Assembly (NCBI GenBank): GCA_002816455.1
Contig: MUCR01000019.1
Coordinates: 1-64,000, forward strand
Direction of reading: 5' to 3'
Source of the DNA: SAR202 cluster bacterium Io17-Chloro-G4
GTDB lineage: Bacteria > Chloroflexota > Dehalococcoidia > Lucifugimonadales > UBA3495
Length of the DNA stretch: 64,000 bases
The position numbers and the translations under genes are program-made. The notes beneath the pieces are model-generated. The model saw nothing but the letters and a program-made list of their open reading frames with translations, made no database searches and was not told the origin of the DNA. This document shows positions 1-64,000 of this stretch, in pieces (within the stretch, counting starts at the first letter, position 1; every line of letters begins with the position of its first letter).

Positions 1-259
1 CCAGGATATCTAGCTTGCCGAACTCGCTCACCGTGGCAGCCACGGCGCTATTCCACTGAGCCTCGCTGGTAACGTCCAAGGGGAGGAAAATAGCCCGGCC
101 TCCCGCCTCGTTGATCTGCTCGACCACTTTCCGGCTCTCGTCTTCCAGCACATCGCCAATGGACACGCAGGCGCCCTCCGCAGCGAACATGCGAGCTTCC
201 ACGGCACCCATGCCCCTACCGCCGCCGCTGATAAAAGCAACCTTACCTTCCAGTCTCAT
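1..259 (-). CDS. Short-chain dehydrogenase/reductase (SDR), 3' end off the window
   Basis: The ORF track misses this gene because it runs off the left edge; it lists only a shadow frame here. My minus-strand translation begins MRLEGKVAFISGGGRGMG. It has the Rossmann GGGxGMG-type cofactor loop near residue 12, then an acidic VSIGDV turn and the LDVTSE segment that usually contacts NAD(P). The visible 86 residues are the N-terminal third only, so the catalytic Tyr-Lys pair cannot be checked. It starts 47 bases downstream of another SDR on the same strand and is probably in the same operon. The substrate cannot be predicted. Confidence 0.85.
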   Translation of the reverse strand, partial: MRLEGKVAFISGGGRGMGAVEARMFAAEGACVSIGDVLEDESRKVVEQINEAGGRAIFLPLDVTSEAQWNSAVAATVSEFGKLDIL

Positions 260-306
260 CGTAATTCCCCACTTCTGAAGTTCTTTAGGAGGGGTCTTAG
301 TCTCCG

Positions 307-1122
307 TTAATACCGGGTCTGCTGTTGCATGGGACTGTATGTGGCCGGGGTTACGGCCAAAAGCCCAGCGTCCACCGGCAAGACGATTCCAGTGATCCAA
401 CGTGCCTCGTCGCTGGCCAGGAACAGGGCGGCATTGCCAATGTCCCAGCCGGTGCCCTCGGTGCCCAGCGGCCCGGAGTTCCGGCGGTGCTCCCTGAGAT
501 CTTCGTCCATCCTCGGCGCCACCATGGGCGTGTAAACGAGGCCGGGGGCAATTGCGTTTACCCTGATGTTGTCCTTGGCGTGGTCTGCGGCCATGGACAG
601 CGTTAAGCCTATGACCGCTGCTTTCGAGGTGGTGTAGGGCGTGCTGCTGTGGGCCCGCAGCCCAGCAATCGACGATATGTTGATGATGGCGCCTCCGCCG
701 GTTTCAATCATCTTGGGTATAGCCGCCTTGCTGGCCAAAACCATGGTCTTGACGTTGATGTTCATCACCTTGTCCCAATCTTCTTCGGTGACCTCCACAA
801 CTGTCCCGCGCTGAGAAACGCCCACGTTGTTGTCCAGAATGTCCAGGCGGCCATATCGGTCAATGGCCGCGTCCACCATCAGACGGCAGTCCTCAGCGCT
901 GGTGGCGTCGGCCTGAAAAACCGAGGCCACGCCGTTCTCCTCCTGGATCATCGCCAGGGTTTCTTCAGCCCGGTCCTTGGCAAAGTCCACCAGCAGGACT
1001 TTGGCCCCTTCCCTTGCGAATAATACGGCCGTGGCTTTGCCGTTGCCGATGCCAGCGCCGCTGGACCCCGCTCCGGTCACTATGGCTACTTTCCCTTCCA
1101 ATCTGGGACGTCGTTCAGGCAT
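307..1122 (-). CDS. SDR family NAD(P)-dependent oxidoreductase
   Basis: A 271-residue classical SDR, the normal length for the family. The cofactor loop near residue 16 is expanded (TGAGSSGAGIGNG) compared with the usual TGxxxGxG. The structural NNAG motif reads NNVG, the catalytic serines lie in NISSIAG, and the active-site pair is YTTSK. A C-terminal GIVLPVDAG matches the usual end of the fold. The ATG is preceded by a GGGGG tract about 9 bases upstream. The truncated SDR follows directly, so two dehydrogenases are likely co-transcribed. Oxidation or reduction of a hydroxy/keto group is expected; the substrate is unknown. Confidence 0.9.
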   Translation of the reverse strand: MPERRPRLEGKVAIVTGAGSSGAGIGNGKATAVLFAREGAKVLLVDFAKDRAEETLAMIQEENGVASVFQADATSAEDCRLMVDAAIDRYGRLDILDNNVGVSQRGTVVEVTEEDWDKVMNINVKTMVLASKAAIPKMIETGGGAIINISSIAGLRAHSSTPYTTSKAAVIGLTLSMAADHAKDNIRVNAIAPGLVYTPMVAPRMDEDLREHRRNSGPLGTEGTGWDIGNAALFLASDEARWITGIVLPVDAGLLAVTPATYSPMQQQTRY

Positions 1123-1217
1123 AGCTGCTACCCCCTGGGATATTTAGACAAAAGTAGGACTAGGCAAGGGTACCATCTATAAATTGGAAGCGGTTGTCAA
1201 GTTCTGGATTATCCAAC

Positions 1218-2501
1218 CTACGAGTTTGCCCAACCGAAGATCTGCTTTAGCCACCTCCTGCCGGTGATCCCCAAGAGCAGAAGCCCGCCTAACACCGCCA
1301 CGACCGGAATCCACCACAACGTTGTCCCGCCATCCACCGGCGTTGCTTGGGGCTGATTGGAAGTCTGCGTGGTTGTCTCATCCCGCGGTGGCGCATCCCC
1401 TGTGATGAACCCGAGTTCTGAGGACAAGCGTCCCGTGGCGCCGTAGTAAACCTCCGCGATGAAAATGTGATTCCCCGGCTCCAATCTTCCGCTTAGGCTA
1501 AATGTCATCTCACCGGTCGCTCCCGGCAAAAGCAGGTTTGGGCCACCGGTGAGCCTTGCGCCCATGGTTTCTCCTCTTTGGGAACGCACCGAAGCCTGCA
1601 TCCTGGGCCGTAGAGCTAAATCTCCTTCGTTAACCAGCAACATCACGAACTGCCGTTCCTCGTCCGGACCTGCTTTTACCTGTAGCTCTTTGAGGATCAA
1701 TGACGGTCGGTCGGCAAAGGAGATTTCCTTGGTTACCGGCTGGTCCCCGCCAAAGGAGATGCTGGCCCTGGCCGTGTATGTTTCGCCGGCAGTCAATGCC
1801 AACCCCGGCTCGGCGGTATAGCTTAGCTGCTCTCCGGGGAGCGCTAATTCGGCCACGGGGAATGCCGGGTTTTCAGGCACCTCTCCCTGCGGCCCGATGA
1901 CTTGGACCGCTCCTTCTGTGGAAAAATGCAGATTGCCGGTGTTGGTCAACCTCAAATTGAACCCTATCAGACCGTTGGGCTCCAAAACCGGCAGAAACTC
2001 TGTAACCTCCGCCAATCGAGTCAACGGCTGCCGACCCTGAACATTTACCACCACCGGCAGGTCGGACTGGGCATCAGTCACTCCAAAGTCCTGGGTGGAG
2101 TCCACCGATTTAACCTCAAATCCTACCAGTGCGTATCGGCCACCGGAATCCAGGTCTTGGTCCGGTACCTGGGCTGTAACCTCGACGGTTATTTCTTCAA
2201 AACCCGCCATCAGGAACCTGGAAGGTTCGAGCTTTATCCATTCAGTGGCTGATAGACCAGCCTCCCCGGCCAAGTCCACCACGAAGGAATTAACTTGGAC
2301 CGGATGGCGGGCTATATTGGACACGGTGATCAACTGGCTGGAAGACTCACCCGCCGCCAAGTTAATCTCAACGACGGATGGCACTACGAAAACACCCACA
2401 TCGTCGGCCCGGGCCAACGGAGCAGGCTGGATGCTCAACGCCGCCCATGAAACTACCGCCAAAACCAGTAGGACTAGAAGTCTGCCGCTGAAACCGCTCA
2501 T
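1218..2501 (-). CDS. Exported Ig-like protein with C-terminal membrane anchor
   Basis: 427 residues. An N-terminal hydrophobic signal (LLVLLVLAVVSWAAL) is followed by about 340 residues of beta-rich sequence. The opening pattern, VVPSVVEINLAAGESSSQ, resembles proteins with a DUF916 or NEW3-like Ig fold. A C-terminal membrane segment (WWIPVVAVLGGLLLLGI) ends in a short basic tail, so the bulk should face outside. GAGGACGT supports the ATG. It is the last of five same-strand genes (5874 down to 1218) whose neighbours look metal- or redox-related. Family name and role are uncertain; a structural or substrate-presenting surface protein is the most I can infer. Confidence 0.65.
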   Translation of the reverse strand: MSGFSGRLLVLLVLAVVSWAALSIQPAPLARADDVGVFVVPSVVEINLAAGESSSQLITVSNIARHPVQVNSFVVDLAGEAGLSATEWIKLEPSRFLMAGFEEITVEVTAQVPDQDLDSGGRYALVGFEVKSVDSTQDFGVTDAQSDLPVVVNVQGRQPLTRLAEVTEFLPVLEPNGLIGFNLRLTNTGNLHFSTEGAVQVIGPQGEVPENPAFPVAELALPGEQLSYTAEPGLALTAGETYTARASISFGGDQPVTKEISFADRPSLILKELQVKAGPDEERQFVMLLVNEGDLALRPRMQASVRSQRGETMGARLTGGPNLLLPGATGEMTFSLSGRLEPGNHIFIAEVYYGATGRLSSELGFITGDAPPRDETTTQTSNQPQATPVDGGTTLWWIPVVAVLGGLLLLGITGRRWLKQIFGWANS

Positions 2502-2537
2502 ACGTCCTCGTGACTAAAAGAACTGATTGCCCATGGC

Positions 2538-4100
2538 TTACTCCACGATTGGCCGGGAAACTATCCATAAGCTAACGATGGTGTAGAGGACCATCAAGCC
2601 CAGCATGGGTAGCTGGCTTTTAACCACCAAATCGCGATTGCCGAACAGCACGATGGCCCGAATGTGGGATAGGAATACGGCTATCATGTGACCGACGACT
2701 ATCACGATAATGGAGAAAAACCAGATGAACCGGGCGTTGGTTATCCCGATGTTTATTAGATAGTCCCGAGTACCGAACAGGTCCCAACCGAAGCCAAATG
2801 GGTCGGAGATCAGCGGGATGATCAGCTGTCCCTGGATTAGCAGGAAGCTCAGGAAGTGAGCAAAGTTATAGGCAAGGGCAATCGGTATCAGGGAAAAAAC
2901 AAAGGCTTTAGCCAATGCGCTGGCAGTATCTTGATTGCCCGTCACCCGGCGCATAACATAAGTGAAGGTGAAATAGACTGCAGCAAAGGCCAGCGGGAAA
3001 CCGATTAGGCCCATTGTGTTGGCGATTGTGACTCCATTGAGCCAATCTTTGGTCAAACTGGGAAACCAGTCAAAGAACTGACTCTGTACTTCCACCCACT
3101 CGGGGGTTGCGCCGAATCCGTCAAAAGTGACGGTGGACAACATGAGCAACACCATGGCCATAACGTCGCCGCCGATGTTGCCGGCGGTGTGCAAACCCAC
3201 TGCGGGGGGCCGCAGATTGAACTGGACGTCCTCAGCGAACTCGGCACACTCGTAGCAGTCCACACATCCTTCGAATCGGTTCCCAGCTTGACCTTCTGGG
3301 TGGCACGATTCGGATCCGCAATCCTCGCACACCTGGCTCTCCACTACCCGGACCTCCGTGATGGAGAAGCGTGCCAAGTAGCCGAACACGACAGAGAACG
3401 CCTCCCCGTGCCGCAACCACCTGTGTTTACCGAATAGAAACATTCCGACGAATGTGATGGCGCTGTAGGTCAGAGCCATGGCTGCTAATCTTCGCGGCTC
3501 GGCGCTGCCGCCAAAGGAGTTCTCCGCCCAAGCAAAAGCGAAGAAAAGGGCCACCGCAGGCCAAATGCCCAGCCTCTCTGGATAGTGCCACCCTAGCGTC
3601 AAATCGCGGTCAGGACGGATTATGTCGTAGATGCCTTCAGCCCATCCGTAAATCGCCTTCCAAGGATTGACCAGGGCCCATAGGTTGCCGAACAAGGCAA
3701 TAAAAAAGCCCATGCCCACCCACCAGATGACCCAAATGAAGGTGGGAGCGAGGTTGTCCGATGGCGGAGTCTCGCCGAACACCCCCACTGCCACAATCAA
3801 GCCTAAGCCAAATACCGCAAACACCTTTATGGGCAAAAGCACCGGCCCGGCCAGAACCAAGCGAAGCACGGTGTTTTGGATCAGGTTTATGCGGGGATAC
3901 GCAAACCGCCGGAATTCACCCTCTACCGCTACGCCTATAAGGACAAAGGAGAGGACCACAGCTGCGCCGCCGCCCACCACGAAGAACGTGAGGGGCACTG
4001 GCAGGTCGTATCGCTCGCCAAAACCATGAGCATAGGCCGTCTGGGCCAGCAAAGCGGTAACGATGGCCAGCAACACAAAGAGAAATTTTGGTCGAAGCAT
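2538..4100 (-). CDS. Polytopic membrane protein with cysteine cluster
   Basis: About 520 residues with roughly a dozen hydrophobic segments. The mature N-terminus AHGFGERYDLPVPL resembles a widespread membrane family often labelled fenitrothion hydrolase; I recall that label but would not infer the activity. Around residues 265-310 is a Cys/His-rich soluble segment (CEDCGSESCHP, CVDCYEC) that could bind metal or form disulfides. I prefer an internal ATG that makes MLRPKFLF the start: it has AAAGG seven bases upstream and gives a clean signal peptide. The track's longer version starts at TTG. A cupredoxin-like lipoprotein lies just upstream, which hints at metal handling. Confidence 0.65.
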   Translation of the reverse strand: MLRPKFLFVLLAIVTALLAQTAYAHGFGERYDLPVPLTFFVVGGGAAVVLSFVLIGVAVEGEFRRFAYPRINLIQNTVLRLVLAGPVLLPIKVFAVFGLGLIVAVGVFGETPPSDNLAPTFIWVIWWVGMGFFIALFGNLWALVNPWKAIYGWAEGIYDIIRPDRDLTLGWHYPERLGIWPAVALFFAFAWAENSFGGSAEPRRLAAMALTYSAITFVGMFLFGKHRWLRHGEAFSVVFGYLARFSITEVRVVESQVCEDCGSESCHPEGQAGNRFEGCVDCYECAEFAEDVQFNLRPPAVGLHTAGNIGGDVMAMVLLMLSTVTFDGFGATPEWVEVQSQFFDWFPSLTKDWLNGVTIANTMGLIGFPLAFAAVYFTFTYVMRRVTGNQDTASALAKAFVFSLIPIALAYNFAHFLSFLLIQGQLIIPLISDPFGFGWDLFGTRDYLINIGITNARFIWFFSIIVIVVGHMIAVFLSHIRAIVLFGNRDLVVKSQLPMLGLMVLYTIVSLWIVSRPIVE

Positions 4101-4208
4101 AAGGTTACCTTTGGCGAATCTGGCGGCGGCCCGTTTCATGCTAATCCAAACATGCTGGAGGCCATCGCCGTTCAAGCCTATTTGCGTATTCGTCGGGGTT
4201 AAGGCTGG

Positions 4209-4625
4209 TTACCGAGGCCTCACCTCCAATATTCCTATCTCCAATTCCCCTTCTTCATTTTCACCGCCTTCGTCGTGCTCTTCTTCGCCTTCGTGTTCTT
4301 CCTCAGCAGCGTGGAAGGTGATCTTGAATCTGCCGGTGATATCCGCGAGGACGAAGAAATCCGTGGGCACGCCTGCTTCCACGTCCATTTCTACATCGTA
4401 GCCGTGAAGATGGAATTCCCCGGCCTCCTCCGTCTCTATCATTAGCGTAACCATGTCGCCTTGTTTCACCTGAATCGTCCCTGGGGTCAGGCTTCCGCCT
4501 TCCAACTTTATGGGAATATCCAGTTCCTCCGGTTCGCCGCCGCCGCAAGCGGCGATCAACATGAGTAAAATTCCCCCAAGAATGAGTAAAATTATCGGGT
4601 TTTTAAAGCAAATTGGTGTCTTCAT
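4209..4625 (-). CDS. Cupredoxin-like lipoprotein
   Basis: 138 residues. The signal peptide ends in a lipobox (LMLIAAC) followed by GGG, so it should be lipid-anchored outside the cytoplasmic membrane. The body has a cupredoxin-like pattern (TPGTIQVKQGDMVTLMIE, then EFHLHGYD) with candidate ligand histidines in FHLHG and TFHAAEEEH. An unusual acidic, His-containing insertion (EEEHEGEEEHDEGGENEEGE) sits near the C-terminus and could bind copper or another cation. AAAGGAG supports the ATG. I do not see the full canonical Cys-Met type 1 copper set, so electron transfer is unproven; metal delivery or sensing is equally possible. Confidence 0.65.
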   Translation of the reverse strand: MKTPICFKNPIILLILGGILLMLIAACGGGEPEELDIPIKLEGGSLTPGTIQVKQGDMVTLMIETEEAGEFHLHGYDVEMDVEAGVPTDFFVLADITGRFKITFHAAEEEHEGEEEHDEGGENEEGELEIGILEVRPR

Positions 4626-4726
4626 GTCTAGCTCCTTTCATGATTGGCAGGCAGCAACCCAAACGAACGCCCAGTTTCCGAACAACCAGGCATGCCGGGC
4701 CAACAGGTATTGGTAGAGGAGAGGAG

Positions 4727-5224
4727 CTAGAGTTGCGGGGGCTTCTCGAGAGGTGGGGTTTTCCAGCTATCGGGGACCTGGTTTCCACCGATGAAAGCGA
4801 ACTCGTGGATCCCCGAGGAGGGTTCCGGGAAAGCCCATGAGGCAGGGTCAATGGTCAGCGCCATTGGGGAATAACTTTGCCCCAAGCTTTCATCTGGCGT
4901 TAAATATAAGACTCCGTCGGTGCCTGAGAACGACCTTCTCTGCGTATCCTGCACGACTGCATGGGCAAGCATATCGTCGTGGATGTGAACCGCCTCGAAA
5001 GGATGCTCGTGTTCGAGATGGAATGATCCAACAAACGCATGGGCATGATGGGGTAATCTCTCGGCGAAGTGGTGGTCTAGGACTGGCCCCAAGGCGGAAA
5101 ACATCAGAAGGGCAAGTGACACTATCACCAAGAAACGGGCCGCCATACGAGGTCCGGCCTGAGAAGCAGTATCCTCTAGACTGGCGTTTTTTTCAGGACC
5201 ACGAAATCCGCCGATTGTTTCCAT
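4727..5224 (-). CDS. His-rich exported protein of unknown function
   Basis: About 165 residues. One hydrophobic segment (FLVIVSLALLMFSALGPVL) near residue 32 is followed by a histidine-rich stretch (DHHFAERLPHHAHAF, HLEHEHPFEAVHIHDD), then a low-complexity C-terminus. This suggests a secreted or anchored protein with a metal-binding face. The track start is GTG; the adjacent ATG one codon in is equally good. It lies between the cupredoxin-like lipoprotein and the YtkA-like protein on the same strand. I do not recognise a named family; copper or zinc binding is an inference from composition and context. Confidence 0.55.
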   Translation of the reverse strand: METIGGFRGPEKNASLEDTASQAGPRMAARFLVIVSLALLMFSALGPVLDHHFAERLPHHAHAFVGSFHLEHEHPFEAVHIHDDMLAHAVVQDTQRRSFSGTDGVLYLTPDESLGQSYSPMALTIDPASWAFPEPSSGIHEFAFIGGNQVPDSWKTPPLEKPPQL

Positions 5225-5301
5225 CACTCCATTTTACTCCGGTGCTTGTGGTGACCAATAGGTCGGGTTGAGTGAGGTATCGGTGCTTGAGCGCCCTTTT
5301 A

Positions 5302-5874
5302 TCAGCCTGCCTCGGGCTTCCCTTTGCCTGGGAACTTTCCCCAAACAAATATGCCCACAGCCAGCGTAACGACTACAACGGCCGCTATCAAAACAATTTT
5401 GAGTCCGTCGCCGCCTTCTTTAACTTCCACTGGCACTATGGCGGTGGTTTGCCCCAAGTCCGATGAAACGGCCAAGAGAATTCGCCAACTCCCCACAATA
5501 TCGAAGGGGAGGTCGGTTTCAAAAAAGCTGGGCGTGTAGCTGTTCGGCGCTGAAATATTCTCGAATGGCGTCGAGCCTTCGGGGCCGGTCGCGGACACAT
5601 CTACGGTAGCCGTGGTCAATATCTCGCCGGTGTCCAATGCGCGCAATAGTACGCTAATGTGGGTATTGCCCACCACCGCCTGTCCAGGCAACAGACTGAT
5701 ATCGATAATGTATGGTCCGGATTCTTGGGAAGAGATTAGCTTGGCTCGTCCGTTGGCCTGGATTGTGCTGGGGAACAAGCCCACGAGGACTAAGAAAATA
5801 GCGAGAGCCGACGAGAGCGCCGTTATGCTTAGGTCGGAGTTATGCTTAGGAAATTTTGAGGGCCAAGTCCGCAT
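5302..5874 (-). CDS. YtkA/FixH-like exported protein with C-terminal membrane segment
   Basis: Starting at the internal ATG (MRTWPSK), this is about 190 residues with a signal-like segment (ALSSALAIFLVLVGLF). The extracytoplasmic beta domain carries a YtkA-like pattern (GPYIIDISLLPGQAVVGNTHISV ... GSWRILLAVSS). A C-terminal membrane helix (IVLIAAVVVVTLAVGIFVWG) and short basic tail follow. YtkA-like domains often accompany copper-handling proteins, which fits the neighbours. The track's longer form from 6000 has no ribosome binding site; the chosen start also has a weak one, so the exact start is uncertain. It would be the first gene of the five-gene block. Confidence 0.55.
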   Translation of the reverse strand: MRTWPSKFPKHNSDLSITALSSALAIFLVLVGLFPSTIQANGRAKLISSQESGPYIIDISLLPGQAVVGNTHISVLLRALDTGEILTTATVDVSATGPEGSTPFENISAPNSYTPSFFETDLPFDIVGSWRILLAVSSDLGQTTAIVPVEVKEGGDGLKIVLIAAVVVVTLAVGIFVWGKFPGKGKPEAG

Positions 5875-6035
5875 TAATAATAAATGGTAACACCGGTTTT
5901 TTGCGAGCGGCAACCGGAAGTCTCGAATTATGCATCCTTTCGGCTCTGAACCCGGATTCGTGTATTCAGAAAAATATCCGTGCCTTGCCATAGCTATCAT
6001 TTAAAGATATCTATGGGTACCGGTAATGTATGTTC

Positions 6036-6064
6036 TTGACTCCCAGTTAGGTGCGGCTTACACT
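6036..6064 (+). promoter_or_regulatory. Candidate sigma70-type promoter for the NYN gene
   Basis: TTGACT and TACACT are separated by exactly 17 bases, with the downstream ATG about 38 bases after the -10. Spacing and sequence fit the housekeeping consensus well. Seen directly in sequence; activity is inferred. Confidence 0.5.
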
Positions 6065-6102
6065 GAAATCGTTAATAACCCCAATATGGATGTAAGGCCT
6101 GC

Positions 6103-7995
6103 ATGACTGGACCCTTAGCACCGGGCGAAGACGTCGCCCTATTTATCGACTGGGAAAACTTTAAAATCAGCTTGGCTACCGGGCGCCGCCACCCAAACGT
6201 TTCGGCGCTGAAAGAAGAAGTATCCAATTTAGGCCGCGTTGTAGTGGCCAAAGCTTACGCCGACTGGGTAACCCGGGCCCCCGAACTTAGGGGCGCCAGC
6301 CAGTTCATTAACGACCCCCCTGCCCTCTACGCCGCTGGCATCGAGCCGGTCTACGTCCCCACTCGCCTATCTTGGGGCGGGGCGAACCCCGAATCTGTCC
6401 GTCACACCAGGGTTAAAAACAGTGTCGACGTGAAGATGACGGCTGACTGCATCGAGTGCGCCCACTCCTACCCCAACATCGGCACTTTTGTATTGGTATC
6501 TGGTGACTCCGACTTCATCCATGTGATGAACACCCTTCGTACTATGGGCAAGCGGGTAGTGATTATCGGCGTGTCCTGGGCCACCTCCAGACGGTTGGTC
6601 GACCAATCGGACGGCCTGATTCTCTACGACGTGGACGTAGACCCGGTAGTGCCTGCCTTGGAACCGGCGTCGGAACCGGTCCCAATAGGAAATGGCCGAG
6701 CGCCGACTACACCCGCCGCTCCAACTCCAGTAAACTCCGGTCGCCAACCGCGGCCTGAACTAAGCGAAGTCATCAAGGAGATCGAAGAGATTGTCCGTAG
6801 CGAGAGAGCGGCCGGGGGCAATCCCTTATTGACTTCTATCAAGCAAAGGGTCATGCGCCGCTTCCCCAATTTCGACGAGAAACAACTTGGCTTTTCCGGG
6901 TTCAAGAAGCTTATGGCTCGGGCCGCTCAGGAAGGGAATATCAAGCTGGTCACCGCCGGTCTCGTCGATTGGGCAACCATGGCCGACGAAGATGTGGATG
7001 CGCACGGTCAAGTGCCGTCAGACAGCCGTTCAGCTACAATCGAAGAGCCGGTTGAAATCCAAGAGCCCAAACCGCGTCGGCGTTTTCCCTTCCGGTTTGG
7101 CACGGGACGAACTAAGAATGAGGAACCAGCACCAACCGAGTCAATACTCGATGATGATGAAGATTCCGAGGCAGTAGAGGCGCCTACGGAAGAGGTTGAG
7201 GAGATTGTCCGTAGCGAGAGAGCAGCCGTGGAGCTTCCAGAAGAAACGGCGGTTGAAGTAACGGGACTTGCCGCGACTGAATATGCGCCAGCAGTGACCG
7301 GTTTTATGCCTACCGAATCTGCTCCAATCGAATCTCAAGAAGAAGAATTTGCGGCGTTCGAGACTGTAGCGGCAATGTCGCCGGAATTAGAAACCATGCT
7401 GGCCGAAGGTATCGCCGAATTGAACCTGCCGGAAGGCCCCGGCGACGGCCAAGATCCCCAGCGAATTTCAGACCTTATTATCATGGCCGACACTCTTGAG
7501 CATCGTGAAGGAATCAGCCATGTGGCGTTCAACTTCTTGGTCGGAGAAGTCTGCCAAGCCTTGGAAGAGGGACTAAAGGCCGAGTACGGGGAAATAACCC
7601 AGCGGTGGGCCAGCGTCTACTCGCGGGGTTACGTAAGCAAAATGTTCCGGGAACTCAGTTCCGGTAACGTTTTCACCCGTGGCTGGCATTCGTGGCGCGA
7701 CGAAACCTCCGGCCACAACCGGCGGCGGCGCACCTTTAACCTCCAGCGCAGCCATCCAATCGTGGTGCAGGTCTTGAAGGACCATTGGGCCTCTGGGGAA
7801 GGCGGGGAAGGCAATGAGTCCGCTGCCACCGAGACCGGCGTCATCACGAATTCGCAAGCTGGGCAATGGGACAACGGGTTCTCCGAGGACGCTCACACTA
7901 TTGCCGGACCGGTCGCTGACAGCGAGATTGATGGCGAAGAAGGTGAAGAGTCCGGCAACGGATTTTTCTCCCGTTTGTTTAGCCCCAAGTCCTAA
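6103..7995 (+). CDS. NYN-domain nuclease-like protein with OST-HTH/LOTUS domain
   Basis: 630 residues. Residues about 8-190 form a NYN (PIN-like) domain: ALFIDWENFK at strand 1, KNSVDVKMTADC, then VLVSGDSDFIHVM, supplying the acidic residues expected of a metal-dependent nuclease. Residues about 225-290 match an OST-HTH/LOTUS domain (LTSIKQRVMRRFPNFDEKQLGFSGFKKLM). A long acidic linker follows, then an unrecognised globular region at about 445-575 (QRISDLIIMADTLEHREGISH ... YVSKMFREL). A 23-bp coding segment (EEIVRSERAA) recurs exactly 414 bp apart in frame. The gene stands alone behind a good promoter. RNA cleavage or surveillance is inferred from the family. Confidence 0.85.
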   Translation: MTGPLAPGEDVALFIDWENFKISLATGRRHPNVSALKEEVSNLGRVVVAKAYADWVTRAPELRGASQFINDPPALYAAGIEPVYVPTRLSWGGANPESVRHTRVKNSVDVKMTADCIECAHSYPNIGTFVLVSGDSDFIHVMNTLRTMGKRVVIIGVSWATSRRLVDQSDGLILYDVDVDPVVPALEPASEPVPIGNGRAPTTPAAPTPVNSGRQPRPELSEVIKEIEEIVRSERAAGGNPLLTSIKQRVMRRFPNFDEKQLGFSGFKKLMARAAQEGNIKLVTAGLVDWATMADEDVDAHGQVPSDSRSATIEEPVEIQEPKPRRRFPFRFGTGRTKNEEPAPTESILDDDEDSEAVEAPTEEVEEIVRSERAAVELPEETAVEVTGLAATEYAPAVTGFMPTESAPIESQEEEFAAFETVAAMSPELETMLAEGIAELNLPEGPGDGQDPQRISDLIIMADTLEHREGISHVAFNFLVGEVCQALEEGLKAEYGEITQRWASVYSRGYVSKMFRELSSGNVFTRGWHSWRDETSGHNRRRRTFNLQRSHPIVVQVLKDHWASGEGGEGNESAATETGVITNSQAGQWDNGFSEDAHTIAGPVADSEIDGEEGEESGNGFFSRLFSPKS

Positions 7996-8064
7996 GGCAA
8001 TTAGCCGGACCGGATATCCCTATCGCAACGGTGCGATTCCGCATCGCCAGGCGATTTTAAACCC

Positions 8065-8406
8065 TCAAAATTCCAACCCCAGGCTTCGATGGATAGCGAC
8101 ATCTACTTCCGCTAGCTTTGGGTCCCGTAGCTCACCAACCAGCCGCCCAAGCCGAGATTGATCGATAGTCTGAATATGTTCGCACTTGACTATGCTAGCC
8201 CTCGGTAAGCCGCTTTCTTGAGACTCGATTAAAACCTGGAACGGATAGTTGCTTCCCTCGCTTGTGGAAATCGCAGCGATTATAGTAGTAGGGCTGAATT
8301 GATTTCCTATGTCGTTTTGAATGATTAGCGCAGGCCGCGTTCCCGCCTGCTCAGACCCACGCCCACCGGACCAATCCACGTAGTAAATCTCTCCCCGCTT
8401 AACCAT
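8065..8406 (-). CDS. mazF: MazF/PemK-family toxin (mRNA interferase)
   Basis: 113 residues from the internal ATG MVKRGEIYYVDW, which is the usual start of the family; the track version adds 16 spurious residues. The PemK-like core is present: GEIYYVDW, then GTRPALIIQND and the TTIIAAIST segment. It is expected to cleave RNA at short motifs when its antitoxin is lost. The start overlaps the last 8 bases of the ribbon-helix-helix antitoxin gene, the standard translationally coupled arrangement. It converges with the NYN gene. The only doubt is the precise cleavage specificity. Confidence 0.9.
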   Translation of the reverse strand: MVKRGEIYYVDWSGGRGSEQAGTRPALIIQNDIGNQFSPTTIIAAISTSEGSNYPFQVLIESQESGLPRASIVKCEHIQTIDQSRLGRLVGELRDPKLAEVDVAIHRSLGLEF

Positions 8407-8647
8407 CCCGCAGGACCACATCGCCGGTGAGCCTCGTGGCCTCCTCAGCCTCACGCAAGTTTTCTTCTCCCCACTCCCGGTACCCTTGGGCCATCAGTTC
8501 CTCAGTATTGGCCTTGCTTTCTTTCCTGAGCAAATCGGCGATGACGCCGCTTCTGGTCGTTGACCATTCTTTGGCGAGGCGGTCAGTCACATCAAGGAGC
8601 GAGGACGGAAGGCTAATTGTAATTTTGCTTGATTTCTTTTCTTTCAT
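8399..8647 (-). CDS. mazE: Ribbon-helix-helix antitoxin (MazE/CopG type)
   Basis: 82 residues. The N-terminal KITISLPSSLLDVTDRLAKEW followed by TTRSGVIADLLRKE is a typical ribbon-helix-helix DNA-binding dimer module. The acidic C-terminal half (EEATRLTGDVVL) would wrap the toxin. It lies immediately upstream of, and overlaps, the MazF gene. Such antitoxins usually repress their own operon. The pairing of an RHH rather than an AbrB-type MazE with MazF is common outside enterobacteria. The symbol is given by function, not by close homology to E. coli MazE. Confidence 0.85.
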   Translation of the reverse strand: MKEKKSSKITISLPSSLLDVTDRLAKEWSTTRSGVIADLLRKESKANTEELMAQGYREWGEENLREAEEATRLTGDVVLRDG

Positions 8648-8690
8648 ACTCTTTTGCCACCAATAATATCATACCGGAAGTGTGACCATA

Positions 8691-9920
8691 TTACATGTCC
8701 AAAATCAAGCTGGACCAGCCGAAGTCGCGGGCGCCCAGCCCTTCTGCTGTGTAGGGATGGTAATACTCCCTAAAGCCTGATTTGGCGATGCACTCCTGAC
8801 TTTTGGAAACGATGGTGTCTGCCAACTCAGCATAGCCGTGCCGCCGCAAGGCATGGGAGAGAAACCAGTTGGTGTTGATCCAACTTGGCCCTCGCCAGAT
8901 AAAGCCCCGGGGGTTGCCCGGCATGAACTTGGGGTCGGAGGCGGGAACCGAAGGCAGAGGATAAGGCGTCCAAAAATGGTCCGGCGAGGTGACCCATTTG
9001 TCCACCAACCGCTCCACAATGGGCCTGGGCAAGTCATCCAAAATTAAAGGCATCAGCGAACTAATGCTCACAACCTTGACCGGCGTTTCCGCCACGCCCG
9101 ACAGGTCGAAGAATGCTCCGGCCTCTTCATCCCAGCACTTGGACAAAAGGGCATCCCGGGTCTTATCCGCCTCCCTTTCGAACTCAGCCGCTTCATCTGA
9201 ACCGGCCAGGAGGCGCGCCAAAGATCGCAGGCCCATGGCATAGATGGAATTAACTAGCACGTCTTCGAAATGGAAAATATCGGCGGCCAGAATACGGCGG
9301 TCGTCTCCCCGCATTGGCTCGTAAGCTGCGTAGACCTTGCTGAGGGCAGCGATAAATCCTTGGTTGCTCAACTCTTCCAGACCCAGAGCTTCGTCGTACT
9401 TGGGAGAACAATCGGTGCCCGCCTCCTCCGGCTGAATCACGGCGATCAAGCCGTCGTTATCCGGGTCCCGGTTCAAGCGAAGCCACCGGTAAAAGGCCGT
9501 CAACACGGGCAGGGCAGCGGCCCGAAACTCCTCATCCCCGGTAGCCTGGTAAATCCGCTCCACGGTGTAGGCAATGATGGGCGGCTGCATGGTAGCGCTG
9601 TAAAACTCGGACGTCCGGCCAACGATGTTGCGGCTGAGAAAGTCCGGCTGCTTTTCCATCTCCCAGAAAATGATGTGGGGAATAAACCCGTCAGGCAGCG
9701 CGCCGCTCATCAAAGTCCTCATTTCAGCCTTAGCTTGCTCCTGGTCCAAGTGAAGTAGAGCGATGGCGTGGAAACAAGAGTCCCAGAACCACTGGAAGGG
9801 GTATCCGGTCAAGGACGGGCAGACAAAGTTGAACTCTTTTCCATTCCAATCGGCCACACCCCGGCGCAAATTGCCAAGCAGTATCGTGCGGGCCGCTTCT
9901 TCCAATTCCGTTCGTTGCAT
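8691..9920 (-). CDS. GH63-like glycoside hydrolase (mannosyl-/glucosylglycerate hydrolase type)
   Basis: 409 residues of an alpha/alpha-barrel glycosidase. The segment YPFQWFWDSCFHAIAL carries the Asp expected to act as general acid in GH63 and mannosylglycerate hydrolase-like enzymes. Later conserved features include RLNRDPDNDGLIAVIQPEEAGTDCSP and GFIWRGPSWINTNWF, also typical. GGAG lies six bases before the ATG. Family-based inference is hydrolysis of a compatible-solute glycoside (glucosyl- or mannosylglycerate) or a related short alpha-glucoside. A GT4 glycosyltransferase lies nearby on the same strand, but a repeat element separates them, so a shared operon is unlikely. Confidence 0.75.
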   Translation of the reverse strand: MQRTELEEAARTILLGNLRRGVADWNGKEFNFVCPSLTGYPFQWFWDSCFHAIALLHLDQEQAKAEMRTLMSGALPDGFIPHIIFWEMEKQPDFLSRNIVGRTSEFYSATMQPPIIAYTVERIYQATGDEEFRAAALPVLTAFYRWLRLNRDPDNDGLIAVIQPEEAGTDCSPKYDEALGLEELSNQGFIAALSKVYAAYEPMRGDDRRILAADIFHFEDVLVNSIYAMGLRSLARLLAGSDEAAEFEREADKTRDALLSKCWDEEAGAFFDLSGVAETPVKVVSISSLMPLILDDLPRPIVERLVDKWVTSPDHFWTPYPLPSVPASDPKFMPGNPRGFIWRGPSWINTNWFLSHALRRHGYAELADTIVSKSQECIAKSGFREYYHPYTAEGLGARDFGWSSLILDM

Positions 9921-10000
9921 TTGCTACTCCGTCACCGAGGTTTTGCCCCGGTAGGTGAATTAATCGTGTCACCGGTGTTCAGGCGCCGGGTTGCTTTCAC

Positions 10001-10147
10001 GACTTCCGGATTCCGGCTTTCGCCGGAATGACGAAGATGTATCGCCAGAGCTTTCAGCAGAACCGAACCGTCTCACCCGCGAAGGCGGGTGTCCAGGAAG
10101 TCACGAGTTGAGACATTTCCTGGATTCCGACCTACGCCGGAAAGGCG
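10001..10147. repeat. REP-like palindromic repeat, family A, copy 1 (one and a half units)
   Basis: A partial unit (TTCCGGCTTTCGCCGGAATG) is followed by a full unit: CACCCGCGAAGGCGGGTG, a spacer of about 35 bases, then a second arm TTCCGACCTACGCCGGAA. Each arm is itself a short hairpin and the two arms are roughly inverted relative to each other. The same architecture recurs near 16.4 and 17.5 kb. It fills most of the 244-base gap between two genes. Confidence 0.8.
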
Positions 10148-10164
10148 GGGCCTTTGCCCGCCTT

Positions 10165-11394
10165 TCACGTCGTCGATTTATATTCTGAAATGTACTTATC
10201 GGCTGTGGCCGCCCAGGTAAATTCGGACAAGGCGTATTTCTGAGCATCTTCGCCTAATTCTGCCCGGTATTTATCATCGTTCACCAACCGCACCAGAGCC
10301 TCCAGCGCCGCCGCACGGTCAAAGGTGGGAACGACCTCGGCACCTCGCACCAGAAGCTCCCGGTTCGCCCCAACGTCGTGGGTGAGCAGCGGGAGGCCGT
10401 GGGCCATGGCCTCAAAAAAGACCAAACCGAAGGCTTCGTAATGGGAAAACAGAGCGAAGATGTCCGATTGGGCGTACCACTGGTTTAACTCCGAGTCGGA
10501 CAGCTCTCCGGTCAGGATCACCTGTCCCTCCAATCCCATTTCCTGCACAGCACGAGTCAGGATTGCCTCGTCTCCTTCGTCCCGGCCAATCAAGACCAGC
10601 CGGGCCGGCTTGTGGAACCTAGCGGTGGCTTCCTGATAAACGCTCAGCAGCCACATCTGGCCTTTGTGCTGGCCCAGACGGCCCACGCATAAAACGGTTA
10701 TAGCGCCGTCGGAATTAGCCGGGCCGGTAACGACGATATTGTCTGTGGCCGGCGTCGAATCGGGGCTGCTTTTGTCGCTCGGTTCTGCTGCGCTCCAGGC
10801 TTCGGGGTCGGGAGGGGTAGCGCCCCAGCCAATTACGGATTGTTTGCTTTTCGGCACCATATAGGCCCGGCGGACCCGGCCACCCTCGAGGCGGGTTAAC
10901 GCCACCACCCGGTCCACCACATTGCACAAGAACATGTTGAAGGGACGTAGCCACCAACGGCTGATGGGCAGGGTATGAAACGACGGCGTGAAAACGAACC
11001 TGGCCCTGCGCCGGAACCAAAACCAAGCCCAAATATGGCCCCAAAACCAACCGTCGCCCACGAAGTGAATAACATTGGGATTGAACTCATTCAAGTAATG
11101 GCGGAGCCGGAATGGAGAAAACCAGACCAGCGGCACCGAATACAACGGAATCGAGCGCCTTGGGTATCCGCTCAAACGGAAGATATCGATGCCCTCATCT
11201 GTGGTTTCCCGATCGGCCCAATCGGGTTGAGCGACCCGGGGAAAGGAGTACTTGGTGGTGAGAACTCCGACAGCCTCCACTTCCCCGGATTTTTGTATCT
11301 GGAAGGTGAGTTGCTCGATAGCCCGTTCTATGCCACCCAGATAAGGGCGAAAGTAGGGGGTCAAAAACAAAACGCGAACTGGCGAATCTTCCAC
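10165..11394 (-). CDS. GT4-family glycosyltransferase
   Basis: 409 residues with a GT-B fold. The N-terminal LFLTPYFRPYLGGIERAIEQL is the usual GT4 acceptor-side opening. LCVGRLGQHKGQMWLL starts the nucleotide-sugar domain near residue 235, and HYEAFGLVFFEAMAHGLPLL carries the E-x7-E motif that contacts the donor. No membrane segment is apparent; activity should be cytosolic or membrane-peripheral. The start is GTG with GGAG seven bases upstream. The nearest functional relatives build glycolipids or exopolysaccharides, but acceptor and donor cannot be assigned. A glycoside hydrolase is the next gene downstream across a repeat. Confidence 0.85.
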   Translation of the reverse strand: MEDSPVRVLFLTPYFRPYLGGIERAIEQLTFQIQKSGEVEAVGVLTTKYSFPRVAQPDWADRETTDEGIDIFRLSGYPRRSIPLYSVPLVWFSPFRLRHYLNEFNPNVIHFVGDGWFWGHIWAWFWFRRRARFVFTPSFHTLPISRWWLRPFNMFLCNVVDRVVALTRLEGGRVRRAYMVPKSKQSVIGWGATPPDPEAWSAAEPSDKSSPDSTPATDNIVVTGPANSDGAITVLCVGRLGQHKGQMWLLSVYQEATARFHKPARLVLIGRDEGDEAILTRAVQEMGLEGQVILTGELSDSELNQWYAQSDIFALFSHYEAFGLVFFEAMAHGLPLLTHDVGANRELLVRGAEVVPTFDRAAALEALVRLVNDDKYRAELGEDAQKYALSEFTWAATADKYISEYKSTT

Positions 11395-11593
11395 TAAGTG
11401 ACTCCGGTGAATGACTCCGGTTAGCCAGCCTGCAAAGCAAGCGCAATGCTACCTTCACCCTCAAATGGTGTCAACGGCCGACTAAAACCTCGCGGCAAAT
11501 GGGGTTGTGGAACCCTTGTGGGAATCAACGGCATATTCAGAAGCCCCAGCGGCCACTGCACCCAGCCAGCCTCGAGCCAAAGTCAATTGAAAA

Positions 11594-11624
11594 GAAGTGG
11601 CTTAAACCACGTTTAAGCCACTTC
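11594..11624 (-). terminator. Intrinsic terminator of recF-purL, containing the purL stop codon
   Basis: A perfect 14-bp inverted repeat (GAAGTGGCTTAAAC / GTTTAAGCCACTTC) with a 3-base loop. On the minus strand it is followed by TTTTCAATT. The purL stop codon lies inside the stem, so the last codons of the gene form half of the hairpin. Confidence 0.8.
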
Positions 11625-13827
11625 GCCAAGCATCAGCCAGATCCCCGACCGCCAAGTCGAATTGGGAACCCCACACGAAATGGTTTCCACCGGTGGTCCC
11701 TAACCTTAGGGTGGGCACACCGGACCGGCCAGCCAACCGTTCCAGCTTGGGCCAGTGATCGGGAGACAGCGATATAACGATGCGCGATTGGCCTTCGCCA
11801 AACATGGTCATGTCCCACCTTCGGGGCAATGCAGTACTGCCGGTAAAACCCACGTTGTTCTGAATGCACGACTCAGCCAGTGCCACCGCCAACCCACCCT
11901 CGGAGCAATCATGGGCGGAGGCTGCTACACCCGCGCTGATTAACTGCCGGCACAGTTCTTGAACCCTCCGTTCCAGGGATAGGTCCAAAACCGGCCGTCC
12001 CGCCACCAAGCCCTGGATGACCTGAAGGTACTCGCTGCCCGCCAGGTCCGTTTTTCGCGGCCGCAAAGCGTCTCTGCCCAGCAATGCCACTACAAGTCCT
12101 TCATTTGGGAAACCCGATTGGCAATGTTGGGATGCGTCCTCCAGCAACCCCAAGCCACCCACCACCGGGGTTGGATAGATCGCCTGGCCTTTAGACTCGT
12201 TGTACAGGCTCACGTTGCCGCTGACTACTGGTAACCCCAGATGCCTGCAGGCCCTGGCCATGCCCCTAATGCACCATTCCAACTGGAAGTAAACATCGGG
12301 GCGCTCCGGGTTGCCGAAGTTTAAGCAGTCGGTCAAGGCTACAGGCTCAGCACCGGCACAGGACAAATTCCGGCAGACCTCAGCCACGGCTATTTGTCCT
12401 CCACGGTATGGGTCCAAGTAGCAATAACGGCTGTTGCCGTCGATACTAAGCGCAATGGCCTTCCCAGTTCCTTTGATCCGCAACACGGCTGCGTCGCTGC
12501 CCGGTCCCACCACGGTGTTGGTCTGCACTTGATGGTCGTACTGGCGGTAGACGCTCTCTTTGCTGGCAACATTCGGTGAGGACAGCAGTTTCAACAGCGT
12601 GGCTGCTGGACCTTCCGGCGGCAAGGGTATTTGGTCCGCGGATAATGTTTGCCTTTGTTTGTACTCCCGGTCCGGCCTTCCCTTTAGGCGGTATCTGGGC
12701 GCCGAAACCAAGTCTTTAATCGGCAGATTGACAATTTCGCGAGGGCCGTCCGACACCAATGCCGCTTGCGGAGAAATCACCTCGCCAATTAGCTGGCAGG
12801 GGACGTCCCATTTTTCGAAGATTTTCCTCACCCGCTCCGTCTTGTCCGGAGGCGTCACCAGAATCATTCGCTCTTGGGACTCGGAGAGCATCACCTCGTA
12901 TCCGGTCATGCCGGCCTCCCGGCGATGTACTTGGGCAATGTTCAGGGACACCCCACGGCCAGCACGGTAGGCCGACTCTATCGTCGCGCTGGTTAGCCCG
13001 GCGGCGCCCAAGTCCTGGATTGCCAGCACATCGCCGGTTTCCAGTGCCTCTAGACAAGCTTCAATCAGGACTTTCTCCAGAAACGGGTTGCCCACCTGGA
13101 CCGTGGGTCTCAGTTCTTGCTCTTCCTCAAAGGTCCGGGAAGCCAAGCCGGATGCGCCGTGAATACCGTCGCGGCCCGTGCCTGCGCCCACTAGCAACAG
13201 CACGTTGCCCGCCTTGCCCGCAGCGGCGGTGGCCAGGGCGTCTTTCCGCACCAATCCTACACACATGGCGTTTACCAACGGGTTTTGGGCATAGGACTCG
13301 TCGAAGTAGATCTCCCCGGCTACGTCGGGCACGCCTATGCAATTACCGTACCAAGAAATGCCGCCGACTACCCCGTTAAATAGTTGTCGGCTCTGCGGGT
13401 CGGAAAGTGGACCGAAACGAAGGGAATTGAGGAGGGCGATGGGCCGGGCGCCCATGGCCAAGATGTCCCGGACGATGCCGCCTACTCCAGTGGCTGCGCC
13501 TTGGTGGGGCTCCACAGCCGAAGGGTGGTTATGGGATTCGACTTTAAATACCACGGCAAAACCGTCGCCGATGTCCACCGCCCCGGCGTTCTCGGCCCCC
13601 TGTTGGGACAGCACCCTGGGAGACTGGCTGGGAAAGAATTTCAGAAGTGGGCGGGAGTGCTTGTAGCCGCAGTGCTCGCTCCAAAGGGCGCCAAACATCC
13701 CCAGTTCCACCGGGTTGGGTTCCCGGTCCAGCAAGTCCAGAATACGGTCGTACTCGGCCCGGCTCAGCGCTATCTCGTCCAGCGCATCTTGGGTAATTCC
13801 CCCGTTCACTCCCGCATTCACTGCCAT
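11602..13827 (-). CDS. purL: Phosphoribosylformylglycinamidine synthase subunit PurL
   Basis: 741 residues, the length of the small-type PurL that works with PurQ and PurS. It catalyses ATP-dependent conversion of FGAR to FGAM in purine synthesis. Seen motifs: LWSEHCGYKHSRPLL near the N-terminus, VESHNHPSAVEPHQGAATG in the ATP-binding region, and ALTDCLNFGNPERP plus HDCSEGGLAVALAE in the second half. It overlaps the recF stop by 10 bases, has GGAG seven bases before its ATG, and ends inside a terminator hairpin. Coupling of purL to recF is unusual but supported by the overlap. purQ and purS are not in the window. Confidence 0.97.
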   Translation of the reverse strand: MAVNAGVNGGITQDALDEIALSRAEYDRILDLLDREPNPVELGMFGALWSEHCGYKHSRPLLKFFPSQSPRVLSQQGAENAGAVDIGDGFAVVFKVESHNHPSAVEPHQGAATGVGGIVRDILAMGARPIALLNSLRFGPLSDPQSRQLFNGVVGGISWYGNCIGVPDVAGEIYFDESYAQNPLVNAMCVGLVRKDALATAAAGKAGNVLLLVGAGTGRDGIHGASGLASRTFEEEQELRPTVQVGNPFLEKVLIEACLEALETGDVLAIQDLGAAGLTSATIESAYRAGRGVSLNIAQVHRREAGMTGYEVMLSESQERMILVTPPDKTERVRKIFEKWDVPCQLIGEVISPQAALVSDGPREIVNLPIKDLVSAPRYRLKGRPDREYKQRQTLSADQIPLPPEGPAATLLKLLSSPNVASKESVYRQYDHQVQTNTVVGPGSDAAVLRIKGTGKAIALSIDGNSRYCYLDPYRGGQIAVAEVCRNLSCAGAEPVALTDCLNFGNPERPDVYFQLEWCIRGMARACRHLGLPVVSGNVSLYNESKGQAIYPTPVVGGLGLLEDASQHCQSGFPNEGLVVALLGRDALRPRKTDLAGSEYLQVIQGLVAGRPVLDLSLERRVQELCRQLISAGVAASAHDCSEGGLAVALAESCIQNNVGFTGSTALPRRWDMTMFGEGQSRIVISLSPDHWPKLERLAGRSGVPTLRLGTTGGNHFVWGSQFDLAVGDLADAWRSGLNVV

Positions 13828-14999
13828 CGCTGAACTCCGCCATCGGCTACCCGGAAGTAGGTTGCCGCCTGTCCGAAAAATTCCTTCATCGGCTCGATGT
13901 CGGTGGTGGTTATCAACGTTTGCTGATACTGGGTGGCCTTTTCCAGCACCCGTCGCCTCCGCTCTCCGTCCATCTCAGATAGCACATCGTCCAGCAAAAC
14001 GATGGGCCCTTCTCCTCGGACCGAGGCCAAGTAGGAAGCCTCGGCCAACCGCAGTGACAACCCCAAAGTGCGGGCTTGTCCTCGGGAAGCAAAGGTTCCC
14101 ATATCTACCTCATTTATCAGCAGGTCGAAGTCGTCCCGATGGGGACCTACGACGGTACTGGCGGTGGCCCTCTCCCGTCGAGAAGCCGCCGCCAGCGACT
14201 GGCGAAATCGGTCCTCAGTATCATGCATAGATTCACCCAATGGCACGCTGGGTTGATAGGCAACTTGGAAATCTTCCCCCGGCGACGCCAGCTGGGAGTG
14301 GTGTTCAGCACAGTCCCGGGCAAGTTCCTTCATGACTTCCCGACGCCGCCAGGTAATCCAGGCCCCTTCCCGGACCAACTCATCGTCCCAAAAAGCGAGT
14401 TCTTCGGCGTTCGCCCGGCCATCGTTAATCATCCGGAGCAACTGGTTCCTTTGCTGTACCACTTTCTGGTAGCGTTGGAGACCCTTTATATACAAGGGAT
14501 CGGCCTGAGAAATCAAAACGTCGAGAAATCGGCGCCGGCCTGACGGCGGTCCCATCACCAGTTCAATATCGTCGGCACTGAAAAGAACGGCATTGACCGT
14601 ACCTACCAACTCGGTGGCCGTGCGCCTTACGCGACTGACCCGTATCTGCTTCCGAACGGAAACGGCACCGGGTCTCGGATCTCCGGTCAACCCACCACCG
14701 TTTCTCCGGGTCTCCACCGGCTCGTACCCGACAATTACTTGGACACGCTCACCTTTTTTCTCTACCGTGCCGCTAACCAGGCCCTGTTCACCTTGTGCCG
14801 CTGCTTGGAAGTTCAGAACTTCCCGTTCGTTTTCGGCGCGGAAGGACCGGGCGATGGCCAGTAAGTAGACCGCCTCCAGGAAGGCCGTCTTGCCCTGGGC
14901 ATTGGGTCCGGAAAAGACTACCACGCCTTCGGGCAGGTCCAGTTCGAGTTCAACCAAGTTGCGAAAGTTGGTAAGACTGAGGTGGGAGAGGTAGGCCAA
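13818..14999 (-). CDS. recF: DNA replication/repair protein RecF
   Basis: 393 residues, slightly longer than average. Walker A is GPNAQGKT near residue 31 after LTNFRNLVELELDLP; the ABC signature region lies in SRGQARTLGLSLRLAEA; Walker B is GPIVLLDDVLSEMDGERR. RecF loads RecA at ssDNA gaps through RecO and RecR. The start is TTG: GGAGGGA lies about ten bases upstream and the next residues MAYLSHL match the family start. It is not next to dnaN or gyrB here; instead it leads an operon with purL. A 12-bp palindrome lies 25 bases upstream. Confidence 0.96.
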   Translation of the reverse strand: MAYLSHLSLTNFRNLVELELDLPEGVVVFSGPNAQGKTAFLEAVYLLAIARSFRAENEREVLNFQAAAQGEQGLVSGTVEKKGERVQVIVGYEPVETRRNGGGLTGDPRPGAVSVRKQIRVSRVRRTATELVGTVNAVLFSADDIELVMGPPSGRRRFLDVLISQADPLYIKGLQRYQKVVQQRNQLLRMINDGRANAEELAFWDDELVREGAWITWRRREVMKELARDCAEHHSQLASPGEDFQVAYQPSVPLGESMHDTEDRFRQSLAAASRRERATASTVVGPHRDDFDLLINEVDMGTFASRGQARTLGLSLRLAEASYLASVRGEGPIVLLDDVLSEMDGERRRRVLEKATQYQQTLITTTDIEPMKEFFGQAATYFRVADGGVQRWQ

Positions 15000-15383
15000 G
15001 CGCTACGTCCCTCCAGGCGTGGGGTGTCATGACACATGGTTAACGCGGCTTCGGGCGGTAATTGTACCAGGTTGAGAAACCCGGAGGACATGGCTCCAGC
15101 CAGAATTATCTTGACTTTCCCAGCTCATGGTGAGACCCGGAACGGTTCAATGGGCTCGCCATTAACTGGGATCTACTGCCGTTCGTCCTGAGACCGTCGA
15201 AGGATTTCCATATTCGGGGATGCGTAGGTAGATCTCACCACCTACGCAGCAACCAGATATCGATCGTCTGTGGCGCTTAAATGACCTAACTCATCTTAAC
15301 CACGGCAGTGTTTCGACAAGCCTGTCCTGAGCGAGGCCGAAGGACTCACCATGAGCGGATAAGCGTAATCACAAAGCTGAGAC
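15000..15383. other. Intergenic region with several palindromes and degenerate repeats
   Basis: 384 bases with no supportable gene. It holds the perfect palindrome GTGTCATGACAC (15024-15035), two degenerate family C repeats (near 15179-15210 and 15309-15350, related to TTCGACAGGCTCAGGACGAAC), and a 9-bp hairpin TGCGTAGGT / ACCTACGCA (15221-15248). The recF promoter should lie here but I cannot place it. Confidence 0.6.
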
Positions 15384-16214
15384 CTAGCCGCCCTCTTTAA
15401 TGGACTGGATTTGCTGGTCCAAATCAGCGGCGCTGTTTGTGTCGCCATCAGACAGCCGGAAGCAACGGTCCAAGTAAAGCTGGGCCAGGCGTGATGCCTG
15501 CTGGGTCGTCTCTCTCGCAACAGCCAACAGGCTAGGGACTTGGAAATTCTCCGGCAAATGGCGGCCCAAGGTGCTGATTTCTCCAGACACTTCTTCCGCC
15601 TCGTTAGAATCGTTCCCTTCCACGGCGAACCGCAGCTTGCCCAGAAGCCGGGACAACTCGCCAAGTTTGTCCCTTTCGCTCATCAGACCAAACAAGACCT
15701 CGTTGACATCATAAGAGCTGTCCAAAACTTCATCGTTGGCAGGCGCCTGGCCACTTAGAGGGATACTTCCCGAGGCTTCTAGGACTGGGCCGTCCTCCGC
15801 CTCTGTCGTTCCTGTACCAATGGTAACCGAGCCGCCAGATTGGTTGGCGTATAGCTCGGCGTAGGATTGAACGGCCTCGGTCACAGCTTCCATCATCCGC
15901 GGAAGGTCATAAGAAAACATGCTGTCGCCGAAAACCAAATCGTCGTCCCGCATCCGGCTCATACGCTCCAGTTCCTCGTAGCTATCTAGTGCTTCAGGCA
16001 CGGGCGGCATTGCGAAGGCGGAGAAGTCGCTCAACGGTAGGCTGCCAAGGTGGGAGGCCAGGAAGGGCGGCACATACTTGGTCAAGTCGGACTTAACCGG
16101 CAAAGTGACCACGTAGGTAGCATATACTTTGTCCGGCTCAGTGCTGACCCGGAAATATAGTAGAGCGTGCCCTTTGGGGTGCTGAGGGTCGCCTTTTTCG
16201 AATGTAATGTCCAT
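15384..16214 (-). CDS. Conserved-looking hypothetical protein
   Basis: 276 residues, soluble, acidic, with no signal peptide or membrane segment. The first 95 residues look like a compact alpha/beta unit (GHALLYFRVSTEPDKVYATYVVTLPV, then YVPPFLASHLGSL). A helical middle follows, and the C-terminal third (LMSERDKLGELSRLLGKLRFAVEG ... LARETTQQASRLAQLYLDR) is predicted coiled or helical. Codon composition resembles its neighbours and the gene is isolated between repeat-bearing gaps. I do not recognise the family and offer no function. Confidence 0.6.
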   Translation of the reverse strand: MDITFEKGDPQHPKGHALLYFRVSTEPDKVYATYVVTLPVKSDLTKYVPPFLASHLGSLPLSDFSAFAMPPVPEALDSYEELERMSRMRDDDLVFGDSMFSYDLPRMMEAVTEAVQSYAELYANQSGGSVTIGTGTTEAEDGPVLEASGSIPLSGQAPANDEVLDSSYDVNEVLFGLMSERDKLGELSRLLGKLRFAVEGNDSNEAEEVSGEISTLGRHLPENFQVPSLLAVARETTQQASRLAQLYLDRCFRLSDGDTNSAADLDQQIQSIKEGG

Positions 16215-16583
16215 ATGCCAATTCCCAAGACCGGGATTGTTTCCCAGGATTGTTTCAATTAGTCCATTATAGGCGATTGAAATTGCATAGGCCAGACAGG
16301 GAAAACTATTGCGCCCTCAAGTGAACGCGACGAGCCCGTTACCGTGAGCTTCTTTAGGCCTCCTATCAAACTTCCACGGAAGGATGTCCGCCTCACCGGC
16401 GTAGGCCGGTGTCCAGGAAATATCGCGGCTCAGGCACTGGCTAGATTCCGGCCTACGCCGGAATGACGCATAATTGACTGGCCCAGCGCCAGCTGTGCTC
16501 AACCCCGATATAGGATGATGTATAGTATATTTAGCCACAAATCGGGGCTCCTCGCCCCCCAGTTGAGAATGAGGAGGCGGCCC
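16215..16583. other. Intergenic region with a family A repeat
   Basis: 369 bases without a supported gene. The centre is occupied by a full REP-like unit (about 16390-16469). Downstream an AT-rich stretch (GATGTATAGTATATTTAG) could provide a -10 for the hotdog genes, but no convincing -35 is visible. Confidence 0.55.
16390..16469. repeat. REP-like palindromic repeat, family A, copy 2
   Basis: CACCGGCGTAGGCCGGTG and ATTCCGGCCTACGCCGGAAT are two short hairpins, inverted relative to each other and separated by about 37 bases (GTCCAGGAAATATCGCGG...). It is the cleanest copy in the window. Confidence 0.85.
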
Positions 16584-17003
16584 ATGGCCAGTCAGGGAAT
16601 AAGAGAATTCGATTACGACAAGCTGGAAATCGGTGAGGAACTGGGTTCCTACGAGTACGTGTTGACCCAGGAGATGCTGGATAATTTTCGACTGGCAGTG
16701 GATGACCCTGACGCATCCTTTCCCACCCTGGCGGTAAAACACGACGCCACCGCCTTCGCCATGGTGTACGAGGACAATACCGGTGGCGTGAACGCAGGAA
16801 ACGAGGTGGAGTTTTTTAACCCGCCCATCCCGGGAAAAACCATCCGGGTGACCGGCCGGGTGGCCGACAAATACCTTCGCCGGGACAAGCCCTATATGGT
16901 CATCGAAGCCACGGCCGTGGATGAAGACGGCCGGTTGCTGGAGAAGCTACGGACCTACCAAATGAAAAAGCCGGACGAGGTTGGAAAGAAATGGAAGAAG
17001 TAA
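16584..17003 (+). CDS. MaoC-like hotdog protein, N-terminal-type half
   Basis: 139 residues from ATG at MASQGIREFDY, chosen because GGAGG lies just upstream; the track start adds 23 residues without support. The sequence has the hotdog pattern (LEIGEELGSYEYVLTQEMLDNFRLAV ... GNEVEFFNPPIPGKTIRVTGRVADKY). Single-hotdog proteins of this type usually form heterodimers acting as enoyl/acyl-CoA hydratases or dehydratases. The next hotdog gene overlaps it by 13 bases, so the pair likely forms one enzyme. A two-domain single-chain relative is encoded at 36.2-37.2 kb. The acyl substrate is unknown. Confidence 0.75.
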   Translation: MASQGIREFDYDKLEIGEELGSYEYVLTQEMLDNFRLAVDDPDASFPTLAVKHDATAFAMVYEDNTGGVNAGNEVEFFNPPIPGKTIRVTGRVADKYLRRDKPYMVIEATAVDEDGRLLEKLRTYQMKKPDEVGKKWKK

Positions 17004-17410
17004 AGATGGATCTTAACCAGGAAATCCCCAGCGTCTCTAAGAAAATCACCCAGGAAAGCATCAACCAGTTTGAGTCCTGCGGAATCCTAGACCGGCAGAA
17101 CATCCACAACAACCCCGAACTGGCCAAGCAACGTTTGGGTTTCGCCCATCCTCTTGCTTCCGGGCGAATGTCGGTGGCCTTTGCCGCCGAAAGCCTGCGC
17201 AAGTTCTTCGGCCCCGAGGTTTTCAACCATACTGGCACCGTAAACCTGAAGTTCCTGCGTCCGGTAAAAAACGGCGACACCATTACGGTCACCGGGAATG
17301 TCAGCCACCAGCAAGAAATCGACAAGGGCACTTTGGTTACCGTCGCCCTGTTCTGCGAAAACCAAGACCAGGACAGGACAGCCATCGGTAACGGCACAGC
17401 TATTATTTAG
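16991..17410 (+). CDS. MaoC-like dehydratase subunit
   Basis: 139 residues, one hotdog domain. IHNNPELAKQRLGFAHPLASG carries the Asn/His pattern of the MaoC hydratase motif (normally D-x5-H...N, here with Asn in place of Asp). KFLRPVKNGDTITVTGNV is the usual substrate-side strand. It overlaps the previous hotdog gene by 13 bases and is presumably its partner. Expected reaction: addition or removal of water on an acyl-CoA. The missing canonical Asp lowers confidence in catalysis; the other subunit does not obviously supply one. Confidence 0.75.
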   Translation: MEEVKMDLNQEIPSVSKKITQESINQFESCGILDRQNIHNNPELAKQRLGFAHPLASGRMSVAFAAESLRKFFGPEVFNHTGTVNLKFLRPVKNGDTITVTGNVSHQQEIDKGTLVTVALFCENQDQDRTAIGNGTAII

Positions 17411-17438
17411 GGCAGCTGTTTATGCTGGGTAAGCAAAC

Positions 17439-17519
17439 GTCTCACCGGCGTAGGCCGGTGTCTAGGAAATCGTGAGGCTCCGATGCTGTCTAGATTCGGG
17501 CCTGCGCCGGAATGACGAA
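17439..17519. repeat. REP-like palindromic repeat, family A, copy 3
   Basis: CTCACCGGCGTAGGCCGGTG, then a spacer, then GATTCGGGCCTGCGCCGGAATGACG. It matches copy 2 over most of its length with a few substitutions in the second arm. It lies between the hotdog pair and the selenoprotein gene. Confidence 0.85.
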
Positions 17520-17617
17520 TTCCTTCTTCAACCACTAACGCCTTATATAGTTCTCTTGCAATTCCCAAGGGGATTATTTACACTCGAATAATCAAACCAT
17601 GGCTATCGAGGAGAAAT

Positions 17618-17914
17618 ATGACCGGCGGCGAACACGGAAAAGTTGAAGTAGAGATCTTATATTGCGTTTCTTGAGGGTACTTCCCCGTCGCCACGTGGTT
17701 GGCGTCAGAGTTCTTCCGCTCGGATGCGCCCGGTGACATAGCGTTGAAGCTAACCCCCGACGGCAGAGGGCGGTTGGAAGTGTATGTTGACGGGGAAAAA
17801 ATCTTCGATCGTAAAGAGGATGGCGGGTTCCCCGACTTGGGCAAGGTCAACGAACTTAAGATGACCATCGCCGAGAAGCTTTTTGAAATTGAGGACGCTC
17901 TAACCGCCGATTAG
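17618..17914 (+). CDS. SelW/Rdx-family selenoprotein with in-frame TGA (Sec)
   Basis: The ORF track shows only the part after the TGA (71 aa). Reading through from an ATG with GAGGAG four bases upstream gives 98 residues: MTGGEHGKVEVEILYCVSUGYFPV..., where U is TGA codon 19 (17672-17674). ILYC-xx-U-GY aligns with the CxxU redox motif of selenoprotein W (YCGAUGY). The second half, GRLEVYVDGEKIFDRKEDGGFPD, matches the family's second beta-alpha unit. TGA is a normal stop in neighbouring genes (obg, hicA), so general reassignment is unlikely. A bSECIS-like hairpin follows the TGA. SelW-type proteins are thioredoxin-like redox proteins. A decayed Cys-form pseudogene is the main alternative. Confidence 0.85.
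17672..17711 (+). promoter_or_regulatory. Putative bacterial SECIS element
   Basis: Downstream of the in-frame TGA, CGCCA and TGGCG form a 5-bp stem around the loop CGTGGT. A G occupies loop position 2, about 21 bases after the TGA, within the 16-37 base window described for bacterial SECIS elements. The stem is short and lies in coding sequence, so this is suggestive rather than conclusive. Confidence 0.5.
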
Positions 17915-17943
17915 AGGCGCTCACTTCCCGGAATGTCCGGACC

Positions 17944-18006
17944 GAAAAGATGCAGTCCCGTGAAATTCAGCGGTCTGCATCTTTTCTGTGCCGCATCTTT
18001 TCTGTG
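17944..18006 (+). terminator. Hairpin with two alternative 3' arms; likely terminator
   Basis: GAAAAGATGCAG pairs perfectly (12 bp) with CTGCATCTTTTC after a 19-base loop. The 3' arm GCATCTTTTCTGTG is then repeated exactly two bases later (17993-18006), so the 5' arm could pair with either copy. The T-rich 3' side suits termination after the selenoprotein gene or control of the next gene. The track's ATG for the pentapeptide gene lies inside this hairpin. Confidence 0.55.
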
Positions 18007-18048
18007 GATTTAGGCTCGATATATTACCGGTTGCGGTTTGGAGAAACA

Positions 18049-18750
18049 TTGGCCAACTCGGAGCACCTAAAAATCGCCAAATCCGGCCCCGAAGCTTTCG
18101 CTAAGTGGCGGGAAGAGAACCCGGACACCGATTTAGACCTGGTTGGGGCCGACTTGGCTGGCGTGGACCTGAAAGGGGCTAAGATACGCAGGGCCAACCT
18201 CAAAGGCGCCGACCTATCCGGGGCAACCTTGAGCCGTGCCAGCCTGGCCGGAGCTAATCTAGACGGGGCCAATCTGGAAGCCGCCGATTTGGGGCATGCG
18301 GTCTTAACCGGGGCCAATTGTTCAGGCGCATCGCTGCTTAACGTCAACTTTTTTTGGGCCGACCTGAATAACTGCAACCTTACTGGCGCATCCCTGCGGT
18401 CCTGCCGCATGGGCCGGGCTTCGCTCATCGGTGCGAACTTAAATCGAGCGGACTTTAGTCAAGCCAACATGATTGAAGCCGATTTGCGAAACGCGAACTT
18501 GGAAGGGGCGAAGTTTCACTCTTCCAACATGAACGGCGCCGACTTGGGCCGGGCCTTCATGCATGGCGCTGATTTCACTTTGGCGATGATACGAGATTCC
18601 ATGTTTGTGGCGGCGGACCTGCGGGGAGCCAATTTCCAGCAGGCCAGCCTGCACCGCTCGGATATGACCATGGCCAGGTACGACGAGTCTACCCAGTTCC
18701 CTGAGGGATTCGACCCCAATGACACCGGACAAAAGGACGTCGACGGTTAG
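18049..18750 (+). CDS. Pentapeptide-repeat protein
   Basis: About 233 residues from a TTG start (translated as MANSEHLKIAKSGPEAFAKW); GGAG lies five bases upstream, and this opening is the common leader of the family. The ATG used by the track sits in a hairpin and adds 33 low-quality residues. From about residue 30 onward the sequence is continuous A(D/N)LxG-type repeats (VGADLAGVDLKGAKIRRANL ... LIGANLNRADFSQANM), giving a right-handed quadrilateral beta-helix. No signal peptide or membrane segment. Family members have diverse or unknown roles; gyrase protection is known only for a few and is not implied here. Confidence 0.85.
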   Translation: MANSEHLKIAKSGPEAFAKWREENPDTDLDLVGADLAGVDLKGAKIRRANLKGADLSGATLSRASLAGANLDGANLEAADLGHAVLTGANCSGASLLNVNFFWADLNNCNLTGASLRSCRMGRASLIGANLNRADFSQANMIEADLRNANLEGAKFHSSNMNGADLGRAFMHGADFTLAMIRDSMFVAADLRGANFQQASLHRSDMTMARYDESTQFPEGFDPNDTGQKDVDG

Positions 18751-18813
18751 GTCTTCTCCACACTCCCGTATGGTAAAATGGCCGCTCTCAAGAACTGATT
18801 AATTGGGGGCTAA

Positions 18814-19845
18814 TTGGCAATCTTGCAGATAGCGGCGGACCGCCCCGGTTCCGGAAAATCCAGCCTGGCCGGCGCTTTGCTGCTTCACCTGACTTCCGCA
18901 GGCAAGCGGACAGCCTACTATAAGCCCCTGTCTCCTCTTGGTGGCGACGACCCCGACGTTAGCTTCTTCTCCCAGTCTCTACTGGCTGACTCATCTTTGC
19001 CTCCGGCGCCGCCTTCCAACACCTTGCCAAGGGAAGGGGACAGCCTGGAAGGGGCTCTCTCGTCCCAAATCGAAACCCAAGCAAGCCAGCTCAAAAGCCA
19101 ATCTGATGCGGTTCTCCTGGAAGGCCCCGATCTAGCGAATGCGGACGGCTCCGTTTCCTCCCTGGCCCTTGATTTGGCAAATGCGACTGATTCCAAAGTC
19201 TTGGCCGTAATCTGGTACAGCAAAGGATTGGCGGCGGAATTTGTGGCACGCGCTTGCCAGCCGTTGGGAGAACGCTTGGCCGGTGTGCTGATTAACGGCG
19301 TAACCCCTTATCGAAGCCAGCAGGCAAAGGCTGTATTGGGAGCGGAATTGGCGGCCAAGGGAATCCCGCTACTGGGCGTTGTGCCCGAAGACCGGACGAT
19401 GCTTGGCGTATCGGTGCAGCAAATCGCGGATTACTTGAATGGCCGCTGGGTACAAGAACCGGAAAATGTGGATGCTCGGGTGGAGCGGTTCTTGATCGGC
19501 GGCAACATCATGGACTCGGGGCCGTCTTACTTCGGCCGCTACTCCAATCAAGCGGTGATCACCCGCGGGGCCCGGCCGGACATTCAAATGGCCAGCCTAA
19601 CCTGCGACCCGTGCTGCCTAGTGTTGACCGGTGGCGATGAGCCTGCCGAATATGTTAAATCCGAGGCTTCGCAAAAGGGCGTGCCATTGATTCTGGTTGA
19701 TACCAACACGATTGATACCGCCGACTCCTTGGGCGGACTCCTAGATTTGGCCACATCCCGCAGCCTACAAAAAATCCAGCGCTTCCAGCATCTGCTGGAG
19801 GAACACGCCGACATGGATGCGCTTGCGTCTCTGGCATTGAGTTGA
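18814..19845 (+). CDS. P-loop (BioD/CobQ-like) protein with DRTGG domain
   Basis: 343 residues. ADRPGSGKSSLAGALLLHL is a Walker A loop of the BioD/CobQ-like class. VLLEGPDLA... then ALDLANATDSKVLAVIWY resembles the family's second half of the nucleotide fold. Residues about 180-300 carry a DRTGG-type domain (LLGVVPEDRTMLGVSVQQIADYLNGRW). This architecture resembles the N-terminal two-thirds of large phosphotransacetylases without the catalytic domain; such stand-alone proteins are thought to be regulatory. Start is TTG behind a G-rich tract. Function is inferred only at the level of ligand-binding/regulatory ATPase. Confidence 0.7.
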   Translation: MAILQIAADRPGSGKSSLAGALLLHLTSAGKRTAYYKPLSPLGGDDPDVSFFSQSLLADSSLPPAPPSNTLPREGDSLEGALSSQIETQASQLKSQSDAVLLEGPDLANADGSVSSLALDLANATDSKVLAVIWYSKGLAAEFVARACQPLGERLAGVLINGVTPYRSQQAKAVLGAELAAKGIPLLGVVPEDRTMLGVSVQQIADYLNGRWVQEPENVDARVERFLIGGNIMDSGPSYFGRYSNQAVITRGARPDIQMASLTCDPCCLVLTGGDEPAEYVKSEASQKGVPLILVDTNTIDTADSLGGLLDLATSRSLQKIQRFQHLLEEHADMDALASLALS

Positions 19846-19889
19846 TTGCCTAACTGGCGATATTTAAGACGGGACCGGCCCAAGTGTTC

Positions 19890-19919
19890 TTGACTCTGGT
19901 CCAATCGTTGCCATAGAAT
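19890..19919 (+). promoter_or_regulatory. Candidate promoter of the A-type carrier gene
   Basis: TTGACT and TAGAAT are separated by 18 bases, with the ATG about 80 bases downstream. Fits the housekeeping consensus; activity inferred. Confidence 0.45.
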
Positions 19920-20000
19920 GGTGTGTACGGCTTAATTCCGAATATCTGCTATCTGATCGATATTGTCCCCTTAGATCGCTTCAATAGGCATGGAGAGTTT

Positions 20001-20357
20001 ATGGCTATAACACAAGACGGCGTAGAACTTACTGTCGCCATCAGCGAAAAGGCAGCGGAAAAAATAAAATACTTTGCCGAGAAAGACGGTATTACCGACA
20101 ACGTCGGTGTCCGCGTGGCTGTTAAAGGCGGCGGGTGTTCCGGTCTCACCTACGATCTCATCATTACAGACAAAGAATTCGAAAGCGACAAGATTGTGGA
20201 GCAACACGGCGTCAAAGTGATGGTGGACAAAAAGAGCTACATCTACCTTGTGGGGACCGAGTTGGAGTTCTCCGACGGGTTGAATGGCAAGGGCTTTATT
20301 TTCCAGAATCCCAACGCCACTAAGACCTGTGGCTGCGGTACTTCCTTCTCCGTTTAG
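20001..20357 (+). CDS. A-type iron-sulfur carrier (HesB/IscA/ErpA family)
   Basis: 118 residues from ATG MAITQDGVELTVAISEKA; GGAG is upstream and the track's longer start is unsupported. The three ligand cysteines are present: GGGCSGLTYDL and the C-terminal TCGCGTSF. The protein should accept Fe-S clusters from a scaffold and pass them to target apoproteins. A housekeeping-type promoter precedes it and a strong terminator follows, so it is a single-gene transcript. A YgfZ-like protein, whose family acts in Fe-S enzyme repair, is the next gene. ErpA versus IscA versus SufA cannot be decided from sequence alone. Confidence 0.93.
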   Translation: MAITQDGVELTVAISEKAAEKIKYFAEKDGITDNVGVRVAVKGGGCSGLTYDLIITDKEFESDKIVEQHGVKVMVDKKSYIYLVGTELEFSDGLNGKGFIFQNPNATKTCGCGTSFSV

Positions 20358-20394
20358 CTCTCAACTACTCTGTCTTAAGGTCCGAATATCCAGA

Positions 20395-20434
20395 AGCGCC
20401 GTCTCATAGAATAATTGAGCGGCGCTTTTTCTTT
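20395..20434 (+). terminator. Intrinsic terminator
   Basis: AGCGCCG and CGGCGCT form a 7-bp GC-rich stem with an 18-base loop, followed immediately by a run of T (TTTTTCTTT). It ends the A-type carrier transcript before the YgfZ-like gene. Confidence 0.85.
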
Positions 20435-20457
20435 AGTAAAACTTTTTGGAGCACGTA

Positions 20458-21543
20458 ATGGGACTACATCGTTCTGTTTTGCACTCAACCGGCGCCGTTA
20501 CAGCCGCTGACCTCGTTGAAAAATACGGGTGGGAACTGCCGACGGTCTACACCGACGTGGCCTCGGAATATGAGTCGGCTACCACTGCCGCCGCAGTCCA
20601 CGATGCATCCTACATGGGCCGACTCAAGGCCACCGGCGTTGACGCCCTCGACTTGCTCAACCGACTTTCCACCAACGAAGTGATTGACCTAGAAGCCGGG
20701 CAAGGCGCGCCCACCATTTTGACCACGGACCGGGGCCGGATCCTAGACGTAATTATCGTGCTGAATACCGGGGAGCACGTTTTACTTTTAACCAGTCCCC
20801 AGATGCAGGACCCGGTGATACAGTTTCTGGACAAATACACCATCATGGAAGACCTGACGGTTGAGGACGTGTCCTCTTCCACGTCCATGTTGGCGGTTTG
20901 GGGGCCTAAGTCCTCAGAATGTTTAGCAAAGGCCACCAATACTAATCTGGACGGGCTAGCGCCCTATGGTTCTCTTTCCGCCGATATTGGTGGCTGTTCG
21001 GTCCGGCTACTCTCCTGTACGCTTTCCGATCTGCCGGGTTACTACTTGATCTGTTCCACCGAGGACGCATCGGCGGTGTGGCAAGGAATCACTAACTCCG
21101 GCGCGACTCCCATGGGCACATCTGCATCCGAAACGGCGCGCGTCTTCCAGGGCACGCCCGCTCAGGGCAGCGAGATGGGGGACGATTTCAATCCGCTGGA
21201 AGCCGGGCTGATAGGCGCCATCGACTTCACCAAAGGGTGCTACATCGGCCAAGAAGTCATAGCCCGGTTAGACACCTACAAAAAGGTGCAGAAATACTTA
21301 GTGAAGCTAGCCTTCGGCGAGGGCTCCGGCGTCACAGCCGGCTCCACTCTCACGCTGGAAGGCAAAACGGTGGGCAAAGTAACCTCGGTGGTCAGCGACC
21401 CTTCCACGGGCCAGGACATCGGTCTTGCCTACGTGCGCACGGCGCAAGCAGAGGTGGGAATTCGGCTGGAATTGGAGCCTCCCGGATCAGGTTGGGCGGA
21501 GATTCTCAGCCTCCCCCAGATGTTCGGTCCCGAACGAAGTTAA
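20458..21543 (+). CDS. ygfZ: YgfZ/GcvT-domain folate-binding protein
   Basis: 361 residues. I start at ATG (MGLHRSVLH) because the track's TTG lies inside the GGAG ribosome site. The fold is that of aminomethyltransferase, but the signature KGCYIGQEVIARLDTYKKVQK is the YgfZ/IBA57 motif with its conserved Cys. YgfZ-type proteins use tetrahydrofolate in assembly or repair of certain Fe-S enzymes. Its position directly after an A-type Fe-S carrier supports this reading over a second glycine cleavage T-protein, and a true gcvT exists at 42 kb. The N-terminal HDASYMGRLKATGVDALDLLN is shared by both groups. Confidence 0.85.
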   Translation: MGLHRSVLHSTGAVTAADLVEKYGWELPTVYTDVASEYESATTAAAVHDASYMGRLKATGVDALDLLNRLSTNEVIDLEAGQGAPTILTTDRGRILDVIIVLNTGEHVLLLTSPQMQDPVIQFLDKYTIMEDLTVEDVSSSTSMLAVWGPKSSECLAKATNTNLDGLAPYGSLSADIGGCSVRLLSCTLSDLPGYYLICSTEDASAVWQGITNSGATPMGTSASETARVFQGTPAQGSEMGDDFNPLEAGLIGAIDFTKGCYIGQEVIARLDTYKKVQKYLVKLAFGEGSGVTAGSTLTLEGKTVGKVTSVVSDPSTGQDIGLAYVRTAQAEVGIRLELEPPGSGWAEILSLPQMFGPERS

Positions 21544-21566
21544 CGGAGATATCCGACCCTCCCATT

Positions 21567-21609
21567 GTGAGACCTGGGTGAGACCTGGGTGAGACCTGGG
21601 TGAGACCTG
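21567..21609. repeat. 11-bp tandem repeat, four copies
   Basis: GTGAGACCTGG is repeated three times exactly, with a fourth copy ending in C instead of G, then CTCTCACG. It lies between the convergent YgfZ-like and LLM oxidoreductase genes. Confidence 0.9.
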
Positions 21610-21710
21610 CTCTCACGAAACGGGACAAGATCCGGATGTAAGCTTCATCTGAGCGGCAAGCAATAATTCCCCGCTATTACATATGTTGGGGTAGTTATTC
21701 CGATACGTTG

Positions 21711-22826
21711 TCATGCGCCTAAAGCGACCGTATTGGACTCTTTGAAATTGGGGAGGACCTTGGAACCTAGCAAATCCAAGGCCCGCATTATGTCCGCGTG
21801 CGGAGTATTGCCTGCTTGGATCATAAACATTAGCTGGTCTAAGCCTAGATCCGCCCACTTTTCAATTCCCCGGCAGACTGAGTCTGCGTCACCACCAATC
21901 ACCAAACCGTCTCGGATCAATTCTTCGTTATCCCGCCGAAGGACAGATTCTCGAACGCCTGGGCGCCGGCCTTCTGCGGCCTTCTCTTTGTAGTACTCTC
22001 CGGTGAGGCTGCTGAAACGGACCTGTTGTAGCGGAGCATTATTGTCCCCCGCATACCACCGTGCCGCTGCACAGGCTTTATCGCGGCCAACCGTGTAATC
22101 AGCGTCAATGTTGCAAATGGTGAAGCACGCCACCTGGTGGTTGGGATATCCGCCTACAGGTTCGCATTCGGCCATGGCTTCCCGGTAGGCGCGGATAGAC
22201 GGGACTATTTCGTCCGGCTCCGTAGCGTTAAATCCTAGTATTCCCAGGCCCTTTCTCGCAGCCTCAGCGTAGGTAGAGGGCTGGGTTCCGGCTACCCATA
22301 GCGGAGGATGCGGCTTTTGCACCGGCTTGGGCACCAAAGACCGCTCGATCAGATTCGGATACCATTTGCCTTGCCAACCTGGAAACGGATCGTTGACGAA
22401 CATGGAACAGATCACTTCGAGGGACTCTTCCCAGAGCTCTTTAGAATCGTCCGGTGAGACCCCAAAGGCTTCAATATGGTAGGCAGACGCTCCTCTGCCG
22501 GTTCCGAACTCGACCCTACCGTCAGAGAGAATGTCGAGGGTCGATATGTACTCGACAACTCGGTATGGATGGTTGCAGGGTAACACCACGACTGCCAGCC
22601 CGAGCCTGATCTTGGAGGTGCGTTGAGACAGAGCCGCCAGGAATAACTCTGGAGCCGAGCTATGGCCGATTTCCGTGTAGAAATGGTGCTCCGTCTGCCA
22701 GTAGTAGTCAAAGCCGACAGCTTCGGCATACACCGCCTGCTCCATGGCTTCTTTGTACAACAAAACTTCCTCGTTTTCCCGCCATGGTTTGGGCGTTTGG
22801 AGTTGGGTAAAGTAGCCAAACTTCAT
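21711..22826 (-). CDS. LLM class flavin-dependent oxidoreductase
   Basis: About 371 residues of a bacterial luciferase-like TIM barrel. MKFGYFTQLQTP opens the barrel; YYWQTEHHFYTEIGHSSAPELFLAAL, KIRLGLAVVVLPCNHPYRV and VEFGTGRGASAYHIEAFGV are standard FMN/F420-binding segments. The chosen ATG has GAGGGG about six bases upstream; the track adds nine residues. These enzymes oxidise organic substrates using reduced flavin or F420; the substrate cannot be read from sequence. The gene follows nadD-pyrE after 118 bases on the same strand but probably has its own promoter. Confidence 0.9.
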   Translation of the reverse strand: MKFGYFTQLQTPKPWRENEEVLLYKEAMEQAVYAEAVGFDYYWQTEHHFYTEIGHSSAPELFLAALSQRTSKIRLGLAVVVLPCNHPYRVVEYISTLDILSDGRVEFGTGRGASAYHIEAFGVSPDDSKELWEESLEVICSMFVNDPFPGWQGKWYPNLIERSLVPKPVQKPHPPLWVAGTQPSTYAEAARKGLGILGFNATEPDEIVPSIRAYREAMAECEPVGGYPNHQVACFTICNIDADYTVGRDKACAAARWYAGDNNAPLQQVRFSSLTGEYYKEKAAEGRRPGVRESVLRRDNEELIRDGLVIGGDADSVCRGIEKWADLGLDQLMFMIQAGNTPHADIMRALDLLGSKVLPNFKESNTVALGA

Positions 22827-22943
22827 AGAAATCCCCTCAATAAATCGGAACAATGACTTACTAAAATGCCTTACTTAAATGGATCTCGGTGGCGTGCGCT
22901 CAACCCTGGACGAGCGGGTGACCGTTGCCGTATTCCCCAGGCA

Positions 22944-24146
22944 CTAGCTTGGTTGGACCACCTGGATTTGGCCATCGGGGCTGGCTGACAGCAAGGCGAA
23001 GAAGTCGTATCCCCGCCTGGTCAGTTCCTCCGAGCCGCCTTCTTTCCGGTCTAGGATTGCCGCAACCTTAACCACGGTGCAGCCAACCGCCTCGGCAGCC
23101 TCTATGGCTTGAAACAACGAGCCGGCAGTGGTGCAAACGTCGTCAACAATCGCCACCTTGCTCTTCGGCGGCAAAGGCCCCTCTATCCCTTGCCCGGTAC
23201 CATGCACTTTGGCCTCTTTCCGTACAATAAATCCGGGTATATTCTCCCCTCGCAGGCGGCTGGCAAAGGCAATGCTCGAGACCATGGGGTCTGCGCCTAA
23301 CGTTAGCCCTCCAACCGCTTCTGCTCCAGCTTGCAATAAGACAGGCAGCATAGCCTCAGCGATGAGTTGGGCGCCTTCGGGGTCCAAACTCAGCAGCCGT
23401 CCGTCGAAATAATAGCTGCTTTCTTTCCCAGAGGTCAGGGTAAACTTCCCATACTTGAGTGCGCCCCGCTCCAGCGCCACTTCTAGCAGCCGTCCGCGGG
23501 TAGGCGGCGCCGTCCCGACTGTGACCTTGTCCGAGGTCTCACCGTCCGCTTGGTAGAGGTGGTGTCGCTGCACATACTCGGACACGCCTCCCGGGAGGTA
23601 ATACCTGAGGGACATGCCTGCCTGGGCCCGTCGGCGAATTTCACTGGCGCTGATTCCCATGAGGGGCATGGAGAGCAAAGTAATTTTGCCAGCGGAACCG
23701 GGATAATCAGCCAAGAAACTGGCTTGGTCGAAGCCTTGATGGCCCGGCCTTTCCACCACAACCCAATGACACAAGTCAACAAGGGTTTCAGGATCCTTCC
23801 ACCCACTAAAGTGCTCCATAGCATCCAGACCCAAGATGAAGAACAACTCTGTGCCTGAACCTAAACTGCCCTTCATTGCTTTCAACGTATCGACGGTATA
23901 GGTCGGACCGGACCTCTCTACCTCATCAACGGACACTTGAAAGTGGGGATTGGAGGCGACTGCCAGGCGAACCATTTCCATCCGGTGGTGGGCCGAGCTT
24001 AGCGGCGTCCCGTCTTTTAGCCACGGCTGTCCCGCAGGCATAAATAAAACTTGGTCGAGGCCCAACTGTAGCCGGGCTTCTTCCGCCAGGGTCAGGTGGC
24101 CTAAATGCACCGGGTCGAATGTTCCCCCCAGTATCCCTATCCTCAT
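22944..24146 (-). CDS. Bifunctional NadD (nicotinate-nucleotide adenylyltransferase) - PyrE (orotate phosphoribosyltransferase) fusion
   Basis: 400 residues, two full enzymes in one frame. Residues 1 to about 200 are NadD: MRIGILGGTFDPVHLGHL, GPTYTVDTL, and ISASEIRRR in the C-terminal signature. Residues about 210-400 are PyrE: ALKYGKFTLTSGKESSYYFDGR, GADPMVSSIAFAS, and the PRPP loop VAIVDDVCTTAGS. The reactions are adenylation of nicotinate mononucleotide (NAD synthesis) and PRPP plus orotate to OMP (UMP synthesis). The start is the ATG one base after the obg stop, not the track's upstream start. The junction reads through without a stop. I know of no common NadD-PyrE fusion. Confidence 0.93.
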   Translation of the reverse strand: MRIGILGGTFDPVHLGHLTLAEEARLQLGLDQVLFMPAGQPWLKDGTPLSSAHHRMEMVRLAVASNPHFQVSVDEVERSGPTYTVDTLKAMKGSLGSGTELFFILGLDAMEHFSGWKDPETLVDLCHWVVVERPGHQGFDQASFLADYPGSAGKITLLSMPLMGISASEIRRRAQAGMSLRYYLPGGVSEYVQRHHLYQADGETSDKVTVGTAPPTRGRLLEVALERGALKYGKFTLTSGKESSYYFDGRLLSLDPEGAQLIAEAMLPVLLQAGAEAVGGLTLGADPMVSSIAFASRLRGENIPGFIVRKEAKVHGTGQGIEGPLPPKSKVAIVDDVCTTAGSLFQAIEAAEAVGCTVVKVAAILDRKEGGSEELTRRGYDFFALLSASPDGQIQVVQPS

Positions 24147-24147
24147 C

Positions 24148-25437
24148 TCAGAACCACTCGACCTCGTACCGCCCGATTTGAATAGTGTCGCCCGCTTCAA
24201 TGCCCAGGTCGGCCAAACGGCGGGCCAAGCCTTTCTTCGTCATCTCCCGCCATAGCTGGAGGATCACACGTTGGTCTCGTAGGTCTACCATGGCAGCCAT
24301 GCGTTCAAGTTCTTCTGACTCAATTCTGTAAACGCCGAGGTCTTTATAGACCAATTCCTGGGCTGCCGGACGGAGTGGCCTATGGACGGGCTCAGTAATA
24401 TTATCTACCGCGTCCATTTCTTCAACTTCGATGGAAAGATACTCGACAATCTTTCCTAATAACTCGGGTATGCCTTCCCCTGTGACTGCGGAGATAAACA
24501 GGATGGGCACATCAGTTCCGGCCTCCCCTTCGTCCAGCGCCTCTCTTAAAAAGAATTCTATCTCTTCTCGCTTGTCACGGACTTCTGTGACGTCAATTTT
24601 ATTAACGGCTATCACTTGCCGTTTGTTGGAAAGGACATCGCTGAACATGCGCAGCTCGTTGTTCAGCATTTTCAAGTCAGCAACGGGGTCTTCCGCTAAG
24701 CCGTCGATAACGTGGGCATAGATACGCGCTCGCTCCGCATGACGCAAGAACTCGTGCCCTAACCCAATTCCTTTATGCGCGCCCTCCAACAGCCCGGGGA
24801 CTTCCATCATCACAAAGTCTTTTCCGTGACTAGACACAGCCCCCAGAACCGGCTCCACTGTGGTGAATGGATAATCGGCAATTTTAGGCTTCGCTCCTGA
24901 GCATCGAGAGATCAGCGTAGACTTGCCCGCGTTTGGACGGGCAAGCAATCCCACATCCGCAAGTAACTTTAGTTCCAGGAAAAGGACTTTAGCTTCGCCC
25001 TTTTCACCTCTTTGAGCCAATACGGGTTCTTGGTTGGTGGAGGACAAGTACCGCGTATTTCCCCAGCCCCCTTGCCCCCCTTGGGCCACCAGGTGGGGCG
25101 TGGGATCAATGACATCCGCTAGGAATGTCCTTTCGCCATGTTCGTCTTGTGTATAAATCTGAGTACCTAGTGGAACTTTGACGTAGAGGTCAGGCCCATT
25201 ACGGCCCCGTTGATCTTTTCCTTTACCATGCGCTCCAGCTTCCCCGTACATCGTGCTGTTAAACTTCAAATGGAGGAGCGTGTTGTAAGAAGCGTCACCA
25301 TAAATGTAGGCGCTACCCCCATTCCCACCGTCACCGCCATTGGGGCCACCCATGGGCTTATACTTTTCCCGCAGAAAACTTATGCACCCGTTACCTCCGC
25401 TACCGGCTCTTATGTTTAATCTAACTGTATCAATCAA
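24148..25437 (-). CDS. obg: GTPase Obg (CgtA)
   Basis: 429 residues with three Obg parts: glycine-rich N-terminal fold (RAGSGGNGCISFLREKYKPMGGPNGGDGG), G domain, and C-terminal OCT domain (LGVYRIESEELERMAAMVDL). G1 is RPNAGKST, G4 is NKID. The G3 motif reads EVPGLLEGA, with Glu where the family nearly always has Asp. Obg helps 50S ribosome maturation and stress signalling. The start is TTG without a clear ribosome site; the residues after it match the family start. It is translationally coupled to nadD-pyrE, an order seen (obg next to nadD) in several phyla. Confidence 0.95.
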   Translation of the reverse strand: MIDTVRLNIRAGSGGNGCISFLREKYKPMGGPNGGDGGNGGSAYIYGDASYNTLLHLKFNSTMYGEAGAHGKGKDQRGRNGPDLYVKVPLGTQIYTQDEHGERTFLADVIDPTPHLVAQGGQGGWGNTRYLSSTNQEPVLAQRGEKGEAKVLFLELKLLADVGLLARPNAGKSTLISRCSGAKPKIADYPFTTVEPVLGAVSSHGKDFVMMEVPGLLEGAHKGIGLGHEFLRHAERARIYAHVIDGLAEDPVADLKMLNNELRMFSDVLSNKRQVIAVNKIDVTEVRDKREEIEFFLREALDEGEAGTDVPILFISAVTGEGIPELLGKIVEYLSIEVEEMDAVDNITEPVHRPLRPAAQELVYKDLGVYRIESEELERMAAMVDLRDQRVILQLWREMTKKGLARRLADLGIEAGDTIQIGRYEVEWF

Positions 25438-25856
25438 AATAGATGGACTTTAAATAATAATCATAATAATGGAGTGGATACTGGGAATAACTTGAGATTT
25501 GTGAGGCGGCAGAAGCGGTCTGCCGAACGTAGATTAGCTTTATTCTAACACGGAGAAAACCGTGGGGGCCGTGGATAGTGGGTTATCTGACGTTAATAAT
25601 TTATGCAAAGCCGGAAAGCGTGCGGAGCCGCGAACGCAATTTGCTCTGGAAAAAGGTTGCTTCTTAAACAACAGACAATGAGTTATCAACATGAGAACTA
25701 CAAGTTATGCACCGCAACGGCGACGCCCGGAAACGGAATTATTAAGGAAGACTGCCAATCAGCGTTGCTGCTTGCGAATTGCTGGCTGCTTTTAGAGAAT
25801 GTTATCCTTGGGCTATAAACGGCTATTCCTGCTATGAAGTGAAGTGGCGGCTCTGG
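25438..25856. other. Divergent intergenic region between obg and a lipoprotein gene
   Basis: 419 bases between divergently transcribed genes. It is AT-rich near obg (AATAATAATCATAATAATGG). I see no convincing small gene, tRNA or riboswitch, and no repeat family member. Promoters of both flanking genes should lie here. Confidence 0.5.
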
Positions 25857-27311
25857 ATGAGCGTGGATTATCGACACGGGAAAGGCGCATTGCGCAAGGC
25901 CGTTCTCCCCATTATTATTTTTGCCCTTATGATGCTAGTTGCCTGTCAAGGCACTGACAGCGCCACAAGCGCTCCCGGTGAGATACTAACGGCGAAGCCG
26001 GAGCGTGCCACGGCAACGAAGACAGCCGAAGCTCAAAGAGAAAATAAGCCAGGCCCAACGACCCCCAATTCAGCAACGCCCGCACCGACTGGACAGGAAA
26101 TGACCTTGGACCGAATAGCCTACATAAATTCAAACGGTGACCTCCTCACAATCAACCCTGACGGCAGCGACATCAAGGCGTTGACCGCAGGAGTCCAGGC
26201 TTCGACTGGGTCAACTGGCCGGGCGATTGCGCAGCCCCTGAACCTGGATCGTTTCTATGCCTGGCCCACGTGGTCGCCAGACGGCTCCCAGATAGCCGTC
26301 TCGCGGGTACAAGCGGCCAGCGGCGGCTCTCAAATATCGCTGGAAATTGTGAACACTACTACGGTGAGAGAGAGAACCGCCTACGTGAATACCGCGGGCG
26401 GGCTCGTCGCTCAAGGCGCCCCCCACTATATTTATTGGTCGCCCAGCAGCAGGTACCTATCTTTTCTAGCCTCCACCGCCGATGGTCTTACCCTGTTTGT
26501 AAAGGACACCGAAGCCGACGCAGAAGCAGTTGAAGTGTCTGTGGGAGCGCCTTTGTACTGGCATTGGCGTCAAGACGACTCCGCCTTATTGTTGCACAAT
26601 GGCACAGAGATCGAGCTTGCCGAGGCGCCGTTTCAGCAAGAACCGCGAAAGCTAATCTCCTCTCCCTCTCCCTTTCGTGTCCCCGCAATCTCTCCCGATG
26701 GCGCTCGGTTCGCCTATATTAACGTGGACCAGGAAGGCTCATCACTGGTGGTGGCGTCCCTGGATTCACCGGAGAATGGAATCAAGTTATTGGGCGTGGG
26801 GGCAATATCCGCTTTTGCCTGGTCCCCAGACGGGACCGAGATAGCGGTGGCCGACCAGCAGAACACAAGAACGCCGGTGTACCAGAAGCTCCAGGTGGTG
26901 TCGGCGACCGATGCGAATCAGGTACGGACTATTACCGAAGAGCCGGTCCTGTCCTTCTTTTGGTCGCCTCAAGGGGACACCTTTGCTTGGGTTGGGTTTG
27001 ACGTGGAGAATAGCTCCTTTGAATGGACCGTGGCAGATCGGAGTGGCGACTCGGTAAAGAGGCTGTTTAAGTTCCAACCCTCCAACGACATTTTTACCAT
27101 GCTCAGCTTTTTCGACCAATACGCTTACTCCAACTCCCCGTGGTCTCCCGACGGAGCCCATCTGGTCGTAGCGGGCACTCCCGAAGGAGTCACCAGGTCT
27201 GGCAATGGGCAGTCGCCCACACGGGACCGCATATATGTGCTGGACGCCACTGGAGAGCAGCCTCCCTTGGATATCGCCGGTGGAACCGTGGCCTTCTGGT
27301 CGTGGAACTGA
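25857..27311 (+). CDS. Lipoprotein with TolB-like (PD40/WD40-type) beta-propeller
   Basis: 484 residues from ATG MSVDYRHGKG; the signal peptide ends in lipobox LMMLVAC. A Thr/Pro-rich linker (about residues 35-75) precedes a propeller built of TolB-like repeats: WPTWSPDGSQIAVSR, YIYWSPSSRYLSFL, ISPDGARFAYIN, FAWSPDGTEIAVAD, FFWSPQGDTFAWV and PWSPDGAHLVVA. Such lipid-anchored propellers occur often in Chloroflexota envelopes and may act in protein interaction or scaffolding. The LppX/LprG-like lipoprotein gene starts 11 bases later, so they are likely one operon with the MFS pump. Confidence 0.8.
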   Translation: MSVDYRHGKGALRKAVLPIIIFALMMLVACQGTDSATSAPGEILTAKPERATATKTAEAQRENKPGPTTPNSATPAPTGQEMTLDRIAYINSNGDLLTINPDGSDIKALTAGVQASTGSTGRAIAQPLNLDRFYAWPTWSPDGSQIAVSRVQAASGGSQISLEIVNTTTVRERTAYVNTAGGLVAQGAPHYIYWSPSSRYLSFLASTADGLTLFVKDTEADAEAVEVSVGAPLYWHWRQDDSALLLHNGTEIELAEAPFQQEPRKLISSPSPFRVPAISPDGARFAYINVDQEGSSLVVASLDSPENGIKLLGVGAISAFAWSPDGTEIAVADQQNTRTPVYQKLQVVSATDANQVRTITEEPVLSFFWSPQGDTFAWVGFDVENSSFEWTVADRSGDSVKRLFKFQPSNDIFTMLSFFDQYAYSNSPWSPDGAHLVVAGTPEGVTRSGNGQSPTRDRIYVLDATGEQPPLDIAGGTVAFWSWN

Positions 27312-27322
27312 TCGACACATCT

Positions 27323-28081
27323 ATGCCCATTAGAGTTGGCAAAGTGTGGCCGCCGATCCGCAGTTGGCGGATGTCCGCGGTTGCGGCGCTGCTCATAACT
27401 GCGGTCTTAGCCTTGGGCTGCGGCGCCGATACCACCTCCCAACCAGAACGGACTCTCGATGCAAGAGTCGCGCTGCGGGAGGCTGTCACGGAGCTTTTGG
27501 CTTTGGAGACGGCGGCATTCACTTTGGAACACATCTCGGGGTCTACCGCCTTAATACCGGGGTTTTTGGAGATGTTCAAAGTATCAGGAGTAGTGGAGAT
27601 CCCCGACCGTTTCGAACTAACGGTTGAAGCCGAGAGTATCCAGCCCCGCTCTTTCGTAGAAGTCAGGGTCGTGACTATCGACGACCTAGCATATATGACG
27701 GATATCATCAGCGGCAAGTGGCTGGAAGTTGAGCCCGAATCGTTGCCGTTCACTTTTGCTAATTTCGCCCGAACGTTGGCGGAAATTATTGAGGCGGTGG
27801 ACTCCCCTGCCGTTGTGGGCACCGAGCGGATAGGCGACGTCGAAACCAATCAGATTCGGGGCCAGATAATGTCGGAAGACTTGGGAGGTCTGGTGCCAAG
27901 GGCCGCTGATGGACTGGAGGTGAGCCTGGACCTGTGGCTGGAGCAGTCCACCAACATGCTGCAACAAGTCCTCATCTCCGGCAGGGTGATTGCCACGGAC
28001 GAGCCGGACACGGTGCGCAAACTGACCTTGGACGATATCAACCTGCCGGTGGAAATATCCGCACCGAAATTGGGGCGGTGA
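27323..28081 (+). CDS. LppX/LprG-like lipoprotein
   Basis: 252 residues from the ATG at MPIRVGKVWPP; the track start lies 61 codons upstream within the previous gene. The lipobox is LALGC. The mature part resembles the LppX/LprAFG fold (ALETAAFTLEHISGSTALIPG, VSGVVEIPDRFELTVEAESI, SFVEVRVVTIDDLAYMTD, KWLEVEPESLPF). In mycobacteria LprG binds lipids in a pocket and acts with the MFS pump P55 encoded next to it. Here a 14-TM MFS gene follows 42 bases later, so the same pair seems conserved. Lipid transport is an inference from that parallel. Confidence 0.75.
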   Translation: MPIRVGKVWPPIRSWRMSAVAALLITAVLALGCGADTTSQPERTLDARVALREAVTELLALETAAFTLEHISGSTALIPGFLEMFKVSGVVEIPDRFELTVEAESIQPRSFVEVRVVTIDDLAYMTDIISGKWLEVEPESLPFTFANFARTLAEIIEAVDSPAVVGTERIGDVETNQIRGQIMSEDLGGLVPRAADGLEVSLDLWLEQSTNMLQQVLISGRVIATDEPDTVRKLTLDDINLPVEISAPKLGR

Positions 28082-28123
28082 ACCCCGGCTATTTACGCTA
28101 AGGCTAACTGCCTGCCTAACTTA

Positions 28124-29611
28124 ATGAAATTTCCGCCTCGAACACCAGCGGCGCCATTTGTGCTGACATTGGTTGGTTTGGGCGCCTTTGCCACGGCGCT
28201 GGACCAGACCGTGGTGGTGACGGCCCTTCCCGCCGTCATGCTAGACCTCAAGATCCCCTTTATAGAACTTGACCGCGTTTCCTGGATAGTTACCGCTTAC
28301 CTGCTTGGATATACGGTGGCCATGCCACTGATCGGCCGGATTGGGGACGTGTATGGCTACACACGGGTCTACCAAGCGGGCTTGGTGGTATTCACCATTG
28401 GCACCTGCCTGGTGGCGGTCTCCCCGAACTTAGAGTGGATGGTGGGCGCCCGGGTGGTTCAGGCGATAGGCGGCGGCGCTACCGTGCCCATCGGCCTGGC
28501 CTTGGCCAGTAACGCACTGCCCGAACAACACAGGGGACTGGCCTTAGGAATAGTCATCGCCGCCGCTGAGGCCGGCTCCATGCTGGGCCCCGCTTATGGT
28601 GGCGCCATCGTCGAGTTTTTTGATTGGCGGTGGATATTCTGGCTAAACGCACCCCAGAGCGCCATCTTGTTCCTGGCATTGTTTCGGCTACCCAACATGC
28701 CGAAGCGGGAAGGAAAGGTCGACTACATGGGCGGGGCGCTGTTGGTGGCGGCCCTGCTGGTCTTGTCACTGGCCTTCTCCAGAGAGGGGTTGTTCACAGC
28801 CTCATCGCCAACACCGTTCATTATTGGCATCCCGGGACTCGCTCTTGTGGGAGTATTGGTTCTGGTGGAGCGGCGGACCATCCAGCCCCTGCTGAGCAAG
28901 ATACTGTTCCGGTCCCGCGCCTTCGTGTCGGCCAACCTAACCCAGCTAATGGAAGGCGTGGCCTTAATCATAGCCATGGTGTCCGTGCCCTTGATGGCCG
29001 ACACCGTCATGGGTAAAGACCCCTTTACTGGCGCCATGTGGCTTTTGCGAATGACTGTCGCGATTCCTGTGGGCGCCGTATTGGGCGGTCGCTTGCTGGC
29101 TCTTATGGGTATTCGCCCGGTAGCCATCGCCGGCTTAGGCCTCACCGCCTTGGGGCTCTTCTTAGTCAGCACATGGGACTTGGACGTGGCGGAGCCGTGG
29201 CTGACTATTCACTTAGTGATAGCCGGGTTTGGGTTTGGGTTGAACAACACGCCCATAATGACCGGCGCGCTGAACGCGGCGGGGAAGGATTACCAGGCAA
29301 CGGCCGCGTCACTGGTGGTGGTCGCCCGGATGATGGGCATGACCCTAGGTCTGGCGGCTTTGGCGGCGTGGGGCGTAGAGCACTTCCAGGTGCTCACGCA
29401 AGGTCTGGAATTTCCTTTGGCACAAGCTGGTGAGGCGGCAGCGGAGGTAGAAGAGCGAGTGATCGAATACAACACTGGGCTGAGCGACGCCGGAGTGGCG
29501 TTATTCAACAAGTTCTTCCAGGTGGCCGGTGCTGTTGCATTGGCGGCTACCCTGCCTGCCTTGGCCATGGGGGCGGGCCGAAGCTATAAGAGTGGGCATA
29601 CAGCCAGGTGA
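28124..29611 (+). CDS. MFS transporter, DHA2-like 14-TM (P55-like by context)
   Basis: 495 residues with about 14 hydrophobic segments. The DHA2 hallmark ALDQTVVVTALPAV is in TM1 and motif A (GRIGDVYGYTRVY) follows TM2. GPAYGGAIVEFFDWRWIFWLNAP is the motif C region. Proton-driven export of drugs or lipids is the family role. Its position after an LppX/LprG-like lipoprotein is the arrangement of mycobacterial lprG-P55, whose pump exports triacylglycerides. A general multidrug exporter remains possible; the sequence alone does not decide. Confidence 0.85.
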   Translation: MKFPPRTPAAPFVLTLVGLGAFATALDQTVVVTALPAVMLDLKIPFIELDRVSWIVTAYLLGYTVAMPLIGRIGDVYGYTRVYQAGLVVFTIGTCLVAVSPNLEWMVGARVVQAIGGGATVPIGLALASNALPEQHRGLALGIVIAAAEAGSMLGPAYGGAIVEFFDWRWIFWLNAPQSAILFLALFRLPNMPKREGKVDYMGGALLVAALLVLSLAFSREGLFTASSPTPFIIGIPGLALVGVLVLVERRTIQPLLSKILFRSRAFVSANLTQLMEGVALIIAMVSVPLMADTVMGKDPFTGAMWLLRMTVAIPVGAVLGGRLLALMGIRPVAIAGLGLTALGLFLVSTWDLDVAEPWLTIHLVIAGFGFGLNNTPIMTGALNAAGKDYQATAASLVVVARMMGMTLGLAALAAWGVEHFQVLTQGLEFPLAQAGEAAAEVEERVIEYNTGLSDAGVALFNKFFQVAGAVALAATLPALAMGAGRSYKSGHTAR

Positions 29612-29793
29612 CACCAAAGTTGACGATTGACCGCATCTTGGTATAGGGTTGTCAGGGCTTTACGCAAGACACCAGGATTTGCCTAGACAGCGAGAGAAAA
29701 CATGCCTCGTTCACATGCTGGGTTTAATTGAAATGCGGGGCTTTACGGGGCCAATGTCTAGGTGGTTCTAATTCAACCAATGGAGGTACAGGA

Positions 29794-31038
29794 ATGGATA
29801 TCAGCCTAATGCGGCTTAAGCCGGTAATTCTTTTATTGATGGTTGTGGGCCTGTTTGCCCTCACCATCGCCTGCGGCGATGCGAAAGAAATAATCAAGGA
29901 AAAAATCGTTGAGAAGGTTGTCGAAGTAGAGAAGATAGTACCGGGCCCGACACAGATCGTCGAGAAGATAGTACCGGGCCCGACACAGATCATCGAGAAG
30001 ATAGTACCGGGCCCGACACAGATCATCGAGAAGATAGTCCAGGTTGCTCCGCCTGAAAAAGAAAAACGGGAATTGGTCTTTGCGGGTCTGAGCTGGGATA
30101 GTGCGATGGATCAAAATGGCGTGGCGAGGTACATCGTCGAACATGGGTATGGATACCCGACCTCTCATATAGAGGGGGATACGGTACCGCTGTTCCAAGG
30201 GTTGCGTGAAGGTAGCATAGATATCACTATGGAGATTTGGCTTCCTAATCAGAATGCCGCTTGGGAAGATGCCATCGCAATGGGCCAGGTGATTGGGGTT
30301 GGTAAGAGCTTAGAAGATAACTGGCAAAACTCCTTTTTGATCCCGGGCTATTTGGCCGATGCGCATCCCGGGCTGGTACATGTAGACGACCTGAAAAAAG
30401 ATGAATACAAGTCTCTCTTCACGGCTGCTGACAGTGGAGGAAAAGCGGTCTTGGTAGGCTGTCTCGTGGGTTGGGCTTGCCTGGGAGTTCAACAAGGAGT
30501 TACCGACGATGACGGTAACGTGGTAGGCGTGGGTCAGATTGAAGCTTATGGGCTGTCGGATCATGTCTTCCTACAGATCCCGGGGAGTTTTGGAGCCCTG
30601 AATGCGACTATTGAGGGAGCGTATACAAAAGAAAATGCGATTCTTCACTATTATTGGGGCCCTACAGCCTTGGCCCATAAACTAGACATGCGTCCTCTTG
30701 AACAACCAGCTCCCGCGTCGTGCCCAGACGAAGACCCCGTACATGGTTGCGGTTGGGGGCCAGCAAGCATCTTAATCGCCATTAACCCAGTAGTTGCAGT
30801 GGATGCCCCAGAATTGATTCCCTTCTTAGCAAATTGGGATTGGAATGCTGGCAACCAACTAGCAGCAGAGGGTTGGCGCACGGACAACAAGGAAGCGCTA
30901 GAGAATGCAGGAGCCAGTTCCGAAGAGATATATTCTGCTACTGGTGTCTGGTACCTAAAGAACCACGAAGTTTGGAAAGAATGGATTCCCGCGGAGGTAG
31001 TTGCTAAAGTAGAAGCGGCTCTTGCTAAAGAGGACTGA
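29794..31038 (+). CDS. Glycine betaine/proline-type ABC transporter substrate-binding lipoprotein
   Basis: 414 residues from ATG MDISLMRLKP with GGAGG seven bases upstream. Lipobox LTIAC. The linker (residues about 30-80) contains three tandem copies of EKIVPGPTQ(I/V), a style frequent in Chloroflexota binding proteins. The binding domain matches OpuAC: ELVFAGLSWDSAMDQNGVARYIVEHGYGY, ITMEIWLPNQNAAW, and the tail YLKNHEVWKEWIP. Expected ligand is a quaternary amine such as glycine betaine; extra Cys pairs (CLVGWAC, CPDEDPVHGCGW) are notable. Permease and ATPase genes follow on the opposite strand, convergent with this gene. Confidence 0.88.
   Translation: MDISLMRLKPVILLLMVVGLFALTIACGDAKEIIKEKIVEKVVEVEKIVPGPTQIVEKIVPGPTQIIEKIVPGPTQIIEKIVQVAPPEKEKRELVFAGLSWDSAMDQNGVARYIVEHGYGYPTSHIEGDTVPLFQGLREGSIDITMEIWLPNQNAAWEDAIAMGQVIGVGKSLEDNWQNSFLIPGYLADAHPGLVHVDDLKKDEYKSLFTAADSGGKAVLVGCLVGWACLGVQQGVTDDDGNVVGVGQIEAYGLSDHVFLQIPGSFGALNATIEGAYTKENAILHYYWGPTALAHKLDMRPLEQPAPASCPDEDPVHGCGWGPASILIAINPVVAVDAPELIPFLANWDWNAGNQLAAEGWRTDNKEALENAGASSEEIYSATGVWYLKNHEVWKEWIPAEVVAKVEAALAKED
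29929..30038 (+). repeat. 33-bp in-frame tandem repeat in the binding-protein linker
   Basis: GAGAAGATAGTACCGGGCCC... is repeated three times at 33-base spacing with one base difference, then a fourth partial copy (GAGAAGATAGT). Near identity at DNA level suggests recent expansion. Confidence 0.95.
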
Positions 31039-31082
31039 CGCGAATCTTGGTTCTGATGCCATCCTATGCATAAGCCTTGTCA

Positions 31083-32090
31083 TTAGTCATTGCGCGATAA
31101 GACATACCCCTGTGATATCCGGTCAAATATGATGGCCATTAGAACAATGGCCGTGCCAGCTACAAATGCTTTTCCTTCTTCTAGCTGGCCCATTGACCTA
31201 AGTACTTCTATCCCTAAACCACCAGCACCGACCATCGCGGCGATAGTTGACATGGCTAATGCCATCATAACGGTCTGGTTGATTCCAGCCATGATAGTGG
31301 GTATGGCCATGGGAATTTGCACTTTATAAAGTAACTGCAACGGGGTGGATCCAAATGACCGACCGGCTTCTACCGCCGAAGGATCTACTTGTCGGATTCC
31401 TAAATTGGTTAACCGGATACAAGGTGGGATAGCATATAGTACCGTAGCTAGGATGGCACCTACGTTGCCTAAGCCAAATAACATTATGCCAGGTACCAGA
31501 TACACGAAACTAGGCATGGTCTGCATTGCGTCCAGGACCGGGCGCATCAAGCTTTCTACGAAGTTGCTGCGGGCCATGATTATTCCGGCGGATATGCCGA
31601 AAACGATTGCAATGGATACGGAAACGGCCATGAGAGCAATAGTGATCATTGCCGGTTCCCATAGATTAACCAAACCGATGGCCATCACACCGAGTGCGGA
31701 GAAAGCCCCAACTCGGAATGTAGACATCCGCCAACCCAAGAGGAATATGATCGCAACCATTACGGGCCACGGGATCCAGATGAGAACATCCCGTAGTTTT
31801 CCCAGAGTGATCTGGATCGCATCGCGAATCCCGTCAAAGAACCATTCTCCGTTTATCACGACCCACTGAATCGTCGAGTCTATACCCCGAGTAATTTCTG
31901 GCCCTAAATTCGTAGGATACTTCAGAGTTTCGTTTTCATTGGTCCAATGAATAATGAAAGATACTAGGATAACGACGCAGACGGCTAAGGTGAACAGGAT
32001 AAACGTGAGGACTCTCCGACGATGTTCATTGTGAACTGTCTCTGGATCACCGCGAATGACTTTGGTGATTGTTCGAAGTTTTTCTATCAT
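31083..32090 (-). CDS. Glycine betaine/proline-type ABC transporter permease
   Basis: About 335 residues from ATG MIEKLRTITKV; the track uses an upstream TTG. One N-terminal helix (FILFTLAVCVVILVSFIIHW), a soluble loop, then a 6-TM core. The EAA-like permease loop is present (DPSAVEAGRSFGSTPLQLLYKVQIPMAIPTIMAGI). It matches the ProW/OpuAB family. It lies 50 bases downstream of the ATPase on the same strand, so ATPase and permease form an operon. The binding-protein gene converges with it 44 bases away. Confidence 0.9.
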   Translation of the reverse strand: MIEKLRTITKVIRGDPETVHNEHRRRVLTFILFTLAVCVVILVSFIIHWTNENETLKYPTNLGPEITRGIDSTIQWVVINGEWFFDGIRDAIQITLGKLRDVLIWIPWPVMVAIIFLLGWRMSTFRVGAFSALGVMAIGLVNLWEPAMITIALMAVSVSIAIVFGISAGIIMARSNFVESLMRPVLDAMQTMPSFVYLVPGIMLFGLGNVGAILATVLYAIPPCIRLTNLGIRQVDPSAVEAGRSFGSTPLQLLYKVQIPMAIPTIMAGINQTVMMALAMSTIAAMVGAGGLGIEVLRSMGQLEEGKAFVAGTAIVLMAIIFDRISQGYVLSRND

Positions 32091-32140
32091 TTGTTCACAG
32101 GATGTTGTGAGGTGCAAAAGTTACGATAACCGAAGTCGAT

Positions 32141-33397
32141 CTATTTACTACCAGCGAGTATCTTAAGGAGATTATGATGTGTTGCAACTCCGATGAAAGT
32201 GTTATTTTGGTCAACGACAGGGATCGGTAGATTCTGATTACTTAAAGAATGTAATGCCTCGTCTAATGTCGTGTTTGGATAGACAGGAACTAAGGTTGAA
32301 TCTATGAGGCGATGGACGCTATCCGAATCACTTTCCAATCTGTTACTAAGACCCTCTCGACAGATAACCCCCAAGTACTTAGCCTCGTTGTCAATCCCTA
32401 TAGCGTAATCGGACCCGGCTTGATCCATCATCGCCCGTGTGTTCTCGATGGAACTTGATGGAGAGACCACAACTGGTTTGGTGATGATGTTTTCTATGTT
32501 TATGACTTTGCTTTTGGGAATACCCTGTGTGAATTCTTCCACGAAATCGTCCGCGGGATTGGTAATAATCTCCTTTGGCGTTCCGATTTGGATAATCACG
32601 CCATCTCGCATTATAGCTATTCTATCCCCCACGGTTATCGCTTCGTCCAGATCGTGAGTAATGAATACGAGGGTTTTTTGTATCTCTTGTTGAAGGGTGG
32701 CAAGTTCCTCGCGCATCTGACGTCGTATCAAGGGATCCAGTCCACTGAAGGGCTCGTCCATCAACAAAATAGAAGGATCAACCGCAAGGGCTCGGGCTAA
32801 TCCGACTCTTTGCTGCATCCCACCACTTAGTTCCCGTTGGTTTGCATTTTCCCAGCCGTTCAACCCGACTTTGTTGAGCACCTCCCGAGCGATTGAGTAG
32901 CGCTCCTCCTTTTGCATTCCCTTGACTTCGAGCCCATACGCCGCATTGTCCAGAACGTTTTTATGAGGTAGGAGTCCAAAATTTTGAAACACCATAGCTA
33001 CTTTCGAGCGGCGAAACTCGAGGAGCTTTTTGGCGTTGAAATCGGTTACGTCTTCGCCATCGACTATGATTTTGCCAGCAGTGGCCTGTATTAAACGAAT
33101 AAGGCAGCGCACCAAGGTCGATTTTCCGCTGCCGGAAAGGCCCATGACCACAAAGGTTTCACCCGGGGATACATTGAAAGAAACGTCCCGGAGAGCCACG
33201 ACGAGGTTCATCTCCCTTTGAATATCAGTCCGGCTCTTGGACTCGTGTTGTTCCTCCAGTGCCCTTTCCGGGTTCTTTCCGAACACCTTCCACAGGGAGC
33301 GAACGGAGATTCTGGGTGCATCCTCTTCTTGGGACATCCCGGAAATCGCGGGGTTGCCATAGTCTTCAATTGGTGCCAACACGCTTTCGGTAGTCAT
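32141..33397 (-). CDS. Glycine betaine/proline-type ABC transporter ATPase with CBS domains
   Basis: 418 residues from ATG MTTESVLAPIED, with AGGAGGGT upstream. Walker A is GLSGSGKST, the signature is ELSGGMQQR, Walker B is SILLMDEPFSGLD, and the H-loop is FITHDLDEA. After about residue 290 come two CBS-like units (TRAMMDQAGSDYAIG, and DEALHSLSNQNLPIPVVDQNNTFIGVATHHNL), which sense ionic strength in OpuA. This supports osmoregulated uptake. The region 29.8-33.4 kb looks more AT-rich than its surroundings. Confidence 0.92.
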   Translation of the reverse strand: MTTESVLAPIEDYGNPAISGMSQEEDAPRISVRSLWKVFGKNPERALEEQHESKSRTDIQREMNLVVALRDVSFNVSPGETFVVMGLSGSGKSTLVRCLIRLIQATAGKIIVDGEDVTDFNAKKLLEFRRSKVAMVFQNFGLLPHKNVLDNAAYGLEVKGMQKEERYSIAREVLNKVGLNGWENANQRELSGGMQQRVGLARALAVDPSILLMDEPFSGLDPLIRRQMREELATLQQEIQKTLVFITHDLDEAITVGDRIAIMRDGVIIQIGTPKEIITNPADDFVEEFTQGIPKSKVINIENIITKPVVVSPSSSIENTRAMMDQAGSDYAIGIDNEAKYLGVICREGLSNRLESDSDSVHRLIDSTLVPVYPNTTLDEALHSLSNQNLPIPVVDQNNTFIGVATHHNLLKILAGSK

Positions 33398-33825
33398 GTC
33401 TGACCCTCCTGAGGCCCGCCAAACCAAGCAGGGAAATAGATACTATGGTTGTTTTACCGCACCATTGCCGGGGTTCATTGCCGACTATAGTCGCCAGCCC
33501 CTCTCCGGTGTCCGCCGTAAAGGAATCGGTAGCCAAGCCGCTACTCTCATGACTGCTCATACGGGCCCGTTAACCACTTGTAACACCGGCGGCCCGGTGA
33601 TTCGAAGCCGAAATAGCTGCATAAATAGCTGGGCCAGTGTGCTGGCTGGTGACAAACTCGGCCACTTTCAAAGGCTATTCCTAAATCTTCCAGGGCAAAC
33701 CGTTTGGTAACCTACATTATCAGGCAATGATTGTCAATTTCTAAAGAACCTAAACCGGGCCACATATCCTCGCTCAAGACCCTCATAAAAGCCGTCCCGG
33801 TTTATATCGGCGGGCTCGCCGAGCA
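33398..33825. other. Intergenic region upstream of the ABC ATPase
   Basis: 428 bases between the ATPase start and the aldo/keto reductase stop. I see no coding region, tRNA or repeat family member. A weak hairpin (GGGCC ... GGCCC near 33564-33595) is the only structure noticed. The transporter promoter presumably lies here. Confidence 0.5.
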
Positions 33826-34632
33826 TCAAGAAAGGAAGGCTTTCTCCAGCGCTGCGATTTGCTCCGGAGACAGCCGCCATCCGGAGGCGCCGCAGTTTTC
33901 CACCGTACGGTCAACGCTATTAGACTTGGGAATGACAATCACGTTGGGGTGTGACGTGCACCAATTCAGCGCTACCTGGGCCATTGTCTTTCCAGTTTCG
34001 GTGGCCACCTGTTCCAGGGCTTGTAAACCTTCGTCTCGCCTCATCCGGGGTTTGGTGGCCAACGAGCCGTCGGCCAAGGGAGTGTAGGCCATGACCGTCA
34101 CACTATGCTCTTGGCAGTAAGGTAAAAGTTCCCGCTCGATTTCTCGGCGTTTGAGGTGATACAGCACTTGGTTGGACACGATGGGGACGTTGGGCATGGC
34201 TCCTTGAGCTTCTTGGAGTTGCCTCTTGGAGAAATTGCTAACGCCTACGTGCTTGACCGAGCCGGCATCCACCAGTTTGGCCATGGTTCCCATTGTTTCC
34301 TTGATGGGCACGCTGGAATTGGGCCAATGAATCTGATACAGGTCGATGCAGTCCACATTAAGCAAGCGCAGGCTGGTTTCTGCGGCCCGCAGCACTTGAT
34401 CGTGGCGTAGGTTGCTGCCCAATACCTTTGTTGCCAAGAACACTTGGTCTCGCAGTCCCTTTATGGCTTGGCCTACCCGGTCCTCGTTGCGGTACATTTC
34501 CGCCGTGTCGATCAAGAAAGCGCCTAACTCGATACCCCGTCGTAACGGCGCTTCTCCGCCAGAGTATTTCCAGGTGCCCAATCCCACTTCGGGAATCATA
34601 ACGCCGGTTTTTCCCAATTCAATCATTTCCAT
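33826..34632 (-). CDS. Aldo/keto reductase
   Basis: 268 residues. The AKR tetrad is visible: Asp-Tyr in FLIDTAEMYRNED, Lys in LATKVLG, and His in YQIHWPN. VKHVGVSNFSKRQLQEAQ and VIVIPKSNSVDRTVENCGA are conserved cofactor-side motifs, the latter binding the NADPH phosphate. It reduces aldehydes or ketones in the cytosol; the substrate is unknown. ATG is preceded by GGGGAA. It appears monocistronic with a 428-base gap downstream and a 343-base gap upstream. Confidence 0.92.
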   Translation of the reverse strand: MEMIELGKTGVMIPEVGLGTWKYSGGEAPLRRGIELGAFLIDTAEMYRNEDRVGQAIKGLRDQVFLATKVLGSNLRHDQVLRAAETSLRLLNVDCIDLYQIHWPNSSVPIKETMGTMAKLVDAGSVKHVGVSNFSKRQLQEAQGAMPNVPIVSNQVLYHLKRREIERELLPYCQEHSVTVMAYTPLADGSLATKPRMRRDEGLQALEQVATETGKTMAQVALNWCTSHPNVIVIPKSNSVDRTVENCGASGWRLSPEQIAALEKAFLS

Positions 34633-34975
34633 TGCGGCTTCCCCAAGAGCTTTTTAGTTGATTTTCGGCTTATATTCCCGGCAGCTGATTATCGGCCCAT
34701 ATTTGCCCTGCCACAGCTAGTCATATGAGTATACCTTGTGAGCTTGGAGAGGCGGGTGTCATGGGGGAAATCGCCTCTGTGCCAGCTAGGGAGACTATCG
34801 GCGCATAACTGCCAACGAATATTGCGAGTTTCCATGACTGAAGTTCCGGTTGTTGGTTGGAGACAGTATAATATGTGCGAAGCCAGTTCTCAGAGCCAAA
34901 GGCACTATATTGGATACCAACGAATATGCTGGCGCGGCATGCCAAAGTGGGCACGTCAATAATTGAGGTGATGAA
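34633..34975. promoter_or_regulatory. Divergent intergenic region with a candidate -10
   Basis: 343 bases between divergent genes. A perfect TATAAT lies at 34867-34872, about 104 bases before the plus-strand PPOX gene. The -35 at correct spacing (TTCCGG) is weak. No gene, RNA or repeat was recognised elsewhere in the gap. Confidence 0.35.
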
Positions 34976-35398
34976 ATGAAATTTGAAGATGCTCGTCCAT
35001 TCATGGAAAAAAACCACCGTGCAGTAATTTCCACATACCAAGCTAACGGAGCAATGCAGACCAGTATCGTGGTTTCCGGGGCGTATCAAGGGAATGCGGC
35101 ATTTGTTATCGTCCGCGGAGACTCAGCCAAGACCCGTAACCTGCGGCGGGATCCCCGTTGCACCGTGATGGCTGTGGATAATGACTGGCGTGACTACACC
35201 GTGGTGGAGGGACAGGCCCAACTGAAGGACTACCACAACACCCCGGCCGAGGAGTTCAGAGTGCTGCTACGGGAGGTTTTCCGGGCCTGCGGAGATAAAG
35301 ACCACCCGGATTGGGAAGAGTACGACCAAGCCATGGTGAAACAAGATGCAGTGGTGGTTTTTGTGACGCCAGAGCGGGTCTACGGTAAGCTTCGGTAG
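34976..35398 (+). CDS. PPOX-class F420/FMN-dependent oxidoreductase-like protein
   Basis: 140 residues forming a split beta-barrel flavin fold. NHRAVISTYQANGAMQTSIVVSG, AFVIVRGDSAKTRNLRRDPRCTVMAV and DYTVVEGQAQL match the pyridoxamine 5'-phosphate oxidase-like group in which F420-dependent enzymes fall. GAGGTGATGAA lies just upstream of the ATG. Possible reactions are reduction of activated double bonds or quinones; the cofactor (FMN, F420 or heme) cannot be fixed from sequence. A related but distinct paralogue is at 46 kb. It stands alone ahead of the HicAB module. Confidence 0.82.
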   Translation: MKFEDARPFMEKNHRAVISTYQANGAMQTSIVVSGAYQGNAAFVIVRGDSAKTRNLRRDPRCTVMAVDNDWRDYTVVEGQAQLKDYHNTPAEEFRVLLREVFRACGDKDHPDWEEYDQAMVKQDAVVVFVTPERVYGKLR

Positions 35399-35520
35399 TT
35401 ATGACCTAGAGACTCGACAAGCGGGTGTGAAGAAGCAACTAAGTAAACATAACCGGTTAGCTAGCATGATGTTAGTGCCTGGGGCATTAAAAACGCAGGC
35501 AGGGGTGTCGGAGGCGGATC

Positions 35521-35724
35521 TTGCTTAAAGTTCGGGACGCAATTCGCTTGATCGAAAGGGATGGCTGGATTCTAGTGCGGACCAAAGGGAGCCACCGTCA
35601 ATACAAACACTCGACCAAACGGGGTACTGTAACCATAGCAGGAAACCCAAACCGGGACTTAGCACCTTGTACTTGGAACAGTATATTGAAGCAGGCCTCC
35701 TTGAGAGATTTGGAGGGAGAATGA
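35521..35724 (+). CDS. hicA: HicA-family toxin (mRNA interferase)
   Basis: 67 residues of the dsRBD-like HicA fold: VRDAIRLIERDGWILVRTKGSHRQYKH, with the catalytic His in GSHRQYKH, then GTVTIAGNPNRDLAP. Start is TTG with GGAGG six bases upstream. Its TGA overlaps the hicB ATG (ATGA). The toxin inactivates mRNA when free. Confidence 0.9.
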   Translation: MLKVRDAIRLIERDGWILVRTKGSHRQYKHSTKRGTVTIAGNPNRDLAPCTWNSILKQASLRDLEGE

Positions 35725-35933
35725 AATACGTGGTGGTCTATGAGCAGACACCCACCGGTTGGTCAGCATATGTGCCCGATCTGCCAGGCTGCGTAGCAGC
35801 CGGTAAGGAAAGGACGGAGACTGAGCGTATTATCCGCGAGGCCATCGTTTTTCACTTAGAAGGGTTAAGGGAGAATGATGTACCCATACCAGAGCCGGGC
35901 ACTTGGACGGAGACAGTGGAGGTTGCAGGGTAA
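35721..35933 (+). CDS. hicB: HicB-family antitoxin (short form)
   Basis: 70 residues from the ATG in the ATGA overlap with hicA; the track's longer start is spurious. YVVVYEQTPTGWSAYVPDLPGCVAAGKERTETERIIREAIVFHLEGL is the partial RNase H-like HicB domain. There is no C-terminal DNA-binding helix, so this short form may not autoregulate on its own. It should neutralise HicA. A second HicB-like gene follows 25 bases downstream. Confidence 0.9.
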   Translation: MKYVVVYEQTPTGWSAYVPDLPGCVAAGKERTETERIIREAIVFHLEGLRENDVPIPEPGTWTETVEVAG

Positions 35934-35958
35934 TGCTTGCAATTCAGGAGTCTATGAA

Positions 35959-36198
35959 ATGAAGGACAGTGCCAAGTACGTAAAAATCGTAGAGTGGTCA
36001 GAAGAAGACCAGTGCTACGTCGGAAGCGCTCCAGGCTTTATGTTTGGAGGCGGCGACGGAAGTGACCACAAGCAAGTCTTCGATGAGCTATGCCAGGCCG
36101 TCGAGGTGGCGATTGAACTGTATAGACATGACCGCGAGCCTTTGCCACCGATAACGGCGGTGCGCGATTTTGCGACTAGGCTGCAGGATGTTGCTTGA
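35959..36198 (+). CDS. Second HicB-like protein without its own HicA
   Basis: 79 residues from ATG MKDSAKYVKIVEW with AGGAG eight bases upstream. KIVEWSEEDQCYVGSAPGFMFGG ... DELCQAVEVAIELYRHDREPLPP matches a HicB-like family found widely in bacteria. It differs clearly from the adjacent hicB, so it is not a recent duplicate. It may modulate the same toxin or be an orphan. Same strand and 25-base spacing suggest co-transcription with hicAB. Confidence 0.8.
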   Translation: MKDSAKYVKIVEWSEEDQCYVGSAPGFMFGGGDGSDHKQVFDELCQAVEVAIELYRHDREPLPPITAVRDFATRLQDVA

Positions 36199-36212
36199 AC
36201 TGTCGGACCCAC

Positions 36213-37220
36213 CTACTCAGGCATCACCAAAGTAGCGTCGGCTAGGCAGACCAAATCGCCCCTCTGGTTCAGGCCCTTTACCTGGCAGGTGACGATCTGC
36301 CGGTCATCCTCCAGTCTCTTATCGGTTATTTCCCCTCCGAACGTGACCATGTCTGTAGTGCGGAAGGGTTCTATTGCCCTCATCAGTAGGCTTCCGCCAC
36401 CGTAGAACGCCTCCAAGGGGAAGGATAGCTGCAGCATCTGGTCCACATAGGACATGGTGGCGGGACCGGAATTGACCGTGCCACCGAAAATGTTCTGTTT
36501 GGCGAACTCCTCGTCCGTGTGAATATTGCTTTCACGGGGCGTTCCCGCCATACGGAAGTCGTTTTTGCGGTTGATTATCTCCTGGCTTTCGGCCATCGTC
36601 AGCGTTGCCAACTTGTCGCCCACGGAAATATCGTCGAAACCCAATAAGCGCTGAACGGGCTTTTCAGCCGGAATCGGGGGCGGCTCTACGTCTCCTTTAC
36701 TGGAGCCCTTTTTAGCTTTGGGCGTTTGCTTCTGGCCCTTGGCATATTCGAAGATGCAGGTGTAGTCGTACTCGGCCACCAATTGGCGGAGTTGGTTGAC
36801 CGCGCGTACTCCAAAGGTCACGAACTTACTTCCGCGGCGCTCGTACTTCTCCAAGACTCGGCGGGTGCCGGTAATGGTGTCTCCGGCCCTTGCCGGTCGG
36901 TGACAGCGTATCTCGCACTTGGCAAACGGGGTCTGCCGTCTCGCCGTAACGGAATCCTCCAGCGCAATGAAACCGTTGTTTTCGGCGATGTTCTCTCGCA
37001 GAAGGGGCGCATAGGTCAGGACCATGGTGGGCATGGCCACCAGCGGCTCCCCAGGGTCCGCGTCTCCGCCTGCCGGCTTGTAGCGAGGGTCCGGATTTTG
37101 GGCGACTTCCGCATATTTCGCTATGCTCTTGTCCGTTAGCTCGACCAGAGTTGTGGCGCCAGCCTGTCCAGTAATTACGGCTTTGTAGTCCCACAGCTTT
37201 TCGCGCACTTTCGCAGTCAT
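36213..37220 (-). CDS. Double-hotdog MaoC-family dehydratase
   Basis: 335 residues with two hotdog domains in one chain. The N-terminal half (about 1-155) resembles FAS1-like dehydratase domains (ELTDKSIAKYAEVAQNPDPRYKP, FAKCEIRCHRPARAGDTITGT). A charged linker (KGQKQTPKAKKGSSKGD) leads to the C-terminal half (about 190-335), with NIHTDEEFAKQNIFGGTVNSG carrying the MaoC-like Asn/His-region, but with Thr-Asp rather than the usual motif. Expected activity is hydration or dehydration of an acyl-CoA. Compare the two separate single-hotdog genes at 16.6-17.4 kb. Confidence 0.8.
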   Translation of the reverse strand: MTAKVREKLWDYKAVITGQAGATTLVELTDKSIAKYAEVAQNPDPRYKPAGGDADPGEPLVAMPTMVLTYAPLLRENIAENNGFIALEDSVTARRQTPFAKCEIRCHRPARAGDTITGTRRVLEKYERRGSKFVTFGVRAVNQLRQLVAEYDYTCIFEYAKGQKQTPKAKKGSSKGDVEPPPIPAEKPVQRLLGFDDISVGDKLATLTMAESQEIINRKNDFRMAGTPRESNIHTDEEFAKQNIFGGTVNSGPATMSYVDQMLQLSFPLEAFYGGGSLLMRAIEPFRTTDMVTFGGEITDKRLEDDRQIVTCQVKGLNQRGDLVCLADATLVMPE

Positions 37221-37433
37221 GATTTTTCCGCCCTCGCAAGTTGTTTGGCTAAGCTTCCCAGCCTTATGTTATGTTCACTACCCGAATTTTCGTTGACTAT
37301 ATTAACTCAACATTGACGGCGAGGAAATAGGTCAAGGAAATTAGGACCAACGCTTGCGGCGCATCGAAGGCTACTCGATAATGGGGCGATAAAACTCAGG
37401 CGGTTGGCCGCCTGCGCAAAGTCAGGAGGAAAA

Positions 37434-38366
37434 ATGAAAGTAGGATTCATTGGGTTAGGCACAATGGGCGGCAGCATGGCCTACAACGCCCTGCAAGGCG
37501 GACACGAACTAGTGGTCCACGACATTCGGCGGGAGTCGGCAACGCGCCACCTAGAAGCGGGCGCCGTATGGGCCGACACTCCAAGAGAAGTGGCCGAGGC
37601 CAGCGACATTGTCCTCACGTCTTTGCCCGGACCCGTCGAGGTGGAGGCCGTAGTTTTGGGGGAAGACGGCATTGGACAAGGCCTGACTGCCGGCAAGGTG
37701 TATTTGGACCTAAGCACCAGCACTCCTGGGCTAATCCGGAAGATTCACCAAGAACTCGGCGCAAGGGGTATAGACGTTCTCGACGCCCCGGTTAGCGGCG
37801 GGCCAAAGGGCGCTGCATCCCGAAATCTAGCCATCTGGGTTGGCGGCGACAAAGCGGTTTTTGAACGCTGCAAACCGGTGCTGGATGCCATAGGAGACAA
37901 GGCTTATTACGTGGGCGAAGTTGGAAGCGGCTCTATTGCCAAACTGGTGCATAACTGCGCTGGTTACGTGATCCAGGCGGCCTTAGGCGAAGTATTTACC
38001 ATGGGCGTGAAAGCTGGGGTAGAGCCATTGGCCCTGTGGCAGGCGGTACGAAAGGGCGCCACGGGTCGCAGGGGCCCTTTTGAAGGATTGGCAGAGCATC
38101 TGCTGCCGGGCAAATTTGACCCGCCAGATTTCGCTCTGCGCTTGGCCCGAAAAGACGTAGACCTGGCTGTGGCAGTGGGCCGGGAATTCGATGTTCCCAT
38201 GCGCTTGGCCAACCTGACCCTGATGGAGATGACAGAAGCCTTAAACAGGGGCTGGGGAGACAGAGACTCCCGAGTGGCCATGCTCCTTCAGGAGGAAAGA
38301 GCCGGAGTGGAAGTCAGGGTCGACCCGGAAGTCCTGGCGAAAGTGTTGGAGGAGGAACAAGGATAA
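37434..38366 (+). CDS. 3-hydroxyisobutyrate dehydrogenase-family NAD-binding protein
   Basis: 310 residues from ATG MKVGFIGLGTMG with AGGAGG directly upstream. The Rossmann loop is GFIGLGTMGGSM, the substrate motif DAPVSGGPKGAA, and the catalytic Lys is in GSIAKLVHNCAGYV. Beta-hydroxyacid dehydrogenases of this family oxidise 3-hydroxyisobutyrate, tartronate semialdehyde-type or related acids with NAD(P). Neighbouring genes do not fix the substrate. A convergent hairpin follows. Confidence 0.9.
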   Translation: MKVGFIGLGTMGGSMAYNALQGGHELVVHDIRRESATRHLEAGAVWADTPREVAEASDIVLTSLPGPVEVEAVVLGEDGIGQGLTAGKVYLDLSTSTPGLIRKIHQELGARGIDVLDAPVSGGPKGAASRNLAIWVGGDKAVFERCKPVLDAIGDKAYYVGEVGSGSIAKLVHNCAGYVIQAALGEVFTMGVKAGVEPLALWQAVRKGATGRRGPFEGLAEHLLPGKFDPPDFALRLARKDVDLAVAVGREFDVPMRLANLTLMEMTEALNRGWGDRDSRVAMLLQEERAGVEVRVDPEVLAKVLEEEQG

Positions 38367-38371
38367 AAGTT

Positions 38372-38407
38372 TGGGGAACCCTTTCTAACAAGAAGAGGTT
38401 CCCCAAG
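38372..38407. terminator. Convergent hairpin between hydroxyacid dehydrogenase and gcvPB
   Basis: TTGGGGAACC and GGTTCCCCAA form a perfect 10-bp stem with a 16-base loop. It lies midway between convergent genes; there is no long T-tract on either side, so bidirectional termination is likely but imperfect. Confidence 0.65.
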
Positions 38408-38411
38408 AGGC

Positions 38412-39905
38412 TCAGCTTGTCTGCCGCTTCCACCTCAAGTCCGGCTGGCGGGCGGCTGTGGCCTCGTCTAACCGCGAAACCGGGGTGGTGTGTGGCGCAT
38501 GGCGCACCAAATCAGGGTTTTCTGTGACCTCCCGATCAATGTCCCGCATCGCTTGGATAAACGAGTCCAGCGTCTCCAAGGTTTCCGACTCGGTGGGCTC
38601 GATCATCAAGGCCTCAGGGACGATCATGGGGAAATATAGCGTCGGGGAGTGGAACCCATAGTCCAAAAGCCGCTTGGCTATCTCCAGACCGCTGACGCCC
38701 CTGCTTTTTTGCCAATCCGCCGAAAAAACCGCCTCGTGCATGCAGGTACGGTCGTAGGGCAGATGGTAGGCGTCTTTAAGCCCCTGCATAACATAGTTGG
38801 CGTTTAGCACGGCGTTGCCGCTGATTTCCCGCATCCCATCGGCGCCCAGCGTGCGAATGTAGGTGTAGGCCCGGACTAAAACGCCAAAGTTGCCGTGGAA
38901 CCCGCTCATCTTGCCAATAGTATTTTCCGGCTCTGCTAGTGCGTAGGTCGTGTTATCGTCGGTCCCACCGTTGTTACCGGGGATATCGCTAACGACCACC
39001 GGCGCAGGCAGGAAAGGGGCCAGGGTGTCTCCGACACATACGGGCCCGGCCCCCGGGCCGCCGCCGCCGTGTGGTGTGCTGAACGTCTTGTGCAAGTTCA
39101 GATGGGCAACATCGAAACCCAATTCTCCCAGCTTTACCCGACCCAGCAAGGCGTTCATGTTGGCGCCGTCGCCGTACACCAGCCCACCGGCTTCATGCAC
39201 CACAGCGCACACGTCCACGATATTGGTGTCAAAAAGGCCTAGAGTGCTGGGCAAGGTGATCATTACGCCTGCCAAATCCGGCCCGGCAACCTCTTGCAAA
39301 GCCTCCATGTCCACGTTGCCGTTCTCGTCCGATGCTAACTCGACGACCTCAAATCCGGCCATAGCGGCGGAGGCTGGATTGGTGCCGTGGGCGCTATCGG
39401 GGATGGCCACCTTGCGGCGAGCAGTATCGCCCTTGGCTAGGTGGTAAGCCCGGATCATCAGCATTCCGGCGAACTCGCCGTGGGCGCCAGCCAAAGTGGC
39501 TAAACTGACGGCGTTTAGACCAGTAATCTCACCGAGAAACCCCTGCAACCTGTATAGGAGTTCCAAAGCTCCCTGGGACTGTTCGGCGGGTTGCAACGGA
39601 TGAATCCCGGCGAAGCCGGGCAAAAAGGCCACTTCGTCGTTAATCTTGGGGTTGTACTTCATCGTGCAACTACCCAGGGGGTAGAAGTTGGTGTCGATGG
39701 AAAAGTTGAGCTGGCTCAGAGCGGTGAAGTAATTGACCACTTCGGGCTCGGACACCTCCGGTAGGTCCAACTCGGCCCGCAGCAGGGACCCGTCAGGCAA
39801 CTGTTGAAAGGGCACGTCGCTTTCGGGTAAGACCACGCCCACCCGACCGGGCACGCTTTGGTCCATGAGCAAACGGGAGGTATCTCGCGTCGGTCTATTC
39901 GCCAT
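38412..39905 (-). CDS. gcvPB: Glycine dehydrogenase (decarboxylating) subunit 2, GcvPB
   Basis: 497 residues, the C-terminal half of P-protein as a separate subunit. The PLP lysine is in NLHKTFSTPHGGGGPGAGP; FYPLGSCTMKYNPKIN and PDSAHGTNPASAAMAG are hallmark motifs. With GcvPA it decarboxylates glycine and passes aminomethyl to lipoyl-GcvH. Its ATG overlaps the gcvPA stop by one base (TAATG). It ends the gcvT-H-PA-PB operon. Confidence 0.97.
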   Translation of the reverse strand: MANRPTRDTSRLLMDQSVPGRVGVVLPESDVPFQQLPDGSLLRAELDLPEVSEPEVVNYFTALSQLNFSIDTNFYPLGSCTMKYNPKINDEVAFLPGFAGIHPLQPAEQSQGALELLYRLQGFLGEITGLNAVSLATLAGAHGEFAGMLMIRAYHLAKGDTARRKVAIPDSAHGTNPASAAMAGFEVVELASDENGNVDMEALQEVAGPDLAGVMITLPSTLGLFDTNIVDVCAVVHEAGGLVYGDGANMNALLGRVKLGELGFDVAHLNLHKTFSTPHGGGGPGAGPVCVGDTLAPFLPAPVVVSDIPGNNGGTDDNTTYALAEPENTIGKMSGFHGNFGVLVRAYTYIRTLGADGMREISGNAVLNANYVMQGLKDAYHLPYDRTCMHEAVFSADWQKSRGVSGLEIAKRLLDYGFHSPTLYFPMIVPEALMIEPTESETLETLDSFIQAMRDIDREVTENPDLVRHAPHTTPVSRLDEATAARQPDLRWKRQTS

Positions 39906-41302
39906 TATGAAACTTCCGACAACGCCGACACCAAGGCGTCAATATTGTCCCGGGAGTTCATCTCGGTCACACAAAGCAGCAAGCCACTGGGGATCTTGTC
40001 GCTCACGTCCAGACCGCCCAAGATACCGCGTTCCAGCAACCTGCGGTTGACCTCCACCGGCGACGTCGGGCACTTCACAAGGAACTCTTGGAAGAATGTG
40101 CCATTGATGGCCAAGGAATAGCCAGGTAGTTCAGCAATCTTGGCGGCGGCGTAGTGGGCCTTTTGGTAGCATAACTCCGCTACCTGCCGCATCCCTTGTT
40201 TCCCCATGGCCGCCAAGTAAACCGTGGCCGCCAGGGCATAAAGAGCTTCGTTGGTACAGATATTGCTGGTGGCCCGCTCCCGGCGTATGTGCTGCTCTCG
40301 AGTTTGCAAAGTCAGCACGTATCCGGTGTTCCCGTTGCTGTCAACAGTGCGCCCGGAAAGGCGGCTGGGCATTTGCCGTATGTACTCTTCTTTGGTGGCG
40401 AAAAGTCCCACGTATGGTCCGCCGAAACTGGCCGGAATCCCCAGCGGCTGTCCTTCGGCGGTAACGATGTCTACCCCAAAATGGCCGGGCGGATTGAACA
40501 TTCCCAACGCGGTAGTGTCGGTTGATACGACAATAAGGGCGCCGTGGTCGTGGGCTGTCTCTGATTGTGCGCCCAAGTCCTCAATATATCCGAAGAAGTT
40601 GGGGTACTGGACCACGAGACAGGCCGCTTCATCGTCAATGTTTAAGTATTCCGGCGACGCAGTTGTGGTTTCGATCCCTTGAGCCTGGCAGTAGGTGCGA
40701 ATCACCTGCTCGTAGGCGGGGGAAAGAGTCTGGGAAAGGACTACTTTGTTGCGCTTGGTCACCCGGCAGGCCATCAGCGCACCCTCGGCCAAGGCGGTGG
40801 CGTTGTCGTACATCCCTGCGTTGGCGACTTCCATGCCAAACAGGTTGCAGACCAGGGACTGGAACTCGAAAATGACTTGTAAAGTACCCTGGCTGGCCTC
40901 GGCTTGGTAAGGAGTGTAAGCCGTTAGAAACTCTCCCCGGGTCACTAAGGCTTTGACGATGGCAGGAATAAAATGATGGTAAGACCCTGCGCCCAAAAAT
41001 GAAGGCCCGGAATTTAAGGAGCGGTTTCGGGAGGCCAGAGCAGTCAATTCCTGCTGGATTTCCAGCTCAGAGAGAGGGCCAGGCAGGTTTAAAGATGGGT
41101 TGCGGAAGGATTCGGGAATATCATGGAACAACTCGTCAATCGAGCTTAGCCCAATGGCCGAGAGTACTTTCTTTTGCTCGTCCAGAGTGTTGGGGATGTA
41201 GTGAGACTGGAAGTGAGCTTTCCCGGTCACAGTCAGACCGGATCCACTCGTGCCGGTTTCACTTTGGCCGGTCTGTGGGTGAAGTTGGCGTGAAATGGTC
41301 AC
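39905..41302 (-). CDS. gcvPA: Glycine dehydrogenase (decarboxylating) subunit 1, GcvPA
   Basis: 465 residues, the N-terminal half of P-protein. Seen motifs: HYIPNTLDEQKKVLSAIG, FLGAGSYHHFIPAIV, TAYTPYQAEASQGTLQVIFEFQ and the GCN-like GMYDNATALAEGALM. The start is GTG, sharing four bases with the gcvH stop (GTGA). Lacks the PLP lysine, as expected for subunit 1; it forms the heterotetramer with GcvPB. Confidence 0.97.
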   Translation of the reverse strand: MTISRQLHPQTGQSETGTSGSGLTVTGKAHFQSHYIPNTLDEQKKVLSAIGLSSIDELFHDIPESFRNPSLNLPGPLSELEIQQELTALASRNRSLNSGPSFLGAGSYHHFIPAIVKALVTRGEFLTAYTPYQAEASQGTLQVIFEFQSLVCNLFGMEVANAGMYDNATALAEGALMACRVTKRNKVVLSQTLSPAYEQVIRTYCQAQGIETTTASPEYLNIDDEAACLVVQYPNFFGYIEDLGAQSETAHDHGALIVVSTDTTALGMFNPPGHFGVDIVTAEGQPLGIPASFGGPYVGLFATKEEYIRQMPSRLSGRTVDSNGNTGYVLTLQTREQHIRRERATSNICTNEALYALAATVYLAAMGKQGMRQVAELCYQKAHYAAAKIAELPGYSLAINGTFFQEFLVKCPTSPVEVNRRLLERGILGGLDVSDKIPSGLLLCVTEMNSRDNIDALVSALSEVS

Positions 41303-41691
41303 GACAAACCGCTGGTGAACGCCTCATACTCCTCGGCGGTCATGAGGTTATCAATCTCCGAGGCGTCGCTCATGGCCACCCGGATCAGCCAGCCCTCGCC
41401 AAACGGATCCTGGTTGGCGATCTCAGGATGATCCAATAAACGCTCGTTGATTTCTATTACTTCACCGCTTACGGGAGAAAACAGGTCGGAAACGGATTTT
41501 ACGGATTCGATCTCGCCCATTTTCCCCATAAACTTCACCGCTGCGCCGAGCTTGGGCAATTCAACGAAAACGACGTCGCCCAACTGGTCTTGAGCGTAAT
41601 GGGTGATGCCTGCGGTCGCCTTCCCTGCCGCAGCGTCATCTACCAAGACCCATTCGTGTTCTTTGCTGTATCTCCGGTCATTGGGATTCAA
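41299..41691 (-). CDS. gcvH: Glycine cleavage system H protein
   Basis: 130 residues, normal length. The lipoyl lysine is in GEIESVKSVSDLFSPVSGEV. HEWVLVDDAAAGKATAGITHYAQDQLGDVVFVELP is the standard N-terminal half. The start is TTG: GGAG lies four bases upstream, and MNPNDRRYSKEHEW fits the family opening. GcvH shuttles the aminomethyl group between P, T and L proteins. L-protein (lpd) and lipoyl ligases are not in the window. Confidence 0.97.
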   Translation of the reverse strand: MNPNDRRYSKEHEWVLVDDAAAGKATAGITHYAQDQLGDVVFVELPKLGAAVKFMGKMGEIESVKSVSDLFSPVSGEVIEINERLLDHPEIANQDPFGEGWLIRVAMSDASEIDNLMTAEEYEAFTSGLS

Positions 41692-41819
41692 TTTGCTCCG
41701 TACCTCCTGTCCCTTTCGGCTTGCCCAGCCTGCCTGGATTTATTCCAGTTCCGAGGCGATCCTTACCCGGTGGTTCACATAACCTAACGATTTTTACCCT
41801 AATTGTCGTAGAGATGGGT

Positions 41820-42938
41820 TTATTTAGCTCGGGTATAAAAGGGCAGAGGCACCACTTCCCCTTGGATGACTCGTCCTCTTATGTCGATGGCCAATGTCTG
41901 GCCGGGTGTGGCGTAACGCTCCAAAACGTAGCCCATGGCGATGCTGGTGTCAAGGGTGGGAGAATAGCTGCCGCTGGTGACCCGGCCGACCTCTTCTACT
42001 TGGACTCGGCCCTCGCCTAATATTGCATATCCCTCTCTAGGAGCGCTGCGGCCCGAAATGGTCAAGCCCACGAGGGTTCGCTGGACGCCTTCCTCCCGCT
42101 GCTGGCGCAGGACCTGCGCGCCGACGTATTCTTTGTCAAAACGGACAAAACGTTGCAGTCCGGCCTCAATTGGACTGGTTTCTTCGTCAATCTCATGCCC
42201 GTGAAGAGGGAAGCCGGCTTCCAACCGAAGCACATCTCTGGCGCCCAGGCCGCAGGGCAACGCGCCGCCGTCCACTAAGGCTTCCCACACGGAAACGGCA
42301 TTAGAAGCTGGCACAACCAATTCGAACCCGTCTTCCCCGGTATAGCCGGTACGACCCACAAAGAACTTTTTCCCTTTTAGAAGGCCCTCTCCCCAAGAAA
42401 ATGGGCGGAGGCTGGAAGTCGGGGAGCCGTCACTTAACCGGCCTAACCGGTCGACTAGCTTCGCTGCCTGAGGCCCTTGGACCGCAATCAAGGCCGTGTC
42501 CATGGTACGGTCGCCAATCTCGCAACCGCTGGGAAATTTTTCCGCTAGCCAACGTTGGAACCAGGTGACTACAGTATTCCGGTTGCCTGCATTGGGAATT
42601 AACAGATAGCGGTCTTGCTCCAGACGATAGAAAATCGTGTCGTCGATGACGCCGCCGGTTTCGTTGCAGATGAAGCAGTACCGGGCCCGGCCCACTGCCA
42701 AGCTATGCGCCGACCCTGTGAGCACCCAGTCCAAGAACTCGGTGGCTTTGGGCCCGGTTATATAGAGGCGGCCCATGTGGGAAACATCGAAAATGCCGAC
42801 TGCCGTCCGAACAGCGTTAATTTCCGCCAGCACGCCTGAATACTGCACCGGCATATCCCAGCCGCCAAAGGGGACGGTGCGAGCGCCCATGGCCAGGTGT
42901 GTGGTGTATAGGGATGTTTTTAGGAGGTCCTGAGCCAA
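41820..42938 (-). CDS. gcvT: Aminomethyltransferase, glycine cleavage T protein
   Basis: 372 residues from TTG at [18 protein letters not shown] lies five bases upstream and this length fits the family. The track start adds 83 residues that translate a dispersed repeat (VRPEPVEG) and are not real. Motifs: [48 protein letters not shown] and [17 protein letters not shown]. It transfers the methylene group to tetrahydrofolate, releasing ammonia. First gene of the gcv operon, 128 bases before gcvH. Confidence 0.96.
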
Positions 42939-43146
42939 AACTGCCCCTTTCGGAAATGCCTGGAACGGCGGTGGCGGGTGCGACGGCTGCCGGAAACGCG
43001 GATTGGATGATAACTCTAGCCCAGTCTCGGCGCAAGGGGAAAACATTTTCGGGCAGCCTCTCCCGTTCGTGATGAGCCATGCGGCTCCGCTTAGGATAAG
43101 CTTGTCTAAACACCGTTGTGCGCCCGACCTAAGTGATGACAGTGAT

Positions 43147-43220
43147 GGAGATCCTTCGACAGGCTCAGGACGAACGGACGCCGCCACCCCGTTGGTGGTG
43201 AGCTTGTCGAACCATCACCA
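43147..43220. repeat. Dispersed repeat, family C, copy 1
   Basis: GAGATCCTTCGACAGGCTCAGGACGAACGG followed by CGTTGGTGGTGAGCTTGTCGAACCATCACC. The two halves contain inverted CTTCGACA/TGTCGAA-type arms. Related degenerate pieces occur at 15.18-15.35 kb. Read in frame it gives the telltale VRPEPVEG peptide. Confidence 0.8.
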
Positions 43221-43322
43221 AACCCGTGCTCCAGGTTAGGTTCTTGTTGCAGCATAGGTGACAAACGGATGGTGAACAGCCCATGCGAGGGCGTGTCTCA
43301 GGAATGAAACGGGTTTTTGCTG

Positions 43323-43331
43323 TGCTATAAT
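43323..43331 (+). promoter_or_regulatory. Extended -10 promoter element (TGCTATAAT)
   Basis: TG-n-TATAAT is a perfect extended -10, about 62 bases upstream of the SDR start. No good -35 is seen, which extended -10 promoters tolerate. Activity inferred. Confidence 0.45.
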
Positions 43332-43393
43332 CCCGGCGGCTGGCAGGCGTGCGCCGGGCTTGGATTCAAGAAACGGAGCGGGCAGAGGGTGTC

Positions 43394-44158
43394 ATGTCAG
43401 GCATGCTGGAAAATAAGGTGGCTATTGTGACCGGCGGCGGCTCCGGCATTGGCCGGGCCACTTGCCTGCGGTTCTTCCAGGAAGGTGCGAAAGTTGTAGT
43501 GGCAGACCGCAACATGGCGGGCGCCGAGGAAACATGCCAGTTGATGGAGGGAACAGATCGGGATTGCACCGCTAGATCGGTGGACGTCTCCAAGACCATT
43601 CAGATAGAAAAACTGGTGAGTGACACTGTGGCCAAGTTCGGCAAGCTGGACGTTCTGGTTAATGGAGCAGCTATCCTAATCCGCACTCCGTCCTTGGCTG
43701 AGGTCGACGAACTGGACTGGGACCTCACCATGGACACCAACATCAAAGGGCTGTTTCTCTGCTGCAAGTACGCCATTCCAGCCATGCTGGCCAGCGGCTC
43801 TGGGTCGATAGTGAACATTGCCTCAATGTCCGGAGTCAGGGGCGCCGCCTACTCGGTGCCATACGCCGTGAGCAAGGCCGGCGTGATCCACTTGAGCAAG
43901 GTGGCCTCGGCCCAGTACGCATCCAAGGGCATTAGGGTTAACAGCATCTCACCCGGCGGAGTAGACACGCCCCAGATGCGGGGCAGCACCGCCAGCGCCG
44001 AGGTATTTCAGGCGCGAAATGAAGGGCAACCTATGGGACGAGTTGGCACGCCCGATGAAATCGCCAACCTAATTACTTGGCTCTCCTCCGATCAAGCGTC
44101 ATATGTCAGTGGGATAAACTACATCATCGACGGTGGCGCATGGGCTGCGGTGGAGTAA
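43394..44158 (+). CDS. SDR family NAD(P)-dependent oxidoreductase
   Basis: 254 residues from ATG MSGMLENKVAIV with GAGGGT upstream; the track adds 15 residues. Cofactor loop TGGGSGIG, structural motif NGAA (in place of NNAG), catalytic Ser in NIASMSG, and the pair YAVSK are all present. The C-terminal YVSGINYIIDGGAW is typical. A dehydrogenase on an unknown hydroxy/keto substrate. Likely transcribed alone from the extended -10 promoter. Confidence 0.92.
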   Translation: MSGMLENKVAIVTGGGSGIGRATCLRFFQEGAKVVVADRNMAGAEETCQLMEGTDRDCTARSVDVSKTIQIEKLVSDTVAKFGKLDVLVNGAAILIRTPSLAEVDELDWDLTMDTNIKGLFLCCKYAIPAMLASGSGSIVNIASMSGVRGAAYSVPYAVSKAGVIHLSKVASAQYASKGIRVNSISPGGVDTPQMRGSTASAEVFQARNEGQPMGRVGTPDEIANLITWLSSDQASYVSGINYIIDGGAWAAVE

Positions 44159-44190
44159 GTATCTAGGCCAAGGACTGTAACACCACCGCC

Positions 44191-44263
44191 ATGTCATTCT
44201 GAGGAGCGTAGCGAAGAAGCTCCGACTCCGTCGCGAGTCCTCGACAGTGTCGGGAAATCTCAT
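44191..44263. repeat. Dispersed repeat, family B, copy 1
   Basis: ATGTCATTCTGAGGAGCGTAGCGAAG... through GACTCCGTCGCGAGTCCTCGACAGTGTCGGGAAATCTCAT. An inverted copy lies at 49841-49913. The internal GACTCCGTCGCGAGTC is a near-perfect palindrome. Confidence 0.85.
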
Positions 44264-44341
44264 TGACAGGCTGAAAGAGACGTTGGCTTCACCCGGAATT
44301 GCGCCGAGGGCCTGTAATCCGCTCTCCATAGTTGAGGACCT

Positions 44342-44581
44342 ATGCAAAAGCTGATTGACATCGCAAACCGAGCAGTGGCCGACTACGGATTCCGGCAGAC
44401 TGTCTTGTACGGCGCCGAAGACATTGCCCAACGGGCCGGGTTTTCCCAGCAGGAACAGGAAATACTTGCGGCCACGGTGCTGGAGTTCTTAGCGGCATTG
44501 CCCATTCCGGTCCAGCCCGATGACATTCCCGGCGAGCAGCAGAGGATGGAGGCGGCGATTAAGGCGGTTGCCCGCGGGTAG
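44342..44581 (+). CDS. Small hypothetical protein
   Basis: 79 residues, helical and acidic, no membrane segment. MQKLIDIANRAVADYGFRQTVLYGAEDIAQRAGFSQQEQEILAATVLEFLAALPIP reads like a compact helical bundle. GAGGACCT directly precedes the ATG and a good terminator follows, which supports a real gene. I do not recognise the family. Confidence 0.55.
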   Translation: MQKLIDIANRAVADYGFRQTVLYGAEDIAQRAGFSQQEQEILAATVLEFLAALPIPVQPDDIPGEQQRMEAAIKAVARG

Positions 44582-44651
44582 ATAGCTATAGAACCGTGAG
44601 CGGCTGGTATGCTTGGCTCTGAGTGGTGCCGGACGGCGGAAATCCCCCAAA

Positions 44652-44678
44652 CCCCCTTTACGAAAGGGGGCTTTTCTT
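44652..44678 (+). terminator. Intrinsic terminator
   Basis: CCCCCTTT and AAAGGGGG form an 8-bp stem with a 3-base loop, followed by CTTTTCTT. It would end the small-protein transcript. Confidence 0.75.
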
Positions 44679-44698
44679 GAGTGAGCTAATTCTGTCCT

Positions 44699-45787
44699 CT
44701 ACTCGCTCCGGTAGCCGACCAACTCCACAAAACCCTTGCCGGTGACCGGCGCTCCGTCAACGGCGCCCTCCAGGGATACTGCTCCTTCCCAGTAGCCGGG
44801 AGGCCCGTAGCGGCTCCTAGGGTATTCTGCGCCCAATTGGGCCGGTGTTAGCGTCAGGTCCAACGCCAAAGGCTCCACATTGAGTTCCCAGCCCATGGGA
44901 TAGGCGACGTTGGTTGCCGGGCTGGTCCAAGAACCGGTGGGCTTGAGAATTATATCGCCGTCTTCTAGGTGGCGAACAGCGCCATCCATTGCTATGAATG
45001 TCCCGTAGCTGGTAAACGGTTGACGCCCTTCCGGGTCCCACACCAATACCGCCATCAGCTCCGAACCGTCGTCCAACTGGAGGCTCATCCAGTCCCAGCC
45101 CACTTGCCGGGATACAAACTCGCCCCATTGATGGTCCATCCAGCCTGTGCCAGCCACCGGCCGAGGAATGCCGTCGATGGCCAGCGTTCCAGATACTTCC
45201 AAACGGGGACGAGTGTAATAGAAAGTGTCCCCGGCGGGCCCTAAGTCTACCAACCCGGTCCTTTGGTGAAGGACGGCCGGTTTCAAAGACAGGGCCGAGA
45301 GGGTCGCCGAGTATGGGCCGATATCGAAGGCCAAAGCATATTCTTCGCCGTCCCCCGACATTAGCCAACCGCCGAGGTCCACGTCAAAGCTGCCTGGGGT
45401 CGCTTCAGGAATATCTAAACTCACTTTTTCGCCTGTTAGAAAGACCTGCTTGCGATGGTCACCCCAACTCAATTGCATTAGCTGTCCGGCCTGGCTGATG
45501 TCGTTCCCGTACTGGTTGGAACTAATCTGGAATGTCACAAAGTGAAAGCTGTAATCCCGGTCCGCATCATCAGTCAAGTGGCCGTTGAAGTACCACCACT
45601 CGATGCCTGCCGGGTGTGCCCCTTCATCCGCTGGCAGATTAATAAGCAGGCCTTGCTCAGCATCGGTGCCGCTTCCGCACGCCACTTCCGACAGCAGCAG
45701 TAAAACCAGCCCGATCCCCATAACCGGAGCCCAAGCGAGACCCGAGGGCAGCATATTACGGATTTTGGACGCTGGATTCACGAACAT
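44699..45787 (-). CDS. AttH/CrtC-like lipocalin-fold lipoprotein
   Basis: 362 residues. Lipobox LLLSEVAC after a hydrophobic stretch. The mature protein matches the AttH/CrtC lipocalin-like superfamily: HPAGIEWWYFNGHL, YSFHFVTFQ, and the signature VAGTGWMDHQWGEFV. CrtC proteins are carotenoid 1,2-hydratases; AttH-like lipoproteins are of less certain function. No carotenoid genes are seen here, so a lipid- or isoprenoid-binding role outside the membrane is the safest reading. Confidence 0.8.
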   Translation of the reverse strand: MFVNPASKIRNMLPSGLAWAPVMGIGLVLLLLSEVACGSGTDAEQGLLINLPADEGAHPAGIEWWYFNGHLTDDADRDYSFHFVTFQISSNQYGNDISQAGQLMQLSWGDHRKQVFLTGEKVSLDIPEATPGSFDVDLGGWLMSGDGEEYALAFDIGPYSATLSALSLKPAVLHQRTGLVDLGPAGDTFYYTRPRLEVSGTLAIDGIPRPVAGTGWMDHQWGEFVSRQVGWDWMSLQLDDGSELMAVLVWDPEGRQPFTSYGTFIAMDGAVRHLEDGDIILKPTGSWTSPATNVAYPMGWELNVEPLALDLTLTPAQLGAEYPRSRYGPPGYWEGAVSLEGAVDGAPVTGKGFVELVGYRSE

Positions 45788-45975
45788 ATTCTACAGCAGG
45801 GAGTTGACTAGCCGGGCCCGTCGCGCCAGCGACTTACGCTTGCAGATACGGAGGTGGAACAGCTCCAGATGCGCCACACAGAGCCTGGGCGTGCAGGGAG
45901 CATTGGCACGAAGTCCGCTGTGATATATTGGGATGCGCCGCATGTGACGGCTAGCGCTTGACGGAGAAGACAACG

Positions 45976-46392
45976 ATGGCTGACATGACCCAGCAGGAAA
46001 TCGCCGGATACCTGGCTGAAGCTCACGTGGGTCACTTGGTAACCATACGCCCCAACGGCCGGCCTCAAGTTGCGCCGGTGTGGTTTTTGGAAGATGACGG
46101 ACAGGCCTACGTGATGGCCGATGCCAACGCCATGAAAGTGCGGAACGTAAGCCGTAATCCGGCAGTCACCTTGTCCATCGCCACAGACCAAAGGCCCCTT
46201 AAGTACGTGGTCTTGAACGGCAATGCTCAAGTAGCGGAAGGGGATATCACAAACATGGTCGAGCGAATTTGCGTGCGCTATGACGGTCCGGTCCGGGGAG
46301 TCGAATACGCCAAGGAATTGCTGGCGGAAATGCGGATGAAGGTAATCGAGATTCAGGTGACCAGGGTGGTCGGCTGGAAGGACGAAGATTAA
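45976..46392 (+). CDS. PPOX-class F420-dependent oxidoreductase-like protein
   Basis: 138 residues from ATG MADMTQQEIAGY with GGAG about nine bases upstream. VGHLVTIRPNGRPQVAPVWFLEDDG, then ANAMKVRNVSRNPAVTLSIATDQRP and KYVVLNGNAQVAEGD follow the split-barrel pattern of F420-dependent PPOX proteins (the TxxxxGRPxxxPVWF opening is typical). It is more canonical than the paralogue at 35 kb. Reaction partner unknown. It converges with the esterase gene 8 bases later. Confidence 0.88.
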   Translation: MADMTQQEIAGYLAEAHVGHLVTIRPNGRPQVAPVWFLEDDGQAYVMADANAMKVRNVSRNPAVTLSIATDQRPLKYVVLNGNAQVAEGDITNMVERICVRYDGPVRGVEYAKELLAEMRMKVIEIQVTRVVGWKDED

Positions 46393-46399
46393 TCGCCGG

Positions 46400-47095
46400 C
46401 TATTCGTTACGCATATTATCCAACGGCGGCAGTACTTCGGTCATCCAAGGAACCAAATCCCGCAATACCTCCCCGCTAATCTCATGGGCCATGACGTACT
46501 CGTGGTACTCCGGGCTGTAACCAGCCCCTTCCAGAAACGCCTTGGCTTCTTGGGCCGTTTCGGTGGGAATTAACGGGTCGGAGAGACCGTGGGCGATAAA
46601 TATAGACTGGGTACGGGCCTGGGGCAACCGCTCCTCCAATGTCTCTGAGTTGGGAAGCATGGAGCTCAGGGCCACCAACCCGGCAAAGGTCTGGGGGCGG
46701 GCCAGGCCGCAGCGGTAGGTCATACCGCCGCCTTGAGAAAACCCCAGTAATAGAGCATTCGAGGGCCCCACAAAAAATCTTTGTGTCATTTCTTCGAAAA
46801 AATCGCCCAGCAACCGCTCGGCAGTGGCGTATTCTTCCGAAGTAGCTTCTCCTCTGGGAGAAGCCCAGCCATACCCTGCTTGGCCCAAGCCCAAATCAAA
46901 AGCGATCGGTCCATTAGGGCAGGCGTAAACGTAACCTTTGCTGTTGATGACCGGCGCCAAACCAGCCAAGTCCTGCATGTTTGCCCCGAAGCCGTGGAGC
47001 ATAATCACCAAGGGATAGCGTCGCGCCTCGTCGTATTCATCGGGCAGCAGCGTCAAATACTGTAAGCCCTTCCCTTGATGTTTCTCTGATTGCAT
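46400..47095 (-). CDS. Carboxylesterase/phospholipase-type alpha/beta hydrolase
   Basis: 231 residues. VIMLHGFGANMQDLAGLAP carries the oxyanion-hole region; the nucleophile elbow is LGFSQGGG; the Asp is in HGLSDPLIP and the His in VMAHEISGE. This is the YpfH/phospholipase-carboxylesterase group, which cleaves short acyl esters. No signal peptide is present. Substrate unknown; DUF952 gene is divergent upstream. Confidence 0.9.
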   Translation of the reverse strand: MQSEKHQGKGLQYLTLLPDEYDEARRYPLVIMLHGFGANMQDLAGLAPVINSKGYVYACPNGPIAFDLGLGQAGYGWASPRGEATSEEYATAERLLGDFFEEMTQRFFVGPSNALLLGFSQGGGMTYRCGLARPQTFAGLVALSSMLPNSETLEERLPQARTQSIFIAHGLSDPLIPTETAQEAKAFLEGAGYSPEYHEYVMAHEISGEVLRDLVPWMTEVLPPLDNMRNE

Positions 47096-47210
47096 TGTCG
47101 TCGCTCCTAATTTGTTGCCCCAGGGTAGCCATTCTAACGCTGGCTATTGGAATGTACAATTCGTCGACAGGATATTAATAAGATAGAGCGATAGCCAGCG
47201 AGGGAACATT

Positions 47211-47549
47211 ATGGCCACAATTTTCCACCTTATTCAGAAAGCGGATTGGGATGCGGCAGTCAGCGCGGGTGAGGTGAGACCGGAAAGCTTAGCTGAAGAG
47301 GGCTTTATTCACTGTTCCGAGGATGAGCAGCAAGCCTTGGCCGTGGCCAGAAGGCTCTACTCCGGACGAGATGGAATGCTCTTGCTTGAAGTGGACACCG
47401 AATTGCTTAATGCTCCGATAAAGCGCGAACCAAGCCGCTCAGGCCAGATGTATCCCCACATTTACGGCCCGTTAAATGTCAGAGCAGTGACTTTGGTGCG
47501 GGCTATGGAAGGGGACGCAAGCGGAGGCTTTAGGCTTACAGGGGAGTGA
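47211..47549 (+). CDS. DUF952 family protein
   Basis: 112 residues. IFHLIQKADWDAAVSAGEVRPESLAEEGFIHCSEDEQ and PIKREPSRSGQMYPHIYGPLNVRAV are the two conserved blocks of DUF952. Role unknown; the fold resembles glutathione S-transferase-associated or ADP-ribosyltransferase-like small domains in some accounts, but I would not assign an activity. GAGGGA supports the ATG. Confidence 0.9.
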   Translation: MATIFHLIQKADWDAAVSAGEVRPESLAEEGFIHCSEDEQQALAVARRLYSGRDGMLLLEVDTELLNAPIKREPSRSGQMYPHIYGPLNVRAVTLVRAMEGDASGGFRLTGE

Positions 47550-47575
47550 CGAAGTGCGTTGTGCGGGAACCTAGC

Positions 47576-48493
47576 TCAGTAATACAGCTTACTATCCACG
47601 ATCATAACGAGGAATAGCAAAGCCAAGTACAGGAGAGAATAGAGGTAGAGGGACCGGGCTCGGTGGGTGGAGATATCCGCTTTTAACTGCCAGGCTAATG
47701 CCACGAAGATGCCCCCGAGGACAGCCGCTGCGCCCACGTACACCCAGCCAACGGCGGATGTGGTAGCGAACACCAAACTCATGGCCACCAAGACCAGGGA
47801 GTACGTAAAGATGCTCTGGACCGTTTGCTCCCTTCCTGCCACCACAGGAAGCATGGGGATGTTGGCGGCTTCATAGTCCTTTTGGATAAGCATGGCCAAA
47901 GCCCAAAAATGAGGAGGAGTCCACAAGAAAATCACCGCAAAGAGGTACACGGCGGGCAAATCCAAGCTCCCGGTGATTGCCACCCAACCCACCACTGGCG
48001 GTATCGATCCAGCCGCGCCGCCGATCACGATATTTTGAGTGGTGGTCCGCTTCAACCAGCGTGTGTAGACCAGAACGTAGAAAAGCGTCGCCGCCAGGGT
48101 TAGAACCGCAGCCAGAAGGTTAACCCACGTGGCCAAAACCAAGAAAGACAATATATTCAGCATTATGCCGAAGGCCAAAGCCTTTACTGGGGAAATCCGA
48201 TCGTTAGCCACCGGGCGCCGCATGGTGCGGGACATAAGTTTGTCGATGTCTTTGTCCAAGTAGTGGTTTAGAGCGTTGGCGCCCCCGGCGCCCAAGGCGC
48301 CACCGGCGCAGACCAGCAGAATTATCGATACTGATGGACCGCCCCGAGCGGCTAAAAACATGCCGCCAATGGCGGTAATGAGCAGCAGTAGGACGATTGG
48401 CGGTTTCGTTAACGCCACGTAATCGGAAATGACCCGCAGCGCCGTACTGGAGCGGTTGATTCCAGGCAGCGCTAGGCGAATTTGTTCAAGCAT
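47576..48493 (-). CDS. ctaB: Protoheme IX farnesyltransferase (heme O synthase)
   Basis: 305 residues with about nine membrane segments of the UbiA superfamily. The first Asp-rich motif is in ANALNHYLDKDIDKLMSRTMRRPV and the second region is ARWYKRTTTQN-like (TRWLKRTTTQNIVIGGAAGSIPPVVGW). It farnesylates heme B to heme O, the substrate of CtaA. Its start overlaps the ctaA stop by eight bases, so the two are translated together. Confidence 0.96.
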   Translation of the reverse strand: MLEQIRLALPGINRSSTALRVISDYVALTKPPIVLLLLITAIGGMFLAARGGPSVSIILLVCAGGALGAGGANALNHYLDKDIDKLMSRTMRRPVANDRISPVKALAFGIMLNILSFLVLATWVNLLAAVLTLAATLFYVLVYTRWLKRTTTQNIVIGGAAGSIPPVVGWVAITGSLDLPAVYLFAVIFLWTPPHFWALAMLIQKDYEAANIPMLPVVAGREQTVQSIFTYSLVLVAMSLVFATTSAVGWVYVGAAAVLGGIFVALAWQLKADISTHRARSLYLYSLLYLALLFLVMIVDSKLYY

Positions 48494-49481
48494 GGGCCGG
48501 TTCCTCGTTGGCTTGCCCCGAACTGGAATATGCGCCGGAAGAGGGGCTCGGTGTAAAGATTAACAGTGTTAACAGCGTGATGCTACCCCACACGGCTGTT
48601 CCCGCCCCTAGATGTAGCGCTCGGAACTCTTGGGGAAAGGTTAGCCAAATCGTGCCAGCCCCGATCATCACCTGAGCGATGAACAGAGCCCCTACGGCCA
48701 TGGACGTCATTCTGATGTGTTTTGGCCAACGCCCTTTCCGGCTACCTCTTATCAGCGTAAATAGCACGAACAAACCGACAATGGCTACCAAGAACCGGTG
48801 GCCCATGTGGATGTTGGGCAGCCGATTTTCCGGGAACAACTCCCCTTGGCACAGCGGCCACTCCGCACAAGCGAAAGTGGCGCCGGTTATTGTAACGTAC
48901 GACCCGGACATGAGCAGGGCATAAACGCCCACGGCGGCAGCCAGAATAAGCAAAGGAAACCGGTCCTTGCGTCCGCCGATGCTTCTTGAGAGAGTAGTGA
49001 CAAGTGGACCCCTAAAGGCAACCACCGCAAGTAATATCAAGCAGGCGAGCAAAACTTCACCCACGGCCAGGTGGGCTGACACCACCGCCCCGGGCAGTTC
49101 GTTGAGCACCGTCGACCCGCCCAACAACGCTTGTGTCACAAGCAAGACGAGAGCCACGGTGGCTGGGACCACGACCCAAGGCACCCGCCGGTAGGCGACC
49201 CAAGCTATGATTACTGTCGCCAAAATTAAAGGGCCGACCAACAAAGAGGCGACTATCCGGTGGGAATATTCGACAATGGCTTTAGTTTCCAGGGGAGGGA
49301 AAATGCCGCCGTGGCAAAGGGGCCAATCCGGACAGCCCAATCCCGATTCGGTGACCCGGACCACGCCGCCCAAGATCACCAAAGCGAAGGCTGAGATTGC
49401 GGTGGCTAGCGTGAGACCCCGGAACCAAGGGAGAGCTCTGCCGGGGTTTGCCAGAAGCGTCTTAGGTTCGGCTAACGCCAT
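48486..49481 (-). CDS. ctaA: Heme A synthase
   Basis: 331 residues, eight membrane segments. Heme-ligand histidines occur in YSHRIVASLLVG, AHLAVGEVLLA, IHMGHRFLVAIVG and LHLGAGTAVW. The two extracytoplasmic cysteine pairs of Bacillus-type CtaA are present: GCPDWPLCHGG and ACAEWPLCQGE. It oxidises heme O to heme A for aa3-type cytochrome oxidase, implying aerobic respiration. Operon with ctaB; oxidase genes are not in the window. Confidence 0.96.
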   Translation of the reverse strand: MALAEPKTLLANPGRALPWFRGLTLATAISAFALVILGGVVRVTESGLGCPDWPLCHGGIFPPLETKAIVEYSHRIVASLLVGPLILATVIIAWVAYRRVPWVVVPATVALVLLVTQALLGGSTVLNELPGAVVSAHLAVGEVLLACLILLAVVAFRGPLVTTLSRSIGGRKDRFPLLILAAAVGVYALLMSGSYVTITGATFACAEWPLCQGELFPENRLPNIHMGHRFLVAIVGLFVLFTLIRGSRKGRWPKHIRMTSMAVGALFIAQVMIGAGTIWLTFPQEFRALHLGAGTAVWGSITLLTLLIFTPSPSSGAYSSSGQANEEPAHA

Positions 49482-50066
49482 CTGGACTTAGGTATCCGCC
49501 GGTCACCATTCATATTGGCGCGTATGGAATGCGCTAGGGCAGCGGAGGAAGGGTTGGAAATATTCATGTAGAAGGTGATTATCAGGCTTGATTTGAGTCG
49601 TGGTGGCAACCCAAATTGGGGCATTAGCCCGTCGAGAAACGTAACATAGGGGTTTCTCCTTGTCAACGAAATCCTGCGCCTGAAGACGAGTGTTTGGTGC
49701 GTCAATTTCGAACCGTCTCACCGGTGAAGACGGGATTCTTTTATGCCCAGATGCAATCGGGGCACCGCGGCCGACGAAAATCAACCATTGATGCCACTCC
49801 GAGCACAGCGAGGAGTCTCTTAACTAAGGTGAGCCCACGCATGAGATTTCCCGACCCTGTCGAGGACTCGCGACGGAGTCGGAGCCTCGTCGCTTCGCTC
49901 TTCGGAATGACAGGTTTTGATTTCTAATTTCGAAGCAATGACGAATATGTAATTAAAGCCCTGCATCGAATTCTAACGTCAAGCGGGACTAAGACCGCTA
50001 GGGCAACTGCCGGCTGTGGCGACTCAGTCGCACCGGCTTGCGTCTGGTGTTATTCTGGATACTGTC
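49482..50066. other. Intergenic region with two repeat-family members
   Basis: No supportable gene between ctaA and the ABC ATPase. It contains a half copy of family A (about 49711-49740, CCGTCTCACCGGTGAAGACGGG) and an inverted family B copy (49841-49913). Promoters of both divergent neighbours must lie here. Confidence 0.6.
49841..49913. repeat. Dispersed repeat, family B, copy 2 (inverted)
   Basis: The reverse complement of this segment matches copy 1 at 44.2 kb over some 70 bases with few differences. Shadow ORFs over the two copies give near-identical peptides (MRFPDTVEDSRRSRS and MRFPDPVEDSRRSRS). Confidence 0.88.
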
Positions 50067-51005
50067 ATGCTGGATACGGATGCGGACCAAGCGGTCCGAG
50101 TGGGTGGTCTGGTCAAACAATTTGGGTCATTAACCGCCGTAGACAATATCTCGTTCAACGTTAAAAGCGGTGAAATTTTCGGCATACTGGGACCCAACGG
50201 CGCAGGCAAGACCACAACGCTGGAAATAATCGAAGGGCTCCTGAAGCCAACCCAAGGCAGCGTTAGCGTGCTGGGGTTGAACGTCTTCAAGGAGCCAAAT
50301 CGAGTTAAGGCCAGAATCGGGGTTCAGCTTCAATCTTCCGCTTACCACGATTACCTTAAACTCAACGAAATACTAAGCCTGTTGGGCTCTTTTTACCCAA
50401 AACGCGTGTCACCTGAAAATTTGCTGGAACAGGTCGGGTTGACCGACAAAGCCGATAGCCGGGTCAACCAGCTTTCCGGAGGTCAGAAGCAAAGATTCAC
50501 CGTGGCCGCCAGCCTGGTCAACGACCCGGAACTGGTCATACTGGACGAGCCCACCACCGGCTTGGACCCTCAAGCTCGCCGCAACTTGTGGTCTTTGGTT
50601 CAAGAAATTCACCAGCGCGGGGTCACTGTGGTAATGACGACCCACTACATGGAAGAAGCCGAGGCATTGTGCCAACGCTTGGCCATCATGGACCATGGTC
50701 GGATCTTGACCATCGATACTCCAAGAAATTTGATCAACAAGTTGGACGCCGCCTACACGGTGAAACTAGTGGTGGCGAATCCTTTGACCGAGGAGCAAGT
50801 TGCATCATTCAACGGCAGCATTGAGGTGGTCCAGGCGGCCGAAGGAAACGCATATCTGCTGCGAATGCAAAACTCGCCCAAAGCCCTAGGGACGGTTCTG
50901 GAAGAGATCAACCGCAGCGGCATTAGCCTGGAGCACCTGGAAGTAACGCCGGTGACTCTGGAGGACGTTTTCTTGGAGTTGACCGGCAACGAGCTTCGGG
51001 ACTGA
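50067..51005 (+). CDS. ABC-2-type transporter ATPase
   Basis: 312 residues from ATG MLDTDADQAVRV; the track begins at GTG 17 codons earlier, and neither start has a clear ribosome site. Walker A is GPNGAGKTT, signature QLSGGQKQR, Walker B LVILDEPTTGLD, and the H-loop MTTHYMEEAE. The C-terminal domain (LEHLEVTPVTLEDVFLELTGNELRD) is typical of drug or lipid exporters of the DrrA/CcmA-like group. The permease starts two bases after its stop, so they form one exporter. Confidence 0.92.
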   Translation: MLDTDADQAVRVGGLVKQFGSLTAVDNISFNVKSGEIFGILGPNGAGKTTTLEIIEGLLKPTQGSVSVLGLNVFKEPNRVKARIGVQLQSSAYHDYLKLNEILSLLGSFYPKRVSPENLLEQVGLTDKADSRVNQLSGGQKQRFTVAASLVNDPELVILDEPTTGLDPQARRNLWSLVQEIHQRGVTVVMTTHYMEEAEALCQRLAIMDHGRILTIDTPRNLINKLDAAYTVKLVVANPLTEEQVASFNGSIEVVQAAEGNAYLLRMQNSPKALGTVLEEINRSGISLEHLEVTPVTLEDVFLELTGNELRD

Positions 51006-51007
51006 CC

Positions 51008-52093
51008 ATGCTCACTCTGGTTATCTCCAACCTCAAAATGCTGGCCCGTAACCGGCAAGCAACCTTCTGGGCGATTTTCTTCCCATTGCTCTTGGTGGTC
51101 GCCTTCGGCCTTTTCGATATTAACGGCGTGGGCACCGGCAACTTGACGGTGGTGGACCAGGACGGCGGACTTCGCGCCAAGCTTCTGCTGCAAAATCTGG
51201 AGCAGGTCGAGATTCTGGATTTGGAATCCCCGAACACGGAACCCCCAAACTCAGAATCCGAAGCGCGACGGGAAATAGCCGAAAAGGACTTGGATTACCT
51301 GATCATCATTCCCCAAGGCTTTGAGAACGCCGATGCAGAAGCTGGAACCGTTACTCTGGTGTACAACTCCAGAAACCAGCAGCGGAATCAGCTAGTTGAC
51401 GCCTTGGTGCGCAGCCTGGTATCGGAAAGCCAGCCCCCCGAACGTCCCCTGGCCTTGTCCCAATTGGTGGCTACTGAGGTGATTGAGGTCACCGAAGTGG
51501 ACTACTTCGATGAAGTGCTTATGGGGTTGATCGGCTTGGGAATCATGACCAACTCCATCATTTCCATCGCTGTTCGAGTTAGTACCTTCCGAAACCAGTC
51601 CATCTTGAAACGGTTACTTGTGACTCCCCTGCCCATATGGAAGTACTTTGCCGGAGAAGTACTCGCCCACCTAGTGCTGGCGGCAATCCAGGTGGCGATA
51701 ATTCTGGTTGTAGGGGTATTCGTTTTTGGAGCCAGCATCCACGGTAACGTTGGCTGGATTTTCGTGATTGCGTTGCTGGGGACCCTGGTGTTCCTGAACA
51801 TCGGATTTATCCTGTCGGCCTGGGCTCGGAGCCCAGCGGCAGCGTCTGGATTGGGGAATGCCGTTGCGCTGCCCATGATGTTCTTCGCCGGAGCGTTCTT
51901 CTCCACGGCCACACTCCCTTGGGTCTTGCCCCAAGCCGCCCGGGTGCTGCCTTTAACGCCCATGTTGGAAGCTTTGCGTGACGTGGCCATAGACAGCGCT
52001 CCCTTGTGGGAGACCTGGCCTGAACTGGGCGCCCTGGGAATCTGGGTTGCGGTAACGGCTCTGGTTGCCAGTCGAGTATTCCGGTTTAGCTGA
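51008..52093 (+). CDS. ABC-2-type transporter permease
   Basis: 361 residues. One N-terminal helix (ATFWAIFFPLLLVVAFGLF) is followed by a large extracytoplasmic loop of about 150 residues and then five or six helices (FNIGFILSAWARSPAAASGLGNAVALPMMFFAGAFF). The architecture matches ABC-2 permeases for drugs, lipids or polysaccharides. Translational coupling to the ATPase is clear. The cargo is unknown. Confidence 0.88.
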   Translation: MLTLVISNLKMLARNRQATFWAIFFPLLLVVAFGLFDINGVGTGNLTVVDQDGGLRAKLLLQNLEQVEILDLESPNTEPPNSESEARREIAEKDLDYLIIIPQGFENADAEAGTVTLVYNSRNQQRNQLVDALVRSLVSESQPPERPLALSQLVATEVIEVTEVDYFDEVLMGLIGLGIMTNSIISIAVRVSTFRNQSILKRLLVTPLPIWKYFAGEVLAHLVLAAIQVAIILVVGVFVFGASIHGNVGWIFVIALLGTLVFLNIGFILSAWARSPAAASGLGNAVALPMMFFAGAFFSTATLPWVLPQAARVLPLTPMLEALRDVAIDSAPLWETWPELGALGIWVAVTALVASRVFRFS

Positions 52094-52136
52094 TGAAATA
52101 ATCTGTATGCGAAGGCACTTGGCTGTGGACAAGGCA

Positions 52137-52490
52137 ATGAGTCCTACTGCTCGCCGCCTTTGGCGTGTAGGGTTCCTGGCCTTGGCCTTAATGCTGGCCC
52201 TGGTAGTCGCTTGCGGAGCTGGCTCTTCGGATGCGGGGAACATCGAAACGGACCCCCAAAGCTCTCAAGTCCGGGGCAGAGTGCTGGAGGTCGTGGGCCG
52301 CAACATCGTCGAGTTGGAAACCTTGCGCATTCGCGACGAATCCGGCAAAGAGTGGACCTTCGGTGCAGCAGAGGGCTTTATTGGTCTCAGTCCTTCCCAC
52401 CTGCGGGAGCACAAATTGCTGGGCGAATCCGTCTTGGTTACTTACGTCATCCAAGGCAACGAATTGATCGCTGTGGATATTACCGATTAA
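52137..52490 (+). CDS. Small lipoprotein
   Basis: 117 residues from ATG MSPTARRLWRVG; an ATG ten codons upstream is an alternative. Lipobox LALVVAC. The mature domain (RGRVLEVVGRNIVELETLRIRDESGKEWTFGA ... LGESVLVTYVIQGNELIAVDITD) looks like a small OB- or SH3-like beta barrel. It lies 43 bases after the ABC-2 permease on the same strand and may be an accessory of the exporter. Function unknown. Confidence 0.65.
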   Translation: MSPTARRLWRVGFLALALMLALVVACGAGSSDAGNIETDPQSSQVRGRVLEVVGRNIVELETLRIRDESGKEWTFGAAEGFIGLSPSHLREHKLLGESVLVTYVIQGNELIAVDITD

Positions 52491-52499
52491 TCCGCAAGC

Positions 52500-53456
52500 C
52501 TATCCGGAAATCAGCTCCCTCAATGATTCTTCGAGCTCCTCCAAAGTGGCGAACGCCTCGAACTTGCTGTGCATCAAACCGTCTTTGTTGATAATGAAAG
52601 TCCAAGGCTCCGTGGGCAGGTTCCATTCGGTCACCGAGGCGACAAAGCCACCGGATGGGCGGCTACCTTCGATTAAATGAGGGTCGGCGAACACCTCTAC
52701 GTGTATGAAGTTGGCATCATCGGAGTAGAGCTCTTTCAGTTGTGAAATAATCTCGACTTGCGGTCCGCACGCAGCCGAAACACAGAATGCAGGTGTGGCA
52801 AAGACCACAACCAGCGGTTCGTCTTCCGCCAAGGCTTCGTCAATCGACAGCCGGTACAAGTCCGGGTCCGGGACTGCCGAGCTGGTAATGGTGGATAGGT
52901 CTTCCACATCCTCCCCTTTTAAGGTCACGCTGGCTGGAACGGGATTACCGATTCCGGGAGTGTTGGATTGGGCCCGGACAGCAAAGTTGGCAATGGCCGT
53001 AACCGGAGCGCCGTCGGGGCCTGTTGTTCTCACGCGGAGGGCCCAACATTCGGCGGATTGCACCGTGCATTCGCCGACCTGATTGAAGTTCAGCGTGGCT
53101 GCAAACACTCCCTGTTGGCCCACCGGCCACTGTATGAATCGGGCATTAGCCTCATCTTGCACAGTGCCTTGGGTCTGGCTGCTTGGTATGAAAATAGCTT
53201 CCACCGCGGCTTCCTCGGCGCGCAGCGGCATACCTTTACGGTCGAGCAGTCCAAATACCACCCGGTTTTCTCCCAACGATAAGTCCGTGGTCACGATTAG
53301 CGCACTGAATTCCGGTCCGGCGGGAAGGGGTGTGCTTGTCGGAGAAGAAGAGCAGGCTAGGGCCACCGCCAACACCAGCATTGCCACAATGGGCCAAAGC
53401 CGCCGCGCCCTAATTAGGACCGTCGTAACTGCTGCTGTGCTCATGAGTTTTCGCAT
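52500..53456 (-). CDS. Thioredoxin-like lipoprotein
   Basis: 318 residues. Lipobox LAVALAC followed by a Ser/Thr/Pro linker. Residues about 45-180 form an unrecognised beta domain. Residues about 195-318 are thioredoxin-like: PLVVVFATPAFCVSAACGPQVEI, with the two Cys spaced as CVSAAC (three residues apart, not the usual CxxC), then FIHVEVFADPHL and TEPWTFIINKDGLMHSKFE. Likely an extracytoplasmic disulfide or metallochaperone-like protein. Converges with the small lipoprotein gene, 9 bases apart. Confidence 0.75.
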   Translation of the reverse strand: MRKLMSTAAVTTVLIRARRLWPIVAMLVLAVALACSSSPTSTPLPAGPEFSALIVTTDLSLGENRVVFGLLDRKGMPLRAEEAAVEAIFIPSSQTQGTVQDEANARFIQWPVGQQGVFAATLNFNQVGECTVQSAECWALRVRTTGPDGAPVTAIANFAVRAQSNTPGIGNPVPASVTLKGEDVEDLSTITSSAVPDPDLYRLSIDEALAEDEPLVVVFATPAFCVSAACGPQVEIISQLKELYSDDANFIHVEVFADPHLIEGSRPSGGFVASVTEWNLPTEPWTFIINKDGLMHSKFEAFATLEELEESLRELISG

Positions 53457-53507
53457 GGACTTTGATACTCCGGTTTATCTGGTTCTGAATGGGTTACGCT
53501 GCCTAGT

Positions 53508-54302
53508 CTAATAGTGGATGCCCCGGCCAGCCCCTCCCTCCACGGCGATGGTCTGCCCCGTGATGGCGCTGGCTCTAACGGACACCAGGAATAACACCAA
53601 ATCGGCGATGTCTTCCGGCTCCACCATCCGTCCGATGGGAATTCCAGCCACGGCCCGCCGCTCGGCTTCTTCAATGGTCACGCTGGCGTCCTTGGCCTGC
53701 CTCTGCAAAATCATATCCTGCCGGGGTGTTCTGGTTGTGCCTGGGTGGATGCAATTAACCAATATCCCGTCTTTGGCCACTTGGTCCGACAGGTTCTTGG
53801 CGATGTTGGACACGGCGGAATTGGTGACGCCGTTGCTGTTGGTGATGGCGTTAACGTTTCTGGCGGCAATGCCACCTATGTTGATAATCCGGCCACCGCC
53901 ACGGTTGATCATGTGGGGAATCGCTTCCCGGGAGCAGCGGACGTAACCCATCACTTTTACGTTGATGTGGTTTAGCCAGTCCTCGTCGGCCAGTTCCATA
54001 AAGGGAGCCGCTACCGAGTTAACAGCATTGTTGATTAAGATGTCCACGCCGCCCAATTCGGCCACGGTGGATGAAATCAGGTTCTTAATGTCGTCCGCAT
54101 TGCCCATGTCGGCGCGAACGGCCAATACTTTCCTGCCGGTTTGAGCGCGAATCTTGGTCGCCGCATGCTCCAATTCTTCCATCCCCCGGGCGCATATAGC
54201 GACGTCAGAGCCCTCACGGGCCAAAGCCAGGGCTGTGGTCCGGCCAATGCCTTTACTGCCGCCGGTGACTATTGAAATCTTGCCGCTCAGACCCAATTCC
54301 AT
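53508..54302 (-). CDS. Divergent SDR-fold protein lacking the catalytic Tyr/Lys
   Basis: 264 residues. The cofactor loop TGGSKGIG and the NNA motif (LINNAVNS) are intact, and the C-terminal AITGQTIAVEGGAG is normal. The active-site segment reads IGGIAARNVNAITNSNGVTNSAVSN, where the expected YxxxK aligns with NGVTN, so both Tyr and Lys are replaced by Asn. It may catalyse by another arrangement or be a non-catalytic binder. A subset of bacterial SDRs shares this type of substitution. Confidence 0.85.
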   Translation of the reverse strand: MELGLSGKISIVTGGSKGIGRTTALALAREGSDVAICARGMEELEHAATKIRAQTGRKVLAVRADMGNADDIKNLISSTVAELGGVDILINNAVNSVAAPFMELADEDWLNHINVKVMGYVRCSREAIPHMINRGGGRIINIGGIAARNVNAITNSNGVTNSAVSNIAKNLSDQVAKDGILVNCIHPGTTRTPRQDMILQRQAKDASVTIEEAERRAVAGIPIGRMVEPEDIADLVLFLVSVRASAITGQTIAVEGGAGRGIHY

Positions 54303-54351
54303 GCTGATATGCTCCTGCGGTTCTTGTCCCGCTTAACGCTAGTTAGCGCTG

Positions 54352-55689
54352 TTAAGGTTTGGTCCCCACCGCACAATGAAAAGGCAAGGCGATAAAAAAA
54401 GTTCCCTCAGCCTGAGCCCGCGTCACCGCCGACCGCCACTCTTCAGCTTCTTCTGGGTTGAGGCTGGGGAGTATGCCCGTCTGCAACATTTGCAAACGAG
54501 GACCGCCGTCAAACGACCCAACGTAGGGGAACATCTTGATATTGGAGAGCCCTAAACGGTTGAAACGCCGGTAGAGGTCCGAATCGTCGCATCCCTCTGG
54601 ATGGCCTCTGTCCGTCACCCAAGGGGGAGACTCGATCTTGGTTTTTAGCGCCTCCCCCAGGGGCAGGTTAATCCATCTATGCATGTCGTGGGCGTGGCCC
54701 AGAACCGCCACCCGGCCTCCGGGCTTGGTGACCCGGACCATTTCAGCGAGCAGCTTTTCCGCATTCAGGCGTTGGATCACGGTGCTGGAAATGGCCAAGT
54801 CAAAACTGGCGTCAGGAAAGGGCAATGCTTCGCCGCTGCCCTCTTTGAATTCCACTAAGTCTCCCATACCCTCTTTGGCCACCAGCGCCGCCGCCTCTTT
54901 GAGGAAATAGGGATTGACGTCCACGCCCACGATCTTGTTGCGTCCTTCCGTCCGCTGGGCCATCCAGCGGTCAAGCACCCCTGTGCCGCAACCCACTTCC
55001 AGAATCGACTCGCCGGGCCGCAACTCGGCTTCTTCCAAGAGGCTGCGCAGACCGCCCAAGTAGCCGGGCGTTCGTCCTCGGCCCTCCAAGCTGCCGACCA
55101 TACCCAGCTCAGCGCCGCCCAAGGCGATGACGCAATAGCTACCGGTGAGTCTGGCCATGACGGGCTCCCACTGGGAGGGAGCGGCGCTCAGCGGAAAGAG
55201 AACCAAGGGAGGGCCGGTACCCCGAATTTGGTAGCTGATTCCTGCTACCTCCCCACAGCCTTCGTCTAATTCCACGGTTGGAGTTTGATGCAACCGGCCC
55301 ATTTGGTCCAAGAATTCAATCAGTCCGGAGGCGATGTCCTCCGGGCGCTCGGCGGCCACATCGGCGTATGTGTTGGGGCTGGGATACCCGGATAGAGTGA
55401 TGCTCTTAAGATCTCTAATCCCAGATATAGTCTGTCCCACCGTTTCGGCGTCTCCGCCGCTATCGCCTAAAAACACTAAAAGCCCGGAAGCCACTGAACT
55501 TACAACCGCCGGGTCGAAACCCAACGGGCATACCAGAGCTAAGGACGAAATAAATTCGGGAAAAGTCTCCGCCAGCCCTGTCCAATCCGGAGCGTTCCTG
55601 GCGCCAAAGTGGGCTTTGGATATACCCAAGTGGAGTAGAAGCTGAGAAACACGTTCTTCTGTTGAGGGTTCTGCTTTAAAGATTGTCAT
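54352..55689 (-). CDS. Alpha/beta-hydrolase-like / SAM methyltransferase fusion protein
   Basis: 445 residues. Residues about 1-215 contain alpha/beta hydrolase-like elements (SYQIRGTGPPLVLFPLSAAPSQWEPVMARLTG) but end before a complete triad could be placed. From about 220 a class I methyltransferase begins: ILEVGCGTGVLDRWMAQ (motif I), VGVDVNPYF, GEALPFPDASFDLAISSTVIQRL and KPGGRVAVLGH. The methyltransferase half looks complete; substrate unknown. The MmgE/PrpD gene ends 13 bases upstream on the same strand. Confidence 0.8.
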   Translation of the reverse strand: MTIFKAEPSTEERVSQLLLHLGISKAHFGARNAPDWTGLAETFPEFISSLALVCPLGFDPAVVSSVASGLLVFLGDSGGDAETVGQTISGIRDLKSITLSGYPSPNTYADVAAERPEDIASGLIEFLDQMGRLHQTPTVELDEGCGEVAGISYQIRGTGPPLVLFPLSAAPSQWEPVMARLTGSYCVIALGGAELGMVGSLEGRGRTPGYLGGLRSLLEEAELRPGESILEVGCGTGVLDRWMAQRTEGRNKIVGVDVNPYFLKEAAALVAKEGMGDLVEFKEGSGEALPFPDASFDLAISSTVIQRLNAEKLLAEMVRVTKPGGRVAVLGHAHDMHRWINLPLGEALKTKIESPPWVTDRGHPEGCDDSDLYRRFNRLGLSNIKMFPYVGSFDGGPRLQMLQTGILPSLNPEEAEEWRSAVTRAQAEGTFFIALPFHCAVGTKP

Positions 55690-55702
55690 AACCGTAAGCG
55701 AC

Positions 55703-57106
55703 CTAGGGGCCTACGCAAGCTTTTATCAACGTTTTAGCGGTCGGCTGGGATTCCAAGCCAGCAACCCCATCTACGATGGATTCCAGCCGGCCCACAGGCC
55801 AGTTCAGGCCGCCGAACAAGTCTCGGATGCGCTCGGTTTCGGTGGCCATGTCCCACTTCAGTTCGTCTCCACCGAATTCTCCTTGATGCTGGGCGCCGTC
55901 TCGCATTACCACGGTAATTCGCGGGGCGAAGGAACCCCGGTCCTTTTCGCCCACCACCTTGACCCTCTGCATCAAGTCGGCAACCTGCTGGTCTTCGGGA
56001 GACGTAGGGTCGCCGGGGTCTATCCGGTCCCTCAATGGTGGGTAGCCGCCGTGGACACAGGTGTAGGCGGTGAAATAATGGGTGCTGCCAACGCCGGGCG
56101 CTCCCCTCTGAGGGTTGGGGAAAGCCGGCGAAGGATAGAGGGTTTCCAGCCAGTTCATGTCCACCGTGATGCTTTCGATCTCAGCGGTCGGCATGTCGTG
56201 GGAGGCTCGTAACTGGGTCATGAGCTCGATGACCGGGCAATTGTAACCAGCTGTCGGATATATCTTGGGCGTAACGTGCATGAGTTCCCAGCGCTCTCCC
56301 AATTCCGACACCACGTTATCAAAGTTAGTCTGTAGCGGGCCGCCGAATGAGTAAGTCAGCTCGCCCTTGTTATTCCCGGTAAAGGCGTTGTAAAAGCCGG
56401 CTTCGCCCTCCAATGCCATCTCCGACCCGCGCAGGTTTTCCTTGGCCAGCAGGGCTGCCATGATGCCGTTGCGGGTGGCGTTGGGCTCGTGGTACATCAT
56501 CTCCCGGCCACCGCCCCTGGGACCCTCGGTAGTGCCGCCGGTGAAGGTACAAGCGAGAGCCAGGGCAGTCACCATCTGGTCTTCGTCCAGGCCGGTCAGC
56601 ATCCCGGTGGCCACGGCCGCGCCCAATGTCCCGTAAACCGGGCTGGAGCGGAAGCCTCTCGCTTGGGTGGTGGGAATAAAATCTCCGGCTATCCGGGCCT
56701 CGACCTCATAGGCTGCGGCCAAGGCCGTGATTAGTTGCCGGCCATCCGCGCCGCCCAATTCGGCTGCCGCCAAGGCAGCCGGAATCACGCAAGGGCCGGG
56801 GTGAATCAACATCCGGTAGGAATCGGTCTGATTGGTGGCGTGCATGAGCTTGCTGTTGGCGAAGGCTGCGCCCGAGCGGGTCACCTTCGCGCCGTCCACC
56901 AAAATCGTCGCCCCGTCGGCCTTGGCCTCCTCTTCCTTGACCAATGCGATGGCCGCCTTTCCGTGACTGGTGTTGGCCCCTACGATGGAAATAATCAAGG
57001 CATGGAGCAATGACGCCTTAATCTTGTCCACCACGGCAGGCGGCAAGTCACCATAAACCAGAGGGCAAATGTACTTGGCAAAAGTTCTAGTTAGAGAATC
57101 GGCCAC
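55703..57106 (-). CDS. MmgE/PrpD family protein
   Basis: 467 residues, the full family length. LMHATNQTDSYRMLIHPGPCVIPAALAAAE is the characteristic region with the His-Pro turn; RGFRSSPVYGTLGAAVATGMLTGLD and YNCPVIELMTQL are also conserved. PrpD acts as 2-methylcitrate dehydratase, cis-aconitate decarboxylase shares the fold, and many environmental homologues have unknown substrates. Start is GTG with GGAG seven bases upstream. No prpB/prpC is near, so a methylcitrate role is not supported. Confidence 0.9.
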   Translation of the reverse strand: MADSLTRTFAKYICPLVYGDLPPAVVDKIKASLLHALIISIVGANTSHGKAAIALVKEEEAKADGATILVDGAKVTRSGAAFANSKLMHATNQTDSYRMLIHPGPCVIPAALAAAELGGADGRQLITALAAAYEVEARIAGDFIPTTQARGFRSSPVYGTLGAAVATGMLTGLDEDQMVTALALACTFTGGTTEGPRGGGREMMYHEPNATRNGIMAALLAKENLRGSEMALEGEAGFYNAFTGNNKGELTYSFGGPLQTNFDNVVSELGERWELMHVTPKIYPTAGYNCPVIELMTQLRASHDMPTAEIESITVDMNWLETLYPSPAFPNPQRGAPGVGSTHYFTAYTCVHGGYPPLRDRIDPGDPTSPEDQQVADLMQRVKVVGEKDRGSFAPRITVVMRDGAQHQGEFGGDELKWDMATETERIRDLFGGLNWPVGRLESIVDGVAGLESQPTAKTLIKACVGP

Positions 57107-57358
57107 GTTCGTACTCCAGATGGGGCTCGGGCATCAGAGACCATGGAAACCCACTGGTGGGAGAGTTTTCCATCTTGGTTTTGCCGGATATTGCGGGAGC
57201 AATATTCCGGCGGTTGAGGCTGAGTCAGTCAGGGGAGATTGTATGCGTAAGGCGTGGCCGGGTCAATGTGGGGGGATGGCACGCGCTCGACGGCTTGCCG
57301 TTGTTTGGCTATGGCAGTCCATGCCGTTGACCGCCCCACCTCTTCTTGGCGCATACGT

Positions 57359-58069
57359 TTAGTGGAGCAATGCCCACCCGGGCAGGTAACCGTTTGCTTT
57401 CCTGACCTCAGATTCCAGATGCTGGCAGTCAGGTTCTAGCCGGCTGAAAAGCTTCCAAAATTCAGGTGCGTGGTTTGGCTCCTTTATATGGCAGAGTTCG
57501 TGCAAGAACACGTGCCGAACAAGCCGCTTTGGGAGGAACAGAAGGCTCCTATTTAGGCTTATGTTCCCAGTCTGGGAGCAGCTGGCCCACCGTGTGGCCT
57601 GTCCTCTAACAGTAGAATTCCGAAATGAAATGCCAACTTCACGGCTGACTTCTTTAATCCATGGAATCAGATGCGCTTGGGCCTTCTGGTGGAGCCACTT
57701 AGTTAACACCGAAGAAACTCCTTTAATATCGTTGGCGTCGCCTTCTACCAATAGTTGGTTTGGAGAATTTTCTTTGACCGACGATTTAGCACTCGAAGGA
57801 GAAAGTGGTTGGTAATCGATTTTCCAGAGATCGCCAATTGAGATTAGGTTGATGTAATCAGGAGCGACTATGGGAGGAGATTCCTCTATTTCTCGTAATT
57901 CTTTCTCGATCCATTCTCGGTTGGCTTGGATTATTTCTGGCAGCCTCCGTTTACCGAACCGCGTGGGAATAACAACCTCTAGACCGTTCACTCCCACTCT
58001 TAGAATGACTCGTTTGGCTCGGCGGCTTTCCCGCAGCGTGTAGTCGATCTTGCTTTCCCGCATCTTCAT
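57359..58069 (-). CDS. YgjP/DUF45-like zinc metallopeptidase
   Basis: 236 residues. The zinc motif is HELCHIKEPNHAPEFW (HExxH-type plus a downstream His). The N-terminal IDYTLRESRRAKRVILRVGVNGLEVVIP and RATRWASCSQTGNISLNRSL are standard for the YgjP/DUF45 group. No signal peptide; intracellular, function not settled. Its start codon lies only 18 bases from a divergent gene's start, leaving almost no room for separate leaders. Confidence 0.9.
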   Translation of the reverse strand: MKMRESKIDYTLRESRRAKRVILRVGVNGLEVVIPTRFGKRRLPEIIQANREWIEKELREIEESPPIVAPDYINLISIGDLWKIDYQPLSPSSAKSSVKENSPNQLLVEGDANDIKGVSSVLTKWLHQKAQAHLIPWIKEVSREVGISFRNSTVRGQATRWASCSQTGNISLNRSLLFLPKRLVRHVFLHELCHIKEPNHAPEFWKLFSRLEPDCQHLESEVRKANGYLPGWALLH

Positions 58070-58074
58070 CTCGT

Positions 58075-58088
58075 TATACTAATCGGTA
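58075..58088 (+). promoter_or_regulatory. Candidate -10 of a leaderless transcript
   Basis: TATACT ends seven bases before the ATG of the beta-helix lipoprotein, so transcription would begin at or next to the start codon. The reverse strand reads TTAGTATAAC, a possible -10 for the divergent metallopeptidase. A -35 is not clear. Confidence 0.4.
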
Positions 58089-59272
58089 TGTCCGCGCGAA
58101 TAGTGATTAAGGCCCCAGTAGTTGCGGTTATTATCTTTGCCGCCCTCGCCTGCGGCACATCGGCGACCGCATCCCCGTTGTTTGACACCGTGGCGCCCAC
58201 GGCAACGGCGGAGCCGACGGAGACTCCGGTTACGCCTAATACCGTCACTCCAACACCCATCGTATACTCCATAGCGCCCAGGGATACGCCCCGTCCACGG
58301 CCTGACCGGACAGTAAACCCAGTCATTGTAATCCCAACGTCCACGCCCACTCGAGTTCCTCCCCCAACGCCAGCGCCAACACCTACTCCTACCGCCACAC
58401 CAACACCTACACCCACGCCCACACCTACTCCGGCACCGCCGCCCACTCAAACCCCTACTGTGCAGGAGCTGACCCTCACTCCGACGGCTCCACCAATTGC
58501 GACGCCCACACCTGCACCCACGCCAAATCTCAAACCGGTGATAAATGTCACGGATTCAATAATCACCGGTAACACAACGTGGAATTCATCGTATCAATAT
58601 GCTGTTGCCGAAGACCTGCAGATTGCGGTCGGGAGCTCTCTAACTATACTGCCGGGGGCCACGGTGATTTTTACTGACTCCACAATGTTCGTGTTCGGCA
58701 CACTTAATGCGGTAGGCACCGCCGATGAACCCATTGTCTTCACATCCGAGACAAGGTGGCAGGGGATCAGGATTCTAAATCCCTTTGACAATTCGGTGAT
58801 TGTGAACGGGATTATCGAGAAGGTAAACGGCACCGCACTGGATATAAATAGGGGTTTACTCAACTTAAGCGATAGTATTGTTCGCTCATCGACACAGGGT
58901 ATCCGGGTGAGAAGCAATGGCGCGACCATCGTCTACAACGAGATTTATTCCAACGACATCGGGGTATTAGGCGGAGGGGAGATGTCGTTTAATCTCTCGG
59001 GCAACACGATCCGAGACAACGTTGTGGGCATTTCGATCGATGGTCCATTGGGCACACTAACGTTCAGCGGCAATAACATTGTGCACAACGTGGGTGCGAA
59101 CTTAGAAGTTACAGGCGTGGGTGATTCGATTGTAGACGCCTTTAGCAACTGGTGGGGTACAGCCGATGCCGTGCTAGTTGAAGGAACGATTCGCCACCAA
59201 TTCGACTATGCTTCTCTGCCATTGGTGGTGTACGAACCGGTGGCTACAGCTCCGATATTAGATGTCCGTTAG
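58088..59272 (+). CDS. Lipoprotein with Pro/Thr-rich linker and parallel beta-helix
   Basis: 394 residues. Signal ends in lipobox FAALAC. Residues about 35-150 are a Thr/Pro-rich linker (TPTPTPTPTPAPPPTQ), probably spanning or projecting from the envelope. The C-terminal 240 residues form a right-handed beta-helix: LTILPGATVIFTDSTMFVFGTLNAVGTADEPIVFTSE, then repeated NxIxxNxxG turns (GNTIRDNVVGISI, GNNIVHNVGANL). Such domains often bind or degrade polysaccharide, but no catalytic residues were identified. The minus-strand GVGVGV ORF here is only its shadow. Confidence 0.82.
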   Translation: MSARIVIKAPVVAVIIFAALACGTSATASPLFDTVAPTATAEPTETPVTPNTVTPTPIVYSIAPRDTPRPRPDRTVNPVIVIPTSTPTRVPPPTPAPTPTPTATPTPTPTPTPTPAPPPTQTPTVQELTLTPTAPPIATPTPAPTPNLKPVINVTDSIITGNTTWNSSYQYAVAEDLQIAVGSSLTILPGATVIFTDSTMFVFGTLNAVGTADEPIVFTSETRWQGIRILNPFDNSVIVNGIIEKVNGTALDINRGLLNLSDSIVRSSTQGIRVRSNGATIVYNEIYSNDIGVLGGGEMSFNLSGNTIRDNVVGISIDGPLGTLTFSGNNIVHNVGANLEVTGVGDSIVDAFSNWWGTADAVLVEGTIRHQFDYASLPLVVYEPVATAPILDVR

Positions 59273-59376
59273 CTGATTCCGCAGCCACCGCAACCTGATG
59301 CGGTTCCATAATGCAGTTCGATGACCGTTAGCCCTTCAAAAACCCCTTTTCGCTATAGTCAATTCCGTAACTAGAC

Positions 59377-60552
59377 TCAGCCACCTTCCTCCGCCAAACG
59401 CTTGATCCCTTGGACCGTCAGGTTCATGTTGGCGCGGTGCTGTTCCTGGCGGCTGGCCAGTATTTGGGCCGCTTTGTCGGGGTTTTCCACCATGGCGGTG
59501 CCTGTGGCGGACAACCTTGGCCCGATGACCAGGCTCTGGCGCAGCCGGGTGCCTCCGGGGATTTTTTCCAAGTCAAACCGCCACTGGGCGCTGGGGTCCT
59601 CCCTGTCGTTTACGTTCCAAGCAAATGCTTTGGGCGGGTCGCAAGCAACGACCCACGAAGTTGTCTGCCATTTCCGGTCCACGTCGGTCCGTTCGTTCCT
59701 GCCAATGAATGATGCGCCTACTTTCGGACCACCGGAGGGGCCGTCGGCGTCTATCCATTCTGCGCCTTGGAACTCCTTGCTGAATTGAGCTCCGATGTTG
59801 ATATCGCTGACCAGTTCCCACACACGCTCAGGCGAAGCCGAAATGTCCACCTCGACTGCCACGCCGGGCAATCCGTCAAGAAGGGAACTTCCATGATCCG
59901 AGTCGGCGGCCATTCGTTGTTTGGTGAACCCCCACCGGTCGAACCACATAATTTCCGAGGCGGGCCTCCGGGAAGCGGGCTTAAAATCCGTGCCGATAGT
60001 CCAAGCCACCGGGAGCAGCACGATTTGGGTCACGCCATCGGGAATACCCAGCAGCTCGGCGAACTCTTTGGATTTACTAAGGTGAATGGTGGTCCAAGCG
60101 GAACCCAGCCCTCGGGCGCGTAGGGCAAGACAGAAGCTCCAAGCCGATTGGATGACGGAGTCGAAAAGACCCGGCCGGCCGCTACCGTCATGGGATCCCA
60201 ATACCGTGACCAAGACAATTGCGGGAACTCGTTCCAGGTTTGCGGCTAAATGGGCCGCCGATTCCACTACGGCTTCTTTGGGGTGGCCGGAGCCTCGGCG
60301 ATCCTCGGCCCTTTTAATTGTCTCGCTACCGCCGGCAGCCCGGTAGAGCTCTGCTATCTTTGCCTTGGTCTCCGGGTCTTTAACGACAATCCAGCGTCGG
60401 CTGGTAATGTCTCCTCCAGACGGCGCCTGTTCCGCCAGCTCGATACAGCGGCGCAACAGTTCATCGGGAACGTCCCGGTCAAAGTCCAGCCGGCGGCGGA
60501 CCGCCCGCGTCGTGCTCAATAGTTCGTCGGTTTGGTTAAGGTCAAAGGCCAT
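59377..60552 (-). CDS. Nitroreductase - SRPBCC fusion protein
   Basis: 391 residues from ATG MAFDLNQTDELL, with GAGGTG upstream. Residues about 1-215 are nitroreductase-like (FMN): LLSTTRAVRRRLDF, AEQAPSGGDITSRRWIVVKD, SVIQSAWSFCLALRARGLGSAWTT. From about 235 a START/polyketide-cyclase-like SRPBCC domain follows: PGVAVEVDISASPERVWELVSDIN, RKWQTTSWVVACDPPKAFAWNV and RFDLEKIPGGTRL. The second domain would bind a hydrophobic ligand, perhaps the substrate of the first. I do not know this fusion as a common architecture. Confidence 0.85.
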   Translation of the reverse strand: MAFDLNQTDELLSTTRAVRRRLDFDRDVPDELLRRCIELAEQAPSGGDITSRRWIVVKDPETKAKIAELYRAAGGSETIKRAEDRRGSGHPKEAVVESAAHLAANLERVPAIVLVTVLGSHDGSGRPGLFDSVIQSAWSFCLALRARGLGSAWTTIHLSKSKEFAELLGIPDGVTQIVLLPVAWTIGTDFKPASRRPASEIMWFDRWGFTKQRMAADSDHGSSLLDGLPGVAVEVDISASPERVWELVSDINIGAQFSKEFQGAEWIDADGPSGGPKVGASFIGRNERTDVDRKWQTTSWVVACDPPKAFAWNVNDREDPSAQWRFDLEKIPGGTRLRQSLVIGPRLSATGTAMVENPDKAAQILASRQEQHRANMNLTVQGIKRLAEEGG

Positions 60553-60728
60553 GGAGCACCTCATTGTTGGTTGAATGGGGCATAAGTGGACAACAGCTCT
60601 GGAAGGGGCCGGATATAAGAGTTCCTTCCAACCCGCAAGTTCTCTAATGTAGCGTCAGTCCTTTGTTGGACTTTGATGCGGGAGGAGGCAGAGAAGGTGT
60701 TAGGCGAGCGGATGTGCTGCCGAAATAG

Positions 60729-61130
60729 TTATTCCCTGAGAGCAGCGCCGACGGTGTGCCACTCAGCCCCTTCCTCGCCCGGCTCGGGGAGGATGACGCC
60801 TTCTTCCATGAAGTGGGACGCTGGAATTTCGCCGATTCTTCCGGAAATTTCCGACAATGGAACACCGGCCACTTCGCTGAACGTGGCCTTCAATCCGTCA
60901 AGGATCTGGTGTTTTACTTCGGCGGACCTACCTGCCCGGTTGATGCCGTCGATAAAATAGGGAGCGCCATCCTCTGAACCGGCCTTGGAGGCGTCAAAGA
61001 ACATCACGTGCACGAAGTGCCTGGGCGCCCCGGTTATCCCGCAGTGGACGTCCGTAAAGCCTTCGGCAATCTGAGCCTTGGCATCAGAGGGTATTGAGTT
61101 TTTGGGGATATGGCACTTGTAAAGCGGCAT
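60729..61130 (-). CDS. Tautomerase-superfamily protein (cis-CaaD-like group)
   Basis: 133 residues, a two-beta-alpha-beta chain. The catalytic Pro1 is in place (MPLYKCHIPKNSIPS), followed by QIAEGFTDVHCGITGAPRHFVHVMFFD, standard for the group. AGGAGG eight bases upstream supports the ATG. Members include 4-oxalocrotonate-type tautomerases and haloacrylate dehalogenases; specificity cannot be assigned. A second, Pro1-less relative is encoded 32 bases upstream. Confidence 0.88.
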   Translation of the reverse strand: MPLYKCHIPKNSIPSDAKAQIAEGFTDVHCGITGAPRHFVHVMFFDASKAGSEDGAPYFIDGINRAGRSAEVKHQILDGLKATFSEVAGVPLSEISGRIGEIPASHFMEEGVILPEPGEEGAEWHTVGAALRE

Positions 61131-61162
61131 GAGGTTTTCCTCCTTGACGGACTAATTATAGG

Positions 61163-61489
61163 CTAATTGGGGTGGTCAGTGGCGGCCACTACGACTTCGT
61201 CAACGGCGCACCCGGTCGTTCGCCTCCACATGTCCTCAATGTCTTTCAAGAGTTGGGTTCTTAATTGGGATTCACATCCAGGCGGTATGGTGCCCATAAC
61301 CAGAGAGGTCCTGGATGGTTCCCCGCCTTTGAATCCCGATCCCTCCGGCACCTCCGTGAAGGATACCCGCACAGATTCGGCAGGCTCTCCCAGCAGAGAC
61401 GTACAGACGGCGACCGGTCCGGTGGTCAAGCCAGGGCGAAGGTCGGCTGCGATGACCCCTTCTTGGACGATGCATTCAAAATCTATCAT
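61163..61489 (-). CDS. Tautomerase-like protein without Pro1
   Basis: 108 residues. AVCTSLLGEPAESVRVSFTEVPEGSGFKGGEPS strongly resembles the central strand-turn of tautomerases, but the chain begins MIDFECIV, with no proline after Met. GAGGAAATT supports the ATG. It may be a non-catalytic partner of the adjacent Pro1-containing tautomerase in a hetero-oligomer. Assignment rests on pattern only. Confidence 0.6.
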   Translation of the reverse strand: MIDFECIVQEGVIAADLRPGLTTGPVAVCTSLLGEPAESVRVSFTEVPEGSGFKGGEPSRTSLVMGTIPPGCESQLRTQLLKDIEDMWRRTTGCAVDEVVVAATDHPN

Positions 61490-61540
61490 AATTTCCTCAG
61501 TTCGGTCCCGGTCGAATTACCGAGGAAAGAATCCAGTCCC

Positions 61541-62548
61541 CTACTTCTCCAACTTTATAAACCGGCCGCCGATGAGCCACTCGGCGACGTAGAGGTTGCC
61601 CTGAGCGTCGACAGCCATGCCATGGGGGCTGTTGAACTTGCCGGCTTCCAGCATGGCCGTGGGCACCAAGTCGCCGGTGGCGTTGCGGTTGTTGGGCCAG
61701 CCGTCCACCGTGCATACCTGCTCGTTGTCGCCCAAGTAGCAGAGTAGGTTGTCGTCCTTGTCCAGCACCGCCAGGCGGGCTCGAAGCTCAGCCACCACCA
61801 TCAAGTCTCCGTGGGTGACGAACCCGCTGGGGCTGGAGAGAAACTCCGAGCCGAAGACCCGGTTGAATCGGCCCTCAAGGTCGTAGACTTGTACCCGGTG
61901 GTTCGTTCGGTCAGCCACGTACAACTCTCCGTCGCTCCGGCGCCGGTCAATAAAGATACCGTGAGGACAAGCGAACCTGCCAGCCTGGCCTTCATCGCCG
62001 TTTATGCTGCTCAAGTATTCGCCAGCTGTGCTGAACCGGTGAATGTAGCTCTCGCCATAGCCGTCGGTGACCCAGATATCGCCGTTGCCACCATGACGCT
62101 TCTCGTTTACCGCCACGAAGGTGGGCGAATAATTGCCCTCTCGATAGATGGGCAGGTCCGGTTTGGGCAGTGTGGCTATTATTTCTCCGTTCAAAGTAGT
62201 CTTGATGACTTTGCCCGAGTAGGGGCCGGTGCTAGGCGGGTAATCATAGCCTAGCTGAAACTGACGCTTGCGACCGTTGTCCGCAATCCACAGGTACTCC
62301 GTTGCGCCCTCTTTTACCAACGTTATTCCGTGGGCGTCGGCCACCGACAGGTCCCACGTTCGGCGGACGCTACCGGCGCTGTCTAAGACCAGGATTGTGG
62401 AGTCGCCGGGATGATAGGTAATCACGTCCCCAGACTCGGTCACCACCACGCCGTGATGCGCCCAACCGTTCCTGGCGTTCTCGGAATCCGGTAGGGCGGC
62501 CCAATCTTCGTTCCACCCGTATGTGTTATCGCCAATGCCAACACGCAT
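61541..62548 (-). CDS. NHL-repeat beta-propeller protein
   Basis: 335 residues from ATG MRVGIGDNTYGW; a GTG or TTG three codons earlier is possible. NHL-type blades: AHGITLVKEGATEYLWIADNG, CPHGIFIDRRRSDGELYVADRTNHRVQVYDLEGRF, and NSPHGMAVDAQGNLYVAEW. It resembles peptidylglycine alpha-amidating lyase-like propellers of environmental bacteria. No signal peptide, so likely cytosolic. Role may be lyase or interaction scaffold. Confidence 0.85.
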   Translation of the reverse strand: MRVGIGDNTYGWNEDWAALPDSENARNGWAHHGVVVTESGDVITYHPGDSTILVLDSAGSVRRTWDLSVADAHGITLVKEGATEYLWIADNGRKRQFQLGYDYPPSTGPYSGKVIKTTLNGEIIATLPKPDLPIYREGNYSPTFVAVNEKRHGGNGDIWVTDGYGESYIHRFSTAGEYLSSINGDEGQAGRFACPHGIFIDRRRSDGELYVADRTNHRVQVYDLEGRFNRVFGSEFLSSPSGFVTHGDLMVVAELRARLAVLDKDDNLLCYLGDNEQVCTVDGWPNNRNATGDLVPTAMLEAGKFNSPHGMAVDAQGNLYVAEWLIGGRFIKLEK

Positions 62549-62584
62549 TTTCAACACCGCCTTAATATGGTCCTAGACTAATTT

Positions 62585-63325
62585 TCAGTCAGCGATCACC
62601 AAGCGGTAGCCCAAATCGCACTCTGTAAGCGAGCGGAGGTGGCCGTATCGGGCATCCCAGGCCCCAGACTTGAGGTCTTGCTCCAAATGCGCCACGCCAC
62701 GGGCGGTAGCTTTCGGTGACAGTTGGGCCAGGCTGGAAATGCTAGCGCGTACTGAAGGGTCAAGGTATGCCTTGGGCCTCCGCCAATAGGCGCCAGCGAA
62801 ACCGTCGGTGCAGTCGGACGGGATGGGCAAGGGCGTCACAGACCGAACTCTCAGGTGGGCTCCCACTTCCTCGACACCCGGCGCACCGACCTCCGCTGGT
62901 AACGATAATATTTCCGGGAAGTAATCGACCAACCAGAACTCGTGGCTCATTGCCGGTTCAAACAAGACGATGACCTGCTTTCTGGCTACCCGGCGCATTT
63001 CCGACAATCCGACAGCACAGTCGCTCCAATGATGAAGGGCAAAGGTGGCCAGCGCAGCGTCAAACGCACGGTCTGAGAAAGGCAACGCCTCCGCGACTGC
63101 CCGCACCGCTGGATGGGCACTGGCGGGACGTTGGTAGAGCATCTCCGAGGCCGGTTCTACGGCTACCATTTGGCGGTTAACCGGTTCATAGTTCCCGGTG
63201 CCGGCGCCCATGTTCACCACAGTTCGGGCGTCACCCAATGCCACGGAGATGGCCCGAGCAATGCGGGTGTCCGGTCTTCGCGCCCGAGCGTACCCAATAC
63301 CGATAGCTTCGTAGACTTGCTTCAT
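62585..63325 (-). CDS. Class I SAM-dependent methyltransferase
   Basis: 246 residues. Motif I reads TVVNMGAGTGNYEP, motif II VAVEPASEML, and the post-motif region ALPFSDRAFDAALATFALHHWSD is typical of the UbiE/small-molecule group. Substrate unknown. It ends 28 bases before the NHL propeller's neighbour region, on the same strand. Confidence 0.88.
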   Translation of the reverse strand: MKQVYEAIGIGYARARRPDTRIARAISVALGDARTVVNMGAGTGNYEPVNRQMVAVEPASEMLYQRPASAHPAVRAVAEALPFSDRAFDAALATFALHHWSDCAVGLSEMRRVARKQVIVLFEPAMSHEFWLVDYFPEILSLPAEVGAPGVEEVGAHLRVRSVTPLPIPSDCTDGFAGAYWRRPKAYLDPSVRASISSLAQLSPKATARGVAHLEQDLKSGAWDARYGHLRSLTECDLGYRLVIAD

Positions 63326-63408
63326 TCAACGTGACCCCGTGAGCTCGATCCCTTACCTCGATTCTTCACTAAGTGGGGCGTCGGGGAGTAGCAGAACGCC
63401 ACGCGAGA

Positions 63409-64000
63409 TTAGGGCGTCAAAATAACTTTGGTGTAGCCGTCGATTCGCTTGTCGAACTTTACGTAAGCGTCGGTGGCATCGTCCAGTGGCACGGTGTGGG
63501 AGACGACAAAGCCGGGTTTGGCCTTGCCTGCCACTATCATGTCGCGAAGGTAGGCATTATAGCGTTTCACGTTACATTGGCCGGTGCCCAGCCTCAGACC
63601 CTTCTCGAACAGCTTCCCAAAATTGATCGAAAGGGCGCCCTTCTTGGCATTCTCGTCCACTCCCCCCGGGTCTGTAGGCACGTACAGTCCGGGAATACCC
63701 AGTGCCCCCGTCGGGTTGACCACGTCGATTAACTGGTTCAGCACAATGTTAGGGACTTCTTCCTGCTCGCCGCCAGCTGCCGAAGAGCCTGCGGCGGCAG
63801 CCTGGTAGCCAACAGCGTCGATGGCCTTGTCCACGCCTTCGCCGCCTCGCCTGTCCTTGATTTGCTGGACCGGGTCGCCTTGGTCGAAGTTGATGGGAAT
63901 GCCACCCAACTCGCTGGCTTTGTTCAGGCGTTCTTGAACGTGGTCGACCACGTAAATCTCGGCGGCGCCCCTTATTACGCAGCTATAGGCAGCCATGATC
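63409..64000 (-). CDS. Zinc-dependent alcohol dehydrogenase (formaldehyde dehydrogenase-like), 5' end off the window
   Basis: Only the C-terminal ~197 residues are present; the frame stays open past the right edge. MAAYSCVIRGAAEIYVVDHVQERL is the Rossmann strand/helix, GVDKAIDAVGYQA the nucleotide-side loop, and VDENAKKGALSINFGKLFEKGLRLGTGQCNVKRYN matches glutathione-independent formaldehyde dehydrogenase-type MDRs. The zinc-binding N-terminal domain is not visible. The track's 63996 ATG is internal, not the true start. Confidence 0.85.
   Translation of the reverse strand, partial: IMAAYSCVIRGAAEIYVVDHVQERLNKASELGGIPINFDQGDPVQQIKDRRGGEGVDKAIDAVGYQAAAAGSSAAGGEQEEVPNIVLNQLIDVVNPTGALGIPGLYVPTDPGGVDENAKKGALSINFGKLFEKGLRLGTGQCNVKRYNAYLRDMIVAGKAKPGFVVSHTVPLDDATDAYVKFDKRIDGYTKVILTP

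Follow-up and report, generated by a model that had tools for sequence, protein, structure and literature searches.

Related fusion proteins

Adenylyltransferases acting on NMN or NaMN are joined to a further domain in NadM-Nudix, in NadR and in the proteins covered by PRK07152, a NadD model of 361 positions which covers more than NadD. To our knowledge, the partners in NadD-type fusions are nucleotide hydrolases (hydrolase-like, Nudix) or kinases, and not a phosphoribosyltransferase. The fusions of orotate phosphoribosyltransferase (OPRT, PyrE) of which we are aware, including those in model libraries, have as partner PyrF of the same pathway, as in UMP synthase and the PyrE-PyrF proteins (3qw4, PRK05500).

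In the window (the whole stretch of DNA analysed, 64,000 nucleotides from SAR202 cluster bacterium Io17-Chloro-G4), nicotinate-nucleotide adenylyltransferase (NadD) and PyrE are encoded in a single frame. The product resembles NadM-Nudix, NadR and PRK07152 in carrying a domain in addition to the adenylyltransferase, and PyrE-PyrF in that PyrE is fused to another nucleotide enzyme. However, PyrF catalyses the pathway step that follows PyrE, whereas NadD is an enzyme of a different pathway and PyrF here has its gene elsewhere. No OMP decarboxylase domain was found in the fused chain, which sets it apart from UMP synthase. PRK07152 matched the NadD part only, with 125 bits against a cut-off of 315, and none of the curated library models matched by the fused protein spans both NadD and PyrE. 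No earlier description of a NadD-PyrE fusion was found in the open literature searched. The novelty that the first-pass annotation saw in this pairing is consistent with the fact that neither the curated models nor the open literature searched contained it, but channelling, which had been considered conceivable, does not follow from it. The architecture is real and has evolved repeatedly; it is apparently undescribed, and mechanistically a modest surprise.

The fused gene and its domains

The nadD-pyrE frame runs on the minus strand from an ATG at 24146 down to a TAG ending at 22944 and specifies 400 amino acids with no internal stop. The features of the locus are:

22944..24146, minus strand: fused nadD-pyrE gene, 400 codons plus TAG
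23547..24146, minus strand: NadD domain, residues 1-200, with the GGTFDPVHLGH nucleotide-binding motif at 7-17 and ISASEIR at 165-171
23496..23546, minus strand: linker, residues 201-217 (17 residues), disordered in the model, with no in-frame ATG, GTG or TTG
22983..23495, minus strand: PyrE domain, residues 218-388, with the RKEAKVHG catalytic loop at 309-316 and the VDDVCTTAGS PRPP motif at 334-343
24148..25437, minus strand: obg/cgtA GTPase gene, upstream neighbour of the fused gene, in the same order in relatives

The ATG with which the fused gene begins comes one base after the obg stop codon and was taken as the natural start; an alternative upstream start, a TTG at 24200, falls within obg.

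The frame had been read as holding both enzymes, apparently complete and with their catalytic motifs, and the equivalog models of both agreed with this in passing their cut-offs. The NadD half scored 216 bits over residues 2-200 with the NCBIfam equivalog model NF000840 (cut-off 150) and 184.6 bits with TIGR00482 (cut-off 112.45), while the PyrE half scored 134.8 bits over residues 223-388 with the NCBIfam equivalog model TIGR00336 (cut-off 106.8). A whole NadD domain is present; unlike the proteins described by the curated NadD model, which covers NadD alone, the fused protein adds a C-terminal PyrE. The OPRT domain has both the catalytic loop, with its Lys and His residues, and the PRPP-binding VDD motif, but in contrast to standalone PyrE it follows NadD and lacks an N terminus and start of its own. 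The best solved relatives of the NadD half were the NadD chains 5db4, 4ymi and 4s1o. The closest solved chains of the PyrE half were OPRTs, with which RKEAKVHG and VDDVCTTAGS could be aligned. GGTFDPVHLGH and ISASEIR, which correspond to the GGTFDPxHxGH and C-terminal (S/T)xxxxR-type nucleotide-binding motifs of NadD, are mostly invariant across ten fused proteins. Based on these similarities both activities, NadD and PyrE, are predicted for the fused protein.

In the fused protein of genome G014 (locus L004) the PyrE catalytic loop reads VRTGTRTHG, compared with VRKEAKVHG in the window protein. Both loop lysines are gone, and in at least this one fused protein PyrE may thus be altered, or its function impaired.

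Operon context and distribution

The tandem obg-nadD-pyrE is conserved across the order, and a stop codon between nadD and pyrE is the common state. The obg gene was located upstream of nadD in 93 of the 109 loci examined, some of which repeat a genome, the remaining loci being cut off or without obg; pyrE usually comes shortly after nadD in these loci. A gap of about 730 bases between nadD and pyrE, with room for one inserted gene, was observed in L124 and L126 (G100 and G104).

The taxonomic spread, which the first-pass annotation had proposed to map, was surveyed among Chloroflexota: ten genomes, all of the class, have the stop-free frame. Nine of these (G000, G001, G014, G144, G145, G147, G148, G150 and G186), each with a single match spanning both enzymes, were counted among 250 genomes of the order in the matches listed, and the tenth, G300, belongs to another family of the class. 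No further fusions were found at the thresholds used among 393 genomes of the class and 400 of the phylum. In the listed genomes from outside the class that matched both enzymes, nadD and pyrE lay apart and were not fused, and nadD was not seen within about 4 kb of pyrE in nine non-Chloroflexota loci. Long open frames in G033, G170, G214, G216, G217, G219 and G222 were rejected as fusions, since direct reading revealed the nadD stop before pyrE.

Origins of the fusion

In a tree of concatenated NadD and PyrE, the fused state had to change four times or more on branches with good support; these origins lie in the window's family (two genera), in one distant family and in another family (two genera). 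A single origin of all fused proteins was rejected (p-AU 0.0003). Separate tests rejected one origin for family f1 with f85 (1e-5) and, in family f36, one for its two genera (4e-46); a shared origin of the two fused f1 genera was compatible with the data (p-AU 0.64). A fusion already present in the ancestor and then lost many times is a formal possibility but a less probable one, given that nadD and pyrE are out of frame in many unfused relatives.

Within genus g73, two members, G146 (L086/L091) and G149 (L087/L089), are unfused beside five fused congeners, and the fusion or fission in this genus is on that account regarded as recent.

Probable formation and function of the fused protein

Very probably, the gene encodes a genuine single-chain bifunctional NadD-PyrE which arose by stop-loss fusion of operon neighbours, with domains that most likely work independently. 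The stop codon between nadD and pyrE would have been lost within the obg-nadD-pyrE operon that is conserved in this Chloroflexota class, joining the two in frame through a flexible linker, and the fusion would have been fixed in a near-neutral manner. Ancestral neighbourhood of nadD and pyrE behind obg, together with repeated stop loss, is a simpler cause of the fusion than channelling. Since OPRTs dimerise, PyrE is expected to do so here, which would give a dimeric product with two NadD domains. Physiologically, the chief consequence would be obligatory 1:1 synthesis of NadD and PyrE, rather than channelling.

NadD converts NaMN and ATP to NaAD and PPi, and PyrE converts orotate and PRPP to OMP and PPi. 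Both reactions release PPi, and PRPP is drawn on by PyrE and by the step forming the NadD substrate. Since neither enzyme makes the substrate of the other and there is no common intermediate, substrate channelling is unlikely. AlphaFold modelled the fused protein (mean pLDDT 91.9) as two domains of high confidence joined by a linker that is unstructured at residues 202-212 (pLDDT below 50); with a pTM of 0.56, no defined mutual arrangement of the domains can be derived, which also speaks against the channelling considered earlier.

It is unlikely, though not negligibly so, that the fusion was selected for coordination, NAD and pyrimidine synthesis being coupled through PPi or PRPP status or by dependence of one domain on the other. 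The same fusion arose separately at least four times, more than a single accident would account for, and the established enzymology of PPi release and PRPP use would offer a link. Adjacent in-frame genes can, however, fuse repeatedly without selection, some members of g73 are unfused, the two enzymes share no intermediate, and the linker is disordered and fast-evolving, with no defined interface in the model. There is only a slight chance that the repeated fusion is adaptive, in the sense of a cross-pathway enzyme not described before in which fixed stoichiometry or PPi/PRPP cross-domain regulation coordinates NAD and pyrimidine output.

With the stop-loss fusion, the known metabolic fusions would gain a bifunctional enzyme that bridges two pathways. 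The lineages also provide a natural replicate series, comprising at least four fusions, sister lineages that are unfused, and forms in which an internal start has or has not been kept; with it one can ask whether neighbouring genes of an operon become fused through neutral loss of the stop or through selection. Fusion-based ("Rosetta stone") inference in annotation would probably read too much into the pairing of NAD with pyrimidine metabolism in this case.

Of five fused genomes checked for OMP decarboxylase, four (G000 and G001 included) had it, on contigs other than that of the fused gene. Full-length or strong partial matches to NAD synthetase were obtained in G001, G186 and G300, and matches to the quinolinate phosphoribosyltransferase family in G001, G014, G186 and G300. 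In G000 both enzymes gave no more than weak matches, consistent with the incompleteness of this genome.

Possible internal initiation of pyrE

A further reading, that the stop was lost but pyrE remained autonomous, PyrE also being translated alone from an internal start, is highly improbable as a general account. It draws on the fused linkers of family f36, which keep an ATG (genus g73) or TTG (g78) with a purine-rich, ribosome-binding-like stretch in front, as in GAGGGAGAAATG of L055 and AAGGAGAAGGACTTG of L048. The retained start and the purine-rich stretch suggest that internal initiation of PyrE may persist there. By contrast, downstream of NadD the window gene has no in-frame ATG, GTG or TTG before residue 223. 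Its first start-type codon after NadD is the GTG at that residue, which lies inside the first helix of PyrE (residues 215-226 in the model) and is not preceded by a ribosome-binding-like sequence. Lacking a linker start, the window gene could hardly give a separate PyrE. The linker of G014 likewise contains no start codon. Start-type codons near the junction in G300 are limited to a TTG among the final residues of NadD and a GTG within PyrE.

In genus g73, the fused frames of L055, L052, L057, L060 and L077 retain an ATG in frame close to where pyrE would be expected to start; in L055, L052, L057 and L060 this ATG was read directly, with the purine-rich stretch before it. Judged from these sequences, full-length and PyrE-only products may coexist in g73.

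Copy number and selection

No second copy of nadD or pyrE was found in the window's genome, a metagenome-assembled genome which is 71% complete; the one other match to either half was marginal (E 0.1) and was to another protein. Unfused copies could lie in the missing parts. Against this speaks the congeneric G001 (95% complete), in which no extra nadD or pyrE was detected and the one locus is fused. Intact separate copies, named with the first-pass annotation as evidence against the fusion, were therefore not encountered in either genome.

The fused frame of G001 is 80% identical to that of the window. Synonymous change between the two is saturated (dS 1.4 in NadD and 1.3 in PyrE), and with dN/dS values of 0.09 (NadD) and 0.05 (PyrE) this points to strong purifying selection on both halves as one frame. 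The linker, with a dN/dS of 0.40, evolves much more freely, yet remains in frame. A junction stop, the other objection foreseen, is lacking in the window gene, and the stop-free frame is conserved in G001 as a second species. Removal of a real stop or frameshift by sequencing or assembly error, which the fragmented and incomplete state of the window's genome might suggest, is for practical purposes ruled out by the separate congener G001, which shares the fused frame although synonymous sites are saturated; stop-free frames occur in eight other genomes as well.

In addition to the operon copy, G017, G028 and G033 of genus g2 have another PyrE-like gene, which is diverged (36-39% identity).
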